This document shows positions 1-64,000 of a DNA stretch of 64,000 bases, in pieces. This DNA is from Sneathiella glossodoripedis JCM 23214 (lineage in GTDB: Bacteria; Pseudomonadota; Alphaproteobacteria; Sneathiellales; Sneathiellaceae). Under the pieces are notes generated by a model. That model was not told the DNA's origin, did not search any database, and saw nothing but the letters and a program-made list of their open reading frames with translations. A program made the position numbers and the translations under genes. Position 1 is the stretch's first letter. Each line of letters starts with the position of its first letter. The DNA lies in assembly GCF_000616095.1 (NCBI RefSeq), contig NZ_BAMS01000002.1:486452-550451 (forward strand), given 5' to 3'.

Positions 1-3000
1 TTATTCATCAGGCTTCTGAATGCGGCGCCTTCTTTGTGCATATCAATGAACAACTCACCAAGTGAACCGTCATCATACTCACCAGTGCGCAGATAGACCT
101 TGTGTCCGCCAACAACCGCTTTTTGGGTGTATCCTTTGCGACGTGTTGGCAGTTTTTTGCGCCCGCCCGCAATACGTTCGACAATTCGTTCCGCAACGAC
201 TGTACTTGCAGCCGCAGGTGCGGCCTGCACAACTGCTTCCAGCTCAAGATCCTCTTCATCCTCGTCAATATTGATTGCAGACAATGGCTGACTGAGTTTG
301 GAGCCGTCACGGTAGAGTGCATTTGCCTTGAGTCCCAATTTCCAGGATAACAAATATGCCTCTTTGCAGTCTTCAACAGTGCTGGCATTCGCCATATTGA
401 TAGTTTTGGAGATTGCCCCAGAGATAAAGGGTTGAGCCGCCGCCATCATCTTGATGTGACTTTCAACTGACAGGTACCGTTTTCCAATTCGACCACAAGG
501 ATTTGCACAATCAAAGACTGCCAAATGTTCATTCTTTAGGTGAGGAGCACCTTCCAAGGTCATGGTTCCGCAGCAATAACTGTTTGCTTTTTCAATATCT
601 TGCTTACTGAACCCAATGGCCGCCAGCAAATCAAAGTTATAGTCATTGAGTGCATTCGCATCCAGACCCAGAGTCTCTGTGCAGAAGCTTTCACCCAGCG
701 TAAATTTGTTAAATACAAATTTGATGTCAAAGCTGGCTTCCAGTCCTTGCTCAACTTTTTCCAGAATCTCGTCAGTAAATCCCTTTTCACGAAGCGCTTC
801 GTGATTGACACCGGGGGCATCCTGCAATGTTCCATGCCCCACGGCATATGAGATAATCTCATTCACCTGCGATCTGTCATAGCCCAGCTTTCCAAGGGCT
901 TCTGGGATGGTCCGGTTTATGATCTTAAAGTAACCGCCTCCTGCAAGCTTTTTGAACTTAACAGTCGCAAAATCCGGCTCAATACCTGTTGTATCACAGT
1001 CCATAACCAGTCCGATTGTTCCTGTTGGCGCAATTACTGTTGCCTGCGCGTTCCGGTAACCGAACTTCTCCCCAAGTTCCAGCGCATCGTCCCAGGATTG
1101 TATGGCTGCCTCTAAAAGTTCTTTATTCTGACAGTTCTTCAAATCAAGAGGAACTGGTGTGACAGAAAGTCCTTCATACCCAGTTGCGTTGCCATGGGCT
1201 GCGTTTCTGTGATTTCGAATAACACGCAGCATGTCTTTTGCATTTTTCTTGTAACCGGGGAATGCACCGAGTTCGGAGGCCATTTCCGCACTGGTTTTAT
1301 AAGACGTTCCCGTCATCAGTGCCGTAATAGCACCACATAGGGCGCGACCTTCGTCGGAGTCGTAAGGAAGACCCTGTGACATCAGTAATCCACCAATATT
1401 CGCGTAACCAAGCCCCAAAGTTCTGAACTTGTATGACAATTTAGCAATTTCCTCAGATGGGAACTGGGCCATCAGAACGGAAATCTCAAGCGTAATTGTC
1501 CAAAGTCGGGACGCATGAATTAGGCCCTCTACATCCAGGCTTTTGTCCGCGCGGCGAAAATTCATCAAGTTCAGCGACGCAAGATTGCAGGCTGTATCAT
1601 CAAGGAACATATATTCCGAACAGGGGTTTGACGCGTTAATTCGGCCGTCCTGCGGGCAGGTATGCCAGTCATTGATTGTAGTGTCATACTGCAGACCGGG
1701 ATCTGCGGATTGCCACGCGCTTTCACCAATCATATCCCAAAGTTCGCGTGCCTTGATGGTTTTCGCAACTTTCCCGTCAACACGACGGATCAGATTCCAA
1801 TCACTGTCATCCAGAACGGCCTTGATAAATGCGTCAGTTACCCGCACTGAGTTGTTGGAATTCTGGCCTGAAACGGTCAGGTAGGCTTCTGAATCCCAAT
1901 CCGTGTTATAGGTTTCAAACTCAATCTCAGTAAAACCCTGTTTGGCAAACTGAATGACCCGCTGGGTGTAATTCTCCGGAACCATTGCCTTTCGGGCAGC
2001 GATAATTGCTTTTTTAAGTGCCGGGTTTTCAGCTACATTATAAGCTTCATCTCCCTCGACAGCCGAACAGGCCTTGATAACCTCGTTTAAATGTTTGTTG
2101 CAAAGTTTTGAGCCAGCAACCAGTGCTGCAACTTTTTGCTCTTCAACGGCTTTCCATTGAATATATTCTTCAATATCCGGATGATCGATATCCAGCGTTA
2201 CCATCTTGGCTGCGCGTCTGGTTGTGCCACCTGACTTAATTGCACCTGCAGCCCGATCCCCGATTTTGAGGAAACTCATCAGTCCGGATGACTTGCCGCC
2301 ACCTGACAGGCTCTCACCCGCGCTTCGAACGTTGGAAAAATTGGTCCCCGTTCCTGATCCATATTTGAACAGTCGCGCTTCACGCACCCACAAATCCATT
2401 ATGCCGCCATCATTGACCAGGTCGTCATCGACCGACTGAATGAAACAGGCGTGGGGTTGTGGATGTTCATAGGAACTGTCTGATTTTTTCAGCTTTCCGG
2501 TTTTATAGTCGACATAGGAATGTCCCTGAGCCGGACCGTTAATGCCATATGCCCAATGCAAGCCGGTATTAAACCATTGCGGTGAATTTGGTGCTCCCAT
2601 CTGTTTGGCGAGCATATAACGCATTTCGTCAAAATAGGCGCGAGCGTCGTCTTCGGTGTCGAAATATCCACCTTTCCAGCCCCAATATGTCCATGTGCCG
2701 GCAAGCCTGTCAAATACTTGCGTAGCAGATGTCTCTCCGCCAAAACGGTCTTCTTCAGGAAGCTCACTCAGAGCATCTTCATCTGGAACTTGGCGTGATA
2801 GCCAGAGGGGTACGTCTTCCTCTTCAAATGTTTTCAGTCGGGCAGGGACACCGGCTTTGCGGAAGTATTTTTGCGCAATGATATCGCAAGCAACCTGAGA
2901 CCATTCAGATGGAACATCAATGTTATCAAGCTTGAAGACCACGGACCGTCTGGGTTTCGAATTTCACTGGTTGCCTGGCGAAATTTGATTTTTGCATAAG

Positions 3001-3040
3001 GTGACGAGTTTTCGTCTGTATAGCGCCGTGAAATACGCAT
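1..3040 (-). CDS. nrdJ: Vitamin B12-dependent (class II) ribonucleoside-diphosphate reductase, 3' end outside window, one frameshift
   Basis: Adenosylcobalamin-dependent reductase that makes deoxyribonucleotides. The start is ATG at 3038-3040 ([20 protein letters not shown]), typical of alphaproteobacterial NrdJ. About 1010 of roughly 1200 residues are present. The frame is still open at base 1, where it reads [13 protein letters not shown], a conserved block near the C-terminus. Landmarks are the [17 protein letters not shown] active-site block around residue 470, [16 protein letters not shown], and [21 protein letters not shown]. Near 2945 the frame breaks after NPDG; restoring one base gives the family sequence ([15 protein letters not shown]), so this is probably a lost base in the read. 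No second RNR class is visible here. NrdR-box-like repeats lie upstream. Confidence 0.93.
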
Positions 3041-3135
3041 GTTTTACTATCCCTGCTTTACCTGATCAATGGTCTCAAAACTGTCCGGATTTCAGGATAT
3101 CTCTGCTTTTTATGAGCAGATCACATATGATTGAC

Positions 3136-3151
3136 ATACCATATGTGGTGT
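3136..3151 (-). promoter_or_regulatory. Putative NrdR box (proximal) upstream of nrdJ
   Basis: On the minus strand this reads ACACCACATATGGTAT. It matches 12 of 16 positions of the NrdR-box consensus acaCwAtATaTwGtgt and is nearly palindromic. It lies about 96 bases upstream of the nrdJ ATG. Confidence 0.6.
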
Positions 3152-3212
3152 CCCCCAAAGTCCTGACCACAAGGATGGTGCATCTGTCTCATATTGAAGT
3201 CAACAATCAGTT

Positions 3213-3228
3213 TTACCATATATGGTGT
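3213..3228 (-). promoter_or_regulatory. Putative NrdR box (middle) upstream of nrdJ
   Basis: On the minus strand this reads ACACCATATATGGTAA, 12 of 16 against the NrdR-box consensus. Its core is offset by 77 bases from the proximal box and 30 bases from the weaker distal one. The second spacing is close to three helical turns, the usual arrangement of paired NrdR boxes. Confidence 0.6.
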
Positions 3229-3242
3229 TTGCTTTCAGAAGT

Positions 3243-3258
3243 GTGTCCTATATGTCGT
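3243..3258 (-). promoter_or_regulatory. Weak NrdR-box-like site (distal) upstream of nrdJ
   Basis: Minus-strand CCACGACATATAGGAC matches about 9 of 16 consensus positions. It is supported mainly by its 30-base offset from the stronger neighbour at 3213. Confidence 0.35.
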
Positions 3259-3531
3259 GGAAAAATGCGATTTCACAGGACAATTAATTTTTTTGATAAC
3301 TACAAGCGGATAAATTCTTCATCACTTGCGGATGCCAAAACACCGCAAATACCGAAATTAAAATTCCAAAATTCAGAATCACGCAAATTTGACCGTGATT
3401 AAACTCAGCTCCGCAAATTGGTCACATTATTAACTGAAAATTAGGGTGGAAATTGAAAGATATACTTTACGTCAATGCGCTGTGATGCCATATTCCAGCG
3501 AAATTTTCATTTTCTGATGGACGAGAAGATT

Positions 3532-3897
3532 ATGGCCACGATTGGTACGAAACTGTTTACCTGGAGAAAAGGTCTCCTTGTTGGTGAAGATCAGTTTGGA
3601 AATAAATATTATAAAGAAAAAGGAACACCGACGGGTCCATTTGGCCGTGAACGCCGCTGGGTGATTTATAAAGGGCGCCCTGAGGCCTCCAAGGTTCCAG
3701 CGGCTTGGCATATCTGGTTGCATTACACGACTGACCTGTTGCCAGACCAGCAGCAGGTGGAAAAGAACAATTGGGAAGAAGAACATCTTCCAAATCTGAC
3801 CGGTACAGATCATGCGTATCATCCGGGTGGGTCTGTTTTGGTTTCAGGTGAACGCCAGAAAAGTACCGCTGATTATCAGGCATGGAAGCCTGAGTAA
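3532..3897 (+). CDS. NADH:ubiquinone oxidoreductase subunit NDUFA12 (complex I accessory subunit)
   Basis: Small accessory subunit of respiratory complex I, shared by alphaproteobacteria and mitochondria (B17.2 family). ATG 3532 opens MATIGTKLFTWRKGLLVG and gives 121 residues, the usual bacterial length. The in-frame ATG at 3475 adds 19 residues that do not look family-like. Family blocks are DQFGNKYYKEK, the ERRWVIYKG segment, PAAWHIWLHY and the C-terminal YQAWKPE. It is followed after 37 bases by mlaD on the same strand. No other complex I genes are in the window. Confidence 0.93.
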   Translation: MATIGTKLFTWRKGLLVGEDQFGNKYYKEKGTPTGPFGRERRWVIYKGRPEASKVPAAWHIWLHYTTDLLPDQQQVEKNNWEEEHLPNLTGTDHAYHPGGSVLVSGERQKSTADYQAWKPE

Positions 3898-3934
3898 CAA
3901 ACTGGCTGCTCACTCGGGATAAAGGGGATGTGGG

Positions 3935-4390
3935 TTGGGAAATAATATAGTCGAAACAATAATTGGCGCGGTCGTATTGGCATTTGCCGCCATCTTTTTG
4001 ATTTTTGCCTACCGGACAGCAGATATCGGCGGCGGTGGAAACGGATTGAATCTGGTAGCCAGATTTGATCAGGTCGACGGACTTCAGGTTGGCAGTGACG
4101 TTCGCATGAGTGGCATTAAAGTGGGCACTGTTACCAGCCAGCATCTGGACCCGAAAACATATGAAGCTGTCATTGGTATTAGTATTGCCAAAGAAATTGA
4201 GCTGCCCGAAGACACAGCCGCAAAAATTGCATCAGAAAGTTTACTTGGCGGTAGCTATCTGGATCTGGAACCCGGCGGAGCGGATGCGATGCTTGCAGAT
4301 GGCGGTGAAATTACTTTCACACAAAGTGCTGTCAGTTTGATGGACCTTATAGGACAAGCCATTTTCAGTGCATCCAGTAATGATAAATAA
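3935..4390 (+). CDS. mlaD: Outer membrane lipid asymmetry protein MlaD (MCE domain)
   Basis: Inner-membrane-anchored MCE-domain protein of the Mla phospholipid transport system. A single transmembrane helix near residues 8-26 (IIGAVVLAFAAIFLIFAY) precedes the MCE domain (residues about 38-115, with VDGLQVGSDVRMSGIKVGTV and LLGGSYLDLEPGG). The only suitable start is TTG 3935, which has the purine-rich stretch AAAGGGG about 8 bases upstream. Length is 151 residues, normal for alphaproteobacterial MlaD. Its stop overlaps the start of the next gene (ATGATAAATAA). The partners mlaE, mlaF, mlaB and mlaC are not nearby. Confidence 0.9.
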   Translation: MGNNIVETIIGAVVLAFAAIFLIFAYRTADIGGGGNGLNLVARFDQVDGLQVGSDVRMSGIKVGTVTSQHLDPKTYEAVIGISIAKEIELPEDTAAKIASESLLGGSYLDLEPGGADAMLADGGEITFTQSAVSLMDLIGQAIFSASSNDK

Positions 4391-4805
4391 ACGCGTCGCG
4401 ATCATTCCTTCCTGTATCAAGATTGCTACTGTTTTTGGGTTTTTGTTTGCAGCCACCAGTTCTTATGCAGACAATCTGAGCGGTGAGGCGGCTGTTTTAA
4501 GGGCGCTAGACAAAGTAACTGCCCGTACGGAAGACCTTACCATTGAAGTTGGTGAAACGGTAAGATACGGGACACTGGATATCACTGTCCGTAAATGTTT
4601 AAAACGCCCTCCGGAAGAAACACCGGAAACTGCCACATTTCTGGAAATCGAAGAAAATCGCGTGGATGAAGAAAAACAGTCTCTGTTTATGGGATGGATG
4701 TTTGCATCCAGCCCCGCTTTGAACGCTCTTGAGCATCCGGTTTATGACGTTTGGGTTATTGATTGCAAAATTTCTGCACCAGAACAGTCCGGTTCCAACG
4801 AATAA
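4380..4805 (+). CDS. DUF2155 domain-containing secreted protein
   Basis: Exported protein of unknown function, widespread in alphaproteobacteria. ATG 4380 overlaps the mlaD stop, which implies translational coupling. It starts MINKRVAIIPSCIKIATVFG and has a signal peptide ending near TSSYA (about residue 31). The mature part carries GETVRYGTLDITVRKCLKRP and ending YDVWVIDCKI, the two cysteines typical of DUF2155. Its last 64 bases overlap the convergent aat gene. Function is inferred only from its position after mlaD, which suggests the cell envelope. Confidence 0.85.
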   Translation: MINKRVAIIPSCIKIATVFGFLFAATSSYADNLSGEAAVLRALDKVTARTEDLTIEVGETVRYGTLDITVRKCLKRPPEETPETATFLEIEENRVDEEKQSLFMGWMFASSPALNALEHPVYDVWVIDCKISAPEQSGSNE

Positions 4806-5392
4806 AAATCTGCTTTGATCTTAAGCGCATCGGCCAAGCGTCGATGATATTCCTCTCGCGATATTTCAATGGCACCCAAGGATGCAAGGTGGTCTGTCAA
4901 AAACTGGGTATCCAGTAACCTGTACCCGCCTTTAAGCAAGCGGGCAATCAGGGCAACGAGCGCTATTTTACTGGTATTTTTTTCCCGCGAAAACATGCTT
5001 TCACCACAAAAAACGCCTGCAAAGGAAACACCATAAAGTCCACCAACTAACGTGTCATCTTTCCAGACTTCCACGGAATGAGCAGAGCCTCTTTGGTGAA
5101 GTTCTGTATATAAATCTAGAATAGTGCGATTTATCCAGGTGTTTTCACGGCCGGGTGCTGGAGTTGCACATTCCTTCATCACACGCCGAAAACATGTGTC
5201 TACCGTTATTTTAAAGAGATCTTTTCGGATTATTTTTTTCAGGCTACGGGAAACATGAAAATCATGAAGAGGAAAGATCCCGCGCCATTCAGGGTCGACC
5301 CAGAAAAGATCTGGATCGTCCCTTGATTCTGCCATGGGAAAAATCCCATGTGTATAGGCGTTCAATAAAATTTCAGGCGTTAAGATCGTCAT
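4742..5392 (-). CDS. aat: Leucyl/phenylalanyl-tRNA--protein transferase
   Basis: Transfers Leu or Phe from aminoacyl-tRNA to N-terminal Arg/Lys of proteins, creating N-degrons for ClpAP. 216 residues. Family blocks are AYTHGIFPMAES near the N-terminus, WVDPEWRGIFPL, GLYGVSFAGVFCGESMFS and LLDTQFLTDHLASLGAIEI. It is last in the aroQ-accB-accC-aat order, 25 bases after accC. The tail (ILQSITQTS) overlaps the convergent DUF2155 gene by 64 bases in a different frame. The family often ends soon after the HLASLGA block, so the last residues may be poorly conserved. Confidence 0.95.
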   Translation of the reverse strand: MTILTPEILLNAYTHGIFPMAESRDDPDLFWVDPEWRGIFPLHDFHVSRSLKKIIRKDLFKITVDTCFRRVMKECATPAPGRENTWINRTILDLYTELHQRGSAHSVEVWKDDTLVGGLYGVSFAGVFCGESMFSREKNTSKIALVALIARLLKGGYRLLDTQFLTDHLASLGAIEISREEYHRRLADALKIKADFYSLEPDCSGAEILQSITQTS

Positions 5393-5417
5393 CAGAGACT
5401 TCTTTTATAAAAACGCC

Positions 5418-6760
5418 TTAACGTTTTCCCTCAATAAATTTTTCCAGCCAGTGAATATTATAATCTCCGGCGAGAAAATCTTCATTTTCAAGCAGGGCTT
5501 GGTGTAGCGGCAATGTTGTCTTGATGCCACCAACAACAAACTCTTCCAACGCCCGTTTTAGGCGGGCCATACATTCTTCGCGGTTCGACCCGTGCACGAT
5601 AAGCTTTGCGATCAGGCTGTCGTAATAGGGCGGAACATTATATCCAGCATAAAGTGCTGAATCCACGCGAACTCCCAAACCGCCGGGCGCATGAAAATCC
5701 AGAACAGGGCCGGGACTTGCGGCAAATGTATCAGGATCTTCCGCCGTAATACGGCATTCAATGGAATGACCAGAGAATTTTATATCCTCCTGTGTCAGGT
5801 CAAGCTTATGACCTGCAGCAACTTTGATCTGTTCGCGAACCAGATCAATTCCGGTGACCATTTCCGTCACAGGGTGTTCCACCTGCAAGCGGGTATTCAT
5901 TTCAATGAAATAAAACTGATCATTTTCAAACAGGAATTCAATGGTGCCGACACCCTCATATCCCATTTCACGAATTGCATCTGCGACCGTTTTACCAATT
6001 TCTTCGCGCAATTCATCCTTCAACGCGGGCGAAGGTGTTTCTTCGAGCGCTTTTTGGTGACGGCGTTGCAGCGAGCAATCACGTTCACCAAGATGAACAA
6101 CATTTCCTTGCCCATCCGCCAATACCTGGATTTCAATATGACGGGGAGTCCCCAGATATTTTTCGATATAAACAGCGTTATCGCCGAAGGCCATCTGGCT
6201 TTCCGCGCGAGCCGAGGAATAAGCTTCCGAAATATCTTTTTCGGTTTCAGCCACTTTCATTCCGCGGCCACCGCCACCTGCTGACGCTTTAATAATCACA
6301 GGATAGCCGATTTCCGCCGCAATTTTCTTGGCCTCATCAAGCTGGTAACCTCACCGTCTGATCCGGGAACGCAAGGCACACCAAATTTTCGCATGGTCTC
6401 CTTGGCGGCAATTTTATCACCCATCAAGCGAATATGATCCGCGGATGGCCCAATAAATTTGATGCCATGTGCCGTAACGATGTCGACAAATTTGGCATTC
6501 TCGGACAGAAAACCATAGCCGGGATGAATGGCGTTGGCATTCGTGACTTCGGCTGCAGAAATAATGGCCGGCATGTTGAGGTAACTGGCTGTAGAACTTG
6601 GTGGCCCGATACAGACACTTTCATCTGCAAGGCGGACATGCATCGCATCCGCATCCGCTTCGGAATGTACGGCCACAGTGCGAATACCCATCTCGCGGCA
6701 GGCCCTGTGAATTCGGAGCGCAATTTCACCGCGGTTCGCAATGAGGATTTTATCAAACAT
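5418..6760 (-). CDS. accC: Acetyl-CoA carboxylase, biotin carboxylase subunit (one frameshift)
   Basis: ATP-dependent carboxylation of the biotin on AccB, the first half-reaction of fatty acid synthesis. The start chosen is ATG 6760 ([20 protein letters not shown]), the canonical AccC N-terminus. A GTG at 6778 overlaps the accB stop and is the alternative. Features include [11 protein letters not shown], the ATP-grasp glycine loop [15 protein letters not shown] and the catalytic [20 protein letters not shown]. The frame breaks near 6341 between GEVTS and the region AAEIGYP; restoring one base (AGC CTT GAT GAG) gives [20 protein letters not shown]. Corrected length is 447 residues, exactly normal. 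Probably a sequencing deletion. Confidence 0.95.
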
Positions 6761-6774
6761 ATTGTCTACTTCGC

Positions 6775-7245
6775 TCACTCAATAATGACGAGGGGCTGAC
6801 CAAATTCCACTGGTGTTGCATCCTCTACCAGAACGTCAACGACTTTCCCGCCTTTTGGCGCAGCAATTGGGTTCATGGTTTTCATGGCTTCAACAATCAG
6901 AAGTGTTTGACCTTGTGAGACAGTATCACCGGGCTTTACAAAAACATCGGCACCCGGTTCAGGAGCTAGATAGGCGGTTCCAACCATTGGCGATTTCACT
7001 GCGCCTGGATGACTATCTGCTTCTACGGCTGTAGTCGCCGCGTCCGCAGCAGGTGCAGCTACTGGAGCAGGGGCGACGACTGGCGCCGCAACAGGGGCAG
7101 CCTGCGCAGTTGCAGCTGTAGTTGATCCTCTGGAGACGCGAATGCGACTATCATCGCTTTCTACTTCGATTTCTCCCAAGCCCGTGTCGCTCATAATTTC
7201 AGCAAGTTCACGGATAGCATCCATGTCGATTTTAAATTTACTCAT
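6775..7245 (-). CDS. accB: Acetyl-CoA carboxylase biotin carboxyl carrier protein
   Basis: Carries the biotin of acetyl-CoA carboxylase. ATG 7245 gives [18 protein letters not shown] and 156 residues; an in-frame ATG at 7263 is possible. The N-terminal helix is followed by an Ala/Pro-rich flexible linker (about residues 41-80) and a biotinyl domain with [10 protein letters not shown], where Lys122 is the biotinylation site. It lies between aroQ (20 bases upstream) and accC, consistent with one transcript. Confidence 0.95.
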
Positions 7246-7265
7246 CGCTTTTCGACTTTTCATCT

Positions 7266-7706
7266 CTATTGTTTCAAATGTTCGGTCATCGCCTGCAGAG
7301 CTAATAAATAACTCGTTACGCCGAAACCACAAATAACACCCAGAGCCACCGGCGAAATGTAACTGTGATGCCGAAATGTCTCACGGGCAAATGTATTGGA
7401 AATATGGACTTCTATGCAAGGAAGCCCAACACCTCTCAAAGCGTCATGCAAGGCAACCGAGGTATGCGTGTAAGCACCAGCATTGAGAATAATTCCTTCA
7501 TGCTTGCCTGCAGATTGATGAATGGCGTCAATTAATTTACCTTCATGATTACTCTGCAAAAACTCAAGCTCCAGATCCAGTTCTCTTGCTTTGGTGATAC
7601 AGCGGGTTTCAATATCAGCAAGTGTCAGATCCCCATAAACCTGAGGTTCCCGCTGACCCAGCAGATTTAGATTTGGACCATTTAATACAAGTACTGACTT
7701 TCCCAT
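7266..7706 (-). CDS. aroQ: Type II 3-dehydroquinate dehydratase
   Basis: Third step of the shikimate pathway. 146 residues, the usual size. It begins MGKSVLVLNGPNLNLLGQRE. Arg19 and Tyr24 (QREPQVYG) fall at the standard catalytic positions. Asn in LNAGAYTHTSVAL and His in IEVHISN are the substrate-binding residues. The aroQ-accB-accC linkage is common in proteobacteria. It is divergent from thiSG across a 195-base gap that must hold both promoters. Confidence 0.96.
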   Translation of the reverse strand: MGKSVLVLNGPNLNLLGQREPQVYGDLTLADIETRCITKARELDLELEFLQSNHEGKLIDAIHQSAGKHEGIILNAGAYTHTSVALHDALRGVGLPCIEVHISNTFARETFRHHSYISPVALGVICGFGVTSYLLALQAMTEHLKQ

Positions 7707-7901
7707 TCACACCCCTAGTTGCTATCCGCCGATCAGTAGTGAGCTACTTATAAAGAACTTTTTAACGATGATAAAGTCGTACGGATGATTATTGTAAATA
7801 AAGTGTCAAAAGTTGATGCGGAAGTGGTTGCATACAAATGCGTTGCGAACCATAATCCGCTCTGAAATTTCCTGTTTTTGATCACAAGTAAGGCAGAATC
7901 C

Positions 7902-8885
7902 ATGCGACTCACCATAAATGGTGAAACACACCAGTTTGAAAATCCTTTAAATCTTGGACAACTTCTGAATATCCTCGAATTGGATGGCACCAAAGTTGCC
8001 ATTGAAAGAAATCTGGAAATCGTTCCAAAGTCCCAATATTCAAGCCTTGAGTTACAGGATGGCGACAAGTTGGAAATCGTACATTTCATTGGGGGTGGAA
8101 ATTCAATGGTAGCTGAAGATGATGGACTTGTCGTAGCGGGACGGAAGCTGAATTCCCGTCTGATTGTTGGCACTGGTAAATACAAGGACTTTGAAGAGAC
8201 CAAGCTGGCGATTGAAGCCTCCGGTGCTGAGATGGTAACTGTTGCAGTTCGCAGGGTAAATATCACTGATCGCAAACAGCCCATGCTGGTTGATTATGTA
8301 GATCCACAAAAATATGTGTACTTACCCAACACCGCTTTCTGCTACACAGCCGATGAAGCCCTTCGCACATTGCGACTGGCCCGGGAAGCCGGGGGATGGG
8401 ATCTCGTCAAACTGGAAGTTCTGGGGCATGAGAAAACTCTGTATCCAAACATGGTTGAAACCCTGAAAGCTGCTCGTACGCTTATCGATGAAGGGTTCAA
8501 GGTCATGGTGTATTGTTCTGATGATCCGATCATGTGTCAGGAACTGGAAGATATGGGATGTGTAGCGATCATGCCTTTGGGAGCACCCATTGGATCAGGG
8601 CTTGGCATTCAGAACCCTGTTGGTATTGGAATAATAAAAGAACAGGCGAAGGTCCCGGTTATTGTTGATGCAGGCGTTGGTACTGCATCTGATGCAACCA
8701 TTGCCATGGAACTTGGCTGTGATGGTGTGCTGATGAACACAGCGATTGCGCACGCTAAAAATCCAGTGTTGATGGCTGCGGCTATGAAAGACGCTGTTAA
8801 AGCGGGACGCAAATCATTTCTTGCTGGTCGAATGGAGCGGAAGAAATACGCTGATCCTAGCTCGCCTCTGGCGGGATTAATCTGA
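7902..8885 (+). CDS. thiG: ThiS-ThiG fusion: sulfur carrier protein / thiazole synthase
   Basis: Makes the thiazole phosphate of thiamine. ATG 7902 ([14 protein letters not shown]) follows AAGGCAG. Residues 1-66 are a complete ThiS ubiquitin-like domain ending HFIGGG. Residues about 75-327 are a full ThiG TIM barrel with the Schiff-base lysine at K170 ([10 protein letters not shown]). The reading frame runs on through [12 protein letters not shown] without a stop. Fused ThiS-ThiG proteins are an established annotated class, but the glycine tail must normally be free to take up sulfur. A short linker error that removed a stop is the alternative. No TPP-riboswitch motif was seen upstream and no other thi genes are adjacent. 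Confidence 0.93.
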
Positions 8886-9374
8886 TAGGATCAATTTATC
8901 CTTTGATAACTGATCTGCCTGCTGATCAAGTTTAGCCAGTATTTCCAATAATTTGGCTAGATCCTGCTGATCAAGTGAGGAGAGTAGATTCCGCTCAAAA
9001 TCCTGCGCCAGCGGTATGATCCTTTCCAGAACATCATGCCCTTTATCTGTAAGGTGAAGGGCATAGGCGCGCCTGTCTTTAGGTGTAACTTTCCGCTGGA
9101 TGCGTCCTGACTTTTCAAGTCGCTCTATTGCCCGGCTAATGCTAACCTTGTCCAGTGATGCCAAATCACTGACCTGACGCGCCGTTAATCCAGGTTGTTC
9201 TCCAATAATCGCAACAACGCGCCATTCATGAATTGTCAGATCAAATTGCTCTGAATATCGCTCAGCCAACGTACGGCTGATAATTCCCGAAAGTTTAGTC
9301 AGCCGATAGGGCAAAAATTCATTTAGTGAAAGCTTAGGTTTTGAATTTTTCATTACTGTATTTTGCGCAATCAC
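8877..9374 (-). CDS. MarR family winged-helix transcriptional regulator
   Basis: DNA-binding regulator of about 158-165 residues. The start is GTG 9374 or, as likely, ATG 9353 ([18 protein letters not shown]); neither has a clear ribosome-binding site. The core is MarR-like: [27 protein letters not shown] is followed by the recognition helix [18 protein letters not shown] and the wing [15 protein letters not shown]. Its end overlaps the thiSG stop by 9 bases, tail to tail. The ligand and targets are unknown. The divergent or upstream partner that MarR proteins often control is not evident, since the neighbour upstream is transcribed in the same direction. Confidence 0.88.
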
Positions 9375-9391
9375 ATCGCAAAGAACAACAT

Positions 9392-10165
9392 CTAGTTGGT
9401 CACACTGCTTTTTTTCTGCTCTCTCGCATCTTCGACCATCGCCAGCATTCGCTGAGCCGGTATCGCACCCGCTGCCATCCGGCCACCGATTACAAAGGCA
9501 GGCGTTCCTGTAATGTTTAACTGATTTGCCAGCGCATAGGTTCTGGAAATATTTTCTTCAATATCTGCCGATTTCATGTCGCTCTTGAATTTATCAATCT
9601 CAAGCCCAAGATCCGCAGCAAGTTGGAGAAGCTTTTCTTCTGTTATCGAGCCGCGCATTTGCATCAACGCCGTATGATATTCCATATATTTATTCTGCTT
9701 TTGTGCAGACATGGCAGCATGCGCTGCTAAAACAGATGGGGGCCCCAGTATCGGGAATTCTTTGAACACTAGCCTGATATTTCCATCGCTTTCGACGGCT
9801 TTAAGTATCTCGGGGAAGCTTTGCTTGCAATATCCGCAGCGGTAGTCAAAAAATTCAACAATTGTGATATCGCCGTTGGGGTTTCCGGCTACATAGCTAA
9901 AGCCATCATTTTCCAGTTCCCCTTGATACATGGAAAGAGCCTGACGTTCCTGTTCCGCTTTTTCCCGAGCTTCAACAACGCTGAGCTTTTCTATCACTTC
10001 CCTGATTATTTTCGGATTATCCAGCAGATACGCCCTTACTTTCTCACCAAAAGCCTGCTCCGAGTCTGTTTTCTGGTATTGGTACATATTAAATCCAAAG
10101 ACACCGATGATCCCAATCACCAGCAATATTGCCAAAAAAGTGACTCTTGTATTTTGACGCATCAA
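9392..10165 (-). CDS. Membrane-anchored DsbA-family thiol:disulfide oxidoreductase
   Basis: 257 residues. An N-terminal hydrophobic segment (residues about 9-26, FLAILLVIGIIGVFGFNMY) is an anchor or uncleaved signal. A short helical ScsC/Com1-like region (SEQAFGEKVRAYLLDNPKII) precedes the thioredoxin fold. The active site is C110-G-Y-C113 (FFDYRCGYCKQSFPEI) and the cis-proline loop is NITGTPAFVIGG. It probably acts in the periplasm on disulfides of exported proteins. Only 17 bases separate it from the marR gene downstream, so co-transcription is possible. Confidence 0.9.
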   Translation of the reverse strand: MMRQNTRVTFLAILLVIGIIGVFGFNMYQYQKTDSEQAFGEKVRAYLLDNPKIIREVIEKLSVVEAREKAEQERQALSMYQGELENDGFSYVAGNPNGDITIVEFFDYRCGYCKQSFPEILKAVESDGNIRLVFKEFPILGPPSVLAAHAAMSAQKQNKYMEYHTALMQMRGSITEEKLLQLAADLGLEIDKFKSDMKSADIEENISRTYALANQLNITGTPAFVIGGRMAAGAIPAQRMLAMVEDAREQKKSSVTN

Positions 10166-10245
10166 ATTTCCAATTCAAAAAATACGTGTCGATAAAATTA
10201 GGCTAAAGGTATTTCATGTAAATAACAAAGCACAAGCTTGTTATC

Positions 10246-11603
10246 CTAATTATTCTTCTCAGAGATTTTCCGATTAGCCAGGCTGATTATGTCTTCAGCA
10301 CGCAATGAGCCTGGTGAACCTGCTTTCATGAGTTCCTGCGCCCTTTGCGCGTGAAACTTTGCTTTTGCAAGATTGCCGAGGAGCAAGAAACGTTCGGCCG
10401 TGGCAAGGGCGGTATTGGCCGTATCCCCCAATCGATTATAGGCGATAGCGAGTTGGTACCAGCTCGATGAATTGTTGGGATCATAGGCTACACTGGTTCT
10501 TAAGACCTCAATTGCTTTTTTCAGATCCTCTACGCGATTTGTACTTACGAGTGCAGTCCCATATAGCGTTAATATCAGGGGTTCGTATGGGAGAATCTGA
10601 GTAGCGGTTTCCAGTGAGGGAAGGGCTCCGATTACATCCCCGTTCTCGTATAACATTTGCCCTTTGAGTTCATGAAAGTAGGGGTTAGCAGGATTTTGCT
10701 GCAGCAGGCTGTTGATTTCTTTTAATCCATTTTCAATGTCTGGATAGCGAAAATAGGCAATCGCGCGCGCATATCTTGCATACTCGCTGGTATCGCTGAC
10801 AGGAAACTTTTTCAAGACATCGTCAAAATCATCTGTAAATCCTGCCAGTTTCGCTTGGATTAGTTTCAGAGCACGGATCTCTTCCGGCGAATCTGGAATA
10901 TCGCGATATGGGGATTGTTCCACCTGTTTTTGCAACGCCGCAATTCTTTCATGATTGATAGGATGCTTCGCCAATACGGGTCTACTTTGCCATAGGATAT
11001 CTGTTCCTGCTGCTCGAGTATCCTTAGAAATTCCAGCATGCCTCTACCGGAAGTACCAGTGCGCTCCAAATACCGAAGGGAGGCCTGATCAGCAGCTGAT
11101 TCCTGTTCCCGACTGTATTTAAGAAAGGATTTGGCAGCTATGGCGTTCGCTCCTCCAACAATAGCAACCCCGCCTTTGCCTCCACCTGCAATGACCGCTG
11201 CGGCTCCTAGCAAATAACCGATAATCGATTTTGTAGTGGCATTTGCCAGTGCCTCTTGCGTGCGAGCAAGATGACTACCGGCAATATGACCTGTTTCGTG
11301 AGCGATAACCCCCTTGAGCTGGGCAGGACTTTCAACCCGTTCCAGAAGGCCAGTGAAAAAAAACATCCGTTGACCACCTGCAACAAATGCATTGATAATC
11401 TTGTTGTTTATCAGATGGATTGAAACATCATCCGCATTAAGTCCCGCCGCATTAAAGAGGGGACTTGCGTAGGAGCGCAGTGTATGTTCAATTTCAGCAT
11501 CCCGGATATATGACAACTTGGGTTGCGCCGCAAATACAGATTGCGTGGAAAAGGCCAAAAGCAGAATGACTGAAACAAAATTGAGTAAGCGTTTTTTCAA
11601 CAC
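10246..11603 (-). CDS. M48 family metalloprotease with TPR repeats (BepA/YfgC-like), one frameshift
   Basis: Periplasmic zinc metalloprotease and chaperone of the BepA type, which acts in outer-membrane protein assembly quality control. The signal peptide ends near QSVFAA (residue 26). The zinc motif is H102-E-T-G-H106, with the third ligand in SREQESAADQ. The C-terminal half has TPR-like helices (PYEPLILTLYGTALVSTNR, SSWYQLAIAYNRLGDTA). The frame breaks near 10973 in GKVDPYW; adding one A/T to a two-base run restores the path into LAKHPINHERIAALQ. Corrected length is about 452 residues, normal for the family. Its start lies only 13 bases from the earliest possible start of the divergent gene. 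Confidence 0.92.
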
Positions 11604-11616
11604 GAATATCCCTTCA

Positions 11617-13109
11617 TTGAGAAATAAAGTTAAGAATTGTCTCGCAAACAGTCAATGCAGAGCATTACCTTCTTTTTTCATTGGCTCATTATTTGCTTTA
11701 ACGCTGGCCTCCTGTGACACCTCGGAAAATATCCAATTGGGTGTTATCGGAACTGTAGAGGGAAAATTGGGCGGAGTTGCGGCAGATGAGCACGTGCGAC
11801 TTTAATCGCTCAGGATATTTTATCTGCTGGTGGTTCAGCCGCCGATGCGGCGACGGCGCTGTATTTTACACTTTCTGTTACCTATCCGATTTCCGCGTCA
11901 CTGGGAGGAGGGGGTGAGTGTCTCGTTTACAGTGTCGAGAAAAACAGAATTGAAAATCTTAAATTCCCAATTGGTATCGCCAAAAACGGTGGAGAGATTG
12001 GTGTCCCCGGTAATATTCGCGGATTTGCGGCGCTGCACGCCAGATACGGAAAACTAAGCTGGTCGGGGCTATTGGGTCCGGCAGAAAAATATGCAAACTT
12101 TGGGGAAAGTATGTCACGCGCCATGCATATGGCGATGGTTAAATCAGGACCAAACGTCGTCCTGGATGACCGTTTGACAGAATTGTATAAAAATCCGGAC
12201 GGAACCTATAAGAAAGAGGGAAGTCGGATACAGCAGATCAAACTGTCGTCCATCTTGTCAAATATACGAACCAACGGCGGTGCCTTTTTCTATGGCGGGA
12301 ATCTGGCGAAGGCCTATATCGAAGAAGCGAACCGTGTTGGCGGTAAACTTACAGCCACGGACCTGATCAATTACAAGCCGGTGTGGCAGGAAGCGAAAAC
12401 ATTCGATGTTGATGTGGTGACCGTCGGTGTCTCCAACAGCACTCACGGAGAAATTTATCAGCAAATCTGGCAAAATCTTTTTGAAGGTAAAGGATTTCTG
12501 CATTTGGATTCTGACATAGCCTTGTCAAAGGTGGCTAACGCTTCTGCAAAAAGCTTCCAGCCATATGCCGCATATAATCCTTTCGGAAGTGGCGGAAATA
12601 CTTCATTCGTCACTTCTGATCGTCAGGGAAATGCTGTTTCCTGCGTTGTGGGGCTTGGAAAGCCGTTTGGCTCTGGGAAAATGGGGGCAATTTCTGGCAT
12701 TGTTTTGCCAGAACCTCTGACTGACACAGAAGCAGAATTTCCAACGTCACCGGTGCTGGTCATCAACCGACCCAACAAGCTAATGTTTTATGCCTCAGCA
12801 GCAACGGGTGGGGCTGCCGGAACCTTAAGCTCCGTATACACGGCGCTTAAGGTATTTGCAGAGGGAAAACCACTGGATGACGCAATGACTTCTGCAAGGG
12901 TGTTTACAATGGGGCCAGGTTTGCCTGTTGTTTATGAAAATTCAACAAATCCCGATCAGTTACTGGAAATTACAAGATCTCATCCAGTGGCGATTGAGGT
13001 TCAGAAAATCGGTGCCGTCAATGCCATTCATTGTGCGGAAGGAAAGGTTGAGTTTTGCCAATCCAGCGCCGATACCCGCGGGTATGGACTTTCTTTGATA
13101 GAAAAATAA
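11617..13109 (+). CDS. Gamma-glutamyltransferase-like lipoprotein, one frameshift
   Basis: N-terminal-nucleophile hydrolase of the gamma-glutamyltranspeptidase family. From TTG 11617 the N-terminus has a basic n-region and lipobox LASC (Cys33). ATG 11655 would fit only if the T-run at 11672-11677 were one base shorter. GGT landmarks are DILSAGGSAADAATALYFTL, LGGGGECLVY, GVPGNIRGFAAL, the presumed autoprocessing Thr in GSGGNTSFVTSDRQGNAVSC (about residue 329) and KPFGSGKMGAISGIVL. The frame breaks near 11794 (AADEHV, then LIAQDILSAGG), consistent with one lost base. Corrected length is about 497 residues, a little shorter than E. coli GGT. Substrate not determined. Confidence 0.85.
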
Positions 13110-13139
13110 TTTTATTGGCGATCACGTACAGGTGTTATT

Positions 13140-14282
13140 TTGAAGTACGCTCAACGCGCAAATGTATCTCCATTCTTCGCAATGGAGGTGATGAAAGCAG
13201 CGAACAATCTGGAAGCTGAAGGTAAAACTGTATACCACATGGAAGTCGGACAACCTGCGACTTCAGCACCTTCACGTGTATTGCAAGCTGCCAAAGATGC
13301 ACTGGATAAGAAGGTAATCGGGTATACAGAAGCATTGGGTATTCCTGCTTTGCGTGCTGCAATCGCCAAGCATTATGGTGATATGTATGACATAGATCTG
13401 GATCCGGGCAGGGTGGTGGTAACCACTGGCTCTTCCGCCGGATTTCTGATCTCTTTCCTGTCGCTGTTCAACCCGTCTGAAAGAGTGGTTTTGGCGGAGC
13501 CGGGATATCCTGCCTATCGAAATATCATGAAATCTGTCGATCTGGAACCTGTTGGAATTTTCTGCGGCCCTGATACCAATTTTCAACCCACCCCGGAACT
13601 CATCGATAAGGTCGCCGAGCCTGTTCATGGCTTGCTGGTTGCCAGCCCTGCAAACCCGACAGGGACAATGCTGACACCGACTGCATTGGAAAATCTTGTT
13701 CATTATTGTGATGAGCGGGATATGCATTTCATATCTGATGAAATCTATCACGGCCTGACCTATACAACGGAAGCCGTCTCCGCACTGTCATACAGCGACA
13801 AATCAATTATCATCAATTCATTTTCAAAATATTTTTCCATGACCGGGTGGCGACTTGGTTGGATGGTTGTACCTGAAAATCTGGTGAGTGTTGTCGAAAG
13901 GCTAACGCAAAGCCTGTATATTTCAGCGCCCGCAGTCAGCCAGTATGCTGCCATTGAAGCTTTCAATTGCAAGGATGAGCTGGAAGTTTTCAAATCCAAT
14001 TATGAAAAAAACAGATCCCTATTGCTGGAAGAGCTTCCAAAACTGGGCCTTGATAAACTGGCGGCCGCAGATGGAGCTTTTTATATATATGCCGATATCA
14101 GCCATCTCTCCACGGACAGCATGGATTTTTGCAAACGCATGCTGGTTGAATGCGGTGTTGCAGCAACGCCAGGAATTGATTTTGATCCGGTAAATGGCAA
14201 CAAATATATCCGCCTGTCATTCGCTGGGTCATATACCGTGATGCAACAGGCGATCTCTGCACTCAAGTCGTGGTTACAATAA
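13140..14282 (+). CDS. Class I/II pyridoxal-phosphate aminotransferase
   Basis: 380 residues. The start is TTG 13140 (KYAQRANVSPFFAMEVM), preceded by CAGGTG 8 bases upstream; no ATG fits. The fold-type I signature is present: SSAGFLISFLSLF, PANPTGTM, DEIYHGLTY and the PLP lysine K230 in NSFSKYFSMTGWRLGW. The family includes aspartate and alanine aminotransferases, and the substrate cannot be assigned from sequence. It follows the GGT-like gene by 30 bases. The pair could share a transcript that ends at the terminator at 14289. Confidence 0.9.
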   Translation: MKYAQRANVSPFFAMEVMKAANNLEAEGKTVYHMEVGQPATSAPSRVLQAAKDALDKKVIGYTEALGIPALRAAIAKHYGDMYDIDLDPGRVVVTTGSSAGFLISFLSLFNPSERVVLAEPGYPAYRNIMKSVDLEPVGIFCGPDTNFQPTPELIDKVAEPVHGLLVASPANPTGTMLTPTALENLVHYCDERDMHFISDEIYHGLTYTTEAVSALSYSDKSIIINSFSKYFSMTGWRLGWMVVPENLVSVVERLTQSLYISAPAVSQYAAIEAFNCKDELEVFKSNYEKNRSLLLEELPKLGLDKLAAADGAFYIYADISHLSTDSMDFCKRMLVECGVAATPGIDFDPVNGNKYIRLSFAGSYTVMQQAISALKSWLQ

Positions 14283-14288
14283 AAAAAA

Positions 14289-14310
14289 GGGAGCATTTAA
14301 GCTCCCTTTT
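14289..14310. terminator. Bidirectional intrinsic terminator between aminotransferase and rne
   Basis: Stem GGGAGC / GCTCCC with loop ATTTAA, flanked by eight A on one side and TTTT on the other. It can therefore end the plus-strand aminotransferase transcript and the minus-strand rne transcript. Confidence 0.85.
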
Positions 14311-14322
14311 CGTTCTTCATAA

Positions 14323-17058
14323 TTATCGCCGGCTCCACCAGCCTCTGCGTTTTGGCTTTTTAGGCTCTTCAGCCTTTGGCTCGGAAGCTGCTTCAGTAGA
14401 AATCTCTACCTGCTCTTGAGCCTGAACAGGTTCCGGCTTTTGTTCTGCGACAGTTTCAGTAACTTTGGGCTCTTTGCCTTCTTCGGAAACACTGACCTCA
14501 GTCGCTTGCTCTTCATTTTCAGGCTTCTTGCGACGGGTACGGGTCCGTTTGGGCTTGGCCTTCGGCTTTTCCGTCTCCTCATCTTCGATCGCAACAAGCG
14601 GGACCATTTCCGGCTCAATGTCTACCGTTTCGGTTTCCTGTCTCGCCTCAGCAGCCTGTTTAGAAGTCTCTTCACTTTTCCGGCGGGGGCTTCTGCGTCG
14701 TCGGGGACGCACCTTTTCAGGTTTGGCCTCTTCCTCAACTGAAGAAACTTCAGCTTCATCACCGGCGGCAACAGTTTCGGTCGATCCACTGTTTTCTTCT
14801 TCCGGTTTAGCTTTTCTTGGGCGGCCCCTACGGCGAGCGGGCTTACGTTCAGAACTTTCCTTTTCGTCAGTTGCCTTGACTTCAGGATGCTCCGGCTCTT
14901 CTCCGCCTATCGGAATGACAACAATTTCAGGTTCAATCTCTTCGGATGCATTTGAAGCAGTTTCGTTCTCACCCTGTTGCTCTGTTGATGAATTACGTGA
15001 GCGTCTGCGGCCACCGCGTTTACCGCGACGACGACGACGTGGCTCTTCATCATCCGAAGCCTCCTCATCCGTCGATCCAGTGTTTTCAACTGTATCAGCA
15101 GAAGCCTCCTCAGTATCCACATTGTCATTGCGCTCATCACGGTTTTTCCGTCTGCGACGTCTGCGTCTGCGCTTGGCCGAGTTGCTTTCCTTTTCTTCAC
15201 CATCATCTGGCGTAGCTTCATTTTCTACCTGAACAGCATTGCTTTCCTGTGTGGAGTTGGCTGTTTGTACGACTTGTCCACCACCGGATCCTTTTTCACG
15301 ATCAATCTTGTGATCGTTCAGGTTCATGGTTGGGTCAGCCATTATCAGAATTGTTATGCCATACAGCGATTCCAGCTCCTGAATGACAGCACGTTTTTGA
15401 TTAAGCAGGTAAATTGCTACATCCGTATGCACTGTAACCGTAATCTTGGAGCTTCTTTCACGAACACCTTCTTCTTCGAGTGCCCGAATAATGAGCAACG
15501 CTGTAGATTCTGTCGAGCGAACAAAACCGGAGCCCCCGCAAGTTGGGCAGCTATTTGTGCTCGTTTCCAAAAATGATGGACGCAAACGCTGCCTTGACAT
15601 TTCCAGAAGCCCAAACGGACTTATCCTGCCGACCTGAATGCGGGCCCGATCAGATTTCAGACATTCTTTCAGTTTGCGCTCAACAGCCTTGTTGTTGCGA
15701 TTATCATCCATATCGATGAAGTCGATAACAATAAGTCCTGCCAGATCGCGAAGACGTAATTGACGCGCCATTTCCTCGGCCGCTTCAAGATTGGTCTTCA
15801 ACGCAGTCTCTTCAATGCTGCGCTCTTTAGTCGCCTTGCCAGAGTTCACATCAACAGAAACAAGTGCTTCCGTTGGATTGATCACAATATAACCGCCAGA
15901 TTTCAACTGGACTTCCGGGTTATACATGGATGCAAACTGCTGTTCGACCTGAAACCGATGGAACAGGGGGATGCGGTCACGATAAGGTTGAACCTTTTTC
16001 GCATGACTTGGCATCAATTTGCGCATGAAATCCTTGGCAATGCGGTATCCGTCATCGCCTTCTACGAGAATTTCATTGATCTCTTTTGAATAGAGGTCGC
16101 GTATAGATCTTTTGATCAGGTTTGCTTCCTCGTAAACACAGCTTGGCGCCATGGATTTGAGTGTCAGCTCACGGATATCATCCCACAGACGCAACAGAAA
16201 TTCGTAGTCGCGCTTGATTTCCACCTTGGTCCGGTTCAGCCCCGCTGTCCGAATGATCACACCAATTCCATCTGGCACATCCAGCTCGGAAGCGATTTTT
16301 TTAAGCCGTTTCCGATCAGCAGGATTACTGATTTTACGGCTGATGCCACCACCGCGTCCAGTGTTTGGCATAAGCACACTATAGCGACCTGGCAAAGATA
16401 TATAGGTTGTCAGCGCAGCGCCTTTATTGCCTCGTTCTTCCTTTACGACCTGAACAAGCAGAATCTGACGACGTTTAATGACTTCCTGAATTTTATAATT
16501 CCGTTTTGCCAGTGCCTGCCGGGTAATTTCAGGCTCATCATCTCCGCCTAAATTCTCGACAATATCCTCAGCATCGTCTTCGACAATTTCCAGCCCCCCA
16601 AGGGTATCGCCTTCATCATCAACAACAGCCACATCATCGTCAAAACCTTCATCTGATGTAGATGTAGTCTCATCGGATGCTGTTTGTGTTTCATCATCCG
16701 CACCATCTTCGGCAGCAGATTTTTCCTGTGGCTCAAGATCTTCCTCATCGTCGTCAGAGGCTTCTTTCGCCGCAAGGTTTTCCTGCTCCAGCAACATTTC
16801 CCTGTCAGAGACAGGAATTTGATAATAATCAGGATGAATTTCAGAAAAAGGAAGGAAACCGTGGCGATTACCGCCATATTCCACAAAAGCCGCCTGTAAG
16901 GAAGGTTCAACCCTGGTGACTTTTGCCAGGTATATATTACCTTTAAGTTGCCTTCTTGATGCTGTCTCGTAATCAAACTCTTCGAGACGGGTACCTTTAA
17001 CAATTACTACACGTGTCTCTTCATTGTGAGACGCGTCAACAAGCATACGCGTAGCCAT
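14323..17058 (-). CDS. rne: Ribonuclease E
   Basis: Endoribonuclease and degradosome scaffold; 911 residues. It starts MATRMLVDASHNEETRVVIV, with CGGAGC a few bases upstream. The S1 region (residues about 35-190) is split by a long Asp/Glu-rich insert (about 100-180), as in other alphaproteobacterial RNase E proteins. Catalytic segments follow (LVSVDVNSGKA, LAGLIVIDFIDMDDNRN) and the Zn-link CPTCGGSG near residue 504. The C-terminal third is low-complexity with alternating Arg/Lys and Glu blocks, including AKRRRRRRRRKN and a final PKRRGWWSRR. That tail would bind RNA and degradosome partners. Confidence 0.97.
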   Translation of the reverse strand: MATRMLVDASHNEETRVVIVKGTRLEEFDYETASRRQLKGNIYLAKVTRVEPSLQAAFVEYGGNRHGFLPFSEIHPDYYQIPVSDREMLLEQENLAAKEASDDDEEDLEPQEKSAAEDGADDETQTASDETTSTSDEGFDDDVAVVDDEGDTLGGLEIVEDDAEDIVENLGGDDEPEITRQALAKRNYKIQEVIKRRQILLVQVVKEERGNKGAALTTYISLPGRYSVLMPNTGRGGGISRKISNPADRKRLKKIASELDVPDGIGVIIRTAGLNRTKVEIKRDYEFLLRLWDDIRELTLKSMAPSCVYEEANLIKRSIRDLYSKEINEILVEGDDGYRIAKDFMRKLMPSHAKKVQPYRDRIPLFHRFQVEQQFASMYNPEVQLKSGGYIVINPTEALVSVDVNSGKATKERSIEETALKTNLEAAEEMARQLRLRDLAGLIVIDFIDMDDNRNNKAVERKLKECLKSDRARIQVGRISPFGLLEMSRQRLRPSFLETSTNSCPTCGGSGFVRSTESTALLIIRALEEEGVRERSSKITVTVHTDVAIYLLNQKRAVIQELESLYGITILIMADPTMNLNDHKIDREKGSGGGQVVQTANSTQESNAVQVENEATPDDGEEKESNSAKRRRRRRRRKNRDERNDNVDTEEASADTVENTGSTDEEASDDEEPRRRRRGKRGGRRRSRNSSTEQQGENETASNASEEIEPEIVVIPIGGEEPEHPEVKATDEKESSERKPARRRGRPRKAKPEEENSGSTETVAAGDEAEVSSVEEEAKPEKVRPRRRRSPRRKSEETSKQAAEARQETETVDIEPEMVPLVAIEDEETEKPKAKPKRTRTRRKKPENEEQATEVSVSEEGKEPKVTETVAEQKPEPVQAQEQVEISTEAASEPKAEEPKKPKRRGWWSRR

Positions 17059-17625
17059 ATATAAGCTCCGTGACTGGGATTCCTCCTGTGAGATAGAGAA
17101 ATGCAGTCTTATGTTTTTTGGAAATCGCTAGCGCCGTCCCGTTTACCTATGGAGGAAAATCCTCAACTACACTGGGTTTTATCGGCTGCCGACCCCGCAT
17201 TACCTCAATACTATAGAGACGCGGAACGATTTCAGTTTCACTAAATCTTTCTCTGCATTGTCTTAAGCACTGCCTTCCAACGCTCAGGGGATCTCAAAAT
17301 AGATGCCAGCTAAAGCTGTCGAAAGCGGCGCCGCCCGATCATATGCCAAAACGCATAAGTTGGGACTGACCACAGAAACTCACAGGCTGATGATAGTTAC
17401 TTGTCAGCAACATCACAAACGAATAATTACTTATGGTGAAAAAAACTTTTGACCGTGGCCAGTGATTTGGCAAAAGCCTTGTTATTGACACGGTGTGAAA
17501 GCATACTATTAGCCGATGTTAAGCATATTAGGTGTTGTAAAAAAACGGAAATTTCCGGTGGATCCCTGCGATCCCGACCCAGTTTGCGATCTGTTGATTG
17601 ACTTAAACGCGAGAGTGCCACCTCA
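17059..17625. other. Gene-free divergent region: long rne leader and amidase promoter side
   Basis: No convincing gene. The rne side includes the hairpin GAGGA-AAA-TCCTC (17152-17164). The amidase side contains a TTGACA element (17485-17490), a 12-base perfect palindrome CGGAAATTTCCG (17546-17557) and an inverted GGATC/GATCC pair (17560-17574). RNase E genes often have long 5' untranslated regions used for autoregulation; that is a family-based expectation, not shown here. Confidence 0.5.
17485..17512 (+). promoter_or_regulatory. Possible sigma70-type promoter for the amidase-PBP1A genes
   Basis: TTGACA (17485-17490), 16 bases, then TATTAG (17507-17512). The -35 is perfect and the -10 matches 4 of 6. 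It lies about 110 bases upstream of the amidase ATG. Confidence 0.4.
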
Positions 17626-18811
17626 ATGTTGCGCAGTTTGTTGAAAATTTGTATTTGGGTGACAATCTGTTGCTTGATCTCAACACCCGGTTACGCTGCA
17701 CAAACCACAATCACAGATGTCAGATTGGGTCTTCACAAAGACAAGACCAGATTTGTTATCGAAATAGATCAAAAACCCGAATATAAAATTTTCTTCCTGC
17801 CAAATCCCGACCGGCTCGTCATTGATATGCAAGAGGTTAACTGGCTGGATGAGGCGACGTCGAAAAAGGGTGTAGGTCTGATCGAAAGCTACAGATATGG
17901 TTTATTTCGTCAGGGTACCAGCCGAATAGTTCTCGATTTGAAAACCCCGGTGAAAATCCTGAGAGAAACCATTCTTCCGCCAACAGACAAAAAACCTTAT
18001 CGTTTTTTTATCGATATCGCGAAAACGGATCAGGCGCAATTTGCCAAATCCGTTGAAGAAAGTCGCAAACGTCAGGTTGCCGCCATAAAGCCGCGTCAGG
18101 AAAATGTTCCCATTCCAAGGAGCCAGCTAAAGCACACTATTATTGTTGATGCAGGTCATGGTGGCATCGACCCGGGCGCTATTGGAAAAAGTGGAATTTA
18201 TGAGAAAAAACTGACTCTTGCAGTGGCAAAGAAGCTAAAAACGGAACTTGAAAAGGATAACCGTTACAGAGTTATTCTCACCCGTGACCGCGATACGTTT
18301 TTAAGCCTGAGGGAAAGGGTGGACATAGCCCGGGAATATAAAGGCGATCTGTTCATATCAGTACATGCAGACTCCATTGGCAGGTCAGATATTCGCGGAT
18401 CCACCGTTTACACCTGTCTGAAAATGCATCAGATGCGGAAGCGGCAGCATTGGCAGCAAATCATGACAAGGCGGATGTGATTGCTGGCGTTGACCTGCAG
18501 GAACAGGACGATACTGTGCAGGGAATACTCATTGACCTTGCACAGCGGGAGACAATGAATTTTTCCGTCAAATTTGCCAAGTTGCTGCTTCCTGAATTTC
18601 GAAGCAGTGGCATCAAAACCGGAAGTCGCTCACATCGCTTCGCAGGTTTTCGTGTGCTAAAAGCGCCAGATGTGCCCTCAGTTCTTGTTGAACTTGGCTA
18701 TCTTTCCAACAGACAGGATGAAGAATTTCTCAAATCTCAATCAGCCAACTGAAAATGGCGAAAGCAATTTCACGGGCAGTTGAGAAATATTTTAACGAAA
18801 TTGAGCCATGA
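17626..18811 (+). CDS. N-acetylmuramoyl-L-alanine amidase (AmiC/AmiB type) with AMIN domain, two frameshifts
   Basis: Periplasmic amidase that cleaves peptide side chains from peptidoglycan during cell separation. The signal peptide ends near STPGYA (residue 24). The AMIN domain spans about 27-135, followed by an Amidase_3 domain from about 168 with the zinc motif IIVDAGHGGIDPGA and FISVHADS. The frame breaks near 18414 (STVYT, then SENASDAEAAALAANH) and again near 18751. Restoring one G there extends the ending to WKMAKAISRAVEKYFNEIEP, with stop TGA 18809-18811. Corrected length is 395 residues. It lies upstream of PBP1A, the usual alphaproteobacterial pairing. Confidence 0.93.
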
Positions 18812-18898
18812 TCCTGACACATCCGCCTTGTATAGAAAATGTTAGTCAGAAGTATCGTTATGACCACCGCCAAAATTTTAAATTTCGGGTAACATGAG

Positions 18899-21337
18899 AT
18901 GAAACGCTTTTTAAAAATACTGGTTGTTCTTCTCTGCCTGAGTATTTTGGGATCTATGGCAGCGGCTGGTGTCATATTTTATGGCTTTTGGCATTTTGGC
19001 AAAGGCTTGCCTGATTATGAACAGCTGGCCAGTTATGAGCCACCGGTCATGACTCGTGTTCATTCGGCAGACGGCAGCCTGATTGCAGAATACGCCCGTG
19101 AACGTCGTATGTTTGTTCCCATTACTGCTATCCCCAAAAAAGTAAAACAGGCATTTATTGCTGCAGAGGATCAGAATTTCTACGAACATATGGGCATTGA
19201 CTTCATTGGGATTGCCCGCGCGATTGGCGTGAATATTATGAATATCGGGCAGGGACGCCGACTGGTAGGGGCCTCAACCATCACGCAGCAGGTTGCCAAA
19301 AATATGCTGCTCACCAACGAGGTTTCTTACGAGCGAAAAGCGAAGGAGGCCATCCTTGCCATTCGTATTGACAACAGTTTATCCAAAGACCGTATTCTCG
19401 AACTATATTTGAACGAAATTTATCTGGGACACCGAGCTTATGGTGTGGCGGCGGCGGCTTTGTATTATTTCGATAAGTCTCTAAACGATCTAACGATTGC
19501 TGAGATGGCTTACCTTGGAGCCTTGCCCAAAGCCCCAAATAATTACAACCCTTTCCGGTTCCCTGAACGCGCGAAAGGCAGACGCGATTGGGTCATTGGC
19601 AGAATGCTGGACGAAGGCTTCATTACGGCGGAGCAAGCTGAAGAAGCCCTGAACAGCCCACTGCAGGTTAAAGAAGGTCGCGATGCAGAAGTTCTGCAGG
19701 CCAAATGGTTTGTAGAGGAAGTAAGACGTGAACTCTATGACCTGTATGGCGTTGAAGGTCTTTATGACGGAGGACTTTCCGTCAGAACCACGATGCAGGC
19801 CTCCTTGCAACGCATTGGCGAAGACGCCCTAAGAAGCGGCCTTCGTCATTATGATCGCCGTCATGGATGGCGCGGTCCTATCGACAGCTTGGATACCGAA
19901 AACGGATGGTTGGAGCCCTTGCGTGCATTAAAAGAACCGGCTGGTCTGTCCCCATGGCAATTGGCAGTTGTCTTGGAAGTCGCTGCGAAAGACGTAGTTA
20001 TTGGCCTGAAAACAGGTGAAAAGGGCCGTATTCTTTTTGAAGATATGAAATGGGCCCGTCCTTGGCTTAAAGGTCAGAAAGTGGGACGCTATCCTGATAA
20101 GCCGGCGGACGTCCTGCAAGTAGGTGATGTCGTAGCTGTCGATCCGATAAAAGGGGAAAATGCAGAAATTGGTCTGTTTGGTCTTGAGCAGATACCGGAT
20201 GTTTCCGGTGGACTTGTGGCAATGGATCCGCATACGGGCAGAATTCTTGCTCTGGTCGGCGGGTGGAGCCATGAGCGATCTGAATTTAACCGTGCTGTAC
20301 AGGCCCAAAGGCAACCAGGTTCGGCATTCAAGCCTTTTGTATATGCGGCTGCTCTTGATCGTGGCTTTACCCCGGCAAGCAAAATCATGGATGGTCCGTT
20401 TGTTATCACTCAGGAAAACGGGGACCGCTGGAAGCCTGCCAACTACACGAAGAAATTTTATGGTCCCAGCACCCTCAGACTGGGGATTGAAAAATCCCGG
20501 AACCTGATGACAGTCAGATTGGCACGTTCAATAGGTATGGATGTGGTGGCGGACTACACCCGGCGATTTGGTATTCACGACAATCTGCAACAGACACTTG
20601 CCATGTCGTTAGGGGCGATGGAAACAACCTTGCTTAAAATGACGACAGCCTATGCGTCTCTGGTGAACGGGGGAAAGGAAATCACACCAACCCTGATCGA
20701 CAGAGTTCAAAATCGACGTGGCGTTGCAATATACAAACATGATGTCAGGGATTGTAAAGGGTGCCGGGCATCCTCATGGCGAGATCAGGATATGCCTGAT
20801 CTGGTTGACCTTCGCGAACAGATTATTTCTGCGCCAACCGCCTATCAGGTGGTCTCAATGCTCGAAGGTGTAGTTGAGAGAGGCACCGGGCGCCGCGTGC
20901 GCGAGGTTGGAAAACCGCTGGCAGGTAAAACAGGTACTACGAATGATGCAAAAGACACTTGGTTTATCGGCTTTTCTCCCGATCTGGCTGTAGGGGTCTA
21001 TGTTGGATTTGATAACCCTAAAAGCCTTGGCCCCAAAGAAGGAGGGGCGGGGGTTGCCTCTCCAATTTTCCGTGATTTCATGAAAGAAGCACTTAAAGAT
21101 AAGCCTTCTATTCCCTTTAGGGTGCCTGAAGGTATTCGGCTTGTTCGTGTGAAAGCAGAAACTGGTGAGCCAGCGCAACCCGGCGATAGGGGAGTGATTC
21201 TGGAAGCTTTCAAAGTAAATGATGATTTGACTTTGGGCGGTCAGGTTCTGGATGGAAGTGAAAATGCCAAGGCAACCGGTATTTCGCTTGATAGAGAGAA
21301 AAATCCGGTCACTTTTGGAACTGGTGGTCTTTACTGA
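18899..21337 (+). CDS. mrcA: Penicillin-binding protein 1A (bifunctional transglycosylase/transpeptidase)
   Basis: 812 residues. The N-terminal membrane anchor (residues about 5-30) is followed by a GT51 glycosyltransferase domain with catalytic Glu90 (FIAAEDQNFYEHMG), GASTITQQVAKN and RILELYLNEIYLG. An OB-like insert precedes the transpeptidase domain, which has the SxxK motif S475-A-F-K478 (QPGSAFKPF), SRN (KSRNLMTVR) and KTGTTND. It polymerises and cross-links peptidoglycan in elongation. It is 87 bases after the amidase and probably cotranscribed with it. Confidence 0.97.
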   Translation: MKRFLKILVVLLCLSILGSMAAAGVIFYGFWHFGKGLPDYEQLASYEPPVMTRVHSADGSLIAEYARERRMFVPITAIPKKVKQAFIAAEDQNFYEHMGIDFIGIARAIGVNIMNIGQGRRLVGASTITQQVAKNMLLTNEVSYERKAKEAILAIRIDNSLSKDRILELYLNEIYLGHRAYGVAAAALYYFDKSLNDLTIAEMAYLGALPKAPNNYNPFRFPERAKGRRDWVIGRMLDEGFITAEQAEEALNSPLQVKEGRDAEVLQAKWFVEEVRRELYDLYGVEGLYDGGLSVRTTMQASLQRIGEDALRSGLRHYDRRHGWRGPIDSLDTENGWLEPLRALKEPAGLSPWQLAVVLEVAAKDVVIGLKTGEKGRILFEDMKWARPWLKGQKVGRYPDKPADVLQVGDVVAVDPIKGENAEIGLFGLEQIPDVSGGLVAMDPHTGRILALVGGWSHERSEFNRAVQAQRQPGSAFKPFVYAAALDRGFTPASKIMDGPFVITQENGDRWKPANYTKKFYGPSTLRLGIEKSRNLMTVRLARSIGMDVVADYTRRFGIHDNLQQTLAMSLGAMETTLLKMTTAYASLVNGGKEITPTLIDRVQNRRGVAIYKHDVRDCKGCRASSWRDQDMPDLVDLREQIISAPTAYQVVSMLEGVVERGTGRRVREVGKPLAGKTGTTNDAKDTWFIGFSPDLAVGVYVGFDNPKSLGPKEGGAGVASPIFRDFMKEALKDKPSIPFRVPEGIRLVRVKAETGEPAQPGDRGVILEAFKVNDDLTLGGQVLDGSENAKATGISLDREKNPVTFGTGGLY

Positions 21338-21397
21338 TCGTTCATGAACAATTAGGTTCTGCTGCGATTAATTCTTATAGAAAATAATGGAGTAGTT

Positions 21398-22502
21398 ATG
21401 CGAGCCGAACATCAGGCCGTTGTCGATGAAATCAAGCAGGCGCTAGATCTGCTGAGGAGGCATCTTTGACTGGGATAACGCAGTTAGACGCCTAGACGAG
21501 TTGAATTCACTCGTAGAAGATCCAGACCTTTGGAACTCCCCATCAAAAGCTCAGGCCTTGATGCGCGAACGGACCAATCTGGAAAACGCGATTACCTCCT
21601 ACAAGGCTATCAATCAGGATCTGGAAGATACAATTGAATTGATTGATCTGGCTGAGATGGAAGAAGACGAGGATACACTTAAAGAAGCTGAAGAAGCTTT
21701 GGAAGATCTTCGCACTCTGGCTGAAAAACGTCGCCTTGAAAGCATGCTTTCCGGCGAAGTCGATGGAAATGACGCCTATCTTGAAATTCATGCAGGGGCT
21801 GGCGGTACAGAATCGCAAGACTGGACGCAAATTCTTTTGCGCATGTATATGCGATGGGCAGAACAACACGGGCATAAAGTCAAAATATTGGAAGAAAGTG
21901 CCGGTGAAGAAGCCGGACTGAAATCTGTTACGATCGAAATTTCCGGTGAAAATGCTTATGGTTGGCTGAAAACAGAATCTGGCGTTCATCGGCTGGTTCG
22001 GATTTCTCCGTTCGATTCAAACGCCCGTCGCCATACGAGCTTCTCATCTGTCGGTGTCTATCCCGTTATTGATGACGATATTGATATCGAAATTGAGGAG
22101 AAAGACCTGCGCATTGATACTTATCGAGCATCTGGTGCTGGCGGACAGCATGTGAACCGGACGGAATCTGCTATTCGAATTACGCATATTCCGACAAATG
22201 TTGTCGTTCAGTGTCAAAATGACCGCTCTCAGCATAAAAACAAGGCTGCTGCCATGAAGATGCTGAAATCCAGACTCTATGAGCTGGAGCTTCAAAAGCG
22301 TGAAGAAGCCGCCAATGAAGCGCGTGGACAGCAGACTGATATCGGCTGGGGACACCAAATCCGCTCTTACGTCCTGCACCCTTATCAAATGGTCAAAGAC
22401 CTGCGCACAGGTGTTGAAAAAGGAAATGCCCAATCGGTTTTGGATGGCGATCTGGATGAATATCTTGCTGCTGCTCTGTCTCAGCGAGTGGGCGAAGACT
22501 AA
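21398..22502 (+). CDS. prfB: Peptide chain release factor 2 with programmed +1 frameshift
   Basis: Terminates translation at UGA and UAA. ATG 21398 with upstream GGAG starts a 23-codon leader, [21 protein letters not shown], that ends in CAT CTT TGA. The slippery CTT and in-frame TGA (21467-21469) are preceded by AGGAGG (21455-21460) at the same three-base spacing as in E. coli prfB. A +1 shift at CTT leads into [18 protein letters not shown] and the main frame. The GGQ motif is [10 protein letters not shown]. Low RF2 lets the TGA stall and shift, so the gene senses its own product. Total length is about 367 residues. Confidence 0.97.
21455..21470 (+). promoter_or_regulatory. prfB recoding signal (SD-like AGGAGG plus CTT TGA C)
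   Basis: AGGAGG, then CAT, then the shift site CTTTGAC. All three elements of the classic RF2 frameshift cassette are present in order and spacing. Confidence 0.95.
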
Positions 22503-22515
22503 TTTTGCATTATCG

Positions 22516-22549
22516 GGCCAGCGGCGTTTATTCGTTCGCTGGTCCTGTT
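22516..22549 (+). terminator. Possible terminator after prfB
   Basis: Stem GGCCAGCG (22516-22523) / CGCTGGTC (22537-22544) with one G-T pair and a 13-base loop, then CTGTTTT. It overlaps the 3' end of the convergent Gate-domain gene. The T-run is short. Confidence 0.4.
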
Positions 22550-23508
22550 TTCCGCGAATATATTAGCCGAAAATGACCCTCAGGCATTCTTTTGATGTAA
22601 AAGGCGAGTGGCAGAATAAGTAATATAGACAATAATACCCTGCCAACGAGTACGCCGCTCCAATGTGCGCCAAATGCGATCACTAAGAGAGTGTCTTCGA
22701 TCAGGCTGTGACAGAAACCTAGAAAAATCATGGCGATACAGACACTTCTGGGATTAAGCACACCTTTATCCACTTCGCGAATTATCAAGCCACCCCCAAA
22801 TGAAAGCCCCAACAAAATACCAACCATCGTCAGTGGCGCAGCGTTGGGACCTATGCCAATCAATCGCAGGGCTGGGCTGAGCGCTTTTAATATCCATTTG
22901 GTAATTCCAAGGAATTCCAGCAATCGGAGCATCGCAATAAGTGCCGTGAGTATCCAGAATATGTAAAACAGGCTTTTTGCTGAAGAAATGATCCATTCTG
23001 TCCAACTGCCATCTGTCTCACTCGCTTCGATGGCGATCAGAATATTTGCGGGCTCGTTAAACAAATCCAAGCCAGATATTATCCAATGTGCCAGAAACCC
23101 GTAAATTACCATCGCAATCAATCGCGTCGCACACGAAAAAATAAGCGACACCCCCGCACGTTTGACGATAACCTGCTCAACCGGCAGGATGTGGGCGAAT
23201 AATATCATCCCCCCAATAACAGTCATATCTGCCGTTGTAAATGACACCTCTGGTGTAAGGGCCAGCAAAACAACAGCCGTCGGGTATAACCCCACAAGTA
23301 AATCCGTTGCCAGTAACAAAGCTGCCTCTGCAGGCAAGCCAAAAAGGGACATGAACGGGGCGGTCCAATCACTTAAAACTTCAATAAGACCAGCTCGAAT
23401 GCACGCTTCAACGATGATCATTACAGGAACAATGATCTTCAACAGCCCCCAATAAACGATTACGCTTTCTTTAAACAGCGATAAAAAGGGGGTTAAAAAA
23501 CGATGCAC
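22528..23508 (-). CDS. Nucleoside recognition (Gate) domain membrane protein
   Basis: Polytopic inner-membrane protein of about 326 residues with eight or so hydrophobic segments, related to the Gate domain of nucleoside transporters and spore maturation proteins. The start chosen is GTG 23508 (HRFLTPFLSLFKESVIVYWG), which lies 4 bases after the corrected stop of the upstream hydrolase and has GGGAAA upstream. A longer frame to 23586 would overlap that gene. Typical blocks are GLYPTAVVLLALTP, ILPVEQVIVKRAG, LLGLSFGGGLIIRE and FLGFCHSLIEDT. Substrate unknown. Confidence 0.82.
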   Translation of the reverse strand: MHRFLTPFLSLFKESVIVYWGLLKIIVPVMIIVEACIRAGLIEVLSDWTAPFMSLFGLPAEAALLLATDLLVGLYPTAVVLLALTPEVSFTTADMTVIGGMILFAHILPVEQVIVKRAGVSLIFSCATRLIAMVIYGFLAHWIISGLDLFNEPANILIAIEASETDGSWTEWIISSAKSLFYIFWILTALIAMLRLLEFLGITKWILKALSPALRLIGIGPNAAPLTMVGILLGLSFGGGLIIREVDKGVLNPRSVCIAMIFLGFCHSLIEDTLLVIAFGAHWSGVLVGRVLLSILLILPLAFYIKRMPEGHFRLIYSRKTGPANE

Positions 23509-23512
23509 GTGG

Positions 23513-24540
23513 TTATTTCCCAAATTTTTGGGACAAGGATTTCGCGACCAACTCCAGCGACTTATCTGCATCAGGCAGCAAACCACTTAAAGAGCTAAAA
23601 CCGTGAACCATGCCTTCAAAGCGCACCATGCCCACCGGAACATTGGCAGCCTTCAACTTTTGTGCATATTCTTCCGCTTCATCACGAAGGGGGTCAAATC
23701 CCGCCGTAATTATGAGGCAGGGGCCAGATCAGAAAAATCTTCTTCGCTTAATGGGGATGCTCTTGGGTTGTCCCTATCTAGTGGCGAATTCAGATAATGC
23801 TCCCGGTACCAGTGCATTCTCTCTTCAGTCAGGAAAAATCCACTGGAAAAAAGTTTATGACTATTCGCCGTGAAATGAGAATCTGTAGTGGGGTAAATAA
23901 GGACCTGCATAACCGGTTGTGGAGTTCCATTTTTCTTGGCGTCGTGACAGGCAACCGCCGCCAAATTGCCACCGGAACTGTCTCCACCAATAGCTATTTT
24001 CTGGGCATCCAAACCCTTTTGTGCCCCAAATTCCTGCACCCAGCGAAGAGCGGAATAGGCGTCATCAACTGCTGCCGGGAATTTATGCTCAGGTGCAAGG
24101 CGATAATCGACTGAAATGACTGCGAAATTCCACATCTTGGCAAGGCGACGGAATAAACCATCATGTGAATTGACAGATCCGCGGATAAAGCCGCCCCCGT
24201 GGAAACCAAGTAATACCGGTAATTTTTCGCCGGTATCCGTAGGTTTATAGAGTCTGGCGGGAATTGGTCCGTTTTCACTTGGGATGATGAAATCTTCAAC
24301 ATAAGGAAGAGGGACATAATCTCCACCTAGGGTGCCTGCCAGTTTTTCGATTTGCTCACGGGCGTTTTCTACCGTCTCCGTTTCGATGGAAACGGATTGT
24401 TTATCCACAACAGCGCAAAGGAATTGGGCTTTCGCATTTAACAGTTGGCCATCTTTTTTAATTCTGCGACCCACATAGAGCAGATTAAAAATTCCGGTTG
24501 GTATTTTACACAGAATTTTGGCAAGCTTTTCCTGATCCAT
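23513..24540 (-). CDS. Alpha/beta hydrolase (hormone-sensitive lipase-like), one frameshift
   Basis: Carboxylesterase of the HSL/GDXG family. ATG 24540 is preceded by GGAGGGGG. The oxyanion motif is LLGFHGGGFIRG and the nucleophile elbow is GGDSSGGNLAAV. The catalytic Asp and His are in TAGFDPLRDEAE and FEGMVHGFSSL. The last two appear only after restoring one base near 23716 (DLAPA, then LIITAGFDPL); in the given sequence the frame stops at DLAPAS. Corrected length is 342 residues. The N-terminal ~80 residues are the usual cap. Natural substrate unknown. Confidence 0.88.
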
Positions 24541-24605
24541 GCCCCCTCCGTATCCAAGTGAATTGTGGAAAAGTTTCCGCGCAGAAAATGATGGGAGTTA
24601 CTTTC

Positions 24606-24956
24606 ATGACGGTCAAAAGAATAGTCCCTAATTTTAAGATGCCTGATCCACAAAGGGCAAGAGACTTCTATGAAAAAGTCCTCGGGTTGGAGGTGGTAAT
24701 GGATTTGAACTGGATACTGACTTTCGCTTGTAGTGAAACGAGTAAACCACAAATCAGTATTGCCGCAGAAGGTGGAAACGGAACCGATGTTCCTGACGTG
24801 TCCATTGAAGTCACCAACGTTGATGAGACTTACGAAAAGGCTCGGAAATTTGGCGCAGAAATCGTTTATGATATCTGTGACGAAGAATGGGGCGTCAGGC
24901 GATTTTATGTGAAAGATCCCACGGGTAAAATCTTAAACATCATCTCTCATAAATGA
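24606..24956 (+). CDS. VOC/glyoxalase-bleomycin resistance family protein
   Basis: Small metalloenzyme-fold protein of 116 residues. ATG 24606 with GGGAG about 8 bases upstream opens MTVKRIVPNFKMPDPQRARDFYEKVLGLE, a classic VOC N-terminus. The C-terminus WGVRRFYVKDPTGKILNIISH is also typical. It is divergent from the hydrolase with 65 bases between starts. The family includes glyoxalases, dioxygenases and resistance proteins; no specific activity can be assigned. Confidence 0.85.
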   Translation: MTVKRIVPNFKMPDPQRARDFYEKVLGLEVVMDLNWILTFACSETSKPQISIAAEGGNGTDVPDVSIEVTNVDETYEKARKFGAEIVYDICDEEWGVRRFYVKDPTGKILNIISHK

Positions 24957-24959
24957 AAA

Positions 24960-24985
24960 ACGGCACCAAAAATGGTGCCGTCTTG
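24960..24985 (-). terminator. Intrinsic terminator of the pur-bolA-grxD transcript
   Basis: Stem ACGGCACC / GGTGCCGT with a 6-base loop. On the minus strand it is followed by TTTTTCATTT, so it fits the end of grxD better than the VOC gene. Confidence 0.75.
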
Positions 24986-25008
24986 CAGTTTGGAAACAAA
25001 AGCTAAAA

Positions 25009-25344
25009 TCAGGATGCTTTGGCTACCTGTTTTTCTTCCAGAAGGCCTTGCAGCTCTCCGGTTTCAAACATTTCGCGCATAATATCGCAGCCGCCAATAA
25101 ACTCACCCTTCACATATAACTGAGGAATTGTGGGCCACTGACTATATTCTTTGATACCTTCGCGAATACTTGGATCAGTCAGCACATCAATGCCGGAAAA
25201 CTTTACATTCAGATGAGAGAGGATCTGAACTGCTGTCGCCGAGAATCCACATTGTGGAAAGACTGCGGAGCCTTTCATGAACAGCACGACATCGTTTGAG
25301 GAAATTTCCTGAGTAATCCGATCTTTGGTAGCTTGATCAAGCAT
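25009..25344 (-). CDS. grxD: Monothiol glutaredoxin Grx4 family
   Basis: 111 residues. The active site is C32-G-F-S35 in [21 protein letters not shown], the CGFS monothiol class that binds [2Fe-2S] clusters and delivers iron-sulfur. [20 protein letters not shown] is the glutathione-binding segment. It sits 29 bases after bolA. BolA and CGFS glutaredoxins form a heterodimer, so the two genes probably act together in iron-sulfur handling. Confidence 0.96.
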
Positions 25345-25373
25345 GTTGAGATCCTTTTGTTTAATATCTAAAA

Positions 25374-25610
25374 CTATTTCTGAGGGGCCGAAGTCTGCAA
25401 TGCGAGCGCATGCAGATCACCACCCATTTTTCCTTTGAGCGCTTCATACACCATTTGATGCTGTTTGACACGGGGAATACCCTCAAAAGCGGGCGATTCA
25501 ACCAGTGCTGCATAATGATCACCGTCACCACGCAGGTCTGTAATTTTTACCTGCGCATCCGGAATTCCTTCCAGTATCAATCGCTCAATTTCACTTGCAT
25601 CCATTGCCAT
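25374..25610 (-). CDS. bolA: BolA family protein
   Basis: 78 residues. ATG 25610 follows AGGAG. The BolA fold is recognised by [22 protein letters not shown], the helix [14 protein letters not shown] and [11 protein letters not shown]; His in GDHYAAL and LHAL are the usual cluster ligands. It lies 18 bases after purL in the same direction and precedes grxD. This is a conserved alphaproteobacterial layout. Confidence 0.94.
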
Positions 25611-25628
25611 GGATTTTAACTCCTGTTG

Positions 25629-27824
25629 CTACTTTGGTGCAGACATCAAATTGGGCAACCAATTTGAGTGTACTTCCTTAATCTCTTCCAAAGATATGGA
25701 TAGCACATCATTGATCTTCAATCCATTATGACCGGTCGTTCCAACTAATTGAAGAGATACATCCGCTTTTTTCGCTTCATTAGTGATTTTTTCCACATCT
25801 TGAGAATTCGAAGTCACAATATATCGCGCCTGATCTTCACCAAAACAGAACCCGTGTAACTCATTGTCAGTCAGAAGGGTTATTTCTGCACCTACATTTC
25901 CGGCGAGCGCCATTTCACTCAATGCCACCAAAAATCCGCCATCTGAAATATCATGCACTGCGGTCGCAACCCGTTGTTCGATGATCGATCGGACAAAATC
26001 GCCGTTTTTCCTCTCTTCGGCAAGATTGACCGCTGGCGGTGCGCCTTCTTCACGGCCTTCTATCTCTTTCAGATAAATACTTTGCCCCATCTCTCCGCGG
26101 GTTTCGCCAACCACAAATATGGACTGACCTTCACCTTTAAAGGCCAAAGTCATCATTTGTGATGCGTCTTTCAAAAGGCCAACACCGCCAATTGCGGGTG
26201 TTGGGAAGATGCCTGTGCCATTTGTCTCGTTATATAAGGAGACATTCCCTGATATGACAGGATAATCCAGCTCCAGACAGGCCTCGCGCATGCCTTCGAT
26301 ACATCCGACAAATTGCCCCATTATTTCAGGGCGCTCCGGATTTCCAAAATTCATACAATCCGTGATGGCAAGAGGTTTGGCGCCTGTTGCTGTCAGGTTC
26401 CGCCAAGTCTCTGCAACAGCTTGAGCACCTCCTGATTTCGGGTCTGCAAAACAGTAGCGTGGAGTACAGTCAGTTGTGATCGCTAGTGCCTTTTGCGTAC
26501 CGTGAACACGAACCACCGCAGCGTCACCACCGGGGCGCTGGATTGTGTCGCCCATAACCATGTGATCATATTGCTCCCAAATCCACCTGCGACTGGCAAT
26601 TGCAGGCGATCCCATCAGCTTGACAAGAACCTCTTTCAAATCTTCAGGGGCTTTAACATCCTTGCTCATCAAAGGGGCAGGAGGATTGGTTTTAACCCAA
26701 GGCCGGTCATATTCCGGTGCGGCGTCAGCAAGGGGGGCAACGGGAAGGTCTGCCGCGACTTCACCTTTCATCGTCAGGACCATCCGTCCTGTATCGGTGA
26801 CTTTACCGATGACAGCAAAATCCAGCTCCCATTTGTGGAAAATCGCTTTTGCTTCTTCTTCACGGCCGGGTTTTAGGATCATCAGCATCCTTTCCTGACT
26901 TTCGGATAGCATGATCTCATAGGGGGTCATCCCCACTTCACGCATGGGAACCTGATCCAGATCCAACTGAATACCAACCCCGCCTTTATCCGCCATCTCA
27001 AAGGAAGATGATGTCAGGCCCGCAGCACCCATATCCTGAATTGCGACAATGGCATCTGTTGCCATCAGTTCAAGGCACGCCTCCAGAAGAAGTTTTTCGG
27101 TGAACGGATCTCCAACCTGAACTGTAGGTCGTTTTTCTTCACTATCGTCATCAAATTCAGCCGAAGCCATGGTTGCCCCATGAATTCCATCCCGGCCGGT
27201 TTTAGACCCCACATAGACAACGGGATTGCCGATACCTGCCGCTGCGGAATAAAAAATATTATCTGCATCAGCCAGACCCACAGTCATGGCATTGACGAGG
27301 ATGTTTCCATCATAGCTTTCATGAAAGTTTGTCTCACCACCAACTGTGGGAACACCCATGCAGTTTCCGTAACCACTGATTCCGGCGACGACACCGGATA
27401 CAAGATGCCGTGTTTTTGGATGATCCGGATGCCCGAACCGCAGGGCATTCATATTGGCGATCGGCCGTGCTCCCATAGTGAAAACATCTCGCATGATGCC
27501 GCCGACACCTGTCGCCGCACCCTGATAGGGTTCAATATAGGAGGGGTGATTATGGCTCTCCATTTTGAAAATGGCTGCCTGTCCATCGCCGATATCGACA
27601 ACACCTGCATTTTCACCCGGGCCACAAATCACCCAGGGAGCCTCGGTTGGTAATGTTTTGAGCCATTTTTTTGATGATTTGTAAGAGCAATGCTCACTCC
27701 ACATCACCGAAAATATGCCCAGTTCTGTAAGATTTGGCTCGCGGCCCAAAATTTTCAGGACTTCCTCATACTCGCTCTCTGACAAGCCATGCTCTGCTAC
27801 GATTTCTTTTGTGATTTCAGTCAT
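25629..27824 (-). CDS. purL: Phosphoribosylformylglycinamidine synthase, synthetase subunit
   Basis: Fourth step of purine synthesis, converting FGAR to FGAM with ATP and ammonia from PurQ. 731 residues, the small PurL type that requires PurS and PurQ, both present upstream. Motifs: [49 protein letters not shown], and [18 protein letters not shown] near the C-terminus. It is intact. Its start is 8 bases after the corrected purQ stop. Confidence 0.97.
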
Positions 27825-27832
27825 GTCAAAAC

Positions 27833-28520
27833 TCAGCTTAAGGAATTAATCAGATTATCGAAAAACACTTTGCCGTCCGTGCCACCCAGCTCTTCGCTTA
27901 TCAGGCGTTCCGGATGCGGCATCAGCTAATATGTTGCCTTTTTCATTGTATATGCCGGCGATGTTATCCACTGAACCGTTGATATTGGTCTCAGCATTCA
28001 CATTGCCATCTGCATCCGCATACTGAAAAGCGATCATGCCTTCACCGTGCAGACGTTTGCGGGTTTCTTCATCGGCGAAGTAATTTCCATCATGATGGGC
28101 AACCGGGAAGCGGACTGTGTCCCCTTTAGTGAAGGAGCCGGCAAAATATTTGTTATCCGACACGACTTTCAGATCCACATCCTTGCAGATGAATTTCTGA
28201 TTAGCATTGCGGAGCAACGCACCCGGCAGCATGCCGGTTTCTGTTGCAACCTGAAAACCATTGCAGACAGCCAGAACCAGTGTTCCCTGACTGGCCTTTT
28301 TGACAACTTCCCGCATGATGGGGGAGTTTCCTGCAATAGCTCCGCAGCGCAGATAATCGCCATAGGAAAACCCGCCGGGAATGGCAATAAGGTCAGTGGG
28401 AGGAAGTTCGGTGTCTGCATGCCAGACCATGGAGGGGGCATGGCCCAGTGACTGCTCGATGGCAACTTTCATGTCACGATCGCAATTGGACCCTGGAAAA
28501 ACTATAACTGCGGCCTTCAT
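27833..28520 (-). CDS. purQ: Phosphoribosylformylglycinamidine synthase, glutaminase subunit, one frameshift
   Basis: Class I glutamine amidotransferase that feeds ammonia to PurL. It starts [20 protein letters not shown]. The nucleophile Cys is in [12 protein letters not shown]. The catalytic His-Glu pair ([15 protein letters not shown]) is seen only after changing frame near 27925, where two bases seem to be missing or one extra; in the given frame the protein ends in unrelated residues. The corrected end is [12 protein letters not shown] with stop at 27833-27835, giving about 229 residues. The shift does not match the simple one-base loss seen elsewhere and deserves checking. Confidence 0.94.
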
Positions 28521-28551
28521 TGGGCTCAGTCTCCTTCTGCGTCAGATGAAC

Positions 28552-28794
28552 TTAATCGAGCAATTCGATGCTGTAATTTTCAATTACGGTATTGGCGAGC
28601 AATTGTGTACACATGCGCTCCACCTCGCTGGCGGCGTTTTCCTTGGCAATATCTCCCAGATCCAGCTCAATAATCTTTCCTTGCCGGACATCATTGACGC
28701 CATCAAACCCCAAACCATGCAACGCATGTTCGATCGCCTTTCCTTGCGGATCGAGTACACCATTTTTTAAAGAGATTGTTACGCGAGCTTTCAT
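28552..28794 (-). CDS. purS: Phosphoribosylformylglycinamidine synthase subunit PurS
   Basis: 80-residue structural subunit that joins PurL and PurQ. It starts MKARVTISLKNGVLDPQGKAIEHAL and carries GFDGVNDVRQGKIIEL and MCTQLLANTVIENYSI, all typical. It is 31 bases before purQ. Confidence 0.96.
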   Translation of the reverse strand: MKARVTISLKNGVLDPQGKAIEHALHGLGFDGVNDVRQGKIIELDLGDIAKENAASEVERMCTQLLANTVIENYSIELLD

Positions 28795-28826
28795 AGACTT
28801 AAACCTTGAGTATTTTGGTCAAGAAA

Positions 28827-28849
28827 AAAGGCGCAGAATTTGCGCCTTT
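28827..28849 (-). terminator. Terminator-like hairpin between purC and purS
   Basis: Stem AAAGGCGCA / TGCGCCTTT with loop GAATT. On the minus strand it is followed by TTTTTTCTT. It lies inside the purC-purS gap, so it should reduce or condition read-through from purC. Confidence 0.75.
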
Positions 28850-28853
28850 ACAT

Positions 28854-29618
28854 TTATTGCATTGAATTCGACCCTTTAAGGTCGTTAGGGCCACCCTCTG
28901 GCATGATGCCCAGGCGCTTTGCAACTTCCTGATAGGCATCTTCGACACCACCCAGGTCTCTGCGGAACCTGTCTTTGTCGAGCTTTTCATTGGTCGCGAT
29001 GTCCCACAGACGGCAGTTGTCCGGACTGATTTCGTCAGCCAGAATAATCTGCATTTCATCTCCGTCGAAATAACGGCCAAATTCCAGTTTGAAATCGATA
29101 AGGCGAATACCTATCGCCGTGAAAAGACCACACAGGAAATCATTAATACGCAATGTCATGGACATTATTTCATCCAATTCCTGCGAAGAGGCCCAGCCAA
29201 AGGCGGTAATATGTTCTTCTGAAACCAGTGGATCATTCAGATCATCAGACTTGAAACAGTATTCCACAAGCGTACGGGGCATCGGTTGCCCTTCCGTCAA
29301 TCCCAGCCGTGTACAGATAGAGCCGGCGGCAACATTGCGAACAATGACCTCAACCGGAATAATCTCTACTTCCTTGATGAGCTGTTCACGCATATTCAGC
29401 CGACGGATGAAGTGATTTGGGATTCCCATTTCACCAATTCGGCTCATAAGATGTTCGGAAATACGGTTATTTAAAACGCCTTTGCCTGTCACAGTGGATT
29501 TTTTCACACCGTTAAATGCAGTTGCATCGTCTTTAAAATACTGAACGAGAGTACCGGGTTCAGGGCCTTCAAAAAGAACCTTAGCCTTGCCTTCGTAGAC
29601 TCGTCTACGGCGGGTCAT
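28854..29618 (-). CDS. purC: Phosphoribosylaminoimidazole-succinocarboxamide synthase
   Basis: Joins aspartate to CAIR in purine synthesis. ATG 29618 ([22 protein letters not shown]) has GGAG 8 bases upstream; a GTG at 29627 is possible. 254 residues. The SAICAR synthetase blocks are [23 protein letters not shown]-like [31 protein letters not shown] and SPDNCRLWD. It is first of purC-purS-purQ-purL-bolA-grxD. Confidence 0.96.
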
Positions 29619-29834
29619 GGATGTCACTCCAACTGTTAGACCAAATGCTGGATTGGTCGTCGCTAAAAGTTAAACGAATGAGAGGACTTGTGCATCTTTA
29701 TCAGGCATTTCATCCCAATTCGCTGGCAGAAGCAGACCGGGCTGCTTAATTTCAAGCGGAACATAGTTCAGATGTCATTCAAACACAACTCTTCCTATGT
29801 ATTTGTGCAATAAAAATTTAAAAAATTCTTGTCG

Positions 29835-29865
29835 CTTGACGCTGCCACAATCATGTTAAATATAT
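29835..29865 (+). promoter_or_regulatory. Possible promoter of the ATPase-inhibitor gene
   Basis: TTGACG (29835-29840) followed after about 15-17 bases by the A/T-rich stretch TTAAATATATAG. The exact -10 is unclear. It lies about 60 bases upstream of ATG 29924. Confidence 0.35.
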
Positions 29866-29923
29866 AGCATATTGAAAACGCTCACATTTGGGTGCAGCAA
29901 GCGGTAACTTAAAGGATCAGAAG

Positions 29924-30247
29924 ATGGCTGGTATTGAAGATCGTGGCAAAGCCAATGAAAACAAATTTGCACATGACAGTGAACTTGAATTCAAGGCAAA
30001 TGCCCGGCGCAACAAATTAGTTGGTCAATGGGCCGCAAAACTAATGGGACTTGAAGGCGAAGCTGTTGATGCTTATGCCAAAGAAGTAATCGTCGCTGAT
30101 CTGGAAGAAAAAGGTGATGACGACGTTTTCAGAAAGTTGCGGCGGGATTTTGACGCCAAAAATATTGAAATGTCTGATCATCGCATTCGCCGGGAAATGG
30201 ATGATCTTATGGCAGTCGCCAGAGACCAGGTTCGAAACGAAGCCTGA
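29924..30247 (+). CDS. DUF1476 protein, F1-ATPase inhibitor zeta subunit
   Basis: 107 residues. ATG 29924 (MAGIEDRGKANENKFAHDSE) has AAAGGA upstream; the longer frame to 29888 is not family-like. In Paracoccus the DUF1476 protein is the zeta subunit, whose N-terminal helix blocks reverse rotation of F1-ATPase. The matching segments here are DRGKANENKFAHDSELEFKA and ARRNKLVGQWAAKLMGL. The gene stands alone, away from any atp genes, and ends at a strong terminator. Confidence 0.9.
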   Translation: MAGIEDRGKANENKFAHDSELEFKANARRNKLVGQWAAKLMGLEGEAVDAYAKEVIVADLEEKGDDDVFRKLRRDFDAKNIEMSDHRIRREMDDLMAVARDQVRNEA

Positions 30248-30270
30248 AATGATTTGAATAATTCACAAAA

Positions 30271-30297
30271 AAAACCCGCTTCATCGGCGGGTTTTTT
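30271..30297. terminator. Intrinsic terminator after the ATPase-inhibitor gene, usable from both sides
   Basis: Stem AAAACCCGC / GCGGGTTTT with loop TTCATCG, followed by T6 on the plus strand and preceded by a long A-run. It can also serve the convergent GNAT gene. Confidence 0.85.
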
Positions 30298-30332
30298 AGT
30301 GCTTTTTTCAAGGCGGTTTGAAAAGGATGCAC

Positions 30333-30887
30333 TCAAGTTAAGCTTTCAAGATACTGCTCCTTGCTCATTCGATAAAGTTTATGAAATTGCAAGCGATGGC
30401 CATCGGGAAGTAAAGGGTGCAAAAACGTTTCATCATTGTGTTTAAACCCCAACCGTTTCATAACTGCTTGAGATCTCAGGTTTATCTCGGCAGTGAAGGT
30501 CACGATTTCATCATAACCAAGTTCATTGAAACCGTATCCTACTGCCAGTCGGCCACCTTCAGTCGCCAGTCCAAGCCCCCAATAGGGTTTCGCCAGACGC
30601 CAGCCAACCTCAAGGCATGGGCCAAATGGTAATTCAGGAGTTGGAATATTGAGCCCAACGAACCCACAGAACTCTTTCGTCTCATTCAACTCAAGTGCCC
30701 AAAAACCAAAACCGTTCTGGTCAATCTTAGTCATGATTTTTTCGGCAACTTCCAAGCTTTGATCTTCATCAAGTGTGCTTGGAAAATATTCCATAACTTC
30801 CGGATCTGCAGACATTTTTACAAAGGCAGGCAGGTCACTAGTCTGCCATTGACGCAGCGTAATCCGATCAGTGCTAAACGCTGACAT
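30333..30887 (-). CDS. GNAT family N-acetyltransferase
   Basis: 184 residues, RimJ/RimL-like. It starts MSAFSTDRITLRQWQTSDLPAFVKM. The acetyl-CoA loop region is PYWGLGLATEGGRLAVGYGF, followed by VMKRLGFKHNDETFLHP, characteristic of this subgroup. The acceptor substrate is unknown. Its own short intergenic region separates it from purB. Confidence 0.88.
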   Translation of the reverse strand: MSAFSTDRITLRQWQTSDLPAFVKMSADPEVMEYFPSTLDEDQSLEVAEKIMTKIDQNGFGFWALELNETKEFCGFVGLNIPTPELPFGPCLEVGWRLAKPYWGLGLATEGGRLAVGYGFNELGYDEIVTFTAEINLRSQAVMKRLGFKHNDETFLHPLLPDGHRLQFHKLYRMSKEQYLESLT

Positions 30888-30903
30888 GTATATTTCCCTT
30901 TAA

Positions 30904-30930
30904 AACAAATAACCCAAAAACAAATAACCC
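30904..30930. repeat. Short tandem duplication next to the purB terminator
   Basis: The 12-base unit ACAAATAACCCA occurs twice with AAA between copies, and the second copy continues into the terminator stem. It is probably replication slippage around the hairpin. Confidence 0.6.
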
Positions 30931-30949
30931 AGCCGGTCAGGCTGGGTTA
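30925..30949 (-). terminator. Intrinsic terminator after purB
   Basis: Stem TAACCCAGCC / GGCTGGGTTA, 10 base pairs with loop GGTCA, followed on the minus strand by TTTGTTTTTG. Confidence 0.8.
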
Positions 30950-30969
30950 TCAAACCAGAACCGATAATG

Positions 30970-32265
30970 TCAGTCTTTGAAAACTCTTTTGAAAATCGTA
31001 TCCACATGTTTTGTGTGATATTCAAGATCAAATACGCTTTCCAACTGCTCGTCAGTCAATGCACTGGAGACTTCTTCATCTCCTTTAAGCAATTCAAGGA
31101 AGTCAGCACCTTCGCGCCAGACAACCATCGCATTTCTTTGAACCAGACGATATGCATCTTCTCGGCTTACACCAGCTTGGGTAAGAGCCAGCAGAACCCG
31201 CTGTGAATGGATCAAACCACCCAGTTTATTCATGTTATTCATCATGTTTTCTGGGTACACCACCAACTTGTCGATCACACCTGTCAATCGGGCGAGGGCG
31301 AAATCAAGTGTAATGGTCGCATCCGGGCCAATTCCCCGTTCCACTGATGAGTGAGAGATATCTCTTTCATGCCAAAGTGCGACATTTTCCATTGCGGGTA
31401 TCACAGCCATGCGAACCAGTCTGGCAAGACCTGTCAGATTTTCTGTCAGAACCGGGTTGCGCTTGTGCGGCATGGCGGATGAGCCTTTTTGCCCTGGTGA
31501 AAAATATTCTTCTGCTTCCAGAACTTCCGTGCGCTGCAGATGCCGGATCTCAACAGCAAGGCGTTCAATGGAGCTGGCGATCACGCCCAGCGTTGCAAAA
31601 AACATTGCGTGCCTGTCGCGGGGAATAACCTGAGTTGAAACCGGTTCGATTTCCAGCCCCAGTGATTTTGCGACATGTTCTTCCACATATGGGTCAATAT
31701 TGGCAAAAGTTCCAACTGCTCCGGATATGGCACATGTCGCAATTTCCTTGCGGGCCTGCAATAAACGGTCCCTGTTTCTGTCAAATTCTGCATATGCCTG
31801 CGCCATCTTAAGACCAAAGGTAACCGGCTCGGCATGGATACCATGTGACCGCCCAACGCAGACGTCATTTTTATGCGCCTCTGCTTTGCGTTTGAGCGTT
31901 GCAAGCAACTCGTCCATATCTTTGAGCAGAATATCTGCAGCCTTTGTGAGCTGTACATTCAGGCATGTATCCAAAACATCTGACGACGTCATACCCTGAT
32001 GAACAAAACGGGCTTCATCTCCGACGAACTCCTGCAAATTTGTCAGGAAAGCGATAACATCATGCTTGGTTTCACGTTCAATTTCATCAATACGGTCAAT
32101 TTCAAAATTGCCGCGCTCCCAAACCGCCTTGGCAGCTTCTTTGGGAATAACTCCAAGTTCTGCCTGTGCGTCACAAGCGTGTGCTTCAATTTCAAACCAA
32201 ATCTGGAATTTACTCTGAGGTTCCCAAATAGCGGTCATTTCCGGGCGGGCGTAGCGAGGTATCAT
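30970..32265 (-). CDS. purB: Adenylosuccinate lyase
   Basis: Acts twice in purine synthesis, splitting SAICAR and adenylosuccinate. 431 residues, starting MIPRYARPEMTAIWEPQSKF. Signature GSSAMPHKRNPV (fumarase/aspartase family) with TSSDVLDTCLNVQL and GRSHGIHAEPVTFG. Intact. It is separated from the purC operon only by the ATPase-inhibitor and GNAT genes. Confidence 0.97.
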   Translation of the reverse strand: MIPRYARPEMTAIWEPQSKFQIWFEIEAHACDAQAELGVIPKEAAKAVWERGNFEIDRIDEIERETKHDVIAFLTNLQEFVGDEARFVHQGMTSSDVLDTCLNVQLTKAADILLKDMDELLATLKRKAEAHKNDVCVGRSHGIHAEPVTFGLKMAQAYAEFDRNRDRLLQARKEIATCAISGAVGTFANIDPYVEEHVAKSLGLEIEPVSTQVIPRDRHAMFFATLGVIASSIERLAVEIRHLQRTEVLEAEEYFSPGQKGSSAMPHKRNPVLTENLTGLARLVRMAVIPAMENVALWHERDISHSSVERGIGPDATITLDFALARLTGVIDKLVVYPENMMNNMNKLGGLIHSQRVLLALTQAGVSREDAYRLVQRNAMVVWREGADFLELLKGDEEVSSALTDEQLESVFDLEYHTKHVDTIFKRVFKD

Positions 32266-32518
32266 AAGAAGTCACCTTGTTAATCACGTCAGTAGTTTGT
32301 CTGTTTCAGGAGATGAAAGGACAAAAGAAACAGTCATATGCGGCTTCTAGTAACAGAGCTTCCTTGAAATCACAACGGCTATATATAAATTTGCGGAACA
32401 GTTTCTGCACTTATAGGGTCAATCTATACGCGAATTGACAATCGACTATTTTACATTCGCTCAAAACTAGGGCATGTTTTGGTATAAGGTGAGGCGCTTT
32501 CAAAATAGAAATACTGAT

Positions 32519-33064
32519 ATGGTTACGGACAACGAGATAATCGAGGCCGTCATTTATGTATTCGCGCACAAGTCAGACGCGACAATGGATGATGTTGCCA
32601 AAGAAGCAAAAATCAGCCGGATAACGCTCAATCGAAAGTTTGGCTCAAAAGAGAAAATGATTGAACGGGCAGAGCTATACAGCATTCAGCAATTTGACAA
32701 AATTCTCAAAAAAGCAAAAGCCAGTCGCAAAAGCTCGATGGATAAATTCCTGATGGTTCTCAAGGAATATTATCGGTTTCGAAATCACTATACCTTCTGG
32801 ATGCGCACCATTGTTGATGATCCGGAGGGAAACCAGAAACTGTTTTTGAAACAATTGGAAATCATTGAAAGTCTGGTTCGCGACGCGCAGGAACAGGGGC
32901 ATATTCGTCAGGATCTACCCGCTGGCTGGGTCGCATCCCTTTTTGATTTTCTGATCATTGCCGCCAACTCCTCTCGAATGCGGGGAATTATAGCTGAACG
33001 TGATTTGATCAAGATCGTCTGGGAAACATTTCAATACGGCATTTCTCCTCGCCGTGCGTTCTGA
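32519..33064 (+). CDS. TetR/AcrR family transcriptional regulator
   Basis: About 181 residues from ATG 32519 (MVTDNEIIEAVIYVF); an ATG at 32474 would add 15 residues. Neither has a clear ribosome-binding site. The N-terminal HTH is recognisable: ATMDDVAKEAKISRITLNRKFGSKEKMIERA. The C-terminal ligand domain is not assignable. It converges on radC with a 3-base gap. The target gene is not obvious. The 253 bases between purB and 32519 presumably hold both promoters. Confidence 0.85.
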   Translation: MVTDNEIIEAVIYVFAHKSDATMDDVAKEAKISRITLNRKFGSKEKMIERAELYSIQQFDKILKKAKASRKSSMDKFLMVLKEYYRFRNHYTFWMRTIVDDPEGNQKLFLKQLEIIESLVRDAQEQGHIRQDLPAGWVASLFDFLIIAANSSRMRGIIAERDLIKIVWETFQYGISPRRAF

Positions 33065-33067
33065 TCC

Positions 33068-33892
33068 CTAAATCAAACCCATTGAGCGCATGCTTGTACT
33101 TTCTGTGGAACTCACGATCAAATGATCATGAATGGTAATACCCAGTGCAGAAGTTGCGTTGATAATGTCTTCTGTAATTCTGATATCCGCTTTTGACGGG
33201 GAGGTATCTCCAGATGGGTGGTTATGAACGAGTATGAGAGACGTCGCCCCCAATTCCAGTGACCGTTTCACAACTTCGCGTGGATATACAGCAGCCTGAT
33301 TTATGGTACCTGTCTGCTGGACTTCATCCGCGATCAGATGATTTCGGTTGTTCAGAAACAGAATTCTGAAATGTTCGATTTCTTTCCGCCCCATTGTCCC
33401 TTGGCAATATTCCAAAAGCGCTTGCCAGGAGCCTAAAACATTTCTTTTCTCAATCTTTGATCTCAACAGGGCTTCGCCCAAAGTTTCTGCGACCCGAATG
33501 GTTGCTATTACCGAGTCGCCCACGCCCGGTATTTCTCTGAGCTTTTCATTGCGCGTCGCCAGAACGCCACCAAGTGTTTTAAATTTTTTGAGTAATAATT
33601 TGGCAAGGGGCTTTGTATCTTTTCTGGGAGAGGCCGCAAAAAGTAACATTTCCAGCAGTTCATAATCAGCAAGAGAGTCGCCACCATAGGCCAGAACCCT
33701 TTGCCGCATTCTCTCCCGATGACCGGAGGGCTTTACCGCGATATCTGAATCTTCAACAAACAGTAAGCTCGTCGATTCTGTTGTTGTCGAAAAAGTAGTA
33801 TTTTTTAAATTTTGAAACTGGGGTGATTGCTCTTCACTGACTTGAGAAGTTAAAACGCTGTCCTGCTTTGCGGTTTTCTCATCAGATGTCAT
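33068..33892 (-). CDS. radC: RadC family JAB-domain protein
   Basis: 274 residues. An HhH-like segment (LREIPGVGDSVIATIRVAE) is followed by the JAMM metal motif LVHNHPSGDTSPSKADIRITEDI. A ~60-residue N-terminal extension is poorly conserved. The historic DNA repair role is doubtful for the family. It overlaps the end of map by 11 bases, so the two are probably translated from one message. Confidence 0.93.
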   Translation of the reverse strand: MTSDEKTAKQDSVLTSQVSEEQSPQFQNLKNTTFSTTTESTSLLFVEDSDIAVKPSGHRERMRQRVLAYGGDSLADYELLEMLLFAASPRKDTKPLAKLLLKKFKTLGGVLATRNEKLREIPGVGDSVIATIRVAETLGEALLRSKIEKRNVLGSWQALLEYCQGTMGRKEIEHFRILFLNNRNHLIADEVQQTGTINQAAVYPREVVKRSLELGATSLILVHNHPSGDTSPSKADIRITEDIINATSALGITIHDHLIVSSTESTSMRSMGLI

Positions 33893-34724
33893 AGGGTGGG
33901 CAATTCAATCCTTTGGGTGACAATGTGAAAATTTCATATCCGGTTTTTGTAACGCCCAGTGAATGCTCAAACTGAGCGGAGAGGGATCTGTCTTTTGTGA
34001 CAGCGGTCCAGCCATCTTCAAGCACTTTGACTTGCCATTTCCCTAAATTGATCATGGGTTCAATGGTAAAAATCATACCTTCACGAAGCTCAACACCTTC
34101 GCCGGGCTTGCCATAATGGACAATATTCGGAACGTCGTGAAAAACCTGCCCAAGGCCATGGCCACAAAAATCTCTAACCACAGAGCATCTGTTTTTTTCC
34201 GCAAATGACTGGATGGCATGTCCGATATCACCCGTTGTAGCACCGGGTTTCACCACTTCGATCCCACGCATCAGACATTCATAGGTAATATCGATAAGTC
34301 TTTTGGCCTTAACATTTGGTTTGCCAGCCACATACATCCGACTGGTGTCACCATGCCAGCCATCAACGATAGGTGTGACATCAATGTTAATAATGTCGCC
34401 TTCTTTCAGCTTCTTGGGGCCGGGGATACCATGACACACCACATGATTAACCGATGTACAAATGGATTTGCTGAACCCTCTATATCCCAAAGGAGCGCAA
34501 ATGCCTCCGCGTTCGGTGATGAAATCATGGCACAGCGTGTTAAGCTCTTCAGTAGTGACGCCCGGCACAACATGTTCGGTGATCATATCAAGCGTTTCCG
34601 CAGCCAATTGACCAGCTTTGCGCATTCCTTCAAAGCCTTCTTCGCCATGAAGTTTGATTACGCCTGTGTTTTCAACTGGTGTCTCGTAACTGCTTTTATA
34701 TTTCATTCGCTCAATCTTGTTCAT
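33882..34724 (-). CDS. map: Type I methionine aminopeptidase
   Basis: Removes the initiator methionine. 280 residues from ATG 34724, or 273 from ATG 34703, both plausible. Metal ligands are in INIDVTPIVDGWHGDTSRMY, CGHGLGQVFHDVPNIVHYG, MIFTIEPMINLG and SAQFEHSLGVT, all intact. The N-terminal extension before IKLHGEEGFEGMRKAGQLA is typical of alphaproteobacteria. Gene order sfsA-map-radC on one strand. Confidence 0.96.
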   Translation of the reverse strand: MNKIERMKYKSSYETPVENTGVIKLHGEEGFEGMRKAGQLAAETLDMITEHVVPGVTTEELNTLCHDFITERGGICAPLGYRGFSKSICTSVNHVVCHGIPGPKKLKEGDIINIDVTPIVDGWHGDTSRMYVAGKPNVKAKRLIDITYECLMRGIEVVKPGATTGDIGHAIQSFAEKNRCSVVRDFCGHGLGQVFHDVPNIVHYGKPGEGVELREGMIFTIEPMINLGKWQVKVLEDGWTAVTKDRSLSAQFEHSLGVTKTGYEIFTLSPKGLNCPPYDI

Positions 34725-34771
34725 TAAAAACTTTATATACCAGCCACTTAAATGTGAAAAGCCAATTCAAA

Positions 34772-35473
34772 TTATGTTATTATTTGAACCAGTTTATGGA
34801 CTGCAATTTCGTCGGCAGAAAGTTTGCAATCATAACATATGACTTCAACTCCGCTTTTCTGTGCCTTCTTTAAGGCATCGCTGTAGGTGGGGTCAATATC
34901 ACCAGCTATTTTAAATTGGGTGCTGTCATCGCGCTGTACAAGGTAAAACATCACTGCGCGATGTCCCTGATTTACCATTTCGGACAATTCCTGCAAATGC
35001 TTTGTGCCGCGTGATGTTACCGCGTCAGGAAATTCGGCGCACCCTTCTTCTCTAAGCAGGGTAACGTTCTTGACCTCCACATAGCATTTTTCCCCGCTCG
35101 ACTTTTCAAGCAGAATATCAATTCGCGAATTCTGACCATATTTTACCTCTGGCCGTAAATTGTCATAGCCCGTCAATTCGGGGATCTGTCCGGCACTAAT
35201 TGCTTCTGCCACGATTTTATTGGGATGGGATGTATTGATCCCCACAAGCGCTGATCCGGTATCAACCAGCTCCCATGAATATTTCAGCTTTCGTTTCGGA
35301 TTATCTGACTGAGATAGATAAACGCCGTAACCCGGCTCTTTAAGTCCCATCATTGATCCGGAATTGGCGCAATGCGCAGTCACCACTTCTCCATTTTCCA
35401 GTTCAATATCTGACAAAAACCGTTTGTATCTCTTGATCAGGGTTCCTTTAATCAGCGGCGAGGGGAACTTCAT
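34772..35473 (-). CDS. sfsA: SfsA family DNA/RNA nuclease
   Basis: 233 residues. Typical blocks are SPLIKGTLIKRYKRFLSDIE, ANSGSMMGLKEPG, SRIDILLE, CYVEVKNVTLLREEG, FPDAVTSRGTKHLQEL and GHRAVMFYLVQRDD. SfsA was named for sugar fermentation stimulation and has a nuclease-like fold. It is 47 bases upstream of map. Confidence 0.95.
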   Translation of the reverse strand: MKFPSPLIKGTLIKRYKRFLSDIELENGEVVTAHCANSGSMMGLKEPGYGVYLSQSDNPKRKLKYSWELVDTGSALVGINTSHPNKIVAEAISAGQIPELTGYDNLRPEVKYGQNSRIDILLEKSSGEKCYVEVKNVTLLREEGCAEFPDAVTSRGTKHLQELSEMVNQGHRAVMFYLVQRDDSTQFKIAGDIDPTYSDALKKAQKSGVEVICYDCKLSADEIAVHKLVQIIT

Positions 35474-35591
35474 TGGGCATGCTTTCGATTTTCTTTGACT
35501 GAACCAGTATAATCTTCAAATATTCGGGTTACATATATGAAGATTGCCTATAACTGTTCAGAACAATAATAACTTCACTGGTGAAGCGCAA

Positions 35592-36365
35592 ATGACGACC
35601 GACACGAATTCTGAAAAAGAAATTGTAACTGCTGCAATGATAGTCATCGGGGATGAAATACTCTCTGGCAGAACCCAGGACAAAAATGTCGCGCATGTAG
35701 CATTAAAATTATCCGAAGTCGGGATACAGCTGCGAGAGGTGCGTGTCATTCCGGATGTCGAGAGTGAAATTATCGATGCGGTCAATCATTGCCGCGAAAA
35801 ATATAACTATGTATTCACCAGCGGGGGGATTGGCCCCACTCATGACGATATAACGGCCGATTCTATTGCGCGGACTTTTAATGTGTCGATTGACTACCAT
35901 CCAGAAGCTATGGAGATCCTTACCCGCCACTATGAAACATCCGGCATCGAATTTAATGAGGCGCGCAAACGGATGGCGCGTATTCCTGACACAGCCACGC
36001 TGATCGACAACCCGGTTAGCAAGGCACCGGGATTTCAGATTGGCAATGTGTTTGTGATGGCCGGGGTGCCTATGATCATGCAGGCGATGATGGAAAGTAT
36101 TCTGCCGACTTTGACGGGCGGTGCAAAAATGCACAGCAGAACCATCGGCGCGGCACTCCCAGAGGGAAAAGTGGCAAAAGATCTTGGCGAATTGCAGGTA
36201 AAATACCCTGATGTTTCAATGGGATCATATCCTTACTTCAAACAGGGAAAAGTCGGAACAAATCTGGTGCTTCGCTCCATTTTCACCGACCAGTTGAATA
36301 CCGCGCATGCGGAATTAATGGCAATCCTGGAAAAACAGGGGGCAGAGATTCTGCAAAGCGAATAA
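35592..36365 (+). CDS. Molybdopterin-binding (CinA N-terminal type) protein
   Basis: 257 residues from ATG 35592 (MTTDTNSEKEIVTAAMIVIGDEILSG), with GGTGAAG upstream; an in-frame start at 35544 is less likely. The MoCF/CinA motifs TSGGIGPTHDDITADSIAR and KAPGFQIGNVFVMAGVP are present. The C-terminal amidase part of full CinA is absent, so this belongs to the short competence/damage-inducible family. Its role is unclear; a pyrophosphatase or nucleotide-clean-up activity is known for some relatives. Confidence 0.9.
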   Translation: MTTDTNSEKEIVTAAMIVIGDEILSGRTQDKNVAHVALKLSEVGIQLREVRVIPDVESEIIDAVNHCREKYNYVFTSGGIGPTHDDITADSIARTFNVSIDYHPEAMEILTRHYETSGIEFNEARKRMARIPDTATLIDNPVSKAPGFQIGNVFVMAGVPMIMQAMMESILPTLTGGAKMHSRTIGAALPEGKVAKDLGELQVKYPDVSMGSYPYFKQGKVGTNLVLRSIFTDQLNTAHAELMAILEKQGAEILQSE

Positions 36366-36389
36366 CCAAATATAACAAGGGGACAACCC

Positions 36390-37991
36390 ATGGAAACATT
36401 CCCGAACTTGCTAACAAAAACAACAACTGATCGGGGTGAGAAACTTGCAATTTATGACCGGGGGCGGGAGCTAACCTATTCCCAATTCAGACAGCGGAGC
36501 CTCCAGCTTGCTGCGGGGCTTTCACGGCAGGGAATAGGCCTTGGAGACAGGGTTGCGATATGGTTGCCCAACTGCGCCGCTTATTTGGAGTATTTCGCAG
36601 CTTGTGCACATATGGGTGCAACGGTTATCTCCCTGAATACAAAATTTCGCTCCTCTGAAATCGAAGATATTCTGCATCGCTCAAAATCCCGGGCACTTGT
36701 CTTCTGGCCCGATTTTAAAGGAATTGATTTTCAGGGCATCCTCAATGAAGTGCCTGTCGATAAGCTTGACGCCCTTGACCTGATTGTTTGCTACACAGAA
36801 TCTGTAAACGATAAGGCCAAGCAGCCTCAAATACCTGGCTGTCAAAACGTAGTGCTCTCTGATGACTTGTATGAGGATGAGGTAATGCCATCCAGTGTCA
36901 GCACCGCAGATACAGGGCTGGTCGTCTTCACCACCAGCGGTACGACCGGTAAGCCTAAATTTGTGCTGCATACCCATAAAAGCATAACAGCGCATGCAAT
37001 TGATGTTGCCAACCGTTTTGGTTATGCGGGGCGCGAGACCCGACTGCTACAGGTAAATCCTCTCTGCGGTACATTTGGGCTCACACAGGCAATAGCAGGC
37101 TTTGCAGGGGGTGGTAGCGTTTATTGTCTTCCTGTGTTTGATGCAGAAGCCGCCGCCGCATTGATACAGGAAGCCCGTATAACGGATATAAATGGCTCTG
37201 ACGACATGTATGCGATGTTGTTAAACGCCCGCGATGAGGCGATACCCTATCCCAGCATCATCAATGCAGGGTTCGCGGCATTCAATCCCTCACTTGGGAA
37301 TCTGGTAGAAGATGCTGACAGGCGCGGTCTGAAACTGGTGGGCCTGTGGGGAATGAGTGAGGTTCAGGCTTTCACAGCCCATCAATTGGTCGCTGATCCG
37401 GTTGAGCTTCGAAAACAGGCAGGGGGCTATCTGCTTTCTGATGACGCGAAAATACGCGTTGTAGATCCCGAAACCAGTGCACAGCTTAGATTTGGTGATA
37501 TGGGGGAGCTTGAAATATCCTGCCCCGGACAAATGGCAGAATATCTGGATAATCCGGATGCGACCGCAAAAACTGTCACTCCAGATGGATATGTTAAAAC
37601 CGGTGATTTGGTAATTCAGCATGATGAGAGGAAATTTACATTTCTCTCTCGCATGGGGGATACGCTCCGTTTGGGCGGATATTTAACGGACCCTGTTGAA
37701 ATCGAAAATGTCCTTAATCAGTATCCAGGAATCGCCAAATCGCAGGTTGTGGGTGTTGATACAGATAAAGGGACCAAAGCCTTTGCATTTGTTGTTCCGC
37801 GTGCCGCAGCCAATCTCAATAAAGAGGATCTGGAGGCCCATTGCCGTGATCATCTGGCAAGCTATAAAATTCCGATCGACTATTTTGTGCTGGAAGACTT
37901 TCCCGTCACGCAAAGTGCAAATGGGGTGAAAATTCAACGGGCACGCCTTAGGGAAATAGCGATCAGCCATTACCAAAAAACACTCGCCTAA
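36390..37991 (+). CDS. AMP-forming acyl-CoA synthetase / adenylate-forming ligase
   Basis: 533 residues. P-loop-like motif TTSGTTGKPKFVLHTH, A5-type GLWGMSEVQ, and the A7/A8 region GYVKTGDLVIQHDERKFTFLSRMGDTLRLGGY. The A10 lysine lies in QSANGVKIQRARLRE. It resembles class I carboxylic acid-CoA ligases; the acid is not predictable. It is 24 bases after the CinA-type gene, so the two probably form an operon. No acyl carrier, dehydrogenase or enoyl-CoA hydratase genes flank it. Confidence 0.88.
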   Translation: METFPNLLTKTTTDRGEKLAIYDRGRELTYSQFRQRSLQLAAGLSRQGIGLGDRVAIWLPNCAAYLEYFAACAHMGATVISLNTKFRSSEIEDILHRSKSRALVFWPDFKGIDFQGILNEVPVDKLDALDLIVCYTESVNDKAKQPQIPGCQNVVLSDDLYEDEVMPSSVSTADTGLVVFTTSGTTGKPKFVLHTHKSITAHAIDVANRFGYAGRETRLLQVNPLCGTFGLTQAIAGFAGGGSVYCLPVFDAEAAAALIQEARITDINGSDDMYAMLLNARDEAIPYPSIINAGFAAFNPSLGNLVEDADRRGLKLVGLWGMSEVQAFTAHQLVADPVELRKQAGGYLLSDDAKIRVVDPETSAQLRFGDMGELEISCPGQMAEYLDNPDATAKTVTPDGYVKTGDLVIQHDERKFTFLSRMGDTLRLGGYLTDPVEIENVLNQYPGIAKSQVVGVDTDKGTKAFAFVVPRAAANLNKEDLEAHCRDHLASYKIPIDYFVLEDFPVTQSANGVKIQRARLREIAISHYQKTLA

Positions 37992-38079
37992 TAATAAAAG
38001 TGCCGATCTGGAAAAAATTGGTGTGACGTAAATTTCCTACTTGTATCCAATGGCGACAATCAGTAGGTTAGCCGTCGCT

Positions 38080-38166
38080 GCCCTCATGGTGAAATTGGTA
38101 AACACAGTAGACTTAAAATCTGCCGCTCGTAAGGGCTTCCCGGTTCAAGTCCGGGTGAGGGCACCA
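38080..38166 (+). tRNA. tRNA-Leu (anticodon UAA)
   Basis: The acceptor stem GCCCTCA pairs with TGAGGGC, followed by A and an encoded CCA (38164-38166). Anticodon stem GTAGA/TCTGC with loop CTTAAAA places the anticodon TAA. A long variable arm is present, as expected for Leu. TTCAAGT is the T-loop. Confidence 0.95.
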
Positions 38167-38355
38167 CAGCAGCTTATCTCCCCCCATATTTTCCTTTGAA
38201 ACAAAGTATGCTCGCGCATTAACTGATGCTGTTTATGAACGCATCGAAAACGTCTGTGCGACATTGCAGAAGCTACTTGGCGCTTGCAAGCTTATATCAA
38301 TTTTAAGGGTGAAGATATTTCAGGGGAGAGAGCTATATCTGATTATATGCAAAAA

Positions 38356-38431
38356 TGGTGAGCCCGACAGGATTCGAACCTGTGACCCACTGATTAAAAG
38401 TCAGTTGCTCTACCAACTGAGCTACGGGCCC
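38356..38431 (-). tRNA. tRNA-Lys (anticodon UUU)
   Basis: 76 bases including encoded CCA. Acceptor GGGCCCG pairs with CGGGCTC. The anticodon loop CTTTTAA between ACTGA and TCAGT gives TTT. T-loop GGTTCGAATCC. It faces tRNA-Leu across 190 bases. Confidence 0.96.
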
Positions 38432-38654
38432 ACACTAATTTTGATCGCTATCTGCTGCGCGGTTTGTTGCGCTACATCGTCGCGATGCGGCTGCAACATA
38501 GGGGGGTCTTTCTGATTGGTCAAGCCGCTTTTTTACATTTTTTTTTCCTGCACAATTTTTCTTTAATCCCCAAGCTGTGCTATAGAAAAAATTAACGATA
38601 ATTCAGAGGGGTTACAGCCCTTCTATGACCTTCGATTTATGGAGAATATTTAAC

Positions 38655-39209
38655 ATGAAACTCACCCATGCCCTGCGACGATTACTGGCAGTTCTGATTG
38701 TCAGTCTGTTCGCTTTACCGGCAAGTGCCGCGGATCTGGACCCTGAAAACACTTTGTATCTGGATTTGAAATACGGTCGGGTTGTTATCGAGCTTTACCC
38801 GCGTGTTGCACCAAATCACGTCAAGCGGATTAAGGAGCTGACCCGCCAGAAATTTTATGATGGGCTGAAATTCCATCGTGTGATAGACGGTTTTATGGCG
38901 CAAACCGGTGATCCGCTTGGTAATGGGACAGGGGGCTCAGGTAAAAAACTTCGGGCGGAATTTTCAAATATTCCCCATGATCGCGGTATCGTCTCCATGG
39001 CGCGCGCCAATAACCCAAATAGTGCGGACAGCCAGTTCTTCATCGTGTTTGAAAATTCCAGCTTTCTGGACGGTAAATATACCGTTTTTGGAAAAGTCGT
39101 AGAAGGTATGGAATATGTGGATCAGATTAAAAGGGGCTATGGCAGAAGTGGAACCGTCCGCAACCCTGATACGATCCTCAGCCTGCGCGTAATGGCTGAC
39201 GTTAAATAG
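38655..39209 (+). CDS. Secreted cyclophilin-type peptidyl-prolyl cis-trans isomerase
   Basis: 184 residues from ATG 38655 (MKLTHALRRLLAVLIVSLFALPASAA), with a clear signal peptide ending ASA-A. An upstream in-frame ATG at 38625 is less likely. The cyclophilin core is KFYDGLKFHRVIDGFMAQTGDP, with RANNPNSADSQFFIVF and YTVFGKVVEGMEYVDQI. It folds exported proteins in the periplasm. A strong terminator follows. Confidence 0.94.
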   Translation: MKLTHALRRLLAVLIVSLFALPASAADLDPENTLYLDLKYGRVVIELYPRVAPNHVKRIKELTRQKFYDGLKFHRVIDGFMAQTGDPLGNGTGGSGKKLRAEFSNIPHDRGIVSMARANNPNSADSQFFIVFENSSFLDGKYTVFGKVVEGMEYVDQIKRGYGRSGTVRNPDTILSLRVMADVK

Positions 39210-39221
39210 CAGTTGGCAAAT

Positions 39222-39253
39222 AAAAACCCGGAAGAGAGATCTTCCGGGTTTTT
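39222..39253. terminator. Intrinsic terminator between cyclophilin and SDR genes, bidirectional
   Basis: Stem CCCGGAAGA / TCTTCCGGG with loop GAGA, flanked by AAAAA and TTTTT. It serves two convergent genes. Confidence 0.88.
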
Positions 39254-39284
39254 ATCAGTCCGAATTGGGTGACTAAAGCTGCTA

Positions 39285-40043
39285 TCAGATGCAACGACCG
39301 CCATCAACTTCCAAAGCCACACCTGTGATAAAGGCAGCCTCGTCAGATGCCAGATACAACGCCGCATTGGCAAGGTCACGCGGGGTATTCACACGTCCGA
39401 TAGGGATCGTTGACTGGAATTTTTCCCGAATTTCAGGAGTATCTTCGCCCCCCATAAATTCAACGGCCATATTTGTCAGTGCAAATACCGGGCAAAGCGC
39501 ATTTACGCGCACCTGATTTGGTGCAAGCTCAATCGCCATTGATTTTGACATGGTAAGCACGGCACCTTTACTTGAGTTGTACCATACAAGGCCCGGGCGG
39601 GGGCTCAAAGCTGCGGTAGAGGCGATATTGATGATACTGCCGCCGCCTTGTTCAAGCATAACCGGAACAATAGCTTTGCTGGTGCGAAAAATACTTTTCA
39701 CATTCACATCATAAATACGATCGAAAGTCTCTTCATCTGTATCGAGCATGGAGCCATTTCGCTGTGGCATACCTGCGTTATTCACAAGGATATCAATACG
39801 CCCGAAACTGCTCAGCGCATTGTCCTTCATGGCCATGACGTCGTCATTGCTTGTCACATCCGTTTTATCGGCAATGACAGTTCCGCCGCTTGCATTAATG
39901 GCATCTGCCACTTTTTGAGCGGCTTCAATATTAACGTCACTGACAACAATTTTTGCACCTTCTTCGGCAAAACGTGTTGCCATGCCTTCACCAAATCCGG
40001 CACCTGCGCCCGTAATAACGGCCACTTTATTTTCGAGTCTCAC
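39285..40043 (-). CDS. Short-chain dehydrogenase/reductase (glucose 1-dehydrogenase-like)
   Basis: 252 residues from GTG 40043 (RLENKVAVITGAGAGFGEGMA), with AGGGAGA 8 bases upstream; the longer ATG frame to 40076 lacks support. NAD(P) motif TGAGAGFG, NNAG at LVNNAGMPQ, catalytic Ser in IINIASTAALS and YNSSK (Y-x3-K). The ending GVALEVDGGRCI is typical. Substrate unknown. Confidence 0.9.
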   Translation of the reverse strand: MRLENKVAVITGAGAGFGEGMATRFAEEGAKIVVSDVNIEAAQKVADAINASGGTVIADKTDVTSNDDVMAMKDNALSSFGRIDILVNNAGMPQRNGSMLDTDEETFDRIYDVNVKSIFRTSKAIVPVMLEQGGGSIINIASTAALSPRPGLVWYNSSKGAVLTMSKSMAIELAPNQVRVNALCPVFALTNMAVEFMGGEDTPEIREKFQSTIPIGRVNTPRDLANAALYLASDEAAFITGVALEVDGGRCI

Positions 40044-40138
40044 GATCTTCTCCCTTAAAAAGCTTAATTGGGGCATTGCCTACCTGAGTAGAGGCTTAAT
40101 TGATTTGCTTCAAACAATAAGTGGAAGAGATATGTAAA

Positions 40139-42226
40139 TCAAGCAGCAGAAAGCTCTACCCGATCACTGGGCAGGTGAATAGTAACTGTTGTTCCAGATC
40201 CATATTGGCTGCTGATTTCAAGGCTGCCGCCATGAAGTTCCATCAAATTCTTGGAAAGGGGTAATCCAAGGCCAGTGCCTTCATATTTTCGGTTGAGCTC
40301 ACTATCAACCTGAACAAAGGGTGTCAGGGCTTTGTGAATATCCTCTTCGCGAATTCCGATGCCCGTATCCTCAACAGAAAGGGATAAATTCCCCTCTGGC
40401 CCGACGACACAGGACAACGTTATCTTGCCGCCTTGCGGGGTAAATTTTATGGCGTTCGACAACAGGTTAAGAATAACCTGCTTGATCATCTTGCTGTCGG
40501 CAACAATACGGGGCAATAGCGCGTTCAGGTTTGAGACAATGGTTACTTCTGCTTTTTCCCGTTGCGGATCTGTCAGGCGAATACATTCTTCGACAAGGGC
40601 ATTGATGCTCAAGCGTTCTTCAAAAATTTCCTGCGCACCCGCTTCAATTTTGGATAGATCCAGAATTTCATTAATGAGATCAAGAAGATGCACGCCGCTA
40701 TTGTGAATATCTTCAGCATATTCAATATATTTCTGTGAGCCGATTTTACCGTAAATCTCGTTCTTGATGATTTCGGAAAAACCAATCACCGCATTCAGCG
40801 GGGTTCGCAGCTCATGGCTCATATTGGCAAGGAATGTTCCTTTTAGCTGAGCTGCAGATTCTGCTTCTTCTTTTGCCTTCTCCAGCAATTCCTGAGCCTG
40901 TGTCTGCGCCGATATGTCTCGCGCGATTAGTTGCATGACTGGCCGATCACCGTAGAGTAGGGCGGTTGCCTCCAGTTCTACATTTTTTCGGTTGCCAATA
41001 TGCCCGATGACCTGACTGCGTTTTGTGGGCACAATCTGACCTGGTTGCAAGTGATCTGCGGGACCAAAATGATCTTCCAGCAATTCGTGATCAGAAACGG
41101 GGAAATATTTCTGAATTTTGTCGCCAACAATTGAATGAAGGTCTTTTGATTCGAGCAACTTGATAGCCGCCGCATTGGCATAGATAATAATGCCATCTTT
41201 ATGTACCAAGATGGCATCCGGCGACAGCTCAACCATTTTGCGATAGCGGTTTTCACTCTCTTTGAGGAGCTGTTGAGTTGCTTTTTCCAAGGTGACATCA
41301 TTAAAGGTGCAGACATAACCACCATCGGGAAGGCCTGTCCGTGAAATTTCAACGATTTTGCCGCTTACAAATTTACGTTCTACAACAACCGAACGTGTGA
41401 CCTTGGTTTGCTCTATGACAGACTTGGCAAACTCTTCAGCCGAGTCCCCAACATCCGCGAATTTATGAAACCCGCGCTTAAGATGATCCGCAAGATGCAT
41501 TCCTTTAGAAACAGTGCCAGGGTCAATTTCCATAACTTCGATATATTTCTCATTCCAACCCCGAATTTTATGATCTGCATCATAAATACAAATTCCGATT
41601 GGAATAGCGTCATAAACGGCGCTCAGCATGGAATGGGCTTCAAACAGTTCCTGCTGGTTCAGAACATCTTTTGTCACTTCTTTGATGATCGAAACCAAGC
41701 CACCGCCGCGCGTCGTCTTCTCGCGATACATCACATGCCGGTCGTTAGGCATATGGACTTTAATTTCTTTATTTTCAGTATTCTCAAGCCCGTCGATACT
41801 TTTCACATAGTCCATGGTGCGCTGACGTTCTTGGCTGTCACCGAACCAGCGAAGAATACTTTTCTCGAGCTCTTCTCTGGTTACGTCATCTTTAAATTCG
41901 ATCCCTGAATCTTTGAAAATTTCTTTAAGTCTGGAGTTGACCAATATGGCTTCTTTTTTATCGTTATAAACGATCAGACCTTCATCGAGCAGATTGGCAG
42001 CTTCTTTCAAATGAGTTAAAGGGGATTTTTCATCGGCCGGCTCATCCCGCACAGGCGAGCCAATGAATTTGCGAAGCATTAATAGTGCCGGAATACAGGT
42101 ACATATACCAAAAAAGAAATAGGCGACCATTGGGGAGGTTTGAGTATAATACCCCCCTAAAAACAAAGCCCCCAGCAGCAAAATCATTTCAGGGAGTATT
42201 TTTTTCAATCCACCCATTTCTGTCAT
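40139..42226 (-). CDS. PAS-domain sensor histidine kinase, two membrane segments
   Basis: 695 residues. Two hydrophobic segments (about residues 12-27 and 33-52) anchor it. Three PAS-like regions follow (about 70-180, 200-310 and 330-450), the last with SPDAILVHKDGIIIYANAAA. The phosphoacceptor His is in FLANMSHELRTPLNAVIGFSEI. The H-box continues HLLDLINEILDLSKIEAG, of the DivJ/PleC-like type. ATPase N, G1 and G2 boxes are NLLSNAIKFTPQGG, VEDTGIGI and GTGLGLPLSKN. It is an orphan with no response regulator beside it, so its partner could be elsewhere (DivK-like, inferred). Confidence 0.92.
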   Translation of the reverse strand: MTEMGGLKKILPEMILLLGALFLGGYYTQTSPMVAYFFFGICTCIPALLMLRKFIGSPVRDEPADEKSPLTHLKEAANLLDEGLIVYNDKKEAILVNSRLKEIFKDSGIEFKDDVTREELEKSILRWFGDSQERQRTMDYVKSIDGLENTENKEIKVHMPNDRHVMYREKTTRGGGLVSIIKEVTKDVLNQQELFEAHSMLSAVYDAIPIGICIYDADHKIRGWNEKYIEVMEIDPGTVSKGMHLADHLKRGFHKFADVGDSAEEFAKSVIEQTKVTRSVVVERKFVSGKIVEISRTGLPDGGYVCTFNDVTLEKATQQLLKESENRYRKMVELSPDAILVHKDGIIIYANAAAIKLLESKDLHSIVGDKIQKYFPVSDHELLEDHFGPADHLQPGQIVPTKRSQVIGHIGNRKNVELEATALLYGDRPVMQLIARDISAQTQAQELLEKAKEEAESAAQLKGTFLANMSHELRTPLNAVIGFSEIIKNEIYGKIGSQKYIEYAEDIHNSGVHLLDLINEILDLSKIEAGAQEIFEERLSINALVEECIRLTDPQREKAEVTIVSNLNALLPRIVADSKMIKQVILNLLSNAIKFTPQGGKITLSCVVGPEGNLSLSVEDTGIGIREEDIHKALTPFVQVDSELNRKYEGTGLGLPLSKNLMELHGGSLEISSQYGSGTTVTIHLPSDRVELSAA

Positions 42227-42427
42227 ATTTTAATCTAACTCTATGTGCAAAACTGCACTGTAATTGACAATCAACTCCAATATCCGCATGCACTTTAAGA
42301 GATTTGAGTTAAGGATTGGTTATTGCGAGATACTTGATTACCAAAAACCAATTCACAAATTCAGTTGCTATAATTACCAGTTGGCCCCATTTATACAGGG
42401 GCGCAGATAACCTAAATCGAGTCATAA

Positions 42428-43192
42428 ATGACAAACAAACCAAATCCGGATAATACAAATAACGAAGAGCAGTCAGGTATAAAGACACTTGTAGAACCAG
42501 CACCCAAAGTCGGGCTTCTGGCGCGTTTAAGAACGTATTTTTTAACAGGTATCGTGATTACGGCGCCCATCGGAATCACAATTTATCTGACCTATATTTT
42601 CGTAGATTTTGTCGACGCCAACGTAACGCCGTTAATCCCTGCAAGATATAATCCGGAAACTTATTTGCCCTTTAGTGTTCCGGGGTTAGGCTTGTTTGTT
42701 GCGGTTTTGGTTCTGATTCTGATCGGCTTTCTCACGGCCAACTTTTTAGGTCGCTCCTTCCTGCATTTTGGGGAGCGCATCGTCAATCGGATGCCGGTTG
42801 TTCGCACAGTCTATACTGCTCTGAAACAGATTATGGAAACGGTACTTGCCCAATCCAGCACATCTTTTAGGGAAGTCGTTCTGGTCGAATACCCACGCAG
42901 AGGAATTTGGGCCATTGCCTTTGTGACCAGCGAAGCAAAAGGTGAAGTTGCCAAACAGGATGACGATACGATTATCAGTGTTTTCCTGCCTACAACTCCC
43001 AACCCCACATCTGGATTTCTTCTGTTCGTGCCCAAGAAGGATCTGAAGTTCCTTGATATGTCAGTGGAAGAGGGGGTCAAGCTTGTGATCTCTGCGGGGA
43101 TGATCTGGCCATCAGAAGAGGGTGATAAAGAAAAACAGGCAAACGAACCTTCGGTTTCCAAAAATTCAAAGGAAAAGGAAACTCTATCCTGA
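42428..43192 (+). CDS. DUF502 family membrane protein
   Basis: 254 residues. Two transmembrane segments (YFLTGIVITAPIGITIYLTYIFV and LGLFVAVLVLILIGFLTANFLG) and then the DUF502 core (MPVVRTVYTALKQIMETVL, FREVVLVEYPRRGIWAIAFVT, FLPTTPNPTSGFLLFVPK). The tail is charged. Function unknown. It converges on recG, overlapping its last 9 bases. Confidence 0.9.
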   Translation: MTNKPNPDNTNNEEQSGIKTLVEPAPKVGLLARLRTYFLTGIVITAPIGITIYLTYIFVDFVDANVTPLIPARYNPETYLPFSVPGLGLFVAVLVLILIGFLTANFLGRSFLHFGERIVNRMPVVRTVYTALKQIMETVLAQSSTSFREVVLVEYPRRGIWAIAFVTSEAKGEVAKQDDDTIISVFLPTTPNPTSGFLLFVPKKDLKFLDMSVEEGVKLVISAGMIWPSEEGDKEKQANEPSVSKNSKEKETLS

Positions 43193-45277
43193 TTGCAGAT
43201 ATTTAATCGCGTTATCGCGTTCAAATAAATAGAGCAGGGTGCGAATAGCCTGGCCGCGGGGTGAATTCAATTTCGGATCAGATCCCAAAAATGCGCGAGC
43301 GTCGTCCCTTGCAATCTGCACCAGTCTTCCATGAACGCTCAAATCAGCAACTTTAAACTCTGGAAGCCCGCTTTGGCGAGTTCCCAAAAGCTCTCCTGAC
43401 CCTCGCAAGCGTAAGTCTTCTTCGGCAATTTTGAAGCCATCCTCAGTTTCACGCATAATTTTCAATCTGGATTTTTGTGTCTCCCCAAGCGGGCCTGCAT
43501 ATAATAGCAGACAACTTCCTGCCAGACCGCCACGCCCTACACGCCCTCGAAGCTGATGTAATTGGGCCAAGCCAAATCGCTCAGCATGTTCAATTATCAT
43601 CACAGTTGCTTCAGGGACATCAACGCCCACCTCAATGACGGTCGTGGCAACCAGAATTTGGAAATGACCATCCTTGAATGCCTGCATGGCAGAATCTTTT
43701 TCTTCTGCTTTCATTTTGCCATGAACCAGCCCGACTTTTCCGGGGTATAGCGCTTCAAGGTAGCGATAGCGATCCTCAGCTGCGGCCAAATCACTGACTT
43801 CACTTTCCTCAACCAGTGGGCACACCCAGTAAATGCGTTCATTCACCTGTAATTTTCGTCCGAGGCTATTTGCCAGATCATCCAACCGCGCCAGATCAAT
43901 TGCTCGCGTCTCCACTGGTTGCCGCCCGGGTGGTTTTTCGGCGATTACAGATACATCCATATCTCCATATGCCGTAAGGGCCAGTGTGCGTGGGATTGGT
44001 GTCGCTGTCATGACCAGTACATCAACACCATTATTTTCAGGTCTCCCTTTTGAACTGAGTGCCAAGCGCTGATGCACACCAAAACGATGCTGCTCGTCGA
44101 TAATCGCAAGCCCAAGATCATGATAAATCACATCATCCTGAAACAAGGCGTGTGTCCCCACAAGAATATCAATTTCACCTGCAGCCAACCTGCTCAGCAA
44201 TTCCGCTCGAGCCTTGCCTTTAAGTCGCCCAGTTAGCAGTTCGATCCTCAAACCAAGTTTTTCAACGATGGGGCCTAACGACTGTAAATGTTGTCTTACC
44301 AGAATTTCAGTCGGTGCCATCAAGGCTCCCTGCGCTCCACTTCCCACGCATTGGACAAGCGCCAGTAATGCGACAACAGTTTTTCCGCTCCCAACATCCC
44401 CCTGAAGCAAACGCAGCATCCGGTAAGGAGACTTCATATCACCAGAAATCTCTGTCATCGCCTCTCGCTGTGCTGCTGTCAGTGTAAAGGAAAGGACGTC
44501 TTCAGCCTTTCTGTTCAGTCCAGTATCCCCGGCAAGTACACGCCCCTTTTTTCGCTTCATACTCTCGCGAACAAGCTCAAGCGCGATCTGATTGGACAAT
44601 ATTTCATCATAAGCCAATCTTTGACGGATGGGACTTGTGGGCTCTATATCCTCTGCGCCTTGCGGTGAATGCACTGCTTTCATCGCCTGTTCCCACGACA
44701 TCCATTTCTCTCTGCTCAGCAGGTGAGGATCTATCCATTCAGGTAAATCTATCACTGTATCAAGGGCTGATTTCTGCACCTTATTAAGTACATTGTTGGT
44801 AACACCTGCCGTCAATGGATAAACCGGCTCGTATCTTTCCACTTGATCCGGTGCATCAGGGTCCACCATGTGTTCTGGGTGCGTGATCTGAAAATCCTGT
44901 GAATAGCTTTCAAGTTTGCCATAGATTTTCCGGCGTTGCTCTGGCGGTAACTGTCGCTTTAAATAGTCCTCCCTGCCATTAAAGAAGGTGAGTGTCAGTT
45001 TTTGACCATTCACATCAAGCTGAACCCGATACGGAACTTTTCGGCTTCTGGAGGGAAAATGTTTAATCACCGTAGCTGTAACAATGACATGCTTCCCCAG
45101 ATACTGCTCGGACAAATCCTCAATTGGATGACGTTCGATATATCCTGAAGGCAAGTGGTACAATAAATCCACGATATTAGGACCGGCCAACTTACTGAGC
45201 AGGCCAAATATGCGCGGTCCAACACCTTTGATTGTGTTGCTGGGCTTGAACAGAGGAAATAAAATTTCTGGCCGCAT
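43184..45277 (-). CDS. recG: ATP-dependent DNA helicase RecG
   Basis: 697 residues. Rescues stalled forks and processes Holliday junctions. The N-terminal wedge/OB domain has KGVGPRIFGLLSKL and SRKVPYRVQLDVNGQKLTLTFF. The helicase core has LLQGDVGSGKTVVALLAL, the DEXH box AIIDEQHRFGVHQR and motif VI GRVGRGGLAGSCLLLY. Its TRG-like C-terminus is intact. Divergent from sdhE. Confidence 0.97.
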   Translation of the reverse strand: MRPEILFPLFKPSNTIKGVGPRIFGLLSKLAGPNIVDLLYHLPSGYIERHPIEDLSEQYLGKHVIVTATVIKHFPSRSRKVPYRVQLDVNGQKLTLTFFNGREDYLKRQLPPEQRRKIYGKLESYSQDFQITHPEHMVDPDAPDQVERYEPVYPLTAGVTNNVLNKVQKSALDTVIDLPEWIDPHLLSREKWMSWEQAMKAVHSPQGAEDIEPTSPIRQRLAYDEILSNQIALELVRESMKRKKGRVLAGDTGLNRKAEDVLSFTLTAAQREAMTEISGDMKSPYRMLRLLQGDVGSGKTVVALLALVQCVGSGAQGALMAPTEILVRQHLQSLGPIVEKLGLRIELLTGRLKGKARAELLSRLAAGEIDILVGTHALFQDDVIYHDLGLAIIDEQHRFGVHQRLALSSKGRPENNGVDVLVMTATPIPRTLALTAYGDMDVSVIAEKPPGRQPVETRAIDLARLDDLANSLGRKLQVNERIYWVCPLVEESEVSDLAAAEDRYRYLEALYPGKVGLVHGKMKAEEKDSAMQAFKDGHFQILVATTVIEVGVDVPEATVMIIEHAERFGLAQLHQLRGRVGRGGLAGSCLLLYAGPLGETQKSRLKIMRETEDGFKIAEEDLRLRGSGELLGTRQSGLPEFKVADLSVHGRLVQIARDDARAFLGSDPKLNSPRGQAIRTLLYLFERDNAIKYLQSG

Positions 45278-45425
45278 GAAGATCCCGGATTAAAATACCT
45301 GCGTAAAAAGGAGCATGTTCCGTTTTTTAAATCAAGCCGCTTGCAATTTCAAAAGATGGAAGCTTCCTGCTGACATCCAAAATAAAAAAAGGTATATGCA
45401 GGGTTCACCATCCGGAAAGGCCGTC

Positions 45426-45725
45426 ATGACAACGAACGAAGATATTGCAATCCGCCGCAAAAGATTACTTCACCGGTCCAGATATACCGGGATGAAGGAA
45501 ACCGATCTAATGCTCGGTCGGTTCGCAAATAAATATATCCATGATTTTTCCGCTCAAGAGCTTGATATATACGAAACTCTGCTCAAGGCAGGGGATCCTA
45601 GTATATACGCTTGGGCAGTTGGACGCGAAGAAGTTCCCGAAGAATACAACACAACTGTCATGGAAAAACTGAAAAATTTTGCCATATATGAACATGATCC
45701 GGCCCATATAGAAAAGAATGACTGA
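45426..45725 (+). CDS. sdhE: Succinate dehydrogenase assembly factor (SdhE/SDH5 family)
   Basis: 99 residues from ATG 45426 (MTTNEDIAIRRKRLLHRSRYTGMKETDLMLGRFA), with AAAGG upstream. The RGxxE-like block in this family is RSRYTGMKETD, needed to help FAD attach to SdhA. YETLLKAGDPSIYAWAVGREEVP is typical. Its stop overlaps the mfd start (ATGACTGA), so mfd is probably translationally coupled. The recG/sdhE/mfd neighbourhood is conserved in alphaproteobacteria. An in-frame upstream extension to 45315 is not conserved-looking. Confidence 0.92.
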   Translation: MTTNEDIAIRRKRLLHRSRYTGMKETDLMLGRFANKYIHDFSAQELDIYETLLKAGDPSIYAWAVGREEVPEEYNTTVMEKLKNFAIYEHDPAHIEKND

Positions 45726-48700
45726 TCCCCATCTTGAACATTTGTGCTCATCGCTTCTCTCAAAGGAGCGATCCAATGACTCTTTCCAGTTGGAATCCGT
45801 TCCTGAAGGGTATGACGCCTTTATACTGGGGCAGGTAGCGAAAAGCTCCAGCAAGATCTTCTCTATATCCTGCGTGAAGATGTCAGAATGGCAGCCACTG
45901 AAGAGGCACTGAACTTCTTTCATCCAGATATCGAAGTCATTTCAATTCCCGCGTGGGATTGCCTGCCTTATGACAGGGTTTCTCCAAACCCGGAAATAGT
46001 GGCGCAGCGAATGACCGCTTTGGTCAAATTGCTGAATAAAACAGATCAAAAACGGGTTGTACTGACGACCGTAAATGCGATTTTGCAGCGCGTACCTCCA
46101 CGGGATATGGTGCAATCAGCCCGTGTTGTTGCCCGTAAAGGCGAAAAAATTGACCTTAAACAACTGACTGATTTTCTGGTTGCCAACGGTTTTTCGCGGA
46201 TCGGAACCGTAATGGAGCCGGGCGAATTTGCCATACGCGGTGGTATTATCGACATATTCCCACCAAGCTCAAAAGACCCGGTCCGTCTAGATCTTTTTGG
46301 CGAACAGATAGATGGCATCCGCACATTTGATCCCGTATCACAACGATCAAAAGATCGTGTTGATCAAATTGAGATAATTGCAGCCAGTGAGTTTCTGCTC
46401 GATGATGATAGCGTCAGCAGATTCCGAAGCGGTTATCGCAGTCATTTTGGTGCGATTACACGCGATGACCCGTTATATGAAGCGGTTAGCGAAAAGCGCA
46501 AACATGCTGGCATGGAACACTGGCTGCCCTTATTTCATCAAAATATGGAAACCATCGCTGACTTTCTGCCCGATTCCATGATCTTCATGGATCATCTGTT
46601 TGACGAAAGTCTGCAATCTCGCCTCGAAACCATCGACGATTACTTTGACGCCCGCAAAGTCGCTTCAGACAATAAAAGTTCTGATTATCTTCCGATTCCG
46701 GCTGATCTTCTCTACCTGACCAAAGAAGAATATGAGCACCTGATCGCAACACGCTGTACGGTCCATATTTCCCCGTTTGTGAGCGGTTCCGAAAATCCGA
46801 ACATCCTCAATGCACAAGGAAGGCAGGGCAGGGATTTCGCACCGGAGAGAAATCGCCCCAACGAAAATATTTACGACCATCTGAAAAGTCACATTGAAGA
46901 AAAACAAAAGAACAACCAGCAGGTAATCGTCAGTCATTTTTCAAAAGGGTCGTGCGAGCGAAACGCCAAAGTCTTAAACGATCATGGTGTCTCTGATCAG
47001 ATCGTCATTGAAAATTTTCAGCATATTTCCCAAAACTCCACTCCGAAAACAGTCAAGATGACTGTATTTGGTGTTGAAAAAGGATTTGAAGCGCCCGGCT
47101 TCGTAATTATCGGTGAGCAGGACATACTGGGGGACAGGCTTGTACGTCCCCGCAAATCTTCGCGTAAGAATGATAATTTTATAGCTGAAGCCTCTCAGTT
47201 AAATGCTGGCGATTATGTGGTTCATGTTGAACATGGCATTGCGCAGTATGAAGGGCTGAAAACAATTGATATTTCTGGCGCACCTCATGATTGCGTGACC
47301 CTTCTTTATGATGGGGGCGACAAGATATATCTGCCTGTGGAAAATATCGAAATGCTCTCGCGTTATGGCGGGGCGGATAGCGCTGCAACTCTTGATCGCC
47401 TCGGCGGGTCGGGTTGGCAGGCACGCAAAGCCAAGCTCAAGAAAAAAGTTCTGGAGATGGCCGATCAACTCATAGGTATCGCGGCTGCCCGGCAATTACG
47501 CTCTGGTTTTCGTCTTGTCCCGCCTGAGGGAGCCTATGCCGAATTTTGCGCAGGTTTCCCTTTTGAGGAAACTGACGACCAGCTCAAGGCAATCGACGAT
47601 GTGTTGGGGGACCTAAGTTCCGGTAAGCCCATGGATCGGCTTGTTTGTGGTGACGTGGGCTTTGGTAAAACAGAAGTTGCCCTGCGGGCCGCCTTTGTGA
47701 CCGCCATGTCTGGAAAACAGGTTGCCATTGTAACGCCTACGACTTTGTTGGCTCGTCAGCATTACAAAACCTTCGCAGAACGCTTTAAAGGTCTGCCAGT
47801 AAACGTGGTGCAGTTATCCCGTATGGTAAGCACAAAAGAAGCCAACCAATCCAAGGCGGGGCTTGCAAGCGGGCAGGTTGATATTGTGGTGGGAACCCAT
47901 GCATTGCTTGGAAAATCCATCAATTTTAAAGATCTGGGTCTGGTCATCGTCGATGAGGAGCAGCATTTTGGTGTTGCCCATAAAGAAAGGCTCAAAGAAC
48001 TCCGTGCGGAGCTTCATGTACTGACCCTGACTGCAACGCCAATTCCCAGAACGTTGCAACTCGCCATGACCGGCATTCGCGATTTGTCAATTATTGCAAC
48101 TCCTCCGGTTGATCGGCTTGCGATCAGAACCTTTGTTCTGCCTTTTGATCCTGTTGTGGTTCGTGAGGCCATTTTGCGCGAGCATTACCGCGGTGGGCAG
48201 AGCTTCTTTGTCTGTCCAAGGCTAGCTGATCTGGCAGAAGTCGGTAAATATCTCAAAGAACAAATTCCGGAAGTCAAATTTGTAACGGCACATGGTCAAA
48301 TGCCGGCCAAAGAGCTTGATGACGTCATGAACGCATTTTATGACGGGAAATATGATGTTCTAGTCGCTACCAATATTGTCGAGTCCGGACTTGATATCCC
48401 TCGGGCCAATACGCTGATTACCTATCGTGCAGATATGTTCGGTCTGGCTCAGCTTTATCAGATCAGAGGGCGTATTGGGCGCTCCAAGACCCGTGCCTAC
48501 GCCTATCTCACATTACCACCGCGTAAAAAGCCTACGGAAGCCGCTGAAAAACGTCTGCGGGTATTGCAATCTCTGGATACCCTTGGCGCCGGTTTCACAC
48601 TTGCCAGTCATGATCTGGATATCCGCGGGGCGGGGAACCTGCTGGGTGACGAACAGTCTGGACATGTGAAAGAAGTCGGCTTCGAACTGTATCAGGAAAT

Positions 48701-49219
48701 GCTCGAAGAAGCGGTTGCCAACGCAAGAAACGCTGGCGATGATACGGCTCAAGAGGCAGAAGATAAATGGTCACCAACGATCAATATTGGAACATCGGTC
48801 CTTATTCCGGACACCTATGTTAGTGATCTTTCTTTGCGAATGGAGCTTTACCGACGCATTGCCATTCAGGAAACAGAGGAAGAACTTGAAGCCTTTGAAG
48901 TCGACTGGTGGATCGATTTGGCCCGATGCCGGATGAAGTGAAACATCTTCTTGAAGTCATGAGCATCAAACAATACTGCAGGCAAGCCAATATCGAGAAA
49001 ATCGATGCCGGCGCCAAGGGGGCCGTATTAACTTTCAGAAATAACAGCTTTGACAACCCCGGCGGTCTGGTTGCCTACATTTCCAAGCAACCGGGTTCAG
49101 CCAAGCTCCGCGCTGATCACAAGATGGTTTACACCCGCTCTTGGGAGCATCCTGAAGATCGCCTGTCAGGCGTGCATACACTGGCGCGTGATCTGGCAGC
49201 GATCGCAGCCACTCCCTAA
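45718..49219 (+). CDS. mfd: Transcription-repair coupling factor Mfd, two frameshifts
   Basis: Removes stalled RNA polymerase and recruits UvrA. Order: UvrB-like N-terminal region (IPAWDCLPYDRVSPNP), RNAP-interaction domain (AGDYVVHVEHGIAQYEGL), translocase with GDVGFGKTEVALRAAF, DEEQHFG, ATNIVESGLDIPRAN and QIRGRIGRSKTRAYAY, and the C-terminal TRCF domain. The frame breaks near 45855 (SSSK, then DLLYILREDV) and near 48904 (EAFEV, then LVDRFGPMPDEV). Each is repaired by one base. Corrected length is about 1167 residues, normal. It begins inside the sdhE stop. Confidence 0.96.
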
Positions 49220-49260
49220 AATCACCCAATGTTGACCTATTTTCCGAAAAGGGGCAGGGC

Positions 49261-49911
49261 TTATTGCTCTTGCCCTTCGGATTTGGCTTCCTGTTCGATC
49301 CGTTCAATGACCTGCAAAATGACACTGCTGTCCTGCGCGCCGGAAAGAGCATATTTTTCATCAATAATGAAAAAGGGAACACCGGAAATACCCATTTCCC
49401 GGGCCCGCGCATCTTCCGCTGCGACCACGTCCAGATCCCTGTCAGTCGCCAGAAGGTCGCGAACGATTTCCGCATTCATTCCAGCATCCGCCGCCGCCTG
49501 AACCAGAACCTCGCTATCGCCCAGATCCTTTCCATCCATGAAAAAGGCCTGGAATAGATTTTCAACAACCTGATCCTGACAGCCTGCGCTCGCCGCCCAT
49601 TTTATGACCCGGTGAGAATTCAGGGTATTGGGAGAGCGGGCAATTTTCGAAAACTGAAAATCAAGCCCCACAGCCTGACCCGCTTTGGCCATATGTTCAT
49701 AAAGCTCTTTCGCTCGCTCAGCACTGCCAAATTTTTTAGCAGTGAATTCCTTGCGGTCAGCCCCCTCTAATGGCATGTCAGGGTGCAGCTGAAAAGGATG
49801 CCAGGCAATATCAACATCAAGATCAGGACGTTCGGCAAGAGCTGCTTCGAGTTTCCGTTTGCCAATGAGGCACCACGGGCAAACGGTATCAGAGATAATG
49901 TCTATTTTCAT
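49261..49911 (-). CDS. DsbA family oxidoreductase (FrnE-like)
   Basis: 216 residues with no signal peptide, so cytoplasmic. Active site C11-P-W-C14 in DTVCPWCLIGKRKLEAAL, followed by the helical insertion (SPNTLNSHRVIKWAA) and GISGVPFFIIDEKYALSGAQ with the cis-proline. FrnE-type proteins are cytoplasmic DsbA-fold thiol oxidoreductases. The annotated relatives include polyketide-synthesis FrnE. Physiological substrate unknown. Confidence 0.9.
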   Translation of the reverse strand: MKIDIISDTVCPWCLIGKRKLEAALAERPDLDVDIAWHPFQLHPDMPLEGADRKEFTAKKFGSAERAKELYEHMAKAGQAVGLDFQFSKIARSPNTLNSHRVIKWAASAGCQDQVVENLFQAFFMDGKDLGDSEVLVQAAADAGMNAEIVRDLLATDRDLDVVAAEDARAREMGISGVPFFIIDEKYALSGAQDSSVILQVIERIEQEAKSEGQEQ

Positions 49912-49973
49912 ATCTCATACATAGGAGCACGAGCGCGTTTTCGCAACTTTTATCTGGAATGAATGTTCCAGAT

Positions 49974-51262
49974 TTATTCTGAATACCCTTCTGCCTGTGC
50001 CCGCTTGAGCACGATCGCCAGATCTTCGTCATCAAGCATTTCCGTCAGGCCTATCTTGATGGTTGCCTCAACCGGTCGCGCAATTGCAGCGATTGTGTAT
50101 TCCGTATTGCGGGTTACGCCATATACGCGGCTAAGGGCAATAAAGGCATCACGCCTTGCAGTCCCGGGCAGGGCGATCAGAAAGCTGTTACTGTTGAAAC
50201 GGCCGCAAAAATCTTCACCACGCATCAGAAGTGACAGAATATTCCCGACCTGACGCAAGACCTGATCTCCGGCTGGATATCCATATTCCTCGTTAATTTC
50301 AGTCAAGTTCGCAATCTCTACCGAAGCGACCGTCAAATGTTTGGACCTTGATGAATGATCCGCAATCATATGCTTCATATGAGCATGGACAAATCCGTGC
50401 GAATAAAGACCGGTCAGACCATCCGTGACGGGAAGCGGGCGCGAAGTTTTCAATAATTTCTGCAATGAGAAGCGTAATTGAGACTGATCGATAAGCAGTT
50501 TGGATCGGGCGAATAACGAAGACATCTCACCGGGATGAATAACGATGTCAGATGCGCCGTGAATATAGGCAGCCTCGCGGTTATTCTCATTTTCCAGAAC
50601 GAAAATAACCGGCAGGTTATAAAGTCGGCTATCTCCCCGAATATCAAGGCATAACCGAAAATTCACATCACCCTGTCCCGCACCAAGAATTATGACCGCA
50701 TCATAATTGCCCGCCCGCAACTCATCAGCAACCAGATCTGCGTTTGGACACAGGCGTACCTTCGCAACCCGGCTCAATTGAAGCATGACATCACCAACGA
50801 TGGCATTCTGATTGCCCACAAGAAGGATGGCGTTTTGTGCCTCTTCAGGTGAGGGTTCACTAAAATCCTTTTCCATAAACCCGTATAGGATGTGGTATTC
50901 TGACGGCGATCGTACTCCTGCTTCATGGTCTGCAGACGGATCATAGAGAGGGCCCTTGTCCTCAGTTCCAGATCGCAAAAATTATCAGGTACCGACTGAA
51001 TATCCGACGCTTTTGGATTGTCCCCAACGATCAATAGGGGAATTTCTGCATTTGCGATCCCCTCAAGCAAGTCTGCCTTTCCCTGTAAATTGTTGGAGCC
51101 AGACTGGATCAGCACCAGATCAAAATCGGCGATATCATCTTTGAGGGAGTCAAAGTCCAAAATCGCGCTTTTGGTCAATGCGACATTCTCATCTTCAAAG
51201 CAATTTTGAATTTTATCTGTGGGCTCGTCAGAGAGAACAAGGATATTTGCTGTTACGGCCAT
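49974..51262 (-). CDS. PopA/PleD-like protein: two receiver-like domains plus degenerate GGDEF with intact I-site, one frameshift
   Basis: About 429 residues, REC-REC-GGDEF as in PleD and PopA. In the first REC the phosphoacceptor position is Gln53 (DLVLIQSG) in place of the usual Asp, and the second reads DAVIILGAGQGD, again without it. The GGDEF signature is NSNSF, which cannot bind GTP and metal for synthesis. The allosteric I-site RxxD (RGED) is kept five residues upstream, exactly as in active cyclases. It is therefore a likely c-di-GMP receptor, not a cyclase. The frame breaks near 50900 between QEYDRRQ and EYHILYGFMEKDF, a probable lost base. Start ATG 51262 (MAVTANILVLSDEPTDKI). Confidence 0.83.
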
Positions 51263-51431
51263 GGAAGTGATCTCTTTTTTTGCAGTACCTGTCCACTCAT
51301 TTGAACAGCAATTTATTAAAAATCTCTTCTTTTTTGGAGAACCCGCGACAAAAGAATATTGAACACTTGCATTTCTCGTCAGCTAGCGGAACTATGGCGC
51401 ACAATAACAACACCAATATGGGAGAAAACAA

Positions 51432-52199
51432 TTGACGACCCCCACATTTCTTGATGGTAAACACGCTCTTGTAACAGGCGCTTCATCTGGCCTTGGCTGG
51501 CAGTTTGCCTTAACTCTGGCAAGGGCAGGGGCCAAAGTCTCCATTGCCGCGCGCAGTACAGATAAACTTGAAAAGCTTGCCGCTGAAATCGAATCCTTCG
51601 ATGGCCGCGCTGTGCCGGTTAAAATGGATGTCACAGATTTGAGCAGCATTCGCGATGGTGTCGCCGCCGCTGAAACCGAACTGGGGCCTGTGAATATTCT
51701 GGTCAATAATTCCGGCGTCAGTGCTCTCAGCCGCTCAGAATCTATTAGCGAGGAAGACTTTGATCTTGTTATGGACACCAATGCCAAGGGTGCGTTTTTT
51801 GTGGCCCAAAGCGTTGCTCAAAGCATGATCCGTCACGGAAATGGCGGCAAAATCATAAATATTGCCTCCGTTGCTGCGAACCGGGTCCTGAAACAGAATA
51901 TTGCCTACTGCATGTCGAAAGCAGCGGTGCAGCATATGACAGCTGCGTTGGCGGATGAGTGGGGCAAATATAAAATTCAGGTCAATGGTATTAATCCCGG
52001 TTACATTGTCACCGGTATCAACCGTGACTATTGGGACAGTGAGCCAGGTAAAAAGCTGATCGAAAAACTCCCCGGTAGACGGGTCGGTGAGCCAGCGCAT
52101 CTTGATGGCGTCCTGTTATTGCTGGCAGGGCCCGGTTCTGATTTCATGACCGGCAGTATGATTGAAGTTGATGACGGCTTGACAGCCCACGGCTTCTAA
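51432..52199 (+). CDS. Short-chain dehydrogenase/reductase
   Basis: 255 residues. The start is TTG 51432 with GGGAG a few bases upstream (TTPTFLDGKHALVTGASSGLGWQFAL); no ATG is suitable. Motifs: TGASSGLG, NNSG, KIINIASVAANRVL and YCMSKAAVQHM (Tyr-x3-Lys). The GYIVTGINRDYW segment is typical of SDRs acting on 3-oxoacyl or related substrates. Exact substrate unknown. It starts the oxidoreductase group. Confidence 0.9.
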   Translation: MTTPTFLDGKHALVTGASSGLGWQFALTLARAGAKVSIAARSTDKLEKLAAEIESFDGRAVPVKMDVTDLSSIRDGVAAAETELGPVNILVNNSGVSALSRSESISEEDFDLVMDTNAKGAFFVAQSVAQSMIRHGNGGKIINIASVAANRVLKQNIAYCMSKAAVQHMTAALADEWGKYKIQVNGINPGYIVTGINRDYWDSEPGKKLIEKLPGRRVGEPAHLDGVLLLLAGPGSDFMTGSMIEVDDGLTAHGF

Positions 52200-52411
52200 T
52201 TAGCTGGGTTCCATCTGGGAGGGGCGAAGATTAAGGCTACAATCGTCTGTTTCGCCTCTTCATGTTCCATATTATTCATGGAGGAGAGCAACATCGCCGC
52301 CCCTGTCACACCTTCTTTGTGGGCGACAAGTTTGCTATGGCCAGCATTAATGGCTTCGATCACCGTTTCGAAGTAACATTCCTCGACCATCCCCTTTAGC
52401 ATGGAATCCAT
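52196..52411 (-). CDS. Hypothetical small protein
   Basis: 71 residues from ATG 52411 (a TTG sits one codon earlier). Sequence MDSMLKGMVEECYFETVIEA then INAGHSKLVAHKEGVTGAAMLLS; mostly helical, no signal peptide or recognised domain. It overlaps the SDR stop by 4 bases, tail to tail. Codon use looks ordinary for the window, but no ribosome-binding site stands out. Possibly real; not recognised. Confidence 0.4.
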   Translation of the reverse strand: MDSMLKGMVEECYFETVIEAINAGHSKLVAHKEGVTGAAMLLSSMNNMEHEEAKQTIVALIFAPPRWNPAN

Positions 52412-52572
52412 CAATTACGCTTTCTATCGCCAAGATTATGGCAGGGTGTAATACTATTGTGTAAACAAATTATGACAATCTGGTCAGTTTTTTCAATTTC
52501 TTTATATTAGCTTGAGTTTTTTTCACCAAACAAGATATAGTTACAAATAAAACTATTTTTGGGGAAGAGATC

Positions 52573-53826
52573 ATGGGAAAGCCTTTTAGTATCATTGCAG
52601 GCGGCGGTCTTGTTGGCTTAACGCTGGCTTTAGCCCTTCATAAAAAAGGGTTCAAAACGAAAATCTTTGAAACCGTTCCTGAAATTCTCCCCTTGGGTGT
52701 TGGAATTAATCTATTGCCCCATTCGGTCACCAATCTTGCAAAGCTTGGTTTGCTTGATGATCTCAAAGAAGTGGCAATCGAAACCTCCAGTCTCGCCTAC
52801 TATACGGACGACGGTAAGGAAATCTGGAAAGAGCCCCGCGGACTTGCCGCAGGATACGACGTCCCGCAATTTTCTATTCACCGTGGTGACTTTCACATGA
52901 TCCTTCTCAAGCATGTGAAAGAAAGGCTGGGAGAAGATGCAATTGTTCAGGATCATCGTCTGGACAGTTTTGATCAGGATGAGAAGGGAGTTACTGTCCA
53001 TTTTACAAACCACACAGGGGAAATAAAACGCGAAAGCTTCAAAGCTGACTATTTAATCGGTGCAGATGGCATCAATTCCCGCCTTAGAAATATCTTCTAT
53101 CCAAATGAGGGGGCACCACATTATTCCGGTCAGATTTTATGGCGCGGGGTGTCAGAAATAGAACCCTATCTCGACGGACGTTCCATGTTCATGGCGGGTC
53201 ACAATGACCTTAAACTGGTGGCTTACCCCATTCGCAGATCAAGCGCAGAGCGTGGTCTGTCATATGTAAACTGGATCGCTGAACGCAGTATCCCATCAAA
53301 CCTGGCTGAGCGTCAGGGGGACTGGAATCAGGAAGGATTGCTGGAGGAATTCGCATCCCACTTCGCAGACTGGAACTTGGGATGGCTCGATGTTCAGCAT
53401 CTGTTTGAAAATGCGATCAGCATTCATAAATTCCCGATGATCGACAGAAACCCCATTCCAAAATGGAGTTTCGATCGGGTGACACTGATGGGTGATGCAG
53501 CCCATGCTATGTACCCCAACGGATCAAACGGTGTGTCGCAAGGCGTACTTGACGCCATGACATTCGCTGATTTGATGGAAGAGGGGGGTAACATCACCGA
53601 TATTCTTCAAAAATATGAAGATGCCAGACGCGAAGTAACCTCTAAAATTGTGCTTGCCAACCGTGAAACCGGCCCAGAGAAGGTTATGCAAATGGTGCAT
53701 GAGACCTGCGATGGTAACTGTGGTGCTGTTCACAAATGCATTGACCAAGCTACCTTGGAAGAGGTTGCAACCTCGTATAAAAAACTGGCGGGCTTTCATG
53801 CAGGAACGCTGAACAAGGGCGCTTAA
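52573..53826 (+). CDS. FAD-dependent monooxygenase (PHBH/PhzS-like)
   Basis: 417 residues, ATG 52573 after GGGGAAGAG. The FAD dinucleotide motif is IIAGGGLVGLTLALALHKKG, the DG motif YLIGADGINSRLR and the GD motif VTLMGDAAHAMYPNGSNG. This is the group A flavoprotein hydroxylase family, with the PhzS-like flavin-dependent oxidoreductases the closest look. Substrate unknown. It converges on the FMN reductase gene with 4 bases between them. Confidence 0.92.
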   Translation: MGKPFSIIAGGGLVGLTLALALHKKGFKTKIFETVPEILPLGVGINLLPHSVTNLAKLGLLDDLKEVAIETSSLAYYTDDGKEIWKEPRGLAAGYDVPQFSIHRGDFHMILLKHVKERLGEDAIVQDHRLDSFDQDEKGVTVHFTNHTGEIKRESFKADYLIGADGINSRLRNIFYPNEGAPHYSGQILWRGVSEIEPYLDGRSMFMAGHNDLKLVAYPIRRSSAERGLSYVNWIAERSIPSNLAERQGDWNQEGLLEEFASHFADWNLGWLDVQHLFENAISIHKFPMIDRNPIPKWSFDRVTLMGDAAHAMYPNGSNGVSQGVLDAMTFADLMEEGGNITDILQKYEDARREVTSKIVLANRETGPEKVMQMVHETCDGNCGAVHKCIDQATLEEVATSYKKLAGFHAGTLNKGA

Positions 53827-53830
53827 AAAG

Positions 53831-54436
53831 CTACATTCCATTCTTGTAGGTTTTCAAATCCTGACATCTGTCACGGACATCTTCCATGACGATGGCTGTT
53901 TCAACAAGAAACCTCAAGGAATATTGAAAGCGTTTCAGTAGTTCCTGATCCAGATCACTGGGAACTGAATCGACAAATAATTTTGTTACATGGCGAAGGA
54001 TAATGTGATCTGGAAGCCAGGTAATAAAGTTATTCTTGTAACCGCTCATTCTAAGCTCCGCGACCGGATAGGCGCCGCCCATACCAGAACTCACTCCCAC
54101 AATCTGTGCTGGTTTATGTGCAAGTTCACCGCCATCGCACATCAGCAGAAAATTCTTTAAATGCGCAGGCACCATTCCGGCCCATTCGGGCGATATAACG
54201 ACAAATCCTTTACAGGCCTTCAAACGCTCACTAATGGGGCGCCAGTCAGCAACCATCTGACTTTCTTTTTCCCACTTGTCTTCCGTCCAAAGGGGAACGT
54301 TTAAATCTCTAAGAGAAAAAACATCCACCTCAACTGGCCGCTCAAGTAATTTAAGCTGCTTTTCAACAACCTTGCCTATACGTGCTGACTCAGCCTCTTC
54401 GCGAATACTTCCGATAATGATGCCTATTTTTGTCAT
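53831..54436 (-). CDS. NADPH-dependent FMN reductase family protein
   Basis: 201 residues from ATG 54436 (MTKIGIIIGSIREEAESARIG), with GAGGAG upstream; a longer frame to 54493 is less likely. The flavodoxin-like fold has IIIGSIR at the N-terminus, FVVISPEWAGMVPAHLKNFL and VGVSSGMGGAYP. It reduces FMN or quinones with NAD(P)H and could feed flavin to a nearby monooxygenase, though both nearby monooxygenases have their own FAD domains. 93 bases upstream is the BVMO gene on the same strand. Confidence 0.88.
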   Translation of the reverse strand: MTKIGIIIGSIREEAESARIGKVVEKQLKLLERPVEVDVFSLRDLNVPLWTEDKWEKESQMVADWRPISERLKACKGFVVISPEWAGMVPAHLKNFLLMCDGGELAHKPAQIVGVSSGMGGAYPVAELRMSGYKNNFITWLPDHIILRHVTKLFVDSVPSDLDQELLKRFQYSLRFLVETAIVMEDVRDRCQDLKTYKNGM

Positions 54437-54529
54437 ATGCTCCTCATTCTTGGATGACAGCATACTACTTAATAGGCATTCCATTACTTCCAAGGAATTA
54501 TTCCTCCGCCTGGCAATTCGTACTAGAAG

Positions 54530-56029
54530 TTACTTGTAAATAAGAGTTCCATCCTCCAGGTCAGCGACTGGTATTTCATCCTTTTCACGATAATAGTCCT
54601 GACTGAACACCCAAGGTTGGCGATCCCCCTGTTTTGGCATGATATGCATATGCCGCATCAAATAACCCGCGTTGAAATTTTCGCTGTCTACGAAGGGAAG
54701 CTCCGGCATATCCTTGTCTTCCGCCCTAAGCTCTGGAATAACCTTTCGAGCGCCTTTCTCCTCCATGTGATTGAGCAATCGACAAACAAACTCTGAGACC
54801 AGCTCCGAACGCATGGTCCAACTGGTCCGCAAATACCCAAATACCCACGCAAGATTGGGAAGGCCACTAAACATAATGCCCCGATGCGCCCAACTTTCCG
54901 AAAATTGATAGGCGTTTCCATCAACCGTAATTTCAATATCACCAAGCGCACTCATGTTAAATCCGGTCGCGGAAATAATAATATCTGCTTTCAGATGAGT
55001 TCCTGATTTCAGCTGAATGCCGTCTTCATCAAAGCACTCAATCTGATCCGTCACGACAGACGCATCCCCTTTACGCATGGCGATAAACATATCCCCGTCG
55101 GGCACAAATGCCAGACGCTGACGCCACGGCCGGTAACTTGGCGTGAAATGTGGATCAAGCGGGATTTCATCCCCCAGATATTTCCGCGCAGCGGTCATCA
55201 GATCCTCACGTAATTTTTCCGGCTCTTCAAAAGATCGTCGGGTTGTAAGCTCCTGCTCTTTTAAAACTTTTTGACGGGCAATTTCATGAATCCATTCGTC
55301 GGGTATATCAAATTCCCTAAGCGTATCTATCAGCTCATCACTGTTGGGACGTGCCGCAAAATAGGTTGGCGATCTTTGCAGCATCGTTATGTGCTTGGTT
55401 TTACCTGCCATCGCAGGAATAAGTGTCGCCGCCGTCGCTCCAGATCCGATGACAACGACTTCTTTTCCTTCATAATCAAGATCTTCGGGCCAGGTCTGCG
55501 GATGGATGAGGGGGCCTTTAAACCTCTCTTTTCCCGGATAATCAGGTATATATCCCGCAGAATGCCGATAATACCCTTGGCACATCCAAAGGAAATTGCA
55601 CGTGTAAATTTCCGTGCTGCCATCGCTTTTCTCGACGCTTAAAGTCCACAAATTCCGGTCACTATCCCAATCCGCTTGGGTAACTTTGTGCTGATAGCGA
55701 ATATGTCTGCGAATATCCTGTTCATCCAGGCATTCATTCAGATATTTCAATATCTCATCCGCTGTCGCAATAGGGGGGCCGGACCAGGGTTTCCACTTAT
55801 AGCCGAATGTATATAAATCGCTATCGGAGCGAATTCCCGGATATTTGTGGGTATGCCACGTTCCCCCAAAACTCTCTTGCGTCTCCAGAAGGGTGAATGA
55901 TTTATCCGGGCAGGATTTCTGCAAGTGATAGGCTGCATTTATTCCCGAAATTCCCGCGCCAATTACGATGACATCAAAATAGGTTTGCTCAACCTCAGCA
56001 GTTGGCCTGCTTTGTACTTGTGTGTTCAT
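54530..56029 (-). CDS. Flavin-containing monooxygenase, Baeyer-Villiger type
   Basis: 499 residues from ATG 56029 (MNTQVQSRPTAEVEQTYFDV), with GGGGAG upstream. N-terminal FAD motif VIGAGISGINAAYHLQ, ESFGGTWHTHKYPGIRSDSD, and the Baeyer-Villiger fingerprint RFKGPLIHPQTWPE (F-x-G-x3-H-x3-W-P). The NADPH motif is VVIGSGATAATL, followed by IISATGF. It would convert ketones to esters using NADPH and O2. Substrate not predictable. Confidence 0.92.
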   Translation of the reverse strand: MNTQVQSRPTAEVEQTYFDVIVIGAGISGINAAYHLQKSCPDKSFTLLETQESFGGTWHTHKYPGIRSDSDLYTFGYKWKPWSGPPIATADEILKYLNECLDEQDIRRHIRYQHKVTQADWDSDRNLWTLSVEKSDGSTEIYTCNFLWMCQGYYRHSAGYIPDYPGKERFKGPLIHPQTWPEDLDYEGKEVVVIGSGATAATLIPAMAGKTKHITMLQRSPTYFAARPNSDELIDTLREFDIPDEWIHEIARQKVLKEQELTTRRSFEEPEKLREDLMTAARKYLGDEIPLDPHFTPSYRPWRQRLAFVPDGDMFIAMRKGDASVVTDQIECFDEDGIQLKSGTHLKADIIISATGFNMSALGDIEITVDGNAYQFSESWAHRGIMFSGLPNLAWVFGYLRTSWTMRSELVSEFVCRLLNHMEEKGARKVIPELRAEDKDMPELPFVDSENFNAGYLMRHMHIMPKQGDRQPWVFSQDYYREKDEIPVADLEDGTLIYK

Positions 56030-56125
56030 GTTTTCTCCCCGGCCATATATTCGGCTCTTCTTCCTTATATAACACAATAACCTAGAATGAGAGTTAGGCA
56101 AGTGCACTACTGAATTGTGCACAAA

Positions 56126-56155
56126 AAAAGCCGCCAGATATCTCTGACGGCTTTT
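56126..56155 (-). terminator. Intrinsic terminator after the chemoreceptor gene
   Basis: Stem AAAAGCCG / CGGCTTTT extended by CAGA/TCTG with one mismatch, followed by T7 on the minus strand. Confidence 0.82.
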
Positions 56156-56176
56156 AACTTTAAGAGCGGGGTATTC

Positions 56177-58220
56177 TTATGCGGATTTAACGTCGCTTAA
56201 GAATGTACGTATTTCCTGTTCAAAATTCTGCGTCACTGAATTCATCATTTCGGCAGTATCTTTCAACATGGAAGACGTTGAGGTTCCACTTTCCGCACCA
56301 ACGCGAATTTCCTGTACGCTTTGTGACACTTCATTTGCACCACCTGCGGCCTGTTGCACGTTCATGGAAATTTCACCAGTCGCTGCACTTTGCTCTTCAA
56401 TGGCGGACGAAATACCAGTGGTAATATTACTGATTTCATTAATAACCTTGCCAATGGCGGTCATTGATTCAACCACTTCCGAAGTAACACTTTGCATGTC
56501 GGATATCTGGACGCTGATTTCCTCGGTTGCTTTTGCCGTCTGATTAGCAAGTGACTTCACTTCCGATGCCACAACCGCAAATCCTTTACCCGCTTCGCCG
56601 GCTCGCGCTGCTTCAATGGTCGCGTTCAGGGCCAGCAGGTTGGTCTGATTTGCGATATCCTGAATAAGATCCACAACGGTTTCAATTTTCTGACCGGCTT
56701 GCGTAAGGTCTTCTGCATATTTGGTCGCTTTGCCAGCATCGTTCACAGCGGTCGTTGTCACTTGCGCCGATTTGTTGATCTGGCTGCTGATTTCACGAAT
56801 GGAACTGCTCAGCTCTTCCGTCGCGGAGGCAACTGAATTCACATTGGCTGACATGGTGTCTGAGCGTGTGCTTACACTATTGGCCAGCATTCCGGTGCTT
56901 TCCGCCTGATTGGACATATCACCAGCAGCCCGGTTCAGCTCATTGGTTGCGCTCTGCAAAGTTGCCATATTCTCATTAACCTTGGCGTCAAATTCCGCAA
57001 TGAGTTTGGAGAGAAGTTCGGCTTTTCTGGCTTGTTCTGCCATTTGTGCTTCGCGCGCTTCCGTTTCTTTACGCTCACGCTCAATTTCAGCCTGTTGCTG
57101 ACGTTCTTTTTCAAGCCGAGCCTGCTCACGAGCTTTCTCAGCCTCTGTAGCCAGTCGTTTATTTTCAAGTGAATTCTGTTTGAAAATATTCATCGCCTTG
57201 GCGATATTGCCAATTTCATCACTCCTGCTTGCTGCGGGGATATGCGTCTCTAGATCACCCTCCGCCAAATCTGTCATGGCATTGGTAATCTTTCCAATAA
57301 TCCCGGCAAGGCTGCGCGACAACAAGACAGAAATCGTAATAATGAGAATTGCACCGATCAAGATCGCACCAAGTATTGTCGTGGCAATTGTATCGGTAAC
57401 AGCTCGTGATTCCTGTTGCGTGGCCATGGTCGATGCATCATAAAACGCACTCACCTTCGCATTTGTTTCAATCACACTGTTCATCGCTGTATCAGCGGCT
57501 TCAATTGCACCCGCAACTTGCAACCACGATGCAGAAAACTGTTTGAAATAATTCTGATAGGCCGCCATTTTCTCTGTAATCAATTTTTTATTGGCGGGTG
57601 AAATATCACTTTTGGCGAGTTGCGCCGTAAATTCAGCATCCCGTTTGGCCATGCGATCAATATATTTGGGGTGAGAGCGCAGCATGAAATCTTTTTCGTG
57701 GCGACGCATCATCAGCATTGTCACGGTCAGTTCATCATTTTTCTCTTTTTTGAGCGTTTCTTCAACTTCATGAACGGCACCGCGCAGCGCACCTTGCAAA
57801 CCGACCTTTTCATTCACGCCAAGCTCAACAATACGTTGCTGCAGCAGGTCAAAAGACGTTTTGTAGGCTCCTGCAGATGCTTGCAACTCATCAAGCAATG
57901 CCAACGCTTCCGCGTCAGTGGTCTGTGTGCGTAAAGTTTCAATGTTCGAATTTAAAGCATCGAGCTCAGCAAATTGGGCCGCTTTCGCTTCATCGGATTT
58001 GGTGGCGATAAACTCTTTTTCAAAATTCTTTCGCTTTTAAAATACGGGCGTTGATTTCTTTTGTGATGTCGTGATTACCTCGCGCTAGCAGGTAATCTGC
58101 AACAACCGCAGTGTTTTTGGCACTGCCGACAAAGAAAATACCAGCGATAACCGCCAGTCCAACAATGGTAACGATCACTGGGATCGCAAGCTGGATCTTG
58201 AATGGAAATTTAGAGAACAT
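56177..58220 (-). CDS. Methyl-accepting chemotaxis protein, one frameshift
   Basis: 680 residues corrected. ATG 58220 with AGGAG upstream. TM1 ([20 protein letters not shown]), a periplasmic helical sensor of about 250 residues, TM2 ([20 protein letters not shown]), HAMP ([31 protein letters not shown]), a long Glu/Lys/Arg coiled coil, and the signalling tip [20 protein letters not shown]. No CheR-type pentapeptide is at the C-terminus (ends FLSDVKSA). The frame breaks near 58022-58025 at an A4/T4 run (ILKAKEF, then [10 protein letters not shown]), where one base looks extra. Ligand unknown. Confidence 0.93.
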
Positions 58221-58531
58221 CGGAGCTCCTGTTGCACATCAATACAATTGGAGCCAAATTATGAAAAATTTGTTGGAATTTAGTTAATATAAGCAGTTGT
58301 ATAATATTCAGAATTATAATCGTCACTTGTCGAATTCAGAAAATGCATAAATAATAATAAGTTACTCTATTTGTTAAACTTTTATGACATTTTTGTGACA
58401 GCGATTTTTTATCAAAAATCACTTAAATTTAACGCTGAATTCCTGAAATCAACTGTAAATCACGTGCGCCGGAGCTGAAAACTGTTAGCTTTTCGAACAA
58501 ATTTAAGTATTCGGAAATATAAACGGGGGAG
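58221..58531. other. Gene-free AT-rich region upstream of the chemoreceptor
   Basis: No gene found. It holds the chemoreceptor ribosome-binding site and presumably its promoter, and a small hairpin GATTTTT/AAAAATC (58403-58420). Stops are frequent in all frames. It borders the 3' end of tRNA-Ser. Confidence 0.55.
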
Positions 58532-58621
58532 TGGCGGAAGGTCGGGGATTCGAACCCCGGAAGGGCTTGCACCCTTGCTGGTTTTCAAGACCAGTGCATT
58601 CAACCGCTCTGCCAACCTTCC
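58532..58621 (-). tRNA. tRNA-Ser (anticodon UGA)
   Basis: 90 bases including encoded CCA. Acceptor GGAAGGT pairs with ACCTTCC. The anticodon loop CTTGAAA gives TGA. A long variable arm (AAGGGTGCAAGCCCTT) is typical of Ser; T-loop GGTTCGAATCC. Confidence 0.96.
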
Positions 58622-58867
58622 GCAATTTATATCAGGTTATCCCTGATAATGATCAAGCATCACTCAATCAATGACGTCCGTTTAAAGTTCCTGACGGGTG
58701 CTGTCAATAGTTTAGATGGACAATTTTTAGAAAAGAAAAACTGGATAAACTCAAAACCGCCATAAATCCGCGAAAACTTGATAAATTAACTGCAGTCGCA
58801 AGAGTGAGGCATTGCTCTTGTTTTCAGGCTGTGGCAAAAAAGAAGATATAAAAATCGGGTGAGGTGA

Positions 58868-59853
58868 ATGTTGAAAATTCTGATTAAAATTTGCAAAAGC
58901 GTGGCTTTAGTTTCCCTGTTCTCAATAACTGCGCTATCCGCGCATGCTGAAAAGAAGGAATTCGGCATCTGGTTGCAGGAATTAAAACAGGAAGCATTGG
59001 GTAAGGGGATCAAACCTTCCATTGTTGATGAAGCTTTTGCGAATGTGAAATTCAAGGAAAAAATCATTTCACTGGATCGCAAGCAACCCGAGCTAACCCA
59101 GACTTTCCAGCAATATATGGCGCAGCGTCTTCCCAAGTCCTTGATTAATCAGGGGCGCAAAATGCTACGGGAAAATCGCGCTATTCTGGAAGAGGTGGGT
59201 GAAAAATATGGTGTTCAGCCCCGGTTTATTGTTGCCCTTTGGGGGGTGGAGACACGTTATGGCAAATATACAGGCGGCTTTAACGTAGTCGAAGCCCTGA
59301 CAACGCTGGCCTATGACAACCGCCGGGCGGATTATTTCCGCGGGGAACTGATGACAGCTCTGCAGATCCTGAACGAAGGGCATATCACCGTTCCCAACAT
59401 GAAAGGCTCCTGGCTGGCGCAATGGGGCAGGCCCAGTTTATGCCCTCCAGTTTCGTCAATTTTTCTGTCGATCATAATGGTGATGGAAAACGTGATATCT
59501 GGAATACGAAAGCAGATGTGTTCGCCTCGGCTGCTAATTATCTGGCCCGCTCAGGTTGGCAAGGAGATCAGACTTGGGGCAGGGAGGTCAAGCTTCCCGC
59601 CGGATTTGACGAGAGCCTGATAGATCTTAAAAACCGCCAGCCAATGCAATATTGGCAGGATTTGGGCGTGAGAAAAGCAGACGGCTCTGATTTGCCATCT
59701 CGACAACTGATGGGATCTTTGGTGCAGCCAAAAGGAGGCAATGGACAGACATTTCTAGTCTATAACAACTATCTGACAATCCTCAAATGGAACCGCTCCA
59801 CATATTTCGCCATGTCGGTTGGTCATCTGGCTGATAAACTGGCCGGTAGCTAG
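58868..59853 (+). CDS. Lytic murein transglycosylase (MltB family), one frameshift
   Basis: Cleaves the glycan strand to anhydromuropeptides. ATG 58868 after GGGTGAGG. Signal peptide to about residue 27 (ALSAHA). Catalytic Glu is in ALWGVETRYGKYTGGFNVVEAL. The frame breaks near 59412 (MKGSW, then AGAMGQAQFMPSSF), where adding one G restores the conserved GQAQFMPSSF block. Corrected length is 328 residues. Ends FAMSVGHLADKLAGS. First of a murein gene run. Confidence 0.93.
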
Positions 59854-59892
59854 GACATTTTGATGAGACAGTTTTTAGGTGCACCCCCAATC

Positions 59893-60856
59893 ATGAAAAA
59901 GCTCCTTCTCCTCACCCTTTTGCAGCAGGTGCTTCCGCACTGTCGGGCTGTGCGGAAATGAACCTGCTGGGACATGCCGCTTCGGAAGTCAATGATCTGA
60001 ATAAACCTTCCGAAAATGTTCAGGCCATTCGGGCAAAACGCAAAGTTGGCAAGCCCTATCAGATTAACGGGATCTGGTATTACCCCAAAGAAGAGCCGAA
60101 TTATAATGAAACGGGCCTCGCTCCTGGTACGGGGAACCCTTTCATGGGCGGAAAACTGCCAATGGTGAAACTTACGACATGAACCAGCTCACCGCCGCTC
60201 ACAAAACGCTGCCCATGCCAACAGATGTTCGTGTAACCAACCTTGAAAATGGTCGCTCACTTGTTGTAACCATCAATGATCGCGGTCCTTTTGTACATGG
60301 ACGGATTATCGATCTGTCCCGCCGGGCCGCGCAGCTTTTGGGAGTAATCCGCAACGGAACCGCAAAAGTCCGCGTAGAAGCGCTGCTCAATGACAAAGGG
60401 GATGTCAAATATCTGGCAAAGGCCGAAACCGCCCCTGAAGAGAGACAGGTTGCCTCTGCTGCTCCCAAAAAAGGGCCGGTCACCTCGTCCGAGCTGGCGC
60501 CTCCCAAAGCAATGGATGTCGCACCTGCACCTGAAACAACGCGCAAAATTGAACCTGTTGATGCGAAGGTTGGCAGTGAACAGGTTGCCGCGACGGATGC
60601 AAAAGTCATTCAAAAGCCGGTGGTGCCCACTGAAATTTACATTCAGGCCGGTGCCTTTGTAGATTTCAATAACGCAAATCGGTTAAGCGCCAGCCTCTCA
60701 CCGCTTGGGGCTGCGAAGGTGTATCAGGTTCTGGTGAACGGTCAGGATTTCTATCGGGTTCGGCTGGGTCCGATCTATAATGTCGAGGAAGCAGACCAGC
60801 TCCTTGCAAGACTAATCAACAATGGGCACACTGAAGCCCGCATAGTGATTGAGTAA
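59893..60856 (+). CDS. rlpA: Septal ring lytic transglycosylase RlpA-like lipoprotein with SPOR domain, two frameshifts
   Basis: Corrected length is 321 residues. ATG 59893 gives a lipoprotein signal MKKLLLLTLF then AAGASALSGC once one T is restored near 59921. A second missing base near 60121 restores ASWYGEPFHGRKTANGETYDM, the double-psi beta-barrel core, followed by TINDRGPFVHGRIIDLSRRAAQLLG. The Asp in NDRGPF is the RlpA catalytic-type residue. A Pro/Ala-rich linker leads to a SPOR domain (EIYIQAGAFVDFNNANRL), which binds septal denuded glycan. Confidence 0.92.
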
Positions 60857-60950
60857 GAATTTAATGTGATTTGAAACTTTGCCATAATTGGGGCTATTTT
60901 CCGCTTTATCAGTGCGAAATTCTTCAGTTTTGGTGGACAGTAAATAAAAA

Positions 60951-62123
60951 ATGTTGGGACGCGTTTTGATTTCATACATTCAGAAAATTCAGAGCAAATT
61001 AGTGGCCAGCCTGTCGGTCGCCCTGTTTTTGCTGGGCATGCATACAGCTCAGGCATTGGAGACGCCGGCACGTGAAGCAATCCTTATGGATTATGATACA
61101 GGGGCCATCCTTTTTGAAAAAAGCCCTGATGCCCTGATGCCACCGGCTTCCATGAGTAAACTGATGACCGTTACCATGCTGATGGAACGCTTGAAAGATG
61201 GCTCACTCACCATGGAGGATACCTTTCCCGTCAGCGAAAAAGCCTGGCGCAAAGGCGGATCCAAAATGTTTGTTGAGGTTGGTAAACGGGTCAAGGTTTC
61301 CGATCTGTTGCGCGGGATCATCATTCAGTCCGGTAATGACGCCTGTATTGTCGTAGCCGAGGCACTGGGCGGTTCCGAAGAGGGATTTGCTCAAGCCATG
61401 ACCGAACGCGCCCGTGAAATTGGCCTGATGCACAGCACATTCAAAAATGCAACCGGCTGGCCGCATCCGGAACATCGGATGACTGCCCGTGACCTTGCAA
61501 TTTTGGCAAAATACATCATCAAGAATTTTCCTGAATATTACGGATTATTTGCCGAAAAGAGCTTTACTTTCTCCAAAATCAAGCAAGGCAACCGGAACCC
61601 GCTCCTTTATACAAATTCTGGCGCTGATGGCCTTAAAACCGGTCACACCGAAGAATCCGGCTATGGACTTACAGGTTCGGCCAAACGCGGTGATCGCCGG
61701 TTAATTCTGGTTCTGAACGGCCTTGGCAGCGCGCGTGAGCGGGGCCGGGAAGCCGAGCGGATCATGGAGTGGGGATTTCGGGAATTTGACAACTACGCGC
61801 TGTTTAAAAAAGGCGATGAAGTTGCCAAGGCACGTGTCTGGCTGGGCGCTAAAGATCTTGTTCCCCTTCAGGTGGATGAAGACCTGACCGTCACAATGTC
61901 CCGTAAAGACCGTCGCTCCATGCAGGTGAAGCTGGTTTATAACGAGCCTATCCCGGCGCCTATCATCAAAGGATCTCCGGTAGCGCGTCTGCTCATCACC
62001 GCACCTGAAATGGACCCCATTGAAGTTCCGTTGCTGGCGGCTGAAAATGTCGAACGCCCGGGCGTTGTTAAACGGGTAATGGCTGCTGTCAAATATGTTC
62101 TCTTTGGAGCGTCCGCAAATTAA
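60951..62123 (+). CDS. dacC: D-alanyl-D-alanine carboxypeptidase (PBP5/6, DacC/DacF type)
   Basis: 390 residues. ATG 60951; signal peptide to about residue 36 (HTAQALE). Active-site S67-M-S-K70 (PPASMSKLMT), SGN (IIQSGNDACI) and KTG (GLKTGHTEESGYGLTG). A C-terminal beta domain and amphipathic end (KRVMAAVKYVLFGASAN) suggest membrane attachment. It removes the terminal D-Ala of pentapeptides. Gene order rlpA-dacC-tmk is typical for alphaproteobacteria. Confidence 0.96.
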   Translation: MLGRVLISYIQKIQSKLVASLSVALFLLGMHTAQALETPAREAILMDYDTGAILFEKSPDALMPPASMSKLMTVTMLMERLKDGSLTMEDTFPVSEKAWRKGGSKMFVEVGKRVKVSDLLRGIIIQSGNDACIVVAEALGGSEEGFAQAMTERAREIGLMHSTFKNATGWPHPEHRMTARDLAILAKYIIKNFPEYYGLFAEKSFTFSKIKQGNRNPLLYTNSGADGLKTGHTEESGYGLTGSAKRGDRRLILVLNGLGSARERGREAERIMEWGFREFDNYALFKKGDEVAKARVWLGAKDLVPLQVDEDLTVTMSRKDRRSMQVKLVYNEPIPAPIIKGSPVARLLITAPEMDPIEVPLLAAENVERPGVVKRVMAAVKYVLFGASAN

Positions 62124-62139
62124 CTCTTGGGGTTAAAGA

Positions 62140-62775
62140 ATGTCAAAAGACACCGGCAAATTCATCACACTTGAAGGTGGCGATGGATCGGGCAAGTCGA
62201 CCCAGTCACGGGAACTGGCGGAGTTCATAAAGGCAAGTGGCAGGGAAGTCCTGCTCACCCGGGAACCCGGAGGGGCCGCCGGTGCTGACGAAATTCGAAA
62301 ACTGCTACTAACCGGCGATCCCGATCGTTGGGATGGCGCCGAAGAAACCCTGCTATTCTATACGGCAAGGCTTAATCATCTGCGCTTGACCGTTAAACCG
62401 GCTTTGGCAAAAGGTATATGGGTTATATCTGACCGCTTCGCGGACTCCACTATGGCCTATCAAGGTTATGGAAATCGTCTGGGTCCAGAAAATGTCCAGA
62501 AAATTCATGACGTTACAGTTGGCTCTTTCGAGCCGGATTTAACCTGTATTCTTGATCTGGATGTCTATGAGGGTCTTAAACGAACGCATGGCAGGTCTCA
62601 TGACGAAGATCGTTTTGAGCGCATGGATATTGAATTTCATGAAAGAATGCGAAAAGGGTTTCAGGCAATCGCCAAAGAAAATTCCCATCGATGTGTATTA
62701 CTTGATGCCTCTGGTGAACCTGGGGTGATCCAACGCGAACTGCGCCGAACTGTACAGGACAGGTTGATGTCGTGA
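62140..62775 (+). CDS. tmk: Thymidylate kinase
   Basis: 211 residues. P-loop GGDGSGKST at residues 13-21, the TREPGG motif, ISDRFADSTMAYQGYG, and LID-like RTHGRSHDEDRFE. Phosphorylates dTMP to dTDP. It is 16 bases after dacC and shares a GTGA overlap with holB, so dacC-tmk-holB are probably one operon. Confidence 0.97.
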   Translation: MSKDTGKFITLEGGDGSGKSTQSRELAEFIKASGREVLLTREPGGAAGADEIRKLLLTGDPDRWDGAEETLLFYTARLNHLRLTVKPALAKGIWVISDRFADSTMAYQGYGNRLGPENVQKIHDVTVGSFEPDLTCILDLDVYEGLKRTHGRSHDEDRFERMDIEFHERMRKGFQAIAKENSHRCVLLDASGEPGVIQRELRRTVQDRLMS

Positions 62776-63866
62776 GTGAATTAAGCCCCATCGACCAGCT
62801 GGAGGGATTACCCCATCCACGAGAGACATCAGAACTGATCGGACATCAGGAAGCAGAAAATCTGTTTTTGGAAAGCTATAATGGTGGCCGCTTTCATCAT
62901 GCATGGCTTATTTCAGGTGTCCGCGGTGTTGGCAAGGCGACTTTCGCCTACAAAGCGGCCAGGTTTCTGTTGAGCTCTGCGGCCTCGGGCGGAGGATTAT
63001 TCGGCCCGCCCGACACTCTGGATGCCGACCCACAGGATCCCGCATTAAACCTGATCTTGTCCGGCGCTCATCCCGGTCTTGTCACCTTGAAAAGGCAATA
63101 TGACGAAAAAGGGAAAAAGTATTTTAAAAACATACGGGTAGACGACGTTCGTAAACTCGGAAATTTCTTTGGAATGACGGCATCAGATGGCGGATGGCGG
63201 GTTGTGATCGTAGACGCCGCTGATGATATGAATGTCAATGCGGCCAATGCCTTGCTGAAAATGCTTGAGGAACCGCCCCAAAAAACGGTTTTTCTTCTTC
63301 TATCTCATTCACCCGCCGCGTTGTTACCAACCATCAAATCCCGATGCCGCCGTCTGTCTCTGAACCCACTGAAAGCAGATGATAATCACAAAGTCATTCG
63401 AACACATTTTTCCGAAATCGAAGCACCTTCAGTTGATGTTCTATCTTACCTGTCGGAGGGAAGCCCGGGAAAAGCAGCCGCGCTATACGCAGCAGGGGGC
63501 TTGGATGCGTTTTTAGGTGTACTTGAACTTTTTGACAGCTTTCCAGAATATGACCCAGACAGACTGCATGGCTTGGCAGATCTGGCGGCAAAAAAAGATC
63601 AGGAACCGTTGTATCGGGCATTGTGCGAGTTAATTCCTTGGTGGCTTTCCCGCTTTGTTCGCCACGCCAGTGCCGGGATTGATGAAGCCAACCTCATTGA
63701 AGGCGAAGCAGCGATCATGAGGCGCCTGCAGCAGCAGCGCCCCCTTTCTTTTTGGATCAAAGTATGGGAAAAGGTGAATTATCTCATTGAACGGTCAGAC
63801 ACGGTCAATCTTGACCGCAAACAGGTCATTCTTGGAATTTTTCTGACGCCAACTTTAAAAATATAA
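62772..63866 (+). CDS. holB: DNA polymerase III delta prime subunit
   Basis: 364 residues. GTG 62772 overlaps the tmk stop. Clamp-loader ATPase fold with ELIGHQEAENLFLESY, the modified P-loop GVRGVGKATFAYKAARFL and sensor region AANALLKMLEEPP. SRC motif in TIKSRCRRLSLNPL. The C-terminal collar is unremarkable. Intact. Confidence 0.95.
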   Translation: MSELSPIDQLEGLPHPRETSELIGHQEAENLFLESYNGGRFHHAWLISGVRGVGKATFAYKAARFLLSSAASGGGLFGPPDTLDADPQDPALNLILSGAHPGLVTLKRQYDEKGKKYFKNIRVDDVRKLGNFFGMTASDGGWRVVIVDAADDMNVNAANALLKMLEEPPQKTVFLLLSHSPAALLPTIKSRCRRLSLNPLKADDNHKVIRTHFSEIEAPSVDVLSYLSEGSPGKAAALYAAGGLDAFLGVLELFDSFPEYDPDRLHGLADLAAKKDQEPLYRALCELIPWWLSRFVRHASAGIDEANLIEGEAAIMRRLQQQRPLSFWIKVWEKVNYLIERSDTVNLDRKQVILGIFLTPTLKI

Positions 63867-63885
63867 AAAAATCATAGGTTTATAC

Positions 63886-64000
63886 ATGCTTGTTGACAGT
63901 CATTGTCATTTAAATTTTGAACAGCTTTCAAGCCAGATGGACGATGTTCTGCGCCGAGCTGAACTCGCTAATGTGGGCCATATGCTCACAATTGGTACGA
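63886..64000 (+). CDS. tatD: TatD family hydrolase, 5' part only
   Basis: ATG 63886; 38 residues present, running off the window. MLVDSHCHLNFEQLSSQM carries the HxH metal motif of TatD-type metal-dependent hydrolases, with ELANVGHMLTIGT following. metG, often between holB and tatD in alphaproteobacteria, is not here. Confidence 0.88.
   Translation, partial: MLVDSHCHLNFEQLSSQMDDVLRRAELANVGHMLTIGT

Follow-up and report, generated by a model that had tools for sequence, protein, structure and literature searches.

The window analysed here, a stretch of 64,000 nucleotides from Sneathiella glossodoripedis JCM 23214, carries at positions 49974-51262 a gene whose product has the domain layout of PleD and an altered GGDEF box. 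The question raised by this locus is whether such a protein makes c-di-GMP or receives it, as the Caulobacter cell-cycle protein PopA does. In the passages available from PMC12564702, PMC3764195, PMC8973945 and PMC11519897, PopA is described as an enzymatically inactive paralog of PleD; its I-site binds c-di-GMP, and it takes part, alongside RcdA and CpdR, in the delivery of CtrA to ClpXP. A preliminary description of the window had proposed a PopA-like receptor from the sequence motifs, and the analysis below examines this reading together with its alternatives.

The gene (popA) spans 1289 bases, in which the ORF listing shows two overlapping ORFs on the minus strand. The features used throughout the text are the following:

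49974-50978, minus strand: C-terminal ORF, with the second (pseudo-)receiver and the degenerate GGDEF domain (PF00990, 3.7e-21); genuine frame from about 50900
50774-51262, minus strand: N-terminal ORF, with the first (pseudo-)receiver; genuine frame up to about 50900; this own-genome fragment corresponds to profile positions 1-140
50876-50901, minus strand: frame-change junction, one base shorter here than the sequences of three relatives
51104-51106, minus strand: codon of Gln53, which replaces the receiver phosphoacceptor Asp
50211-50222, minus strand: I-site RGED (R359-x-x-D362 of PleD), from sequence and alignment
50181-50195, minus strand: NSNSF, at the position of the GG(D/E)EF active-site box
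5421-6769, 10252-11639, 11530-13106, 17611-18800, 23522-24549, 45828-49213, 49998-51295, 56180-58223, 58868-59844 and 59940-60853: genes of the window that change frame in the comparison with the closest genome (G004)

The preliminary description read 49974-51262 as a single frame and overlooked a one-base frameshift near 50,876-50,900; alignment with three relatives shows that the window copy is one base short where the two ORFs meet. The two ORFs of the assembled sequence would fit a true pseudogene, with the frameshift present in the cell and popA either dead or its product split. However, 10 of the 59 window ORFs with a match in G004 align in more than one frame, among them a biotin-carboxylase-like gene and mfd, whose TRCF domain is spread over two ORFs, and the frame is open in all 20 full-length Sneathiella orthologs. 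Since the assembly of the window is rich in indels, single frameshifts in it should not be taken as pseudogenes, and a popA pseudogene was judged quite unlikely; most likely, the break is an assembly error and the gene is whole in the living strain.

Within the genus, popA was found in 22 of the 24 genomes (20 full-length copies, the window's own copy and one cut by a contig end), and the two genomes lacking it have a completeness of 66 and 56%. Named loci with the same protein include those of Sneathiella chungangensis, S. litorea, S. sedimenti and S. chinensis. The gene is under purifying selection, with dN/dS of 0.06-0.13 in five of the seven popA pairs (dS is above 1 in four of these five) and saturation in the other two. 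Because of this low dN/dS and the presence of the gene in nearly the whole genus, the motif pattern described below is more than chance.

At the motif level the positions given in the preliminary description held: Gln53 lies at the phosphoacceptor site of the first receiver, Asp is also absent from the corresponding position of the second, and RGED stands five residues ahead of NSNSF. That description also regarded the loss of receiver phosphorylation as a twist of this protein. The loss of Asp is real; as a distinctive trait it is weak. In the PopA-type rows of family f52, taken here to be Caulobacteraceae, the first-receiver Asp is kept in 10/12, although none of the 12 retains the acid pair or the conserved Lys. 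Furthermore, the second receiver of PleD likewise lacks Asp (Asn in one f52 PleD, Ser in one Sneathiella PleD), so that its loss there is ordinary for the REC-REC-GGDEF architecture.

An intact GG(D/E)EF was sought in 15 Sneathiella rows and found in none of them. The position of the metal-binding Asp327 is occupied by Glu in the window protein and by Asp in one of the 15 Sneathiella rows, and nothing in the window protein aligns at Lys442 or Arg446, in a C-terminal tail where the alignment is loose and where four of the 12 f52 PopA rows have Lys at 442. The I-site residues Arg348, Glu350 and Asp351, on the other hand, are invariant in 20 Sneathiella rows. The C-terminal ends vary: 13 of the 20 Sneathiella PopA proteins (L023-L031, L033-L036) have a variable stretch followed by a terminal Ala-Ala, and this ending is absent from the window copy and its closest relatives. 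Ala-Ala tails resemble those recognised by ClpX, and in the sub-clade that has them PopA could itself be a ClpXP substrate.

Pfam gives GGDEF as the only domain above cut-off, the receivers being too diverged. Among the named NCBIfam models PleD scores highest, at 138.4 bits where the cut-off is 474 (168 and 131 bits for intact orthologs). The nearest solved proteins by sequence are also PleD chains. The ortholog L105 was modeled from 16 sequences with a mean pLDDT of 86.1 and a pTM of 0.86, and the five best structural matches of this model are all PleD; the first has a Z of 25.2, with 408 of 429 residues aligned and an rmsd of 10.8. The match over these 408 residues bears out the REC-REC-GGDEF layout that had been read from the sequence, and the large rmsd probably indicates that the modeled domains are arranged differently from those of PleD.

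Sequence comparison with Caulobacter PopA was made through f52, which is taken to be Caulobacteraceae because it contains the top match for the holdfast protein HfaA, 35 of its 40 genomes have two full-length matches, and seven of 12 PopA-type proteins have their I-site Arg at residue 357 if numbering begins with the start codon closest to the domain. Residue 357 is presumably the number of the I-site Arg in PopA, and we infer that the f52 PopA-type protein is C. crescentus CC1842. A solved PopA structure that could name the f52 protein was sought and not found, the best matches being PleD chains. Because the first f52 PopA rows were chosen by a pattern requiring R-x-E-D, their I-site counts are biased; in an unfiltered check of 20 further f52 loci, for which the remaining full-length match in each genome was taken, R-x-E-D is present in 20/20 and GGEEF in 0/20. 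In the earlier f52 set, no match lacked both R-x-E-D and GGEEF.

In a tree of 69 rows, where PopA is represented by the f52 sequences, the 42 PopA-type rows split from the 24 PleD and three outgroup rows (100/99), and the window protein falls in the PopA clade and outside that of PleD, in agreement with its preliminary placement. The split persists in trees of 65 rows, both when they are built from the receivers only (SH-aLRT 100) and when they use the GGDEF domain stripped of its I- and A-site columns (SH-aLRT 99). L085, whose frame is broken in the record, was excluded from alignments and trees, L086 was included with an uncertain start, and the two GGEEF-bearing proteins L094 and L098 did not serve as PleD rows.

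Conservation within the clade follows the I-site and not the active site. Using PleD numbering, which we anchored on 359 as the presumed residue number of the I-site Arg in an f52 PleD, Arg359, Glu361 and Arg390 are invariant in 41 PopA-clade rows and Asp362 is present in 40; with the window protein included, Arg359 and Arg390 are present in 42/42 and Asp362 in 41/42. The GGDEF box columns 368-371 rank between 221st and 348th of 425 for conservation in the 41 rows, of which only L079 and L090 have the box intact. These two proteins, from other alphaproteobacterial families, show no counterparts of Lys442 and Arg446, and are possible intermediates between cyclase and receptor. Position 361 is Glu in 42/42 clade rows, window included, versus 0/24 PleD rows, where it is Ile (13), Phe (5), Val (4) or Met (2). 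Glu361 inside the I-site is a possible marker of the PopA clade and perhaps alters how c-di-GMP is held. Arg313, the second I-site Arg of PleD, is kept in none of the 42 clade rows, the window protein among them.

Long branches occur among the rows of other families, in both the full and the reduced-column trees, and gene order was therefore taken as an independent check. The neighbors of popA in the window are these, all but mfd named by reading of the sequence and, for the FrnE/DsbA-type gene, without a family scan:

43184-45277, minus strand: recG-type helicase gene, a conserved neighbor
45888-49219, plus strand: mfd, a conserved neighbor, split by a frameshift
49261-49911, minus strand: FrnE/DsbA-type gene (frnE), a conserved neighbor
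51432-52199, plus strand: SDR-family gene, a divergent conserved neighbor

The order of the locus is SDR, popA, frnE, mfd, recG. SDR and FrnE genes adjoin popA in all 17 loci of the query's own group, and mfd is found in 16 of them (L108 ends before mfd). The 18th named locus, L122 from Pseudoroseomonas (22% identity), has none of SDR, FrnE and mfd. Other families contributed 15 loci: 13 have FrnE nearby, eight have mfd and 14 have at least one of these genes, the exception being L141, which lies on a contig of 4.4 kb. In f52, mfd is near five of seven PopA loci and 18 of the 20 further loci, while none of SDR, FrnE, mfd and recG was found near the five f52 PleD loci searched. The preliminary description was correct in placing the gene outside any flagellar or divK context; its setting is a conserved popA locus, and this shared gene order supports the PopA reading independently of the tree. 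The same order recurs across alphaproteobacterial families (L105-L121, L131-L145), in which the c-di-GMP effector gene popA stays beside repair genes.

Beyond Sneathiella, the order contains one other genus; its genome (G024, 99% complete) gave a match at PleD level only, and a popA ortholog was not found in it. A search of the class with a Sneathiella-only profile at 1e-40 gave some match in 54 of 241 genomes; since this profile misses f52 PopA at that threshold, the number of genomes with a PopA-type protein counted in this way is a lower bound. By inspection, trees and gene order, at least 15 genomes outside the genus have one; the trees include 14 of these 15 other-family genomes and omit the one whose frame is broken.

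The partners of PopA were looked for as well. DUF1465, which we take to be the Pfam family of RcdA, was found in 22 of the 24 genus genomes, and Caulobacter is the only one of 14 control genomes that matches. The window genome encodes CtrA (424 bits, cut-off 350) and, according to a receiver-domain scan, a CpdR-like protein whose 145 bits are below the cut-off of 180; a search for CpdR with a short back-translated motif gave 0/24 genomes, which, as it was run without a positive control, carries no information. CtrA of this genome (L193) ends in ...RAKAS and not in Ala-Ala, which may bear on its degradation by ClpXP; Caulobacter CtrA ends in Ala-Ala. At a different location, the genome has an ORF of the PleD type (455 aa), next to a single-receiver gene that, by its sequence, looks like divK. 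In a scan of 40 genomes, DUF1465 was detected in 7/7 f52 genomes, in 10/15 clade genomes outside Sneathiella and f52, in 10/17 comparators without a detected PopA, and in G024, which belongs to the same family and has no popA. RcdA was undetected in the other five of the 15 clade genomes and was detected in ten of the comparators, so PopA and RcdA are not a fixed pair, and RcdA was rejected as a strict companion of PopA.

Taken together, we consider it probable that the Sneathiella popA ortholog encodes a catalytically dead effector of c-di-GMP, with a predicted binding site and a predicted output, the latter probably as an adaptor of ClpXP. Its cyclase function would have been lost through decay of the GGDEF box, replacement of Asp327 by Glu and absence of counterparts of Lys442 and Arg446, and the retained inhibitory site would allow it to act as a c-di-GMP receptor. 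On the model of Caulobacter PopA, it may join RcdA and CpdR once c-di-GMP is bound, and the three may pass substrates, CtrA among them, on to ClpXP. Because what a cyclase requires is lost while the inhibitory site is kept, we infer the receptor role firmly from these motifs, and cyclase activity is presumably absent. The PopA reading is further strengthened by a clade apart from PleD and by the shared locus. It is highly improbable that the protein is of the PleD type and still makes c-di-GMP despite its changed box: fold and architecture are those of PleD, which is also the best named NCBIfam model, but the score is far below the cut-off for that model, the box, Asp327, Lys442 and Arg446 are not kept, the window protein lies outside the PleD clade, and the same genome has its separate PleD-type ORF.

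A stronger, although still rather unlikely, alternative accepts a c-di-GMP receptor of the PopA clade and gives it an output other than delivery of CtrA to ClpXP, the adaptor being a specialisation of Caulobacterales and the older output a different one. Besides the five clade genomes without detected RcdA and the GGDEF box kept in L079 and L090, it is favored by Hyphomonas, for which PMC7200025, in the part available, lists a PopA homologue (25% identity) and describes a stable CtrA that is not controlled by proteolysis, and by a second role of Caulobacter PopA, through SmrF, in the length of the flagellar filament, as given in passages of PMC8973945. Against it, Sneathiella has RcdA, CtrA and the CpdR-like protein. 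The adaptor role of Sneathiella PopA is therefore likely by analogy, and less firm than its receptor role, since RcdA is not a fixed companion and Hyphomonas CtrA is reportedly not controlled by proteolysis.

On a wider scale, the chances seem even that PopA did not originate in Caulobacter and is an old alphaproteobacterial c-di-GMP effector, kept in one locus (SDR, popA, frnE, mfd, recG) and with an R-x-E-D I-site that is absent from PleD. If so, the Caulobacter-type cell cycle would be younger than the control of a ClpXP adaptor by c-di-GMP, or than some older PopA output, and the GGDEF-bearing L079 and L090 would be living intermediates on the way from cyclase to receptor. Since tree and gene order assign PopA to Sneathiella as well as to 15 other-family genomes, the time of origin of c-di-GMP-controlled CtrA proteolysis becomes testable. 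Furthermore, R-x-E-D together with an adjoining mfd or frnE is a simple marker that separates PopA from PleD, its top named NCBIfam match.

Within the literature collection searched, papers joining Sneathiella and c-di-GMP, or combining PopA and c-di-GMP with either mfd or R357, were looked for and not found. PopA and mfd do not occur in the main text of PMC9756655, nor does PopA in PMC2877005, which a review cites for the distribution of PopA. The popA locus and the R-x-E-D signature are not described in the published passages on PopA that were available.

Among known systems, PleD shares with the window protein the domain layout, the fold and the I-site Arg, Asp and Arg390; in contrast to PleD, the window protein lacks GG(D/E)EF, Asp327, Lys442/Arg446 and the phosphoacceptor Asp, has Glu inside the I-site instead of Ile, Phe, Val or Met, and has no adjoining divK-like gene. 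The f52 PopA-type protein belongs to the same clade and has the same neighbors, and differs in the Asp that 10/12 rows carry at first-receiver position 53, where the window protein has Gln. Caulobacter crescentus PopA (CC1842), as presented in the passages available, is like the window protein a PleD paralog with a REC-REC-GGDEF layout, a dead A-site and an RxxD I-site. According to the legend of Fig. 5a in PMC10333796, catalytically dead alphaproteobacterial homologues that bear an I-site branch with PopA, as the window protein does, and the passages of that paper available mention neither Sneathiella nor gene order nor R-x-E-D. PopA-like receptors of Alphaproteobacteria are thus already published, and the Sneathiella protein adds a member to them.
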